A stretch of DNA of 32,232 bases, taken from contig JAKFUF010000067.1 of the NCBI GenBank assembly GCA_021732845.1, positions 1 through 32,232 of the forward strand, given 5' to 3'. The DNA is from Planctomycetaceae bacterium (lineage in GTDB: Bacteria > Planctomycetota > Planctomycetia > Planctomycetales > Planctomycetaceae). The position numbers and the translations under genes are program-made. Numbering within the stretch: the first letter of the stretch is position 1; the number at the start of each line of letters is the position of its first letter. The notes below the pieces were generated by a model, which had not been told where the DNA came from, searched no databases, and was given only the letters and a program-made list of their open reading frames with translations. This document shows positions 1 to 32,232 of this stretch, in pieces.

Positions 1-492
1 GGGGATGGACGGGGCGGGGCGGTTGGAGGCAAGTTGAACGGCGGTCACGGAGGCGGCCAGTGCCGTCGAGCGGGCGGGGGCCTGAGCTTCTGCTCCCGCC
101 AGCATCAGGCTGCAGACGGTCTCCAGGGCATCGTGCCACGCCCCAGCGACATCAGGCGTCCAGATCCGTGGACCCGCGACCTCTTCCATCGCCCCGAGCA
201 GCGTGGCGGCCACGACCGGGTAGTGGCCGGTCTGAGCACCATAGCCGACATGCTGCTGGCCGAGCTGCATCAGGAACGTGGACAGTTGCGCGGGCTTCTC
301 CAGGGAGCGGACGACGATCGTCAATGACCGGACCAGTTTCTGGCGCTGTTCCGTGAAATCGACGCCCTGGAACAGCTCCCGCAGGGCGGGATGCTGCTCA
401 AACAGGGTTTCGTAGAAGCGCCGGGCCACGAGGTCCGCCCGCGGAGCGAGCGCCTCGAAAGTGCGGCGAAGAATGTCGGCCTGAATCGGCAT
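1..492 (-). CDS. Single-domain heme globin, 3' end cut by the window edge
   Basis: The frame is open from an ATG at 492 to the left edge (164 codons, no stop), so the C-terminus is missing. Residues 1-135 read as a flavohemoglobin-like globin. FYETLF at 26-31 gives a probable Tyr B10 (Y27), Gln49 lies near the E7 position, and LGQQHVGYG at 77-85 gives a probable proximal His F8 (H81). After residue 135 an Ala-rich stretch begins, which is a linker or tail. Globins of this type bind O2 or NO. No reductase domain is visible in the part present. The gene lies 114 bp behind cheW on the same strand, so the inferred role is a gas-sensing or protective input to the chemosensory proteins. A longer fusion protein cannot be excluded because the end is not visible. 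Confidence 0.8.
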   Translation of the reverse strand, partial: MPIQADILRRTFEALAPRADLVARRFYETLFEQHPALRELFQGVDFTEQRQKLVRSLTIVVRSLEKPAQLSTFLMQLGQQHVGYGAQTGHYPVVAATLLGAMEEVAGPRIWTPDVAGAWHDALETVCSLMLAGAEAQAPARSTALAASVTAVQLASNRPAPSIP

Positions 493-606
493 GGCAACCT
501 TGGAGGATGTGAGCCACGGGTGGAACACATCGGAACGAAAAACTGGCGTTGGGCCTGAACCCTGCCTGACAATGGCGACTGGCAAACCGTGGTGCCGCGC
601 CGCGGG

Positions 607-1095
607 TCACGCGTCCTGCTTGAGGGTGAGCAGCGCTCCGACACTGAGGATCACGAACAGCGAATGCTCCAGCCGAAAGACTCCGGTTGTGACACTCTTC
701 CAATGGGCGTCGAGTGTGGTGGGCGGGGCCAGCAACTGTGTGCCGGCGACGTTGATCACATCCTGGACTTCGTCCACCAAAAGGCTGTACGACTCCCCCT
801 GGTGACGGACGACGACATTCATCGCCTCCCGGTCTGCCTCCAGTTCCGGAAGCCCCAGCCGCCGCCGCAGATTGACCGCCGTCACAATCTGTCCCCGCAG
901 GTTCAGCAGGCCGGAGATTTCCTCGGCGGCGAGCGGGACCGGCGTGATCGTCTGCGGGTTGAGAACCTCCTGAACGCTCGTGACCGGAATGCCCAGCAAC
1001 TGTCCATCCGTCATGAATGAAACATACTGGTTGGCATAATCGAGGTGTGTGGCCACGCTCGACTCGGATACCGCCCGTTCTGCCGTGCTGGTCAT
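607..1095 (-). CDS. cheW: CheW-type chemotaxis adaptor
   Basis: A 162-residue protein of normal CheW length, which couples receptors to the CheA kinase in the cytoplasm. It contains the usual CheW sequence pattern: [22 protein letters not shown] near the N-terminus, then [20 protein letters not shown], then [10 protein letters not shown]. The frame stays open upstream to a GTG at 1239 that overlaps the cheA stop. That 48-residue extension is not CheW-like and crosses a low-complexity repeat of the kind also seen in non-coding DNA at 10713-10740, so the ATG at 1095 was chosen. The gene is co-directional with cheA upstream and the globin gene downstream, so one transcript is likely. Confidence 0.85.
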
Positions 1096-1173
1096 GCTCA
1101 CGTTGGCTGCTTTCAATTGCTCGGCGACTTGTGGTGACTGGCTGACGCGGTTGATGTCGAACAACAGGATGAC

Positions 1174-1193
1174 TTTGAAATCTGAAATCTGAA
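1174..1193. repeat. Short AT-rich direct repeat between cheA and cheW
   Basis: Tandem units of the form GAAATCT/TTTGAAA resemble the GAAATTT units at 10713-10740. The repeat lies in the cheA-cheW gap if cheW starts at 1095. It is followed by a 15-nt hairpin, GCGGAAG G CTTCCGC, around 1215-1229. Confidence 0.45.
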
Positions 1194-1235
1194 CCAACTT
1201 CACCTGACGTGAGGCGGAAGGCTTCCGCATCGAGA

Positions 1236-3851
1236 TCACGCGGACTGTTCCAGTTCATCCCGCGCCGTCAGTTCCTCCACAGCCGTCAGAAACAGCCGCG
1301 CGTTGAACTTGGGCATGTAGCGGTTGAAGCCCGCCTGTTTCGTCTTCGCCTCGACATTTCCCGACGACAGCGAAGAGAGTGCCAGCATCGGCGTTGCACC
1401 CGCACGCTGCCGGACCAGCCGAGCGAACTGGAACCCGTCCATCCCGGGCATTTCCAGATCGGAGACGATCAGGTCAAACTTCTCATCATGCTCCAGGAGG
1501 CTCAGTGCCGCCTGCGCCCCGTCGGCGGCCCGCACCTTGTAGCCTTCGCTCTCCAGAGCGGTGGTCAGCAGTTGGCGGAAGAAGATGGAATCATCCACCA
1601 CGAGCACACGGGGCTGCTGATAGGATCGCGAGTCGTTGAACCATTCCGGGAAGGCCGTGGTCACATAGTGGTTGGTGTCGATGATCTCCGTCGCCCGCTC
1701 GCCGATGATCGCGGTCCCCAGCACCCCCTGGCGCTGCGACTGAATGCGGATGATCAGCGTCTCTTCAATAATGTCCTGAATCTGATGGACCAAGAGACCC
1801 ATCGAGCGGTTGCCTTCCGCGAAGACAATCACCGGCTGCGGATCGGGTGGATTGCTGTCGCGGACGCCGGCAATGGGCAAGAGCGGCAGCAGGTTGCCCC
1901 GGTACTGCACCACCAGCTTGTCGCCGCTGCGTTCGATCTGCGACCGGGGGATCTCCTCCAGGCGGGCGACGAGCGAGAGCGGCACCGCCATCAGTGTCGG
2001 CTGACCATCGTTGCCGCCAGCGTCGAACATGAGCAGGCTGGTGGTCGCAGCCTTGTCAGCGTCGTGTTCGGCCCGCTGGTTCTCCCGTTCGGAATTGGAC
2101 GAATTGAGGCCGCCGCACCGTTGGGCGATGCCCGCCACATCCAGGATCATGATCACCTTGCCATCACCCAGGATCGTCGTCCCCTGGTAGATGTTCACAT
2201 GCTTGAGGAGCGTCCCAACGGGCTTGACCACGATCTCTTCCGTGTCAAACACCTCCGCGACAATCAGCCCGAACTGCTCGTCACCCACCTGCACGACAAC
2301 GATGTTGACATCTTCCAGCCGGTCGGTCCGGGTGATCTTCTGAAGCCCCAGGACCTGATCGAGATGCACCAGGGGCAGCAGCCGCTTTCGCAGCCGGAAC
2401 ACCTCCTGCTGATGGATCCGTTCGATGCGCGTCTTGTCATCGGCGGCAAGCCGCACGAGTTCGACCACTCCCAGTTGCGGGATGGCGAAGGTCAGGCCGC
2501 CGCTCTCCACGACGAGGGCGGAAATGATCGCCAGTGTTAACGGGATCTTGATGCGGACCGTGGTTCCCTGACCGGGCTTGCTGAACAGGTCGACAACGCC
2601 GCCAATCCGCTCAATCTGCGTCTTGACGACATCCATCCCCACGCCCCGGCCGGAGACGGAGGTGACCTTCTCCGCCGTCGAGAACCCGGGCAGGAAGATG
2701 AACTGCAGCACATCCTTGTCCGAGAGCCGCGCGGCGTCACGTTCGGCCACCAGGCCGTTCTTGACCGCCTTCTGCCGAATTTTTTCGACTGGCAGTCCCC
2801 CGCCGTCGTCCTCGATGCATATGATGACATGGCCGCCCTCGTGGTAGGCGTTCAGGCGGACCTTGCCGATTTCTGGTTTGCCGGCTGCCCGCCGCATGGT
2901 GGCCGACTCGATGCCATGATCCGCCGAGTTTCGCACCATGTGCGTGAGCGGATCTTTGATCGCGTCCAGGACCGTGCGGTCGAGTTCCGTCTCCGCGCCG
3001 ACCATTTCCAGGTCGATTTGCTTTCCGGTCGTCTGTCCCAGGTCACGGACCAGCCGCGGCAGCTTGCTCCAGGCGTTGCCGATCGGCTGCATGCGGGTCT
3101 TCATCACCCCTTCCTGCAGGTCGGTGGTGACCCGGTTCAGGTGGGTGATCGGCGCGGCGTATTTCGATTCATCCTCGCCGCGAACCATCTGCAGCAACTG
3201 GTTGCGGGTCAGCACCAATTCGCCGACCAGGTTCATCAAGCGGTCGACCACGTCGACGTTCACGCGGATCGACAGGTCCACGACGCTTTTCGTCGAGCCT
3301 TCGGGCAACTCCGCCCGTGCTTCGGGTTCTGCCGCTTCTGGAGCCGGTGCTGCCTCCGCAACCGGCTGTGACTCGGGGGCTGGGACAGGGGTGGCGACGA
3401 CTTCCGGCGCGGGCGCGGGGCTGACCTGAGCCTGAACCGGAATAGCTGGCGGGGCAGCGGGGATCGGTTCGCCCAGATCCGCCAGCAGATTCAGCTTGTG
3501 GATCAGGCGGGTATTGTTGACGACGGGCTCCTTCTGAGTCTCCTCGACACCGCGGAGCAACAGTTTGATGGCATCCACCGCTTCGAGGATGATGCTGATG
3601 GCCGCCGGCGTGACCTGCAGCCTTCCCTCACGCATCTGCCCCAGGGCGCTTTCCGCGGAGTGCGCGACAGCGCCGAGGGCAGTCAGTCCGACGAATCCAC
3701 ACGAACCCTTGATGGTGTGGATGGTGCGGAAAATGCTGGCCAGCAGCGGCTGATCGTTCGGCTTCCGCTCCAGTTCGACGATCTCGGTGTCCAGTCGCGA
3801 GAGATTCTCCCAGCTCTCGGAAAGGAACTCGCGCAGAAGTTCGTCGTCCAT
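1236..3851 (-). CDS. cheA: Hybrid chemotaxis histidine kinase CheA with C-terminal receiver domain
   Basis: This 871-residue protein autophosphorylates and passes phosphate to response regulators under the control of CheW-coupled receptors. Domains in order: HPt about 1-105 with phospho-acceptor His45 in [10 protein letters not shown]; a Pro/Ala-rich linker about 130-190 in place of a recognisable CheY-binding P2 domain; dimerisation P3 about 190-255; ATPase P4 about 260-435 (N box [10 protein letters not shown] at 304-313, DDGGG at 348-352, GRGVGMD at 401-407); CheW-like P5 about 435-570; a second CheW-like domain about 600-735; and a receiver domain about 748-865 with acidic pair 753-754, phospho-acceptor Asp798 ([10 protein letters not shown]) and Lys848. 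The frame is open 20 codons further upstream, but [10 protein letters not shown] is the usual CheA start. The receiver suggests an internal phosphate sink or hybrid signalling. Confidence 0.93.
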
Positions 3852-4298
3852 AACCAATCCGTTCAGGCAATTGACCGGGATGTGGAAGCCCCGGCGCGAC
3901 CCGGCAGGCACGCCGCGCGAAGATGTCTCGGGCTACTCCCAATCATCGGCGGTTCACCGTAATTCCCTGAATTCCGAATATTGTCCAATTTGACATTGCG
4001 GAGTTTTGCCTCCTGAATGCACGCTTCTTGCACGCGGTCCGACTTTGCGACACCCTGCCGCATGAACTGCCTGCATGCAGCTTGAGCGTCCGTCATGACT
4101 GCACGCCAAGCAACCGGCTGTGCGGTCGACCGCTGGCGGTAAGCCATTTGTGGCCAGCGATTAGCGGCCCGCCATCGCTCCCCGGAACTGCCGCCGCTCT
4201 CTGGCATGCGGTGTGCAATCCCTTCCACCTCACCACTCGTCGCCGCTGTCCTTCTGCAGTGGGGCAAAAGTCGCAACTGGATCCTAAGGAGAGAATTC
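3852..4298. other. Divergent intergenic region between cheA and the DUF4142 gene
   Basis: About 450 bp without a convincing gene. It should contain the promoters for the minus-strand chemosensory cluster and for the plus-strand DUF4142 gene. A sigma-54-type site at 4202-4217 is the only promoter recognised. No good -35/-10 pair for cheA was identified by eye. Confidence 0.6.
4202..4217 (+). promoter_or_regulatory. Putative sigma-54 (-24/-12) promoter of the DUF4142 gene
   Basis: The sequence TGGCATGCGGTGTGCA matches the TGGCAYG-N4-YTGCW consensus. The invariant GG and GC have exactly 10 bases between them. The GC ends 83 bases before the ATG at 4299. Three other sites with this architecture occur before genes in this window. 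Confidence 0.6.
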
Positions 4299-5033
4299 AT
4301 GTCGTACCTGTCCAAACACCGCTGGGCATTCGTCGTTCTGGCAGCCGTGAGTTGTGGGTCAATCGCCCTCGTGGCTGAAGACCGGCCGGCAAAATCGCCA
4401 GAGGCTGCCGAAAAGGCCGCGAAGCCCCAGCGCTCGCAGATGGATTCGCACACCGCCGCGTGCCTGATCCTCGACAACCAGAATGAGGTCCTGGCAGCGC
4501 AGCTCGCCGAGCAGAAATCAGAAAACAAAGACGTGCAGGCGTTCGCCAAAATGATGCAGAAAGACCATCAGAAATTCATCGCCGCGCTGGAGAAGTTTGG
4601 TGGGAAAGAGCTGGCATCGCGGCTGAAATCGGATGCAAAAACTGCTGCCGAGCCCGACAAAGGCAAACCGGTGACGGTGGTCGCCCGCAAGCCGATTGCT
4701 GACGAAGAGGCAAAACCGTCCGTGGCCGGCCTGCCGGCGGAAAAGATGCTGATGATCAAGCAGGAGATCGCGGACGAGTGTCTGGCCACCATGCGCAAGG
4801 ACCTGGAAGCCAAGTCTGGCTTTGAGTTTGACGCCTGCTATGTCGGCCTGCAAATTGCCGCCCATATGCACATGATCGACAGCTTGAAGGTGCTGGCCCG
4901 CCACACTTCCGATGATCTGAAGCCGGTACTGGAGCAGGGCCGCGAGACGGCCCAGATGCATCTCGAGGCCGCGAAAAAATTGATGCACGGCCTCGACAAG
5001 GGGCACGCCAGTGCCACGAAGAAGGCTGAGTAG
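4299..5033 (+). CDS. Exported DUF4142 (ferritin-like fold) protein
   Basis: A 244-residue protein with an N-terminal signal sequence (basic start, then hydrophobic WAFVVLAAVSCGSIALV), so it is likely periplasmic or envelope-associated. The body matches the DUF4142 pattern: an ILDNQNEVLAAQLAEQKSENKDVQAF-like helix, the MMQKDHQKF helix, and a late HMHMIDSLKVL...AQMHLEAAKKL pair. A charged insert of about 50 residues (KTAAEPDKGKPVTVVARK) splits the two halves. Family members are predicted four-helix bundles; their biochemical role is not established. The ATG at 4299 is preceded by AAGGAG at good spacing and by a sigma-54-like promoter. An in-frame ATG at 4206 lies inside that promoter and was rejected. 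The gene may be co-transcribed with the stress protein 140 bp downstream. Confidence 0.85.
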   Translation: MSYLSKHRWAFVVLAAVSCGSIALVAEDRPAKSPEAAEKAAKPQRSQMDSHTAACLILDNQNEVLAAQLAEQKSENKDVQAFAKMMQKDHQKFIAALEKFGGKELASRLKSDAKTAAEPDKGKPVTVVARKPIADEEAKPSVAGLPAEKMLMIKQEIADECLATMRKDLEAKSGFEFDACYVGLQIAAHMHMIDSLKVLARHTSDDLKPVLEQGRETAQMHLEAAKKLMHGLDKGHASATKKAE

Positions 5034-5173
5034 GCACTGCTGTGAAACACCGCGTGGCTGGCGACTTCTGGCTGGTCCAAAGCCGGCAGCCACGTCTGTC
5101 TTCAAGATCCGGCCGCGTCGTCTCGCGGCCCGTGGGAGTGGTCAATCTGGGGCATACAAACCAGGGAGTCATC

Positions 5174-5701
5174 ATGTCTGCGTTTCGTACAGTGGCCGTA
5201 GGTGTTTATGACGACCGTGACCAGGTCCGGCGCGTGCTGTTTGAGCTGCGGCAGGCTGGTTTCACCGACAGCCAGATCGGTCTGGTGACACGCGATGCCG
5301 AGGGAACAGTCACTGCGGACAGCGTCGACGAGGCCCCCGATCATCTGGGCGACGGCGCCGTGGCTGGCGCGACGGCAGGTGTCGGGCTGGGTGCGCTGTG
5401 GGGTTGGGCCGTGGTCGCCGGACTCCTGCCGGCCATCGGTCCGGCGATCGCTGGCGGCGCGCTGGTCTCCATTCTGGCGAGCGCGGCGACGGGAGCGGCG
5501 GCCCTCGGGCTGACGGGAGCGCTGCTGGGCATGGGCATCCCGGAGGAGGAAGCCCGCAGTTACGAACAACACTTGCAGGCTGGCAGGACCGTCGTCACCG
5601 TCCAAGCTGGCAACCGGTACGAAGAAGCGTGCGTCATCCTGCAGCGGTTTGACTCGCGGGAGACGCCGGTCGAGTCCACGGAAACTGTTCTGATGTCTTG
5701 A
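5174..5701 (+). CDS. General stress protein, YflT-like N-terminus with glycine-rich core (paralogue 1)
   Basis: A 175-residue protein. The first 45 residues (VAVGVYDDRDQVRRVLFELRQAGF...IGLVTRD) have the pattern of the heat-induced YflT domain. The middle, about 60-125, is a hydrophobic Gly/Ala-rich segment with glycine-zipper spacing that may insert into or lie on a membrane. The end, GMGIPEEEARSYEQHLQAGRTVVTV, is shared almost word for word with the protein at 9852, so the two are paralogues. The ATG at 5174 follows GGGAG. No sigma-54-like site was seen in the 140-bp gap upstream, which fits read-through from the DUF4142 gene. The molecular function is unknown; the stress role is inferred from the family. 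Confidence 0.8.
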   Translation: MSAFRTVAVGVYDDRDQVRRVLFELRQAGFTDSQIGLVTRDAEGTVTADSVDEAPDHLGDGAVAGATAGVGLGALWGWAVVAGLLPAIGPAIAGGALVSILASAATGAAALGLTGALLGMGIPEEEARSYEQHLQAGRTVVTVQAGNRYEEACVILQRFDSRETPVESTETVLMS

Positions 5702-5725
5702 GTGCATCGCCATGGGGACTTCTGG

Positions 5726-6643
5726 ATGCGCAGCAAACTCGACGCGGTCGTTCAGATTCTCCGCACCGCCATCACGGAGTTTCTGAACGACGATTGTCTT
5801 TCCAGCGGGGCGGCGATTGCCTTCTATACGATCTTCTCCTTTCCGCCCCTGGTGATCGTCGTCCTGAATTTCGCCACGGCTGCCGGCTATTCGGTCGACC
5901 AGGTGAACGAAGTGATGGAGACCCAGGTGGGCATCGGGCTCGCCGATGTGAACTCCGGCGCGAAGAGCGAAGCGGATTCATCGCCCTTTGAATTGGGTTC
6001 AACAACCTTGGCGGCCAAACTTGTCGGCTTGGGGATCCTGCTGTTCTCGGCCGGCGGCGTGTTTGGTCAGTTGCAGTTCTCTCTCGACAAGGTTTGGGAA
6101 GTGGCTCCGGACCCCAAGCAGGGCGGGATCACGGCGTTCCTCATGAAGCGGCTGCTGTCGATTGGCATGATTCTTGTCGTGGGATTCCTGCTGCTGGTGT
6201 CACTGCTGCTGACAACCATCATCGAAGAACTGCTGAAGGTCATGCAGGGGACGCCACTAGGGAACCTCGGGGCCGTCTTCGGCGGCCTGGCAACTCAGCT
6301 TGCATCTTTGGTGGTGGCCAGCCTGTTATTTGCCGGCATGTTCAAGGTGCTGCCGGATGCCAAACTGGGCTGGAACGACGTGTGGGTCGGATCAATCTTT
6401 ACCGCCGTGTTATTTGTCGCGGGGAAGACCATCTTTGCCTGGTACATCACGGCCACCTCGGTGACCGCCAATTGGGCGGACTCGGCGGCCTCTGTCGTCG
6501 TGACGCTCACCTGGGTGTACTACTCGTCGCTCCTCGTCCTGTTCGGTGCGGAAGTCACCCAGGCCTGGGTGCAGCAGATGGGCAAGCAGGTTCGCCCTGA
6601 AGAGGGTGCGCAGGCGGTCAAGCTCGTTGAAGTCAAAGCGTAG
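5726..6643 (+). CDS. YihY/BrkB-family inner-membrane protein
   Basis: A 305-residue multi-pass membrane protein. It shows the family's conserved N-terminal region (AITEFLNDDCLSSGAAIAFYTIFSFPPLVIVVL) and about six hydrophobic helices, including KLVGLGILLFSAGGVFGQLQFSLDKVW and the C-terminal VVVTLTWVYYSSLLVLFGAEVTQAW. That last motif is the family's characteristic end. The family was once thought to include RNase BN; the present view is a membrane protein of uncertain, possibly transport-related, function. The ATG at 5726 has GGGG eight bases upstream. A GTG at 5702 in the same frame is an alternative. The gene begins 24 bp after the preceding stress gene and ends 39 bp before the HAD-ATPase gene, so an operon is likely. 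Confidence 0.88.
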   Translation: MRSKLDAVVQILRTAITEFLNDDCLSSGAAIAFYTIFSFPPLVIVVLNFATAAGYSVDQVNEVMETQVGIGLADVNSGAKSEADSSPFELGSTTLAAKLVGLGILLFSAGGVFGQLQFSLDKVWEVAPDPKQGGITAFLMKRLLSIGMILVVGFLLLVSLLLTTIIEELLKVMQGTPLGNLGAVFGGLATQLASLVVASLLFAGMFKVLPDAKLGWNDVWVGSIFTAVLFVAGKTIFAWYITATSVTANWADSAASVVVTLTWVYYSSLLVLFGAEVTQAWVQQMGKQVRPEEGAQAVKLVEVKA

Positions 6644-6682
6644 GCGATCATCCGCTGAGTTGGGCGAGAACTGGGGCACACG

Positions 6683-8473
6683 ATGCGGTATCTGGCATTG
6701 GCATGCGATTACGACGGGACTCTGGCCCATGACGGCAAGGTCTCTAAAACGACTTTGGCCGGGCTGGAACGGTTTTTGGCATCAGGTCGAAAACTGATCA
6801 TGGTGACCGGCCGCGAGTTGCCGGACCTGCAACAGACCTTCGACCACTTCGACCTCTTCGAATGGATCGTGGCTGAGAACGGCGCGCTGCTCTACAAGCC
6901 CGCGACGCGCGAGACCTTCCTGCTGGCCGAGCCACCGCCGGCCAGGTTTGCCGAAGTGCTGCGGGAACGCGGCGTCGGGCCGGTCTCGGTCGGCGGAGTC
7001 ATCGTTGCCACATGGGAGCCCCACGAAAACACGGTGCTCGAAGTCATTCGGGACCTCGGATTGGAACTCCAGGTGATTTTCAACAAGGGGGCGGTGATGG
7101 TGCTGCCCGGCAATATCAACAAAGCCACGGGCTTGGCGGCCGCACTGGAACGAATGGGTCTATCAGCGCACAACGTGGTCGGCGTGGGGGACGCGGAGAA
7201 TGACCACGCCTTCCTGACCATGTGTGAGTGTTCGGCGGCCGTGTCCAACGCCATCCCCTCGCTGAAGCAGACGGCCGATTTGGTGTTGGCAGCCGACCAC
7301 GGCGATGGCGTGGTGCTGCTGATCGATGAGATGATTCAGCAGGACTTGCGGGAGCGTCAGCCCGCCCTGATGCGCAGGGACCTGCTGGTCGGGCCAAGGC
7401 GCGACAAGTCTCTGGAACGAATCGCCGCCTACGGCTCCAGCGTGCTGATCGCGGGACCATCGGGTAGTGGCAAATCGACAGTCGCCACGGCGCTCCTCGA
7501 ACGGATTATGGAACAGAAGTATCAGTTCTGCATCATCGATCCTGAAGGTGACTACGAAGGGTCTGAAGGCGCGGTGATGCTGGGCAACCGGGAGCGCGGC
7601 CCCGCGGTCGAGGAGGTCCTGCAGGTGCTCCGTAAGCCGGGCGAAAGTGTCATCGTCAACATGGTGGGACTGCGGATCGCCGACCGGCCCAACTTCTTTC
7701 TGTCGCTACTGCCCCGGTTGCTGGAACTGCGGGCTGCCGTCGGCCGGCCGCACTGGCTGATCATCGACGAAGCCCATCATTTGCTGCCAGCGTCATGGCA
7801 GCCCGCCACACAGGCTCTGCCTCAGGCGATGGGGGGCCTGGTGCTGATTACCGTGCATCCTGAAGAAGTCTCTCCGGCCGTCTTGTCCTTGGTGGACACG
7901 GCCATTGCCGTGGGGACGGAGCCGCACGAGACGTTGGGAGAACTCTGCCGCGTGCTGGGCGAACATGCCCCGGCGGAAGTCACGGATAAGGCGGACGAGG
8001 AGGTGCTCGTCTGGAAGCGGGGGCAGGGTGAGCCACGGCCGGTGCGGCCGGAATTGAGCCAAAGCGAGCGCAAGCGGCATGTCCGCAAGTATGCCGAAGG
8101 TGTGCTTCCGCCGGACAGAAGTTTCTACTTCCGGGGTCCGGAAAGCAAACTCAAGCTGCGGGCCCAGAACCTGATGAACTTCCTGGAACTGGGTGATGGC
8201 GTGGACGATGACACGTGGAACTTTCATCTGCGCGAAGGGGCGTACTCGCGGTGGTTCCTGGAGGCGATCAAGGATCCGGACCTTTCCGTCGAGGTCGCGG
8301 CCATCGAAGAGAACGTGGCTTTGACCGCCGCGGAGAGCCGCGCCGAGGTGCGGGTGGCGGTGGAGAAGCGGTTCACGCTCCCGGCCTCTTCGCGCCTGCC
8401 GATGCCCGGAACCGACGAAGCGCCAAAGTTCGAGCAGGCACCGACCGTCGCCAAGACGAAACGAAGCCGCTGA
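6683..8473 (+). CDS. HAD-family (Cof-type) phosphatase fused to a P-loop ATPase
   Basis: A 596-residue two-part protein. Residues 1-215 form a HAD-IIB hydrolase: motif I DYDGT with nucleophile Asp9 and Asp11, motif II VTGR at 41-44, a lysine near 147, and motif IV GVGDAENDHAF at 167-177. Residues 240-450 form a P-loop ATPase with Walker A GPSGSGKST at 258-266, IIDPEGDYEG at 284-293 (typical of HerA/FtsK-like ATPases) and Walker B WLIIDEAHH at 358-366. The remaining 140 residues contain a dense block (RKYAEGVLPPDRSFYFRGPE..., about 469-540) that I cannot assign. The phosphatase substrate is unknown; family members act on sugar phosphates. It is the last gene of the probable 4299-8473 transcription unit. 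A sequencing artefact is unlikely because the frame is continuous. Confidence 0.85.
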   Translation: MRYLALACDYDGTLAHDGKVSKTTLAGLERFLASGRKLIMVTGRELPDLQQTFDHFDLFEWIVAENGALLYKPATRETFLLAEPPPARFAEVLRERGVGPVSVGGVIVATWEPHENTVLEVIRDLGLELQVIFNKGAVMVLPGNINKATGLAAALERMGLSAHNVVGVGDAENDHAFLTMCECSAAVSNAIPSLKQTADLVLAADHGDGVVLLIDEMIQQDLRERQPALMRRDLLVGPRRDKSLERIAAYGSSVLIAGPSGSGKSTVATALLERIMEQKYQFCIIDPEGDYEGSEGAVMLGNRERGPAVEEVLQVLRKPGESVIVNMVGLRIADRPNFFLSLLPRLLELRAAVGRPHWLIIDEAHHLLPASWQPATQALPQAMGGLVLITVHPEEVSPAVLSLVDTAIAVGTEPHETLGELCRVLGEHAPAEVTDKADEEVLVWKRGQGEPRPVRPELSQSERKRHVRKYAEGVLPPDRSFYFRGPESKLKLRAQNLMNFLELGDGVDDDTWNFHLREGAYSRWFLEAIKDPDLSVEVAAIEENVALTAAESRAEVRVAVEKRFTLPASSRLPMPGTDEAPKFEQAPTVAKTKRSR

Positions 8474-8542
8474 GCCTCACGCCGCGCACGTAAGGGGCAC
8501 CGGGCTGCAGCTCGAAGGTCGATTCTAGATAACGAGAAGGGG

Positions 8543-8663
8543 AACCACGAATTTTCACGAATAATACGAATGACACGAATCACAGCCAAATGGGTTCATC
8601 ACCCGCGATGCCAAGCGGGTCGACGATTCGTGAAATTCGTATTATTCGTGAAGATTCGTGGTT
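8543..8663. repeat. Long imperfect inverted-repeat element, copy 1
   Basis: The left arm begins AACCACGAATTTTCACGAAT and the right arm ends with its approximate complement, ATTCGTGAAGATTCGTGGTT. Each arm is built of repeated CACGAAT/ATTCGTG units around a roughly 50-nt centre that contains CACCCGCGATGCCAAGCGGG. A second copy is at 11031-11134, with a related left flank (AACGAGAAGGGG). It is non-coding and could fold into a long hairpin. It looks like a dispersed, MITE-like or REP-like element. Confidence 0.75.
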
Positions 8664-8793
8664 ATTTTCTGGAGTTCGAGCCACGCAACACATTGTCGGG
8701 CGAGAACATCTAGCCCAACGGCTCAATTCGTGGTTCGCAATCCCAGCCCCTTCGTCATCGCGTTTCTCTTCAGTTTTCGCGAAATTCCGCGGC

Positions 8794-8809
8794 TGGCACT
8801 GTTCGTGCT
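8794..8809 (+). promoter_or_regulatory. Putative sigma-54 (-24/-12) promoter of stress gene 2
   Basis: TGGCACTGTTCGTGCT has the GG-N10-GC geometry and a near-consensus -24 element. The GC ends 80 bases before the ATG at 8888, almost the same distance as at the DUF4142 gene. Confidence 0.6.
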
Positions 8810-8887
8810 GATCCTCCGCTTAGCCGGTTGCAGACTGGCTTTCCAGCCTGCATGCCGGATCGGGATCTTTATTGCGGAGTGAATAAC

Positions 8888-9409
8888 ATGAGTTCCAGTC
8901 CTGAACGAGCAGTGCGAGCTGGAGTCTTTGCCGACCTGCCCGGCGCGGATCGCGCCGTCGAGAAACTGTTGACCGCCGGGTTCAAGCAAGAACAGATCAC
9001 CGTGATTTGTTCTGACGATACCCGTGAAAAATACTTCCGTGAGTTTGAACACCAAGAGAAGGCGGGAACGCACGCCGGTGAAGGTGTCGTGGCGGGTGCG
9101 TCGATCGGGGCCATCGCCGGAGGGCTGGCCGCCATCGCGCTTGGTGCTGCCAGTGGTGGCGTGGTGCCCCTGGTCCTCGCCGGTGCGGTGGGAGTCGCTG
9201 GAGGCACCTCCATGGGGGGCTTCGTGGGCGCGATGTCAACCCGCTGGGATGAGAAGGAACTATCCAACTACTACGACCAGGCCGTGCGTCACGGTCAGAT
9301 CCTGGTCGCTGTCGAGGAGCATGGCGTAGGAGCCGACCAGGACTTGGCGCTCGCGGAACGCATCATTGCCGAGGCTGGAGCCAAAACGATTCAGCTTCCA
9401 GTCGGATAA
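8888..9409 (+). CDS. General stress protein, YflT-like N-terminus with glycine-rich core (paralogue 2)
   Basis: A 173-residue protein that starts with a YflT-like segment (AVRAGVFADLPGADRAVEKLLTAGFKQEQITVICSD). A Gly/Ala-rich hydrophobic core at about 63-112 follows (VVAGASIGAIAGGLAAIALGAASGG), then a C-terminal part (ELSNYYDQAVRHGQILVAVEEHG) that aligns in layout with the ends of the paralogues at 5174 and 9852. It is more divergent than those two are from each other. The ATG at 8888 follows GCGGAG; an upstream in-frame ATG at 8828 has no ribosome-binding site. It has its own sigma-54-like promoter and a possible structured terminator downstream, so it is probably monocistronic. The function is inferred only from the family. 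Confidence 0.75.
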   Translation: MSSSPERAVRAGVFADLPGADRAVEKLLTAGFKQEQITVICSDDTREKYFREFEHQEKAGTHAGEGVVAGASIGAIAGGLAAIALGAASGGVVPLVLAGAVGVAGGTSMGGFVGAMSTRWDEKELSNYYDQAVRHGQILVAVEEHGVGADQDLALAERIIAEAGAKTIQLPVG

Positions 9410-9447
9410 GATAATCTTTCACCGTCAGCACGAAGGCCCTCATCAAG

Positions 9448-9511
9448 GCACAGATCCGGCGAACGAGAGTCGGTGGAATCCACCCCTCCCGTTGGTGAGA
9501 TCTGTGCTTTT
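9448..9511 (+). terminator. Possible structured terminator after stress gene 2
   Basis: GCACAGATC (9448-9456) pairs with GATCTGTGC (9499-9507), which is followed directly by TTTT. Inside the loop a second stem, GGTGG/CCACC (9472-9484), can form. It begins about 40 bp after the stop codon. Confidence 0.5.
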
Positions 9512-9851
9512 GTGGTTTATCGTAGGTGCCCACACTGCCGCGCCGCACCATACGGCTGCGGAAACCTTTCCGCTCAGCATGCTGGCTGAGCGACCGTAAT
9601 GATCACAATTGATTGTCAGAGGGCGGAGGATGGATTGGTCCGTGACCGTTCTTCAGAGTCGTAACCAACCAGGGGATGGATGTTTATGTACCAATTCCGG
9701 ATCTTGGCGACGATTCTTGGCCGCAATTCGGCATTTCAAATCGAGTGGCCTGCCAATTGCATGACAGTATCTTTAGACAATTCATGAGCGGAACCGTCTT
9801 GTTCAAGCCGCTCCAACAGACCAGTTCCACAGATCAGGAAGGTTGTGAATC
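9512..9851. other. Intergenic leader region before stress gene 3
   Basis: There is no convincing gene. The region contains a hairpin, GCTCAGC-N6-GCTGAGC, at 9572-9591 and the sigma-54-like site at 9746-9761. A short open frame starting at 9676 has no family-like content. Confidence 0.5.
9746..9761 (+). promoter_or_regulatory. Putative sigma-54 (-24/-12) promoter of stress gene 3
   Basis: TGGCCTGCCAATTGCA has the GG-N10-GC geometry and a consensus TTGCA -12 element. The GC ends about 92 bases before the ATG at 9852. Confidence 0.6.
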
Positions 9852-10400
9852 ATGGCTGCAGCAACACATTTGACAGTTGTCGGTGTCTTTCAAAGCCGGC
9901 TGGATGCGGACGAGGCGATCGACGAACTGCGCGTCGCTGGTTTCACCCCCAGCCAGATTGGCGTCGTCACCCGCGATGAGCAGGCTTCACGGCTCCCCGC
10001 CAACGTCGATGAGGATATCGCCAATCGCCCCAAAGACTGGGACCGTTCCGAGTCGAACGTCGAAGAGGGTGCCGCGATGGGTGCCGTAGCCGGTGCCGGT
10101 ATCGGCGGCCTCATCGGTCTCGGCATCATCTCGAACCTGATCCCCGGCATCGGGCCGGCGATCTTCGCCGGAACAATGGGTGCGGTGCTCTCCAACGCGC
10201 TGGGCGGGGCGGCTGTCGCCGGCCTCGCCGGTGCGCTGATCGGGATGGGGGTTCCCGAGCACGAAGCCCGCTTCTACGAGAACGAAATCAACAGCGGACG
10301 GACCGTCGTCACGGTGGATCCCGATGGCCGCGTGGACGAAGCCCGCGCCATCCTGCGGTCCCACGGGGCCTTCGAAGCCGGTTCAACGCCGAATCTGTAA
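9852..10400 (+). CDS. General stress protein, YflT-like N-terminus with glycine-rich core (paralogue 3)
   Basis: A 182-residue protein closely related to the one at 5174. The N-terminal YflT-like part reads VVGVFQSRLDADEAIDELRVAGFTPSQIGVVTRD. A glycine-zipper core follows at about 70-135 (AAMGAVAGAGIGGLIGLGI), then the shared ending IGMGVPEHEARFYENEINSGRTVVTV. The ATG at 9852 is preceded by GGAAGG at suitable spacing and by a sigma-54-like promoter. The protein is predicted to be cytoplasmic or membrane-associated because no signal peptide is seen. Function is unknown beyond the stress-family assignment. No clear terminator was seen in the bases after the stop. Confidence 0.8.
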   Translation: MAAATHLTVVGVFQSRLDADEAIDELRVAGFTPSQIGVVTRDEQASRLPANVDEDIANRPKDWDRSESNVEEGAAMGAVAGAGIGGLIGLGIISNLIPGIGPAIFAGTMGAVLSNALGGAAVAGLAGALIGMGVPEHEARFYENEINSGRTVVTVDPDGRVDEARAILRSHGAFEAGSTPNL

Positions 10401-10712
10401 CAGCCGCTCACTGAGGGCGATGACGGCCCCGGTGCGATTCATGCAGCAATGCATGGCCGTACCGCGGGCTGTTTTCGCGCGCCCCTTCACCCGTAGCACG
10501 GGCTTGAGCCCATCCACGAGCGACTCTCGCTCTCTAACCCGCTCACGCACAAGGGGAGCTTCACGCCTTCGACGTAATTTCCAATGTCACACTTATTTCC
10601 TAATTAAATTTTAACAATGAACTTTCCTTTTGTGACATCAAGCCTTCCGGGCGGGAGTTACGTTCTTCACGGCGGATGCATCGCCGATGGTTCGATGTTG
10701 TTGAACAGACTG

Positions 10713-10740
10713 TGAAATTTGAAATTTGAGATTTGAAATG
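10713..10740. repeat. Tandem GAAATTT-type AT-rich repeat
   Basis: Consecutive TGAAATTT / GAAATTT / GAGATTT / GAAAT units. A similar array occurs at 1174-1193, which suggests a dispersed short repeat in this genome. Confidence 0.55.
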
Positions 10741-10775
10741 AGCTTTTGTTCGACACGTCAAATCTGAGATTCCAC

Positions 10776-10797
10776 TTAGGATCGCGGCAACAATAAC
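10776..10797 (-). repeat. 22-nt motif, copy A (inverted)
   Basis: Read on the minus strand, it starts GTTATTGTTGCCGCGATCCT and matches copies B and C at about 19-20 of 22 positions. Confidence 0.6.
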
Positions 10798-10938
10798 ATG
10801 GTGAAGTTGCTTGGGATGGACGCCGATTGAGGGCAGATTCATCAGTCCGGTTCGTGGCGTGGGCGTCTTCCGATCATCCTCCAACCGGGGGCTAAGGCCC
10901 TCCGGCTCATTGGCTGTACGGCTTGTCAAAAGTCGACA

Positions 10939-10960
10939 GTTATTCTTGCCGCGGTCCTTA
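10939..10960 (+). repeat. 22-nt motif, copy B
   Basis: It starts GTTATTCTTGCCGCGGTCCT. It is followed by GGACC, which gives a local hairpin GGTCC-TTA-GGACC. Confidence 0.6.
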
Positions 10961-11030
10961 GGACCGGACAAGGAATAAAGCACGCTTCAAGGTGCTAACC
11001 GAAGGCCGGTCTTAGGCAACGAGAAGGGGG

Positions 11031-11134
11031 AACCACGAATTTTCACGAATAACAACGAGCAGGATTCCGTCACCCGCGAAGCCATGCCGGTTGATCATTC
11101 GTGAAATTCGTAAGATTCGTGAGAATTCGTGGTT
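11031..11134. repeat. Long imperfect inverted-repeat element, copy 2
   Basis: It has the same arms as copy 1 (8543-8663): AACCACGAATTTTCACGAAT on the left and GAGAATTCGTGGTT on the right, with CACCCGCGA in the centre. The left flank AACGAGAAGGGGG is also shared with copy 1, so the true element may begin about 15-25 nt earlier. Confidence 0.75.
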
Positions 11135-11247
11135 AATTTATGACCGTACGATTCCCGCACCGTTTTGCCAGGCCTGTCGACTTCACCACCAACTTCATTC
11201 GTTGTCCTTGATGGCGTTCGCTGCTGGACATGGAGACAAATGCCACA

Positions 11248-11269
11248 GTTATTGTTGCTGCGATCCTTA
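11248..11269 (+). repeat. 22-nt motif, copy C
   Basis: It starts GTTATTGTTGCTGCGATCCT and lies just downstream of the aldolase stop codon, which is on the opposite strand. Confidence 0.6.
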
Positions 11270-11283
11270 ACTTAGATCGGCCC

Positions 11284-12090
11284 CTAAGCGTACCGCACAT
11301 CCGATGACGGCTTCCCATCCATCTCGCCAATCACCCGCCGTGCCGTGGCCACGCGGTCGCGAAGCGTGACTTCCAGCACGTTGCACGGCTCGCCGATGCA
11401 CAAGAACCGCCATCCATCGCGGGTCAGCTTTTCGGCATTGCCGCCGATCATCCACATCATCTTGCCCGCCGCGTCCGCGATCTTCCGCAGCTCGAACAGA
11501 TGTTCGCGCAGCACTGGCGCGTCCATGAGGCCGCACACCCCCAGTTCCGCGGACAGATCGTAGGGGCCGACAGCCAGCGCCGTCGTCAACCCGTGGCTCG
11601 CAATCGCCTGGGCATTCATGAACCCCGTCCGCGTCTCCACCTGCGGCAGTACGATGAAGTTCTCTTCGACGGTGGCCTGCCAAGTCGGCTGCGTGAAGTC
11701 ACTGACCCAGCGGTTGGACATCCCACCCGGGCGGCGGCGTCCGCGTGGCGGAAGGTACAGGGCATCCCGCACGACATCCAGTTCCGCGGCGGTCTCGACC
11801 GAGGCCAGCAGAAAGCCACAGGGTCCGAGGTCCGCGCAATGCCGAATGGTGGAGTAGTCGTTGGCGAGGGGGCGGATAAAGACCGGGAAATCCAGCCGTC
11901 GGCCCGTGGCACACGCCTCAGCCACGACATCCGGTGAGTGCGGACCATGCTCCAGATCGACGATGACATAGTCGAGACCCGCCCGCTGGGAAATCTCCAC
12001 CAGGTCCGGCCAGACATGCTCGGTGATCAGGATACCGGTGATCAGTTCCTTGCGGGCCAGTTTCTCACGCAGACGAACAGCGGGTTGCAT
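11284..12090 (-). CDS. HpcH/HpaI-family aldolase
   Basis: A 268-residue cytoplasmic TIM-barrel class II aldolase. Members cleave 2-keto-3-deoxy or 4-hydroxy-2-oxo acids to pyruvate plus an aldehyde, using a divalent metal. Residues matching those described for E. coli HpaI are present: Asp45 and His48 in VDLEHGPH, Arg73 in FIRPLAND, Glu152 in LPQVETRTG (metal) and Asp178 in VGPYDLSAELG (metal). The exact substrate cannot be told from sequence; sugar-acid breakdown (for example 2-keto-3-deoxy-L-rhamnonate) is a plausible guess. The ATG at 12090 begins MQPAVRLREKLARKE. It lies 77 bp downstream of the DUF1080 gene on the same strand, so co-expression in carbohydrate use is likely. Confidence 0.88.
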   Translation of the reverse strand: MQPAVRLREKLARKELITGILITEHVWPDLVEISQRAGLDYVIVDLEHGPHSPDVVAEACATGRRLDFPVFIRPLANDYSTIRHCADLGPCGFLLASVETAAELDVVRDALYLPPRGRRRPGGMSNRWVSDFTQPTWQATVEENFIVLPQVETRTGFMNAQAIASHGLTTALAVGPYDLSAELGVCGLMDAPVLREHLFELRKIADAAGKMMWMIGGNAEKLTRDGWRFLCIGEPCNVLEVTLRDRVATARRVIGEMDGKPSSDVRYA

Positions 12091-12167
12091 GGCGGATTTT
12101 TCGGTTTTTTTCTGATTGAATTGGACCGACCCGGGCCGGTCAGGGGCATCAAACCGCAGGGCAGGGG

Positions 12168-12860
12168 TTACTTGGCCTTCAGTTCCCGCAGCTTGATATT
12201 CTTGTACCAGACCTTTTTGCCATGGTCTTGGAAGCCGAGATGGCCGGTGCGCGGCAGTTCTTTCGCAGCCACGCCAAACTTGTGCTGCGTGCCGTCGGGA
12301 CGCTTGCTGACCTTGTCGAACTGGTCGGCGTCCATTTCCGTCACCACGTCTCCGTTGACGCTGACCGTGATGTTTGGTCCTTCACAGCGCAGTGTGACAG
12401 TATTCCACTCAGGCTTCAGTGGTGCTTTCTTCTTCGGCTTCTGCAGGTCGTACACCGCGCCGAAATCGTGATATCCGTCGCCAGCCTGGTCGATGGCCAC
12501 CTCGAAACCGGTATAGACCGGGTTTTTGACATCGCCCACGCGGAAAAAGATCCCCGAATTGCAGGCGGGCGGCGTCATTTTCACATCGCACTTGAGTTCA
12601 AAGTCGCCGAACGGCTTCTCGTAGACAATGATGTAGCCCCCGGAGTTCCACGGCAGCAGGGAACCGTCTTCGACGGGAGTGGCAATCTCCTTGCCCGTGT
12701 TGCACTTCCAGCCGGTGTGGTCCTTCCCGTTGAACAGCAGTTGCCAGCCGTCTTTCTTCTCGGCCTCGGTGAGTTCGTTGTCGGCGGCAAACCCGCAGAC
12801 TGAGCCTCCGAGCAGCACCGTGACGAGAACCAGAGCCTTGAAGGAAGAGAAGCGGAGCAT
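12168..12860 (-). CDS. Exported DUF1080 protein (3-keto-disaccharide hydrolase-like)
   Basis: A 230-residue protein with a clear signal sequence (MLRFSSFKALVLVTVLLGGSVCGFA, cleavage likely near AFAAD-like FAAD). One DUF1080 domain, a concanavalin-like beta sandwich, follows: DGWQLLFNGKDHTGWKC at the start, NSGIFFRVGDV in the middle, GFQDHGKKVWYKNIKLREL at the end. The family is abundant in planctomycetes, and some members hydrolyse 3-keto-glycosides. The domain fills the whole mature protein. An alternative start at 12872 (four codons longer) has no visible ribosome-binding site, while the chosen start has TGAGG six bases upstream. It is the first gene of a probable two-gene unit with the aldolase. 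Confidence 0.88.
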   Translation of the reverse strand: MLRFSSFKALVLVTVLLGGSVCGFAADNELTEAEKKDGWQLLFNGKDHTGWKCNTGKEIATPVEDGSLLPWNSGGYIIVYEKPFGDFELKCDVKMTPPACNSGIFFRVGDVKNPVYTGFEVAIDQAGDGYHDFGAVYDLQKPKKKAPLKPEWNTVTLRCEGPNITVSVNGDVVTEMDADQFDKVSKRPDGTQHKFGVAAKELPRTGHLGFQDHGKKVWYKNIKLRELKAK

Positions 12861-13026
12861 GGGGGGCCTCATGGTGGTTCGTGGTTGTCAATCTCGGGTT
12901 CGAAGGATGATACCGCTCGCCACGGCGGTTCGCACCCATGGGCACATCGACCGCGGGTGATGGAACGAGAACTGCTAAACCAAGGAAAGACGGGCCGCAT
13001 GTTTCTCTGAAACCAAGGGAGTCACC

Positions 13027-13380
13027 ATGTCTTCAAAACCCGCGCTGATGGCCATGTTTGGGCTGAGTTTGACCGTGTTGCTCGCCACCGCAGGCAGCGC
13101 ACTGGCGGAAGGCACCCAGGAGGGGACGATCGTCTCGGTCAAGGCGGACGCCAAGGACGATCTGCGCCAGATCGTGATGACGGACCAAGCCGGGAAGAAG
13201 GAAATGACCTTCACCGTCGCGGCCTCGGCGAAGGTCACGATCGACGAGAAGGACGCGGAACTCAAGGATCTGAGGAAGGGCGATTCGGTCAAAGTGACAC
13301 TGGACGAGAGTGACAAAGTGACGGCTGTCGCGGTCAAGCGCGGCAAGTCGCTGCGGACCAATTCGTCGAACACTCGGTAA
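13027..13380 (+). CDS. Small exported protein of unknown function
   Basis: A 117-residue protein with a signal peptide of about 27 residues (LMAMFGLSLTVLLATAGSALA, then EG). The mature part is about 90 residues, charged and probably beta-rich: EGTIVSVKADAKDDLRQIVMTDQAGKKEMTFTVAASAKVTIDEKDAELKDLRKGDSVKVTLDE. The 'DLRKGDSVKVTLDESDKVTAVAV' ending resembles small OB-like or DUF5666-like beta domains, but I do not claim membership. GGGAG precedes the ATG. It probably resides in the periplasm and appears to be a single-gene unit. No sigma-54-type site was seen upstream. Confidence 0.75.
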   Translation: MSSKPALMAMFGLSLTVLLATAGSALAEGTQEGTIVSVKADAKDDLRQIVMTDQAGKKEMTFTVAASAKVTIDEKDAELKDLRKGDSVKVTLDESDKVTAVAVKRGKSLRTNSSNTR

Positions 13381-13674
13381 AACAAGCAGTTTGCGGCAAC
13401 ATTCAGGCTTGCCGAAACTTCAGGAACGAGCCACCCGTCACGGCGAAAAGCTGGCCCCCAGCGCCATCAAATCGAATTGATTTTGTCAAAGGTGCTACAG
13501 TCCGCCAGCCTCGTCACGCGACTTGAAACCGTGCCGTCACCGCAAATGTCAATGACAATTCACGTTAGGCAGCTCTCGAAGCTGTAACCCTCGTTGGCAC
13601 GGTGTCTGCTGCCGATTAGTCTCGTCGTCGCGTTTGCAACGATGATTCACACCAACGAGAGAGGGATAGAGGCC
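13381..13674. other. Intergenic region before the Gly/Tyr-rich protein gene
   Basis: There is no supported gene. The only recognisable element is the sigma-54-type promoter at 13595-13610. Confidence 0.5.
13595..13610 (+). promoter_or_regulatory. Putative sigma-54 (-24/-12) promoter of the Gly/Tyr-rich protein gene
   Basis: TGGCACGGTGTCTGCT has a perfect TGGCACG -24 element and correct GG-N10-GC geometry. The GC ends 66 bases before the ATG at 13675. Confidence 0.65.
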
Positions 13675-14043
13675 ATGCGTCGATTTTTGCTTCTGGTGGC
13701 GATGGTGGGTGGTCTGAGTTTGATCGGTGGGACGGCGAAAGCCAACCACTGGCATGGTGGGTACGGAGGCTACGGGGGGTACCATGGCGGGTACGGCGGC
13801 GGCTACTCCAGTGGCTACCGCGGCGGTTACTACGGAGGCTCGGGAATCGGGATCTATCTCGGCGGCAGCCCCGGCTACTACGGAGGGGGTTACGGCGGAG
13901 GGTACAACGGCGGCTATTACCGGCCGTTGTACGGTGGCTACAGCGGGTACAGTGGCTACGGCAACGGCGGAGGCTGGGGTGGTGGCTACGGCGGCGGATA
14001 CGGTGGCTATTACAGCGGTTACCGCGGCGGCTGTGGCTGGTAG
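13675..14043 (+). CDS. Exported glycine/tyrosine-rich low-complexity protein
   Basis: A 122-residue protein. Residues 1-24 are a signal peptide (MRRFLLLVAMVGGLSLIGGTAKA, then NHWHGG). The rest is almost entirely GGY, GYGG and HGGYGGG repeats with two short breaks (SGIGIYLGGSPG, YYRPLYGG) and one cysteine near the end (GGCGW). Such composition suggests an extended, sticky extracellular or envelope protein; no enzymatic motif is present. The start was chosen because GAGG precedes the ATG at 13675; an in-frame ATG at 13594 overlaps the promoter. A strong terminator follows the stop codon, so this is a self-contained transcription unit with a sigma-54-like promoter. Confidence 0.75.
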   Translation: MRRFLLLVAMVGGLSLIGGTAKANHWHGGYGGYGGYHGGYGGGYSSGYRGGYYGGSGIGIYLGGSPGYYGGGYGGGYNGGYYRPLYGGYSGYSGYGNGGGWGGGYGGGYGGYYSGYRGGCGW

Positions 14044-14075
14044 CCAGTGACTTCGAACCGCAAATCTAAATCGCG

Positions 14076-14112
14076 CAGCCTTGGGATGGTCGTCCCAAGG
14101 CTGTTGTGTTTT
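14076..14112 (+). terminator. Rho-independent terminator
   Basis: A perfect 11-bp stem, CAGCCTTGGGA / TCCCAAGGCTG, with a 6-nt loop, followed by TTGTGTTTT. It lies 32 bp after the Gly/Tyr-rich gene and between convergent genes. Confidence 0.88.
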
Positions 14113-14139
14113 GGCCAGAGTGACACCATCGGCAGGAAC

Positions 14140-14574
14140 TTAAAACTCCTCATCGTCGGATTGGACTCTGCGCCGCCGACGGGGTCGTTCTTCCTCTTCC
14201 GAGCCCACATCCTCTCCATAATCCGTGTCGACGACCCGACGAGTTTTCTTTTTCTTCTTGGGGGTGTCCGAGACATCGGTGCTGAGTGCGAACCCGACGC
14301 CGAAGACCAGCACGGCAATGCCGATGACGATGCCCGCCTCAGTGAGGATCATCGCGAGATTGTTGTTGGCAAGTAACGCTTGGGCATTGTCGCCCTGAAT
14401 AACGCCGATAACCACCCCAACGAGGAGTACAATCGGTAGCGGTGTCATGGCGATCAAACCCAACAGTCGGGCAGGAACGCCCTCGACGGCACGAGTTTTC
14501 GAGATGGTCATCCTTCCCTTGATCAGTGCCATCACCCCAGCGATGAACATGCCGATTTCCATCCCACAAATCAT
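14140..14574 (-). CDS. Small two-helix membrane protein with charged tail
   Basis: A 144-residue protein. Hydrophobic segments lie at about 4-18 (weak), 36-58 (LLGLIAMTPLPIVLLVGVVIGVI) and 72-98 (NLAMILTEAGIVIGIAVLVFGVGFAL). The C-terminal 45 residues are hydrophilic with a KKKKKTRR cluster and an EEEERPRRRRR cluster, ending in acidic residues. The short motif MTISKTRAVEGVPARLLGLI lies between the helices. I do not recognise a family. GGAAA precedes the ATG at 14574. It is convergent with the Gly/Tyr-rich gene and separated from it by the terminator. Confidence 0.7.
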   Translation of the reverse strand: MICGMEIGMFIAGVMALIKGRMTISKTRAVEGVPARLLGLIAMTPLPIVLLVGVVIGVIQGDNAQALLANNNLAMILTEAGIVIGIAVLVFGVGFALSTDVSDTPKKKKKTRRVVDTDYGEDVGSEEEERPRRRRRVQSDDEEF

Positions 14575-14756
14575 GATGGTTTCCAGTGCCAGGAGCGAGA
14601 GATCTGAAGAGGGTGAACACCGCGCTTTGAGAGAGGATTGCGGGCGCGATCAACGTACCACAGCCAAAAGTCCGATTCCACCGTGAACCGTGGCTCCCCT
14701 CGCCCGGTTCTTGGGAAAAACCTCGTCGAGGCACTACACTGCGGGAGCCCCGCCGC

Positions 14757-15584
14757 ATGCCGCGGGCTTCCCTACTTCTGCCGACGGATATTGTGTCAGT
14801 TTTCTCCCCAGACGCCGCAGCGGACGCTCCCTCTCCCGAACCGTTTCACATTGATGTCGAGGATCTGCGGGCCGCGCTCTTGGCTCATCCCGTCTACGCC
14901 GCGGTGGACACGCTGGAGCATGTCCGGGTCTTCATGGAGCATCATGTCTTCGCCGTCTGGGACTTCATGTCACTGCTCAAGCGGCTCCAGCAGTGCGTGA
15001 CGTGCGTGACCGTACCCTGGTTTCCCGCACCGCGACCGGAACTCGCGCGGTTCGTCAATGAAATCGTGCTGGGCGAGGAATGCGACGAAGATGGCCGCGG
15101 CGGTTATGCGAGCCACTTTGAACTGTACTGTGCCGCGATGCGCGACATTGGTGCCGACCTGAAACCGATCGAAAGCTTTCTGGCGCGGCTCAAATCCGGG
15201 GTCGATCCCCTCGCCGCAAGCCGGGAATTGGCTCCGCCCGCGATCGCCAGCTTTGTCAGCCAAAACCTCGACTTGGCGCTGCACGGCTCGCCGCCCGCTG
15301 TTGCCGCGGCGTTTTTCTTCGGCCGCGAAGACATCATCCCGGAGATGTTTCAGCGGATCATCCCGCACCTGGCAGGGCAGGGGGCTGCGGTGGACCGCCT
15401 GGTCTACTACATGAACCGGCACATCGAACTCGACGGCGAGAGCCACGGCCCGCTGGCCCGGCAACTGCTTGGAGCCCTCTGCCAGAACGACCGCGGCCTG
15501 TGGCTCGAAGCCGAACAGGCCGCCCGTCAGGCCCTCGAATCCCGGCTCGCCGTGTGGGACGCGATCCACGCCCGGCTGTCGTAA
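14757..15584 (+). CDS. DUF3050 protein, heme-oxygenase-like fold
   Basis: A 275-residue protein matching the DUF3050 pattern: LLAHPVYAAVDTLEHVRVFMEHHVFAVWDFMSLLKRLQ in the first third, then an ELYCAAM helix, and YYMNRHIELDGESHGPLARQLL near residues 222-243. Members are predicted to have the heme-oxygenase-like helical fold. The E-H-H group (EHH in FMEHHVF) and the H...E..D...H group (RHIELDGESHGP) could form a di-metal site as in heme-oxygenase-like diiron oxidases; that is an inference. The substrate is unknown. GGGAG lies upstream of the ATG. The ECF sigma gene starts 77 bp after it, with a short hairpin (15587-15610) in between. Confidence 0.8.
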   Translation: MPRASLLLPTDIVSVFSPDAAADAPSPEPFHIDVEDLRAALLAHPVYAAVDTLEHVRVFMEHHVFAVWDFMSLLKRLQQCVTCVTVPWFPAPRPELARFVNEIVLGEECDEDGRGGYASHFELYCAAMRDIGADLKPIESFLARLKSGVDPLAASRELAPPAIASFVSQNLDLALHGSPPAVAAAFFFGREDIIPEMFQRIIPHLAGQGAAVDRLVYYMNRHIELDGESHGPLARQLLGALCQNDRGLWLEAEQAARQALESRLAVWDAIHARLS

Positions 15585-15586
15585 CT

Positions 15587-15610
15587 CCTGCGACCATTGG
15601 CCATCGCAGG
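15587..15610 (+). other. Hairpin after the DUF3050 gene
   Basis: CCTGCGA (15587-15593) pairs with TCGCAGG (15604-15610) around a 10-nt loop. It lies two bases after the stop codon. There is no T tract, so it is at best a weak terminator or processing signal. Confidence 0.35.
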
Positions 15611-15661
15611 CCCGCTGGATAAAACGTTGTCGGGCATTCCAGGCGTCGACGGAGCTGCTTC

Positions 15662-16228
15662 GTGAACACCACTTCGCTGACTCTGATTGAACGGCTGGCC
15701 GGCGGGACGAATGACGTCGCCTGGGGGCGGTTCGTCGACCTGTACACGCCACTGCTGCTGGGGTGGTGCCGCCGCATTGGGTTGCCGGATGCCGACGCGG
15801 CCGATCTCACGCAGACGGTCTTTCTGACGCTGTACCAGACACTGCCCGAGTTCCGGTACGACCCGGCGCGGAGTTTTCGCGCGTGGCTCAAGACCGTGCT
15901 GCTGAATGCCTGGCGCAACCAGCAGCGCGGACGCCGTTCGCGCCCCGCCGGCAGCGTGTGGCTCGATCCCGACCTCGTCCCCGAGACAGACCCGCGCCTG
16001 GAACTGGACGAGGCGGAGTACCGCGCGCAGCTCGTCCGCCGGGCGCTCGCCCTGATGCAGGAGCAGTTCGAACCGAACACCTGGAAGGCCTGCTGGGAGT
16101 TCGTGGTGAGCGACCGCCCCGCGGCGGAGGTCGCGACGGAGCTGGGGATCAGCGAGAACGCGGTCTATCTGGCCAAATCCCGCGTCCTGCGGCACCTGCG
16201 CCACGAACTCCGCGGCTTTTTGGACTGA
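15662..16228 (+). CDS. ECF-type RNA polymerase sigma factor
   Basis: A 188-residue sigma-70-family factor with only regions 2 and 4. Region 2 is at about 10-85, including WGRFVDLYTPLLLGWCRRIGL, DAADLTQTVFLTLYQTLPEF and FRAWLKTVLLNAWRNQQR. Region 4 is at about 125-185 with a helix-turn-helix (RPAAEVATELGISENAVYLAKSRVLRHLRHEL). It directs RNA polymerase to a small set of promoters. It starts with GTG at 15662 behind GGAG. The next gene encodes a kinase with an N-terminal H-x3-C-x2-C motif typical of zinc-binding anti-sigma domains, so that protein is the likely regulator. ECF factors paired with Ser/Thr kinases are a known planctomycete arrangement. Targets cannot be read from the sequence. Confidence 0.92.
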   Translation: MNTTSLTLIERLAGGTNDVAWGRFVDLYTPLLLGWCRRIGLPDADAADLTQTVFLTLYQTLPEFRYDPARSFRAWLKTVLLNAWRNQQRGRRSRPAGSVWLDPDLVPETDPRLELDEAEYRAQLVRRALALMQEQFEPNTWKACWEFVVSDRPAAEVATELGISENAVYLAKSRVLRHLRHELRGFLD

Positions 16229-16417
16229 CCTTGGTCTCCGTTACAGTGCGCAAGGTTGGCACGGCACAGTCAGAATTCGCATCGTGGCTCCCAAAAAGCC
16301 GAGCCAGTCGGAAGTTTTTGAGAATCCCCAGAAAGCGCGACAGGTTTTGGGGCGGCCGCGTGTACTGTTTGGTGTCTCGGCGAAACGGTTTCGCCGCAAC
16401 GCAAGGGAGACCCCGCC

Positions 16418-18853
16418 GTGCCTTCGTTGAACTGCCTGTTGCCGTTGGAGCTGGAGCTGTTTCTGCTCGGTCTGACGGACGAGGGCCGGTCGCTGGAGAT
16501 CGAGGACCATCTGCAGGCCTGCGGGGAATGCCAGCAGCAGATGACGCGGCTGGCGGCCAAGGATGAGTTGGTCCAGGCCCTCCGTCAGCAGCAGGCCAGC
16601 GACCCTTTTGGCGCCGCGCTCGACGCCTCGTCGGAGCTGGTCCGGCTGCTGGTCCCGCAGTTCAAACGGATTGGCCAGCCGCCGGATGAGACAGTCAGGA
16701 TGACCGGCTCCGTGACCGATGACACCGCGCCGTATGCCAGCCCGCCGTATCCGGCCGGCAGCGCCCCCGCGACAGGAGGCGAAGCGGCGGCACGCATCGG
16801 CAGGTATATCGTCCGGGGAGAACTCGGTCGCGGCGGCATGGGGGCGGTCCTGGATGCGTTTGATCCGCTGTTGAACCGGCCGATCGCCATCAAGGTGCTG
16901 CAGGCCGAGTGGATTGCGGAAAAAGGGATGGCCGAGCAGATGGTCCGCGAGGCCCAGGCGGCCGCCGCCGTCCAGCACGACAACATCGTGCCGATTTACT
17001 CGGTCGAAATGCAGAACGGCCAGCCCTGCATTGTCATGCCGCTGCTGCAGGGGTGTTCTCTGCACCATCGTCTGCTGGGGAACGAAGGACCGCTGCCCCT
17101 GGACGAGTTTCTGCAGATTGCGGGCGACACCTGCCGCGGACTGGCCGCCGCGCATGCGGCGGGTTTGATCCACTGCGATATCAAACCCGGAAACCTGTGG
17201 CTGGAGGCCCTGAATGGACGGGTCAAAATTCTCGACTTCGGCCTGGCCATTGCGCACGGGGACGGGAGCCAGGGCTTCGCGGGAGTTTCCGGTACGCCGG
17301 GCTACCTGGCGCCGGAGCAGGCCACGGGGAGGCCCCTCGACCAGCGGACGGACATTTTCAGCCTCGGCTGCGTGCTGTACTGCATGGCCACGGGGCAGGC
17401 GGCGTTCACGGGCGAAACCCAGATGCGGGCGCTGTGGACCGTGCTGTCCCCGCCGCCAGCCGCGGCCTCCACGGTCAACCCCGGTCTTCCCGAGGAACTC
17501 GGCGGCCTCATCGACCGGATGGTCTCCCGTGAGCCCGCGGACCGTCCCGCGAGTGTCACGGAAGTCCTGGAGGTTCTCGGCGAATTCGATCGCCGCCGGG
17601 CCGAACGGCGCCGGCTCGTGGTTCGCCGGCGGTGGCTCCTGGCGATGTCGGGCGCGGCGCTGCTCAGCGGCGGGGGCGTCGGGGCCTGGGCGATGTTCAT
17701 GGGTCCACGGGCAGCCCGGCCGGTGCCGGTCACGCTGCTGGGAGGCCCTGAGCCACTCGCGGTCAAGCTGCGGCGCGATGGCGTGGAAACCCCGGTGTCC
17801 CTGTTGGGGGAGACCGTCGTGTCCCTGCCGCCGGGGGAGTACTCCCTGCACCTTGTCGAAGACAAGCCAGGCCGGGAGCTGCTGCCGCGGGCGTTCGTTG
17901 TCGAAGAGGACCGCCCCCGGCTGGTCCCGGTCGTGCTCGTGGGCGAAGTGGCGCGGCACCGCGCGCATTCGCGGGCCGTGACTGGCGTCGCGGTGCGCCA
18001 GGAAAGCCCGGCAACAGCAGCGAAGTCACTGGCAGTCTGGTCAACCGGACTCGACCGAAGCCTGGTTGTGTGGGATGGCGCGGCAGCCGACGGGCACCGC
18101 TTCACCGCGCTGCACCACGAAGCCCGTTGTGTGGCCGTTTCCCCGGACGGCAGGCAGGTCGCCACCGGAGGCGGAAACAAGCAGCCTCCGCACGAACTGG
18201 CGATCCGAGTCTGGGACGCGCGGACGCTTGCGGAAATTGAGCCACCCTTTGAGGGACACGGGCGGCTGGTTCTGGGCGTGGCCTGTTCGCCCGACGGCCG
18301 GCATCTGGTGTCTGCCGGCGCCGAGGGCATCTTCGTTTGGGAGATCGCGACCCGCGAATCCTCCGCGCTGCCGGGATCCGACGCCGGGACCGTGCATGCG
18401 GTGGCCTTCTCCCCCGATGGACGGCAACTGCTGTCCGCCGGCGAGTCTGGCGCGGTGGCCCTGTGGGACATGCGGACCCGCACACCACGGCGTTCGCATG
18501 TGGCCTGTGAAGGCACCCTTCGCGCGGTGGCGTTCCTTTCCGATGGATATGCGGCAGCCGGAGACGACGGGATGGTCAGGGCGTGGACCTTGGCGTCGGA
18601 CAAGCCACGGGTGCTGGTAACCCGTCCGCAGCCGGTGGCGGCGCTGGCCGTCTCCCCCGCTGGCGACCTGCTCATCTTTGGCGATGGTGCTGGCATTGTG
18701 GGGGTCTGGTCGGTCAAATCCCAGCAGGTGGTCCACGAGTTCCGCGGCCACCGTGGCGCGGTCACCGCGCTCGCCTGCGTGGGGGATGGCCGGCAGGCCG
18801 TTTCCGGCGGCGCGGATGGAACGGTCCGCCTCTGGCAACTGCCGTATCCGTAA
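16418..18853 (+). CDS. Membrane Ser/Thr kinase with WD40 repeats and zinc-binding N-terminus
   Basis: An 811-residue protein. Residues 1-60 contain H31-x3-C35-x2-C38 (HLQACGEC), a zinc anti-sigma-like motif. The kinase domain is at about 128-390: GRGGMG loop 137-142, Lys159 in IAIKVL, HCDIKPGN at 252-259 (catalytic Asp254), DFG at 273-275, YLAPEQ at 297-302. The usual Arg of HRD is Cys253, so this is a non-RD kinase. One transmembrane helix lies at about 406-428, after a basic stretch (RRRAERRRLVVRRR). The exported part, about 500-811, carries WD40-like repeats (VAVSPDGRQVATGG, VAFSPDGRQLLSAG, TALACVGDGRQAVSGGADGTVRLW). It starts with GTG at 16418 behind GGGAGA. It probably senses envelope signals and controls the upstream ECF factor; this is inferred from context. 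Confidence 0.9.
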   Translation: MPSLNCLLPLELELFLLGLTDEGRSLEIEDHLQACGECQQQMTRLAAKDELVQALRQQQASDPFGAALDASSELVRLLVPQFKRIGQPPDETVRMTGSVTDDTAPYASPPYPAGSAPATGGEAAARIGRYIVRGELGRGGMGAVLDAFDPLLNRPIAIKVLQAEWIAEKGMAEQMVREAQAAAAVQHDNIVPIYSVEMQNGQPCIVMPLLQGCSLHHRLLGNEGPLPLDEFLQIAGDTCRGLAAAHAAGLIHCDIKPGNLWLEALNGRVKILDFGLAIAHGDGSQGFAGVSGTPGYLAPEQATGRPLDQRTDIFSLGCVLYCMATGQAAFTGETQMRALWTVLSPPPAAASTVNPGLPEELGGLIDRMVSREPADRPASVTEVLEVLGEFDRRRAERRRLVVRRRWLLAMSGAALLSGGGVGAWAMFMGPRAARPVPVTLLGGPEPLAVKLRRDGVETPVSLLGETVVSLPPGEYSLHLVEDKPGRELLPRAFVVEEDRPRLVPVVLVGEVARHRAHSRAVTGVAVRQESPATAAKSLAVWSTGLDRSLVVWDGAAADGHRFTALHHEARCVAVSPDGRQVATGGGNKQPPHELAIRVWDARTLAEIEPPFEGHGRLVLGVACSPDGRHLVSAGAEGIFVWEIATRESSALPGSDAGTVHAVAFSPDGRQLLSAGESGAVALWDMRTRTPRRSHVACEGTLRAVAFLSDGYAAAGDDGMVRAWTLASDKPRVLVTRPQPVAALAVSPAGDLLIFGDGAGIVGVWSVKSQQVVHEFRGHRGAVTALACVGDGRQAVSGGADGTVRLWQLPYP

Positions 18854-18873
18854 GCCTGATTGATGAAAGTTGA

Positions 18874-18892
18874 CCGGCGGGCGTTCCGCCGG
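18874..18892 (+). other. Hairpin between the kinase gene and the exported-protein gene
   Basis: CCGGCGG - GCGTT - CCGCCGG forms a perfect 7-bp GC stem 21 bp after the kinase stop codon. It has no T tract, so it is a possible partial terminator or mRNA-stability element. Confidence 0.4.
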
Positions 18893-18930
18893 CATGAATG
18901 ATGAAATTCTTCTGGAAAGAGGTGCGTCCC

Positions 18931-19674
18931 ATGAAAGCAGGCATGTTCAAATGTTGGCTGGCCGCCGCCACGGCGGTCGTGCTGGTGTCGTCGAGTCTGG
19001 TCGGAGTCGCCGAGGATAAGAAGGCGGTCCCCACGGACGCCGAACAGTGCGCCGAGCTGGTGGAGGAGCTGGCAACGGCGACTCAACTGGCCGCGTTCGG
19101 CCGGGGTGAACTCGCCGGCGTCACGGGGCTGAAGGATCTCAAGTCACCGGAGGCCCTCGTCGCCGCCGGCGCGATCTACCTCAGGGCGCACAAGGCGACC
19201 GGCGGAAAAGTGAAGCCGTCCGATGCCAAAGTCGAGGACTCCGACGGCAAGGCCGTCGCCGAGGAGGGCCAGGCCCCATCCTTCGCCGAAGAGGCCGAGG
19301 CGCTGTTTGACGAGGCCCGCGCGCTCCCCGTGAAGGACGGTGCCGCGCTCGAGGCGCTCATCAAGCAGGCGCACTCCGGCGAGTCCCGCGGGGCGATCGG
19401 CGGGCCGCGGGTCATCAACCGCATCATCAAGACCGGCAAGACGCACAACATTCAAATTGCCTTCGAGCCCAACTCGCCCGCCAGCGTCACCATGCGGGGC
19501 ACCGGCAGGACGAAGTTCGAAGTCATCGGCAGCGGAGGCAAAACCCTGTGGCACAGCCAGGGGACGTGGGGCTTCTACAATTGGCACCCGGGTCATGGAG
19601 GCCAGAAAAACGTCACTATTCGCGTGATCAACAGTGGCGGCCCGCCCGTTGGATACACGGTGACCACAAACTGA
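18931..19674 (+). CDS. Exported protein of unknown function
   Basis: A 247-residue protein with a signal peptide (MKAGMFKCWLAAATAVVLVSSSLVGVA, then ED). The first mature half is helical and rich in Ala/Glu (AEQCAELVEELATATQLAAFGRGELAG...). The C-terminal part, about residues 150-247, is beta-like and ends HPGHGGQKNVTIRVINSGGPPVGYTVTTN, which resembles small beta-sandwich domains that bind surfaces or peptides. I do not recognise the family. The ATG at 18931 has GAGGT upstream; the in-frame ATGs at 18898 and 18901 lack one. It sits between the WD40 kinase gene and the WD40-caspase gene, so it probably belongs to the same signalling unit. Confidence 0.7.
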   Translation: MKAGMFKCWLAAATAVVLVSSSLVGVAEDKKAVPTDAEQCAELVEELATATQLAAFGRGELAGVTGLKDLKSPEALVAAGAIYLRAHKATGGKVKPSDAKVEDSDGKAVAEEGQAPSFAEEAEALFDEARALPVKDGAALEALIKQAHSGESRGAIGGPRVINRIIKTGKTHNIQIAFEPNSPASVTMRGTGRTKFEVIGSGGKTLWHSQGTWGFYNWHPGHGGQKNVTIRVINSGGPPVGYTVTTN

Positions 19675-19697
19675 ACAGAGCATGCGGCCGACCACGC

Positions 19698-19715
19698 CCG
19701 GCTGGCAACAGCCGG
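19698..19715 (+). other. Hairpin before the caspase gene
   Basis: CCGGCTG - GCAA - CAGCCGG is a perfect 7-bp stem in the 81-bp gap after the exported-protein gene. There is no T tract. It may be an attenuator or stability hairpin. Confidence 0.35.
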
Positions 19716-19755
19716 CCGGGCGCTTCCCACTGGTGAATCCCCGAGGCTTCCCATC

Positions 19756-22700
19756 ATGACGCGCTGGACCGCCATTGTCCTTGTGCTGTGCCTGACCACC
19801 CCGCTGCTCGCGCAGGGGAAGGCGAAGGGCAAGGTGAAGAAGAAAAAAGAGGAGGCTGCGGCCGCCGCCGCCGCGGCTGCCGCTGGAGAGAAGGAGGATG
19901 AATCCCGCGTCGTCCTCGCCTTCGATCCTGGTTCCCACACCCGACCGGTCTCCGCGCTCGGCTTCAACAAGGACCAGTCCCGGCTCATCACGGTCGGGTG
20001 GGACTACACGGTCCAGGTCTGGAGCACCGCCACCGGCGAACGGCTCGACATTCTGCGCCTGCCCGCCTTCGGCCGCGACAACGGGTTCGACAGCAACCGC
20101 TGGGAGCATGCGGCGGTCTCGGCCGACGGGGCGCTGGTGGCCATCGGCGGCGGGCCGAAACTGCTGTTCGGGGACCAGGGCGTCCCCACGCGGCTGCTGC
20201 TTGTCGACCTGACGCGCCGGCACGTGCGCAAAGTCCTCCTGCCCGCCGACCCGAAGTCGCCCGTGACCTGCCTGGGGTTTTCCGGGAGCGGCGACCGGCT
20301 CGCGGTCGGTCTCGGCGGCGCCGACAACTCGGTCTGCATTCTCGACGATGTCCTGCAGCTCGTGCAGAAGGCCGCCGACGCCAAGCCCGCCGCCGAATCC
20401 ACCCTCGTGGTGAAGGGCAAGTTTGCAAAGGAGCCCCACCAGTTGGCGCTGTCCGGCACCGGCAACAAACTGGTCGTCGCCGAAAGCAGCGGTCTGATCG
20501 CCGCCTTCGATGTGACGGGCAAGGCCTCGGCGAACTGGAAACAGCTCGGCGCGTTCGAGCATGGCGGCGCGAATGACGCCCTGGAGTGGGCTCCCGACGA
20601 ATCCCACTTCGCCTGGTCGTGGCGACGGAACCAGGAGTACAGCCTGGAGCTGCGAACTCCGGACACCAAGCTGCTCCGGCACTGGGACTACGGCGAGCTG
20701 TCGACGGCAGGGTTCGGCCGCAGTGCGCGGGCCGCGACGCTGCGGTACCTCGACGCCAGCCGGCTGTTCATCGCCGCCGGCGGCGCCAACCCCATGAAGG
20801 GCGACGGCCCCGGCAGCTTCGGAGTGATCCTCGACCCCCAGACTGGAAAAACAAACCGGAGCTTCTTCGAGGGGCAGGACGGCGGCACCTGCCGCCCGTT
20901 CGGTGCCGCCTCGCCGGGCGGAACGCTGGCGGCCACCGTGACCCAGCGGGGACTGGAAGTCGCCATTTACAGTCTGGAGAAGGGGGAGGTTGTCGCCCGC
21001 TGTGGCTCACGCACACCCGTGCCCACGATCGTCGGCTGGTCAAGGGAGGCGAAGTCCTCCATGATCGCCTGGTCGGACAAGCCCGCGCTGCGGCCCTGGA
21101 ATTCCAAGCCGGAAGACCTGGAACATGCGTTCGACCTGGACAGGCTGGAACCAGTGGCCGCGGTCGTTCCCGCGAATTTTCAGTTTCGAACCTTCAGCCT
21201 CGGAGAATGGAAGCTGACCTGGTCGGACACGAAGTCCAACTACCTCGATGTTCGTCTGCAGCAGGGCGGGCGGGACGCCTGCGACCTGAAACGGTCAAGG
21301 GCGATGACCCTGATCGCCAATGGGGCAAACCCTCCCCTCGTGGCCCACAGTGTCCATGACCTGTTGAACAACACCGGCTCCTTCGCCTACCTCCGCGACG
21401 CCACGGGGAAGCTGGTCTGCGAGCTGCTTCCCGCCGCCACCCAGCACCAGGACATGGCCTCCTCGCCGGACGGACGGTACCTGCTGGTCAGCACCGGCAC
21501 GCATCGCCTCAGCCTCTACCGCACCGATGGATCGCGCTTTCCGTTCCTGAACCTCGTCCGGGCGAACGGCGAGTGGGTCTGCTGGATGCCGGAGGGGTAT
21601 TACGCTGCCAGCCCCGGCGGCGAAAAAATGATTGGCTGGGCCGAGAGCCGGGGCTCCAGCGAGCTGCCCCTGTTCCACCCGGCGGAGAAGTTCGCCAAAC
21701 AGTTCCGCCGCCCGGACATCATCCGGCTGGCCCTCGAAAAAGGGTCGCTCAGCCTGGCGCTTGAATCGCTCAAGACCGAAACCCGCGCTGTCGAGGAGAT
21801 TCTGCCGCCCAGGTGCGAACTGCAGAAACTGGGGCAGACCGCTGGACGCGTGCAGGTGCGGGCCGTGGCTTCAACCAGCCCGAGCGGCAAGCCGGTGGTG
21901 TCGATGCGGCTCCTGCTCGACGGCCGGCCGCTCGCCAGCGGCGTGGCTCAAAAGTCGCTGGCAGCCGGGCAGAACGCCGAGGCCACATGGGAAGTCGATG
22001 TCCCCGCTGGAAGCCACGAGTTCAAGCTGCTGGCCCGCAACGAGGACAGTTCCGCCGTGTCGCCCCCGCTGATCGTCACCGGCCCGAAGGCAACGGGACA
22101 GCAGCCGGTGCTGCACCGGCTGTGCGTGGGGATCAACGAGTACCAACTTTCCGCGCTGAACCTCGGCTCGGCGGCCAAGGACGCCACCGATGTCTTCGCC
22201 GCGCTGGAACAGAACTGCGTCGGGCCACAGAACCGCTTCGGCGCGGCGAAAGGTGTCGTGCTGAAAGACCGCCAGGCGACGCGGTCCGCAGTCTTGAAGG
22301 CGATCGGCGAGATCCGCAAGGCCGCCAAGCCGGGCGATCTTGTCGTCTTCCTGTTCGCCGGACATGGCATCAACCAGCAGGAGGAGTTCTACCTGATGAC
22401 CCACGAGGCGGACCCCAGCGCCAGCCTCAAGGGAAAATCCCTGTCCGGGGCGGACCTGCGGCAGGCCTTCGCCGACATGGAATGCCCGGTGCTGCTGCTG
22501 ATGGATGCGTGCCACTCCGCGCGCGGCGTGAAGGCCTTCCGCCCGGCCACCGACGACCTCGCCCGCAGCCTCACGGACGACACCGCCGGCGTGACCGTGC
22601 TGGCCGCGGCGATGGCGCACGAGGTCGCCTCAGCCACGGAGGAGAACGGCTACTTCACCGCCGCGCTGCTCAAGGCCCTGCAGCTCGGAAAGGGCGTCCC

Positions 22701-22854
22701 CTACGACCCGTACGAACACGTCCTCTACACGCACCACATTTACTCGGTGGTCTACTCCGAAGTCCGCCAAGCCACCAACGGAAGGCAAAACCCGTTCCTC
22801 AACATGCCCTGGACCGTCCCCCCACTGGTGCTGCGCGACGTGCCGCAGGAATGA
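19756..22854 (+). CDS. Exported WD40-repeat protein with C-terminal caspase-like peptidase
   Basis: A 1032-residue protein. A signal peptide (MTRWTAIVLVLCLTTPLLAQG) is followed by a Lys-rich and poly-Ala stretch (about 22-45). A WD40/beta-propeller-like region then extends to about 650 (RPVSALGFNKDQSRLITVGWDYTVQVWS early; ASSPDGRYLLVSTGTHRLSLYRTDG later). A beta domain lies at about 700-770. The C-terminus, about 790-1010, is a C14 caspase-like domain: HRLCVGINEYQLSALNLGSAAKDATDVFAAL, catalytic His870 in LFAGHGI and catalytic Cys919 in LLMDACHSARG. Such bacterial caspase relatives cleave after basic or acidic residues; the specificity here is unknown. Location and gene order suggest it is an effector or sensor of the ECF/kinase unit upstream. 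Both catalytic residues are intact. Confidence 0.9.
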   Translation: MTRWTAIVLVLCLTTPLLAQGKAKGKVKKKKEEAAAAAAAAAAGEKEDESRVVLAFDPGSHTRPVSALGFNKDQSRLITVGWDYTVQVWSTATGERLDILRLPAFGRDNGFDSNRWEHAAVSADGALVAIGGGPKLLFGDQGVPTRLLLVDLTRRHVRKVLLPADPKSPVTCLGFSGSGDRLAVGLGGADNSVCILDDVLQLVQKAADAKPAAESTLVVKGKFAKEPHQLALSGTGNKLVVAESSGLIAAFDVTGKASANWKQLGAFEHGGANDALEWAPDESHFAWSWRRNQEYSLELRTPDTKLLRHWDYGELSTAGFGRSARAATLRYLDASRLFIAAGGANPMKGDGPGSFGVILDPQTGKTNRSFFEGQDGGTCRPFGAASPGGTLAATVTQRGLEVAIYSLEKGEVVARCGSRTPVPTIVGWSREAKSSMIAWSDKPALRPWNSKPEDLEHAFDLDRLEPVAAVVPANFQFRTFSLGEWKLTWSDTKSNYLDVRLQQGGRDACDLKRSRAMTLIANGANPPLVAHSVHDLLNNTGSFAYLRDATGKLVCELLPAATQHQDMASSPDGRYLLVSTGTHRLSLYRTDGSRFPFLNLVRANGEWVCWMPEGYYAASPGGEKMIGWAESRGSSELPLFHPAEKFAKQFRRPDIIRLALEKGSLSLALESLKTETRAVEEILPPRCELQKLGQTAGRVQVRAVASTSPSGKPVVSMRLLLDGRPLASGVAQKSLAAGQNAEATWEVDVPAGSHEFKLLARNEDSSAVSPPLIVTGPKATGQQPVLHRLCVGINEYQLSALNLGSAAKDATDVFAALEQNCVGPQNRFGAAKGVVLKDRQATRSAVLKAIGEIRKAAKPGDLVVFLFAGHGINQQEEFYLMTHEADPSASLKGKSLSGADLRQAFADMECPVLLLMDACHSARGVKAFRPATDDLARSLTDDTAGVTVLAAAMAHEVASATEENGYFTAALLKALQLGKGVPYDPYEHVLYTHHIYSVVYSEVRQATNGRQNPFLNMPWTVPPLVLRDVPQE

Positions 22855-22901
22855 CGATTTTGCCCGGCGCCGCCGTTATCTGAACACCTTGAGTGGCTAC
22901 C

Positions 22902-25235
22902 TCAGGCGCTGCCATCCCGGCTGAGGACGAGCAGTGTGATGCATTCCCGCCCCGGCCGGTCGCGGCTGAATTGTTTCGCATCCTCACACAACACCCGACC
23001 GAGAGCAGCGGCCGGGGCGGGTGAGCAACTGATGAATTTCCGCAGGCGCTCCATGCCGTAAAGCTCACATTGTGCATTCATGCCCTCGGACACGCCCTCG
23101 TTCAACAAAACCAGTGTTTCTCCCACTTCCAGATTGATCTCGTAACGTTTGTACGCGTAGTTTTTCACTCCCAGCGGTAGTCCCACATCGTCGTCGGAAG
23201 ACTTGTGCGACACGGTTCCATCAGCCCCGCGCAACACGGGTGCCAGGTGGCCGGCGTTGACGATGGAGAGTGTGTGAGTGGCAGGATCGAGCAACATCGC
23301 TAGGAAGGTGACAAAACTATGACTCGATGCAGTGGTGAGTTCCTGGTTAATTCGAGTCACGACCTCAACCAATGGCTCTCCGGCCGAGATCCCCTCGCGG
23401 AGCAGGGCGGCAACGCGGGCGGCATTCACCAGGGGGGTCAGGGCCGTGCCGCTCGCATCGCCTATGGCGAGGCACACCTTTCCATCCCGGAGCGGAAAGG
23501 CATCATAGAAGTCGCCCCGGATGTTCAACGAGTGGTCGCAAACCGCGAACACTTCATAGCCATTAATCTTGGGAAGGACTCTGGGCAGCAACTCGCGCAG
23601 GGCAGAGGCGGCCATTCGTCCTTCAGTCAGCGAACTGTGGTGCGTGAGGTGGTCTGTCGCGGAGTCCCTGGCAGCTCCCTCTGACATCCGTGGGCGCAGG
23701 ACAATCCTGACCTCGCGCACGGTCGTCATGCTCCGCAGGAACGTCCGGGCGATGCAGCGCACGAGCGTGGCCAGACAGATGTCCTGGGGAAATCCTCCGT
23801 TGCCGGTGCCCAGGAGCGGAATGGCCATGGACGTCACGCTCAGCGTGTCGGCGTGATAGAAGCAACTGGTGAGCAGCTCCGCGAGCACGTCAGGGCTGGG
23901 GAGCTGTATCCGGCGGCAGCCGATGGTCACGGCATGAAAGATGAACCGCGCGGACAGTGCCCCCGCTGTGGTGACAACCGCGCGTCCGGGACGCACCGGT
24001 GCGAAGGCTCGCGCGGCGTAGCCGACCTCACGGCCGGCTGCCGCGAGGATCGCACCGGAGACTCCCCCGCCCATCGACAGTTCTTCATCGTCGGAACTGA
24101 CAAGGGCCTCGACGTTTTGTTCGACCAGATCGCCGGTAAGGATGCGCAGCTTTTGACCGTGGGGAAACTCGTAGACATCGTCCAGGCCGGCGGGGCGCGG
24201 TTCCTGAAAATAGGCAGTTGATCGCGCCTGGTACCGCCGCAGGTAGTCCGCCAGATCCTCGTCATCCGTGTCGTTCCACGGGGACAACGAACTGGCGGAA
24301 GCCTCCAGTTGCCGAAGGAGCGCGGCAAACGACTGGAACCGGTCGGAAGGTGACTTCGCCAGGCAGCGTTCCAGGATCTCGCAGGTCCGTTCCCCGAGCG
24401 GGCCGAACCTGGCCTTGGGCGCGATGAGCGGTTCGGTCTTGTGCTTGAACAGGACCGTGAACGCATTCTTTCCCGTGAAGGGCGGTTCGCCGGTCAGCGC
24501 GTGGTAGAACGTCGCCCCAAAACTGTAGATGTCGGCCCGCGAATCGACCGCATGCGGATCCTCGGCCTGCTCGGGAGCCATGTAAAGCGGCGTCCCCAGA
24601 ACGTCGTTCATGAGTGACGCCTCATCGGAGTTGTCGGGGCTGCGGGCGAGCCCGAAGTCAGCCACGCGCGCCTGGTTCCGGCGGTCGATCAGGATGTTCG
24701 ACGGCTTCAGGTCGCGGTGAATGATCCCTTCGGCCGCGGCCGCCATCATTCCCCGGCAGACCTGGGCCATCCAGGGCAGCACATATTGCTCGCCGATCCG
24801 TCCGCCGAAGTCGCGGAGCATTTGCCGCAGGTCGATCCCGTCCACCCATTCCATGACGATGACCGGGGTGTCGCCGGCGATCAGTTCGAAGTCATGCACG
24901 CGGACGACATGGGGGGACTTGATTTGTGCCAGGAGCCGGGCCTCACGCAGGAACCGGTCGGAAGAGGCACCGGCCTTCAGGATCTTGATGGCGATGTCCA
25001 TTGCGAGCTGGCGATGCCGTCCGCGATACACGGTGCCGAACCCGCCGCTGCCAATCTGTTCCATGACCTCGTATCGGCTGTCGAGATAGTCCGCCGCCTC
25101 CGGAGACAGCCCGTGCGGGGTCGAGCCCGCACTGCCGATGATCGTCGAGGCTTCCCCGGCCGCAGCCGAATTCCCCGGCAGCCGAGCCTTCCGCAGCGGA
25201 CTGCCCTCCCGCATCTCTTGATCGCCGGTCGTCAT
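22902..25235 (-). CDS. Three-part fusion: Ser/Thr kinase, macro domain, SpoIIE-type phosphatase
   Basis: A 777-residue protein without membrane segments. The kinase is at about 55-310: GSGGFG 62-67, Lys84, HRDLKPSN 173-180, DFG 193-195, APEQ at 220-223. A macro domain is at about 360-515: LRILTGDLVEQNVEALVSS, MGGGVSGAILAAAG at 388-401, GRAVVTTAGAL, and LLGTGNGGFP at 474-483. A PP2C/SpoIIE phosphatase is at about 555-772: RGDFYD 573-578, IGDASG 591-596, IVNAGHLAPVL 658-668. The usual NAAN of macro domains is SSDD here, and the usual T/D-D-G near the end of the phosphatase is NEG (712-714), so both activities may be altered. GAGGG precedes the ATG. It converges with the caspase gene. The inferred role is cytoplasmic signalling that joins phosphorylation with ADP-ribose recognition. 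Confidence 0.88.
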   Translation of the reverse strand: MTTGDQEMREGSPLRKARLPGNSAAAGEASTIIGSAGSTPHGLSPEAADYLDSRYEVMEQIGSGGFGTVYRGRHRQLAMDIAIKILKAGASSDRFLREARLLAQIKSPHVVRVHDFELIAGDTPVIVMEWVDGIDLRQMLRDFGGRIGEQYVLPWMAQVCRGMMAAAAEGIIHRDLKPSNILIDRRNQARVADFGLARSPDNSDEASLMNDVLGTPLYMAPEQAEDPHAVDSRADIYSFGATFYHALTGEPPFTGKNAFTVLFKHKTEPLIAPKARFGPLGERTCEILERCLAKSPSDRFQSFAALLRQLEASASSLSPWNDTDDEDLADYLRRYQARSTAYFQEPRPAGLDDVYEFPHGQKLRILTGDLVEQNVEALVSSDDEELSMGGGVSGAILAAAGREVGYAARAFAPVRPGRAVVTTAGALSARFIFHAVTIGCRRIQLPSPDVLAELLTSCFYHADTLSVTSMAIPLLGTGNGGFPQDICLATLVRCIARTFLRSMTTVREVRIVLRPRMSEGAARDSATDHLTHHSSLTEGRMAASALRELLPRVLPKINGYEVFAVCDHSLNIRGDFYDAFPLRDGKVCLAIGDASGTALTPLVNAARVAALLREGISAGEPLVEVVTRINQELTTASSHSFVTFLAMLLDPATHTLSIVNAGHLAPVLRGADGTVSHKSSDDDVGLPLGVKNYAYKRYEINLEVGETLVLLNEGVSEGMNAQCELYGMERLRKFISCSPAPAAALGRVLCEDAKQFSRDRPGRECITLLVLSRDGSA

Positions 25236-25368
25236 TCAGCCCTCGGTGAGGAGCGGACCCAGTTCTATGGATCCAAGTTGGTGACAGCAGCTTCAGGGAA
25301 TGCACAGTGCGCAGAGCAGCGGGGTGTCACTATATGCCATACCCGCCGCTTTCGGAATTTGTTCCGCT

Positions 25369-26136
25369 TCACTGCTGGCTAGCGCCTAAAGAGGCGACTG
25401 GATTCATCAAGATCCACAAGTGTTCGATGCGTATTTGCGGGCTGATCGAATTCGCAGAACGGGCGTGGTTGGAATGAGTTGATCCGAACTGAGCATCTTT
25501 GTCCGTACTCAACTCGTGAAGGGTATCTTCGCTGCCCCAAATACATTCATCTTTGCTGGAGTTGGACATCAGATCAGTGATCCAACTGTTGATCGTCTGG
25601 TGCCAATGTGACAAGGTATGCTGCTCGACGTAGCCAATGATCGCAGCGGTCTCAAGTTGGCCGCCGTGGACTCCAACTTTGAAGCGTTGGATTCCCCCGG
25701 TGGGACTCTTGTTTTTTGGGTCAAATCCAGAGACGTATTCTCGTTCCCTGCCTGTTCCACGCGGTGCGGGAAGTCGTTTGGCTTCGATGACAAGAAATGG
25801 TTCGTAGATGGAATAGGTCTGGGCATGCACCAGCGTCATTTCGGCGGTTCCGTGAACCGCCAGGTCAACGGTGCGTGTTGCACTCTGTGGAGCCTCATGC
25901 TTGAAGCGAGCCATCGGCAGAAGCGTCCGGGCTTGCACATCTAGAAAATCACACAACGACGAATTCAGCCCCTTCTCAGCGACCTTCTTCGGTCGCTGCG
26001 GATCGTCGCGCCAGACGGGAAGTTGCTCTCGCATAAATCCCAGAGTTCGATTCAGGAGACCGTCGTCCCGCGCTGGTCCCGAAGAAATGCGGCCACTCCG
26101 AGAAGAGGTAGGGTGCGGGACGGGTGAGGTCGACAT
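25369..26136 (-). CDS. Predicted PD-(D/E)XK-type nuclease, partner of the methyltransferase
   Basis: A 255-residue protein. Asp91 in TVDLAVHG, E118-A-K120 in FLVIEAKRL and Gln150 in GGIQRFKV are spaced like the motifs of the PD-(D/E)XK nuclease fold. The N-terminal 30 residues are Ser/Pro-rich and probably disordered. The C-terminus ends in a helical IRIEHLWILMN block. No named family was recognised, so nuclease activity is an inference from these motifs and from its neighbour. The ATG at 26136 lies just three bases after the methyltransferase stop, with GGTGAG in the overlap as ribosome-binding site, so the two are translated together. Base composition is lower in GC than in genes to the left. 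Confidence 0.65.
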   Translation of the reverse strand: MSTSPVPHPTSSRSGRISSGPARDDGLLNRTLGFMREQLPVWRDDPQRPKKVAEKGLNSSLCDFLDVQARTLLPMARFKHEAPQSATRTVDLAVHGTAEMTLVHAQTYSIYEPFLVIEAKRLPAPRGTGREREYVSGFDPKNKSPTGGIQRFKVGVHGGQLETAAIIGYVEQHTLSHWHQTINSWITDLMSNSSKDECIWGSEDTLHELSTDKDAQFGSTHSNHARSANSISPQIRIEHLWILMNPVASLGASQQ

Positions 26137-26139
26137 GGC

Positions 26140-29016
26140 TCACCATCCTTGCTTTTGCAAATCGACAAGTGTGTCATCCGCGTCGCGGATGGCAGTCGAC
26201 TTGATCCAGTACCTCAGTCGATCTGGCTTTACGAACAGTATTACATTGTTCTCATAGTAGCGCACCACGCGGACAATGCGCAACGCTTCATGACCTTGAG
26301 CGTAAATCAACCGCTCAAGCGCCTCACCGTCTCCTTTCTCAAGCCACTCGACTTCGGGCTTGTCGCCAAAATGAAATGGCTGCGCAATCAGTCCATTAAG
26401 GCGAGTCGGTTCTCCTGCCTTGAGGTTGCGATAAACACTTCCAAGCATCCGGACATATAGCGATGAGTACTCATCGACATCGGCCTCATTTGCCGCCTTC
26501 TTCAGTAGAGCAGAGCCCTGCCCTAGCCGAACGAAATCCGCCATGTAATTCAACACATCATCTTTCAGGGCGTCCTCCCAGAACGCGAGATCGAGGTCCG
26601 AAGGATCCGAGGGCATCGGAATGCGGTCGATATCCTGCTTAAGCGGGACGGTTGCCTTCCCCGTCAATTGCTGTGTGCCATTCAGAATACAAGTAAACTG
26701 AAACACACTTTGGTTTCTCACAAGCAGGTCATGGAGTGATTTTAGCTCTGCTACCTGCTCGGGAGGGGCGTGAATCCCAATGATCTTATCTCGGTATGCA
26801 ATTGGCCCGTCGTTCCAAAACTCGGAAGGTAGTCTCGCATGCGCCTTTATCAATATCAGCGGTGGACAATATCTTGACTCTGTGTATGGAGACTTAAACA
26901 GAGTCTCTTCGACTGCATTCTTTCCTAGTTTCGTGCGATCGAGTCCACGACTCGAAAATGCCTTTGTCGGGATGAGTGGCAAGCCCGTGAGAAAAGGAGC
27001 TGGGAGCCTCTTTCCGGTCTTGCCAGCAATGAATCCTTCTCCGTAATCCCAGTCGTCACCCTTTGCTTCAATCCACTGAGCTAGAGTTGACATTCTTTGG
27101 AGTCGGCTGGAAATCTCGCGTAATCGGCCGCCGCCCAATAGGCCGATGCGCCAAGTGAAAAGGTTCTCCTTTGCATCTGCCCTTGAAACTTTGTGCCAGT
27201 CGTAGTGGTCGATCTCAAATCCAATTCGCTCTGACGCGGAATAGGTCCGGCGAAATGTCAAATGGTCGATCTCCGACTTGTCAGCACTTCCTTGAGTTGC
27301 ATGCCAGGCAATTGTCTTGGGGTCTGCTCCGTCAAAAAGACCCCGCATTGATACGAAATCCAATACTGCGTCAAGGCGAGCAATCTTCATGAGCTGACGG
27401 CGAAAATCCGCTGTGTTACTGTTGTAAAGGAGACCATGTGGCTGAATCAGGCAAATTGCGCCCGGGTCCCTGAGTGCCTTAATGCCATGTTCAAGAAAAA
27501 GGTACGCCGCGTTCGAATCGGGAATTGTTGGCTGATCTTTGGGACGCGCTTTTGCAGCGATTTGTGCCGCTGGAGTCAGCTTGGATTCAAAAGGCGGATT
27601 CCCGACGATGATGTCGAACTTCGTCGGCCAATTGTGATCTGCGGAGTTCGACACCGTCGCAGGAGCAAAAAAATCTCCCTCCCGCAGATTTCTCCCCCGC
27701 AACTGGTCAAATTTCAGATCGCTCCAAATCACTGGAGGATCAAGAAAATCACAAAGTGCCAGGGCGAGGCTAAAGGCGGTGAGATCGACTGCGGCAGCCT
27801 CCATCTCTACGCCGTGAATGGAGCGGGCGAGGATCAACTTCAAGACATCGACCGGTGGCCGTTGCCAGAGGTTTTGGCTCCGCCAGTGGATGACAAGTCG
27901 CTTGAACGCGCCCACCAGGAAGATGCCCGACCCGCAGGTGGGATCGAGGACTTGCTCGTTTCCCGTCATGCGATCGTAAGGCAGGACTTGGTCCAAAAGC
28001 AGCGACACCAACATAGGAGGGGTGTAGACAGCCCCGTGTCCCTCCACAAAACGCTGGTAGAGGCGGCTGATCACTTCAACGGGAATGTGCCGGAAATTGA
28101 ATAGCTGCCAGAAATGCTTCTGCCTACCGAGCGTTTTGCCTTCCACGAGCATTGAGAAACACGCCATGTCCGCTGAGGTTAACACTTCGTCGTCATTTGG
28201 AAGTGTGAACACATCTCCGTTGAACTTCTTTTCAAAGTGTCGCAGCAGACACGTCACATCATCGACCGTGCCGGTCTGAAGGAGTTCGCGAAACGATCTC
28301 ACTCCCGCTCGGTACCGGCCAAAATGGCCTAAGGGAAACACGCCCCTGTCTTCGAGGTACGTGATGAGGACCATGAGGACGAGCAGCCGTCGACGGACAG
28401 GATTTTCCGCCCCCTTGATCTCCGCATCCGCCTCCACGATCGCTTGGATCAATTGGCAATGGGCGGCTGCCTCGTCTTTTGCAAGTTTCTGATTCGCAGC
28501 ATCTTCCCAGAACGTCCCATTTGCCAGCCGATTGGCCGAGAGCCGCCGGCGCTTCCCCAGTGCGTCAGAAATTTCCGCGGCAAGGCTTAACGGGGAAACA
28601 TTGATCGACTCCGCTTCAGCGTATCTGATCGTGGCCGTTTGCTCGTCCCAGAAGTCCGGCTGCCTCGCGCAACTCAGGATGTCCACGCTCGCTGGCCATG
28701 CGATATAGATCAGGGGTGCCTGTCCCTGCAGCCACAATTTGTGGTGCAAATCCGCCAGGTCTTCCTTACTGTGCTGTTCATTCGAATTGTTGATGACATA
28801 CGCGAGAATCTGGGACGATCGCGTGCATCGTCCTTCTGTCGCAGGGAATCTGCGAAAGAAAACGAAATCGACGATCCCCATCGCCTCAGCTTGACGAATC
28901 ACCGCCTGTTCATCTGCCGTTGAGGCTCCCGTTGGACGTCGGATCGAAACCAGACCGTCGATGGGTGTGCCGTCGGTGTCAAAGAAGTCGACCGCGTTAA
29001 GAGACGACACGATCAT
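26140..29016 (-). CDS. N6-adenine DNA methyltransferase, type IIG/Eco57I-like
   Basis: A 958-residue protein. The SAM-binding motif DPTCGSGIFLVGAF begins at residue 358, and the catalytic motif NPPF lies at 473-476 (DIIVGNPPFESK). A helical region (HFWQLFNFRHIPVEVISRLYQRFVEGHGAVYTPPMLVSLLLDQVLP) comes just before, as usual in this class. The C-terminal 350 residues resemble a target-recognition region (LLGGGRLREISSRLQRMSTLAQWI, then GTQQLTGKATVPLKQDIDRIPMP). The N-terminal 300 residues have no obvious nuclease motif; 'EMGIVDFVFFRRF' type sequence at 45-58 may be a degenerate nuclease-like domain. It transfers methyl groups to adenine in a specific site. With the adjacent putative nuclease it probably forms a restriction-modification or related defence unit. 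The start at 29016 is weakly supported by its ribosome-binding site. Confidence 0.85.
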   Translation of the reverse strand: MIVSSLNAVDFFDTDGTPIDGLVSIRRPTGASTADEQAVIRQAEAMGIVDFVFFRRFPATEGRCTRSSQILAYVINNSNEQHSKEDLADLHHKLWLQGQAPLIYIAWPASVDILSCARQPDFWDEQTATIRYAEAESINVSPLSLAAEISDALGKRRRLSANRLANGTFWEDAANQKLAKDEAAAHCQLIQAIVEADAEIKGAENPVRRRLLVLMVLITYLEDRGVFPLGHFGRYRAGVRSFRELLQTGTVDDVTCLLRHFEKKFNGDVFTLPNDDEVLTSADMACFSMLVEGKTLGRQKHFWQLFNFRHIPVEVISRLYQRFVEGHGAVYTPPMLVSLLLDQVLPYDRMTGNEQVLDPTCGSGIFLVGAFKRLVIHWRSQNLWQRPPVDVLKLILARSIHGVEMEAAAVDLTAFSLALALCDFLDPPVIWSDLKFDQLRGRNLREGDFFAPATVSNSADHNWPTKFDIIVGNPPFESKLTPAAQIAAKARPKDQPTIPDSNAAYLFLEHGIKALRDPGAICLIQPHGLLYNSNTADFRRQLMKIARLDAVLDFVSMRGLFDGADPKTIAWHATQGSADKSEIDHLTFRRTYSASERIGFEIDHYDWHKVSRADAKENLFTWRIGLLGGGRLREISSRLQRMSTLAQWIEAKGDDWDYGEGFIAGKTGKRLPAPFLTGLPLIPTKAFSSRGLDRTKLGKNAVEETLFKSPYTESRYCPPLILIKAHARLPSEFWNDGPIAYRDKIIGIHAPPEQVAELKSLHDLLVRNQSVFQFTCILNGTQQLTGKATVPLKQDIDRIPMPSDPSDLDLAFWEDALKDDVLNYMADFVRLGQGSALLKKAANEADVDEYSSLYVRMLGSVYRNLKAGEPTRLNGLIAQPFHFGDKPEVEWLEKGDGEALERLIYAQGHEALRIVRVVRYYENNVILFVKPDRLRYWIKSTAIRDADDTLVDLQKQGW

Positions 29017-29153
29017 TACTCACGCACGTTGAAAACGGCTCCACAGTTGGCCCGGGTAGCCGCAAGTGTAGCGGTCGAGCGGTTGCAACAAAATGGTATC
29101 ACGAAGCGACGGGAAGTTGATTGACGTACATCACGGTTTTCGACTCTTGAAAA

Positions 29154-29292
29154 GGGGCCACCCATTGATTTACATTGTGGGTGACAGAATAGACAAATGG
29201 CGCAAAGCGGGCATGCGCAGTGAGTTCCCACCTGCGGCGACTTCGCGGACTGCGAGAATTCTCAGGCTACACATCAATCAATGGGTGGCCCC
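29154..29292. repeat. Inverted repeat with 17-bp perfect arms before toxin tip 1
   Basis: Arms GGGGCCACCCATTGATT (29154-29170) and AATCAATGGGTGGCCCC (29276-29292) are separated by 105 nt. The right arm ends two bases before the in-frame stop that bounds the toxin reading frame (29294-29296). It could be a small mobile element or a recombination scar. Confidence 0.75.
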
Positions 29293-29419
29293 ATAGCCGA
29301 CCGGTCGCCGGTCATCTGGATCGCCCTCGTACTGGGATTATTTCGCGCCGTGGGACAATCCTCCGGCCGTTGACGCGCTGGATTCCGTCCTGGCGTGGGG
29401 AAAGCCCGTCGCTTGGACC

Positions 29420-30217
29420 GTGGCGATTGTGGCCGGGACAGCTTCGGGCGTGGGCATCGCCATCTGGGGGCCAGCCGCCTGTTTGCCGACAGTTGCCGCC
29501 ATCGGGGCCGCCACTGGGCTGACCGCCGGGACCAACTGGGTTATCGCCCAAGGTGTTGCGGGCTGGGCCTGGGCCGGAAGCACTTGCACCTGGGCCGCCC
29601 AGGGCGTCTACGTCCGCCTCCTCATCCCGGCGGCCAGCTTTGCGGGAATGCGTCCGCAGTTGACTCAGGAAATCGCGGAGGGGACACTCGAAGCGGCGGA
29701 GGCTTACAGCCAGACTGGAGACGTTGGTCAGGCCGTCGCCGTCGGTGTGGCCCAGGTCGCGCCTGAAGCCGCGGAAGAATATGTTGCCGCCGGGCTGCGC
29801 CACGGGATTCCTGGAACCGGCTCTGCGGCTCCAAGCAACGGTCCTGGCCGAAAGATCTACAGAGGCATGACAGAAGGGCCAGATGGACTCCCTCAAACAG
29901 GACCCACTGCCAGACAACTGGGAGTTCGGCCTGGTCAGGACTTACCAGTCAACGGGGGCCAAGTCAAACCCAACACAGGTGGAATGTCGGTTGCTCCTGA
30001 CACGCCAGAAAATTTGCCGTCTCATCGCCGTCCCCCGTCGCTCGGTGGGACTGGAAAAGATCCTGTCTGGGAACTCGATCTAAATGATCTCGACGGCGGA
30101 GTAACTTTTCGTCAGGACGCGCCAAAACACGGGCTCTTGGAGCCGGGATCTGCTACAAGTATCGATAAATTCCAACAAGCACTGGCGGCTTTGGCGGAGT
30201 ATTGGAAAAAATTATGA
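29420..30217 (+). CDS. Orphan Rhs-type toxin tip with Tse2-like ADP-ribosyltransferase domain
   Basis: The GTG at 29420 opens a 265-codon frame, but coding-like sequence continues upstream to 29297. It reads YWDYFAPWDNPPAVDALDSVLAWGK, typical of the segment just after an Rhs core, and ends at a stop codon at 29294. The piece is therefore the C-terminal end of a polymorphic toxin without its delivery part. Residues 1-75 are hydrophobic. Residues 145-260 (KIYRGMTEGPDG, ARQLGVRPGQDLPV, GGMSVAPDTPENLPSHRRP, VTFRQDAPKHGLLEPG) match the pattern I know for Tse2-family ADP-ribosyltransferase toxins. It would modify host targets with NAD-derived ADP-ribose. The next gene starts in an ATGA overlap. Whether this tip is expressed alone is unknown; it may serve as a spare cassette for recombination. 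Confidence 0.7.
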   Translation: MAIVAGTASGVGIAIWGPAACLPTVAAIGAATGLTAGTNWVIAQGVAGWAWAGSTCTWAAQGVYVRLLIPAASFAGMRPQLTQEIAEGTLEAAEAYSQTGDVGQAVAVGVAQVAPEAAEEYVAAGLRHGIPGTGSAAPSNGPGRKIYRGMTEGPDGLPQTGPTARQLGVRPGQDLPVNGGQVKPNTGGMSVAPDTPENLPSHRRPPSLGGTGKDPVWELDLNDLDGGVTFRQDAPKHGLLEPGSATSIDKFQQALAALAEYWKKL

Positions 30218-30459
30218 GCATCAACGAGAACAAGTTGACCAGTTTTGCCAGCCGCATTTTCGGCGGCGATCCTTTGCCGAGGCTCATCGCCGAGATGCGG
30301 GATTTGCGGGACGCCGGCATCTCGTCCCATGACATGTTATTGTTCCTCGACAACTTGCGACCAGATTGCCCTGATGACCATAAAGAGGATGTCGTACTTG
30401 AGTTGATGGATGTCGTGACTGGTTTTTGTTCGGAGGGTCAGAGGATATGGACGAAATAA
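30214..30459 (+). CDS. Putative immunity protein for toxin tip 1
   Basis: An 81-residue, mostly helical, acidic protein (MSINENKLTSFASRIF, RLIAEMRDLRDAG, DDHKEDVVLELMDVV). The ATG at 30214 overlaps the toxin stop codon (ATGA), the classic arrangement of a toxin-immunity pair. The frame is open four codons further upstream, inside the toxin. I do not recognise a named immunity family. The role is inferred from position. Confidence 0.65.
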   Translation: MSINENKLTSFASRIFGGDPLPRLIAEMRDLRDAGISSHDMLLFLDNLRPDCPDDHKEDVVLELMDVVTGFCSEGQRIWTK

Positions 30460-30794
30460 TGCAAGCGGCGACATCCAACACGCGGTATGTAAAGCTGTAC
30501 TCGGTCTGCGGCGTTTTGCCTCACAAAGATGGCTTGCTCCTGCTGCCAGGGATTAGCCAGGACAGATTCGCCGTTGAAAACTTCAAATCGCTTCGCCCTG
30601 GGGCACAGATATGCCTCCGTTCGGGAGAAACGATTGTTGGTTTTGTCGAAGTGGCGACATTCGCTGTTCGTTGGGACATGGAACAGACTTTGTTGGAAGA
30701 TGCTGCCAAACTGCCAATCGCATTGGTCGTTCATAGAAGTGAGCTTGTTTGCGATGGGATAGAACTTTGTCTGCCTATTTGGCAAGATGATTGA
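30447..30794 (+). CDS. Small protein in the toxin-immunity row, possible second immunity protein
   Basis: A 115-residue protein whose ATG lies inside the end of the preceding gene, in another frame, giving translational coupling. The middle part (LRPGAQICLRSGETIVGFVEVATF) looks like a small beta-barrel, somewhat like domain II of translation factors. No family is claimed. In-frame ATGs at 30426 and 30459 are alternatives. It could be a second immunity protein for toxin 1 or a survivor of a lost cassette. Confidence 0.55.
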   Translation: MDEIMQAATSNTRYVKLYSVCGVLPHKDGLLLLPGISQDRFAVENFKSLRPGAQICLRSGETIVGFVEVATFAVRWDMEQTLLEDAAKLPIALVVHRSELVCDGIELCLPIWQDD

Positions 30795-30820
30795 CGGCGG
30801 GTGTGGCACTGGCGGCAAAC

Positions 30821-30912
30821 GTGTGTGCCACTGGCTTAGCCAGTGTTTTCGAGCAAACGAAACCCCTGCGAGGAGAGTCTTCTGGTGTTCACACTGGCAG
30901 AGCCAGTGGCAC
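30821..30912. repeat. Nested palindromic repeat at the cassette junction
   Basis: The left arm, GTGTGCCACTGGCTTAGCCA plus GTG (30821-30843), and the right arm, CACTGGCAGAGCCAGTGGCA plus CAC (30890-30912), are nearly complementary over 23 nt. Each arm also folds on itself (CACTGGC-N3-GCCAGTG). It lies between the second small gene and toxin tip 2. Confidence 0.8.
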
Positions 30913-31169
30913 ACGACTTTATCGTCAATGTCGCCAGTGCCAGACCCGCCGCAGCTGCACGTGCTGAACGACTTCGTGCTGCCAGAGGCGGGCAGCCTTA
31001 TAGCGGGCAAGCAGGCCATGTACCCGATACCGCAGTGACCGGCGAAGCAAATCCTCCAGCGGGATGGCTCGATATGCCCGGTACAACAAACCAATCTGCT
31101 GGTGGCCCGCTGGGAAGTCGTATTGGTCAGCGCATTGACCACTATACTGTTGATGGGGAGCTGCCGTGA
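30843..31169 (+). CDS. Orphan C-terminal tip of a second polymorphic toxin
   Basis: The frame is open from 30795 to the stop at 31169, but its first part is the palindromic repeat, so the formal GTG start at 30843 is probably not a true gene start. Authentic protein sequence seems to begin near 30925: ARAERLRAARGGQPYSGQAGHVPDTAVTG, then PAGWLDMPGTTNQSAGGPLGS, ending in HYTVDGELP. This 'GHVPD...GG...VDG' pattern is like the tail of Rhs/polymorphic toxins, but I cannot name the toxin family. The stop codon overlaps the GTG start of a SUKH immunity gene, which supports the call. It is a fragment without an N-terminal delivery region. Confidence 0.55.
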   Translation: MFSSKRNPCEESLLVFTLAEPVAHDFIVNVASARPAAAARAERLRAARGGQPYSGQAGHVPDTAVTGEANPPAGWLDMPGTTNQSAGGPLGSRIGQRIDHYTVDGELP

Positions 31170-31873
31170 CAAACGAGGAGTTTTTTGCGCAAGTTGGAAA
31201 AGTCGAAGGCACCAGTGCTGCCCCCGGTGCAGACATTGACGTCATAAAGAGTCTGACCCATCACGTAAAGTTGCCTGCCACTCATCTTGAGTTTCTCAAG
31301 GTTGCAAATGGCATCAGCATCTTCGGTGGATATTTTCGTCTGTTTGGTTGCTCCACAGCTGCAACAATTGACATGGTCAAGTGGAACTCTTCCGATTTAT
31401 GGAGTTTCGCATGGAACAAACCGCTAGATGAGTTTTGGTTCTTTGGTGAAACTGCATGGGGAGATCAATATGCGTACCGCAGGGCTGATTTGCGGAAGTC
31501 ATCCGCCCCAAGAGTATTCTTTCTTGAGGGTATCACGATGAACGCGGAACTAATCGCAGATGACTTCGGTGATTTTTTGGAAATCGAGTTCTTGCGGAAC
31601 GCGCGACGGCCGTATGATGCGAATTTGGTGGCCGCTCGACATCGTTGGGGTAGCTTGGAACCGCTTGAACACATTGCGTATATTCCTTCCCCATTGTTAA
31701 CCGGGGAGGAGTGCGTGGATTCGGTTTCAAAGATGGATGCGGTTGCATCTATGATCGTTAACGGCGATCTGTCGAGTCAACTTGCCGCGCAAGCTCAAGG
31801 CCGGCCAATCCGAGAACTTCAGCCGTATGAAGATTCAAACGGCCGCATGCGGATACGAGTGGTTTGGAGTTGA
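31166..31873 (+). CDS. SMI1/KNR4 (SUKH) family immunity protein
   Basis: A 235-residue protein with the SUKH pattern: IDVIKSLTHHVKLPATHLEFLKVANGISIFGGYFRLFGCS at about 23-62, then FWFFGETAWGDQYAYR at about 92-107 and a further FFLEG strand. SUKH proteins are the most widespread immunity proteins of bacterial polymorphic toxins and bind the toxin to block it. The GTG start overlaps the toxin-tip stop (GTGA), so the two are translationally coupled. The C-terminal 60 residues (LTGEECVDSVSKMDAV...MRIRVVWS) go beyond the core. It is the best-supported gene of the accessory row. Confidence 0.85.
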   Translation: MTNEEFFAQVGKVEGTSAAPGADIDVIKSLTHHVKLPATHLEFLKVANGISIFGGYFRLFGCSTAATIDMVKWNSSDLWSFAWNKPLDEFWFFGETAWGDQYAYRRADLRKSSAPRVFFLEGITMNAELIADDFGDFLEIEFLRNARRPYDANLVAARHRWGSLEPLEHIAYIPSPLLTGEECVDSVSKMDAVASMIVNGDLSSQLAAQAQGRPIRELQPYEDSNGRMRIRVVWS

Positions 31874-32163
31874 ATGGTGGGTTGCACCGATGGCACGCAT
31901 TCGAGGTTGTGTGCCAGTGGACGTAGGGCCGCACCCGATGGCCGCTGGCGGGAGCCCGTTTGTTGAAGTGAAAGGCCGGAATGGGGCCATCGTACCTGAG
32001 CCACGGTGGAGGTCCAAACCGTAGCGTCGACTTCAGTCGACTGAAGTCGAATGGCACTTAATCGAAAGGAAGTACTCAGGGGGAAATGACATAGGCAAAA
32101 CGCGTCCTCTCGCGCACATTGGGGAAGTTCTCACACAACCCTAAAGGCACGGAGGCCGCGGGC
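31874..32163. other. Non-coding stretch after the last immunity gene
   Basis: About 290 bp. The only structure seen is the perfect palindrome at 32027-32050. Short open frames here are not convincing. Confidence 0.5.
32027..32050. repeat. 24-bp perfect palindrome
   Basis: The half-site TCGACTTCAGTC is followed directly by its exact complement, with no loop. Its position after the SUKH gene mirrors the palindromic elements ahead of both toxin tips. Confidence 0.8.
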
Positions 32164-32232
32164 ATGGATCCTCAATATTCTCTTCAGTTCAGTCAACACT
32201 GGAAGTTTTTCCGATCGCAGGCGCTCCAGACC
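32164..32232 (+). CDS. Possible start of another gene, cut by the window edge
   Basis: An ATG at 32164 with GGAGG upstream opens a frame to the right edge (23 codons, MDPQYSLQFSQHW...). It is too short to identify. It could be a real gene start or chance. Confidence 0.3.
   Translation, partial: MDPQYSLQFSQHWKFFRSQALQT

Follow-up and report, generated by a model that had tools for sequence, protein, structure and literature searches.

A gene in the 32,232-nucleotide stretch of Planctomycetaceae bacterium DNA analyzed here (referred to below as the window) was found to encode a single chain in which a HAD-IIB phosphatase domain, a HerA-type ATPase core, and a helical C-terminal domain are joined. 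This three-domain fusion is encoded by a single open reading frame (ORF) of 596 amino acids with an ATG start (positions 6683..8473, plus strand), and the source genome contains one copy of it. The architecture is genuine, conserved, and built from known folds, and no published description of a HAD-IIB/HerA phosphatase fusion was found in the literature on the fusion, DUF5752, HerA-like phosphatases, and trehalose. With confidence that falls just short of even, we propose that the protein is a stress sugar-phosphate phosphatase acting on trehalose-6-phosphate (T6P) or a similar solute, that it can stand in for the T6P phosphatase OtsB (PF02358), and that its HerA core is an ATP-control module and not a DNA pump.

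The preliminary description had placed the motifs of a HAD phosphatase and of a P-loop ATPase in one open frame, and the Pfam domains and invariant residues agree with that observation. A frameshift or misassembly joining two genes was ruled out: 83 relatives were confirmed in the genome collection and 80 were kept, and 75 of these 80 were full length in a single frame, with an uninterrupted ORF of at least 540 amino acids, 41 to 56% identity, and origins in several phyla. In the other five (L067, L068, L075, L080, and L081), the fusion was split across two or more frames; in L067, L080, and L081, the HAD and ATPase parts lay in adjacent or overlapping frames, representing either a natural split or a sequence error. 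Homologues with the same architecture were therefore found, and the fusion is real and widespread. Its carriers included Pseudomonadota, Acidobacteria, Planctomycetota, Melainabacteria, Nonomuraea (Actinomycetota), Parachlamydiaceae, and Rokuibacteriota, and in public records the relatives were annotated only as “HAD-IIB family hydrolase,” “HAD family hydrolase,” or “HAD hydrolase family protein.” In addition, 13 plasmid records matched, 11 of them with one place spanning at least 80% of the protein, and the plasmids with the fusion included a Synechococcus plasmid and pSymB of S. meliloti. A phage origin was rejected, as none of the five matching records in the phage collection covered more than 80% of the protein. 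Occurrence was patchy in both genome samples. Among 59 related genomes, the source genome included, 20 had a match at an E value of ≤0.001: 8 were strong and full length (at least 51% identity), 2 were distant (approximately 30%), and the others were HAD-only or weak. In a phylum sample of 294 genomes, 102 had some match, mostly to weak HAD or P-loop stretches, and strong long matches (at least 45% identity) were present in 8 genomes, one of them split over two contigs. Phyla were intermixed in the HAD tree, a quick tree with 32 of 79 inner branches open, and this mixing suggests horizontal transfer of the gene. The tree rows nearest to the source protein, together with window neighbors of planctomycete type, suggest a host in Planctomycetota.

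The HAD-IIB phosphatase domain spans residues 1 to 222 (6683..7348, plus strand) and scored 75.6 bits against TIGR01484 (cut-off, 41.8) and 88.2 bits against Pfam Hydrolase_3 (PF08282; cut-off, 20.9). It contains D9-Y-D11 (6707..6715), the lysine K147 (7121..7123), and D170-A-E-N173-D174 (7190..7204), all on the plus strand, which we take to be HAD motifs I, III, and IV, respectively. Conservation was scored across the fetched loci in 128 distinct HAD domains, limited to those with at least 35% identity over at least 185 residues: D9, K147, D170, N173, and D174 were each present in all 128 and D11 in 127, and position 42 held T in 124 domains and S in the other 4. Furthermore, M1, T42, K147, D170, N173, and D174 were invariant across 38 aligned fusions thinned to less than 85% identity. 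An AlphaFold2 model built on these 38 fusions (mean pLDDT, 89.2) contained the HAD-IIB domain, a stripped HerA-type core, and a helical C-terminal domain. The best fold match of residues 1 to 222 was PH1421 (1wr8; Z, 26.9; rmsd, 2.6; 221 residues aligned), followed by sugar phosphatases, MpgP, TPP, and SPP structures with Z values from 24.6 to 19.6; because all of these match, the fold alone picks no substrate, and the absence of a family from the VIA-align fold lists does not exclude that family. The archaeal HAD-IIB proteins PH1421 and TA0175 (1kyt; Z, 23.8) share the catalytic motifs with the fusion, but they are stand-alone PDB chains of 225 to 231 residues without an ATPase or C-terminal domain. 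OtsB likewise belongs to the HAD class and has a related fold (6upb, Z of 20.5; 6qj6, Z of 19.8), whereas the fusion was not picked up by PF02358 and is joined to an ATPase and a C-terminal domain.

The HerA-type ATPase core, residues 230 to 462 (7370..8068, plus strand), scored 29.8 bits against DUF87/HerA (cut-off, 23.2). Its Walker A motif, GPSGSGKS (residues 258 to 265; 7454..7477), and Walker B motif, WLIIDE (residues 358 to 363; 7754..7771), are followed by a basic linker, RHVRKYAEG (residues 465 to 473; 8075..8101), all three on the plus strand; G258, G263, and K264 of Walker A, D362 and E363 of Walker B, and R465 and G473 of the linker were invariant in the 38 rows. HerA is a hexameric translocase. 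The model of residues 230 to 465 matched HerA 9x1m with a Z of 20.5 (rmsd, 3.0; 224 residues aligned) and HerA 4d2i and 8xau with Z values of 19.8 and 19.4, the core fold and the Walker A and B motifs being common to both proteins. Only the core of HerA aligned, such that approximately 235 residues of the model span approximately 400 of HerA (152 to 553). The alignment starts after the N-terminal part of HerA, and the fusion lacks both the HAS-barrel and the large helical insertion of HerA, its residues before 230 being HAD. In HerA-NurA systems, moreover, the nurA gene lies alongside, whereas neither a NurA-like gene nor a nuclease family was detected among 13 neighbors of the fusion scanned with Pfam. 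The DNA-pump-type ATPase of the preliminary description thus retains its HerA-type core with intact motifs, but a DNA-pump role found no support, given a core-only alignment and no NurA-like gene among the 13 neighbors scanned. Among PADLOC models, the best match to the fusion was mad8 (E value, 3.7e-14; 51 bits; residues 250 to 451), a PADLOC-DB model of 314 positions that does not include a HAD domain. For the ATPase core, mad8 (51 bits) scored higher than Pfam DUF87 (30 bits), and the nearest named relative of this core may be a defense ATPase.

The last 140 residues had been described as belonging to no recognizable family, a view that does not hold for residues ∼474 to 566 (8102..8380, plus strand), which profile searches relate distantly to DUF5752 (PF19027) and to OrfY of Thermoproteus tenax (4cso). 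Pfam matched no family with the C-terminal domain of the source protein itself; DUF5752 was matched weakly by 22 of 26 relatives at an E value of ≤10 (best, 9.2e-6), a profile search of PDB sequences found OrfY (4cso) at an E value of 7.1e-5, and hhalign of the domain against two DUF5752 proteins gave an E value of 2.6e-5 and a probability of 75%. Folded alone, the domain reached a pLDDT of 84, and its top fold match was again 4cso (Z, 10.9; 94 residues aligned; rmsd, 2.1; next match, 5.4), a score to be read with the caution that helical matches with a Z below approximately 13 may reflect a common arrangement of helices. Foldseek also placed 4cso first, at an E value of 0.68. GlgE was discarded as a fold relative, its Z of about 5.2 to 5.4 being too low to use. 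DUF5752 proteins are approximately 208 to 240 amino acids long and look like two repeats, whereas the fusion has a single, weakly matching copy fused to an enzyme; we therefore take the domain as a distant single-copy relative of DUF5752/OrfY and not as a member. The protein ends in a low-confidence tail, residues 567 to 596 (8381..8470, plus strand), with a pLDDT of <50 and mostly gaps in relatives.

DUF5752 itself was present in 2 of the 59 related genomes, both times in a trehalose gene cluster with TreT. The gene order of the first cluster was DUF5752-TreT-OtsB-GT20, GT20 being trehalose-6-phosphate synthase; the cluster is compact (L159:6950-11202), with overlapping or touching genes, and offers a clean setting for DUF5752. 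The second contained genes for a maltokinase-cap protein, an alpha-amylase-type enzyme, DUF5752, TreT, and an alpha-amylase-DUF3459 enzyme, among which we infer TreZ and branching-enzyme roles. DUF5752 and the fusion did not occur together in any of the 59 genomes, DUF5752 had no match in the source genome, and no paper on DUF5752 was found in the literature. In T. tenax, a GT4-family protein activates the synthase in the TPSP-GT complex, according to the accessible portion of the report (PMC3634074); that portion does not name OrfY, which is accordingly not assigned to the trehalose operon of T. tenax.

Forms of the protein without the ATPase were found in the family of genome G038, which comprised 81 genomes, six of them already seen. 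Ten of these genomes had the full fusion, and 16 had the HAD domain (47 to 65% identity) without the ATPase. In one of the 16 (G343), the C-terminal domain lay directly behind the HAD domain (L199:4492-5469, P0002), the ATPase and the RHxRKYAEG linker being cleanly absent. The search for the C-terminal domain gave no match in the other 15, in which contig ends were checked in part, and in the 59-genome sample that domain was restricted to the 10 fusion genomes. A second, weak match was present in G374 (query residues 187 to 309; E value, 8.5e-4). The HAD-only and HAD-plus-C-terminal forms show, by their gene content, that the phosphatase can dispense with the ATPase. Loss of the ATPase appears likelier than gain, because the outermost rows of the HAD tree carry it under a midpoint root. 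The quick tree required at least six changes among the three forms (79 labeled rows out of 82, with L067, L081, and L106 left out); because a single clade of HAD-only rows was not rejected (AU P value, 0.49), no number of ATPase losses is claimed.

The distribution of OtsB suggested a link to trehalose. Five of the 59 genomes had GT20 without OtsB (G028, G038, G043, G051, and G056), and all five carried the HAD domain or the fusion. The family of G038 was tested because four of these five belong to it, that is, it was chosen because the pattern first appeared there. The HAD domain or fusion was present in 9 of its 10 genomes with GT20 and without OtsB, in 4 of 20 with both GT20 and OtsB, and in 13 of 51 with no GT20. 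The Fisher P value was 0.0004, and it was 0.007 (5/6 versus 3/18) once the six previously seen genomes were removed; the genomes are related, and both values are uncorrected for kinship. In G400, the lone miss, GT20 was represented only by two fragments close to the end of a contig. Swaps were also seen inside two genera: in genus g50, G051 had GT20 and HAD and G399 had GT20 and OtsB, and in genus g284, G386 had GT20 and HAD and both G371 and G398 had GT20 and OtsB. These counts, including the swaps within genera, support the trehalose link of the fusion. The trehalose reading is weakened because four genomes (G047, G355, G369, and G405, two of them in genus g282) combined OtsB and GT20 with the HAD domain or fusion, and because the genomes are not independent. 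Twelve GT20 loci of OtsB-less genomes (L187 to L198, including a 4.2-kb contig, L190, and two loci cut at a contig end, L188 and L191) were inspected: no other HAD-motif ORF was seen in 11, and in the twelfth, L187, the fusion itself preceded GT20 by 1.8 kb in the same orientation. In HAD-only genomes, no GT20 gene was seen near the HAD gene. The source genome had neither GT20 nor OtsB (no PF02358 match at an E value of ≤0.001), and 5 of the 10 genomes with the fusion in the G038 family lacked GT20, as did 5 of the 7 other genomes with a strong fusion match in the 59-genome sample, which further weakens the trehalose reading; in such carriers, another synthase would have to supply the substrate.

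In the window, the fusion gene is the last of a tightly packed run of genes on one strand, preceded by genes for a DUF4142 protein (4206..5033; PF13628, 68 bits), a weakly YflT-like protein (5042..5701; PF11181, 25.0 bits, just below the cut-off of 26.2), and a YihY/BrkB membrane protein (5702..6643; PF03631, 141 bits), all on the plus strand. The YihY/BrkB gene lies 39 nt upstream of the fusion and is a possible operon partner, and the other two are possible operon members. We take all three to be general-stress families. A YihY homologue was also found less than 8 kb from the fusion in loci L099 and L131, and another YflT protein is encoded at 9852-10400 of the window. Two further multidomain proteins were seen in the window: a 777-amino-acid protein (22902-25235, minus strand) with a protein kinase, a Macro domain, and a SpoIIE-type phosphatase, by its domain matches a kinase, an ADP-ribose-type reader, and a phosphatase within a single chain, and WD40 repeats joined to a protein kinase (16418-18853, plus strand).

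Among relatives, the fusion on two similar Aminobacter plasmids was divergent from GT4, amylo-alpha-1,6-glucosidase, and trehalose-6-phosphate synthase genes, with no OtsB annotation in the fusion stretch of either plasmid; this synthase without OtsB adjoining the fusion also argues for a trehalose link. On a Caballeronia plasmid, two GT4 genes were followed by the fusion. Other annotated neighborhoods contained Dps, hemerythrin, rubredoxin, and BON proteins (Synechococcus); manganese catalase, flavohemoprotein, and hemerythrin (Paraburkholderia); universal stress, CBS, and phosphoketolase genes (Agrobacterium); and transporter and cold-shock genes (S. meliloti). A Nostoc HAD-only gene lay near glucose-6-phosphate dehydrogenase. 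These mostly mixed stress neighborhoods name no substrate. No strictly conserved gene partner was found when the ORFs of 103 loci were clustered (BLAST, 1e-12, with coverage limits): the four widest clusters consisted of the fusion gene and of ORFs that overlap it, an ABC-type protein came next with 7 lineage groups, and the rest reached at most 5.

A different reading, a possible one that we nevertheless hold to be somewhat doubtful, is that the protein is a broad-range housekeeping or repair phosphatase of the sugar-phosphate or phosphoglycolate type with no trehalose link, its ATPase serving as a scaffold and the OtsB pattern reflecting shared ancestry. The best-scoring curated models include PRK01158 (81 bits) and TIGR01487 (79 bits), both for archaeal phosphoglycolate phosphatase and both below their cut-offs; the nearest folds, PH1421 and TA0175, point the same way, as do the many carriers without GT20 and the mixed stress neighborhoods. 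The complementarity with OtsB, swapped inside two genera, argues against it, as do the link to DUF5752/OrfY and the trehalose-6-phosphate synthase neighbor in Aminobacter.

Two further readings start from the ATPase. In one, the protein would belong to the HerA/FtsK class and act on DNA or RNA as a translocase or helicase, its HAD domain serving as a nucleic-acid phosphatase. Its HerA core fold (Z of approximately 20) and intact Walker motifs fit such a role, but the aligned core is shorter than that of HerA and lacks the N-terminal part and the large insertion, the scanned window neighbors include no nuclease, and the ATPase is missing from the natural HAD-only and HAD-plus-C-terminal forms, all of which render this reading very improbable. 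Equally little credit can be given to anti-phage defense, in which a mad8-type ATPase would act with a HAD domain that, upon infection, either depletes a nucleotide or sugar phosphate or repairs it: the PADLOC match and the patchy distribution across mixed phyla are in keeping with it, but none of ten window neighbors, the nearest ones included, matched a PADLOC model at an E value of ≤0.001, the plasmid neighborhoods are annotated as stress and metabolism genes, and the HAD domain persists without the ATPase. No paper matching MADS/mad8 was found in the literature.

Under the proposed role as a stress sugar-phosphate phosphatase, for which we infer the substrate, ring formation, ATP control, and docking partner, the HAD domain would remove phosphate from T6P or a closely similar phosphorylated compatible solute; a sugar-phosphate role is suggested because the nearest folds of this domain are sugar or sugar-related phosphatases. 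The DUF5752/OrfY-like domain would probably dock the phosphatase to the solute-forming glycosyltransferase or complex, and its trehalose link is drawn from the two trehalose clusters in which DUF5752 sits. The HerA-type core would bind ATP, possibly form a ring, assemble the phosphatase, and switch it with ATP. The pairing of such an ATPase with a small-molecule phosphatase, which had been called odd, is less odd in this context, because both the relative of the C-terminal domain and the OtsB swap suggest a place in sugar-phosphate stress metabolism. HAD-IIB enzymes are often broad, however, which counts against a single assigned substrate. The TPSP-GT complex of T. tenax serves as one precedent for the proposed mechanism. 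Another is Saci_0016 of Sulfolobus acidocaldarius, a HAD enzyme outside the canonical T6P phosphatases that is reported to act on T6P, as proposed for the fusion, and also to accept simple sugar phosphates (PMC7688234). It is likened to the fusion by description, and it differs in being a single 27-kDa monomer with a broader sugar-phosphate range (PMC7688234). An extended version of the proposal, which is speculative and rather unlikely as a whole, is that a ring of HerA cores carries the phosphatases, that ATP binding or hydrolysis, and with it the energy charge, gates the release of trehalose or a similar protectant, that the OrfY-like domain docks the synthase, and that the module spreads horizontally, replaces OtsB, and can shed its motor.

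If the proposed function is correct, many soil and plant-associated bacteria would have a way to trehalose-type solutes that does not involve OtsB, the unnamed DUF5752 family would have a lead to work from, and the fusion would be a case of a HerA-class core reused in metabolism rather than on DNA. The natural motor-less forms, HAD alone and HAD with the C-terminal domain, offer a direct comparison by which the role of the ATPase can be judged.
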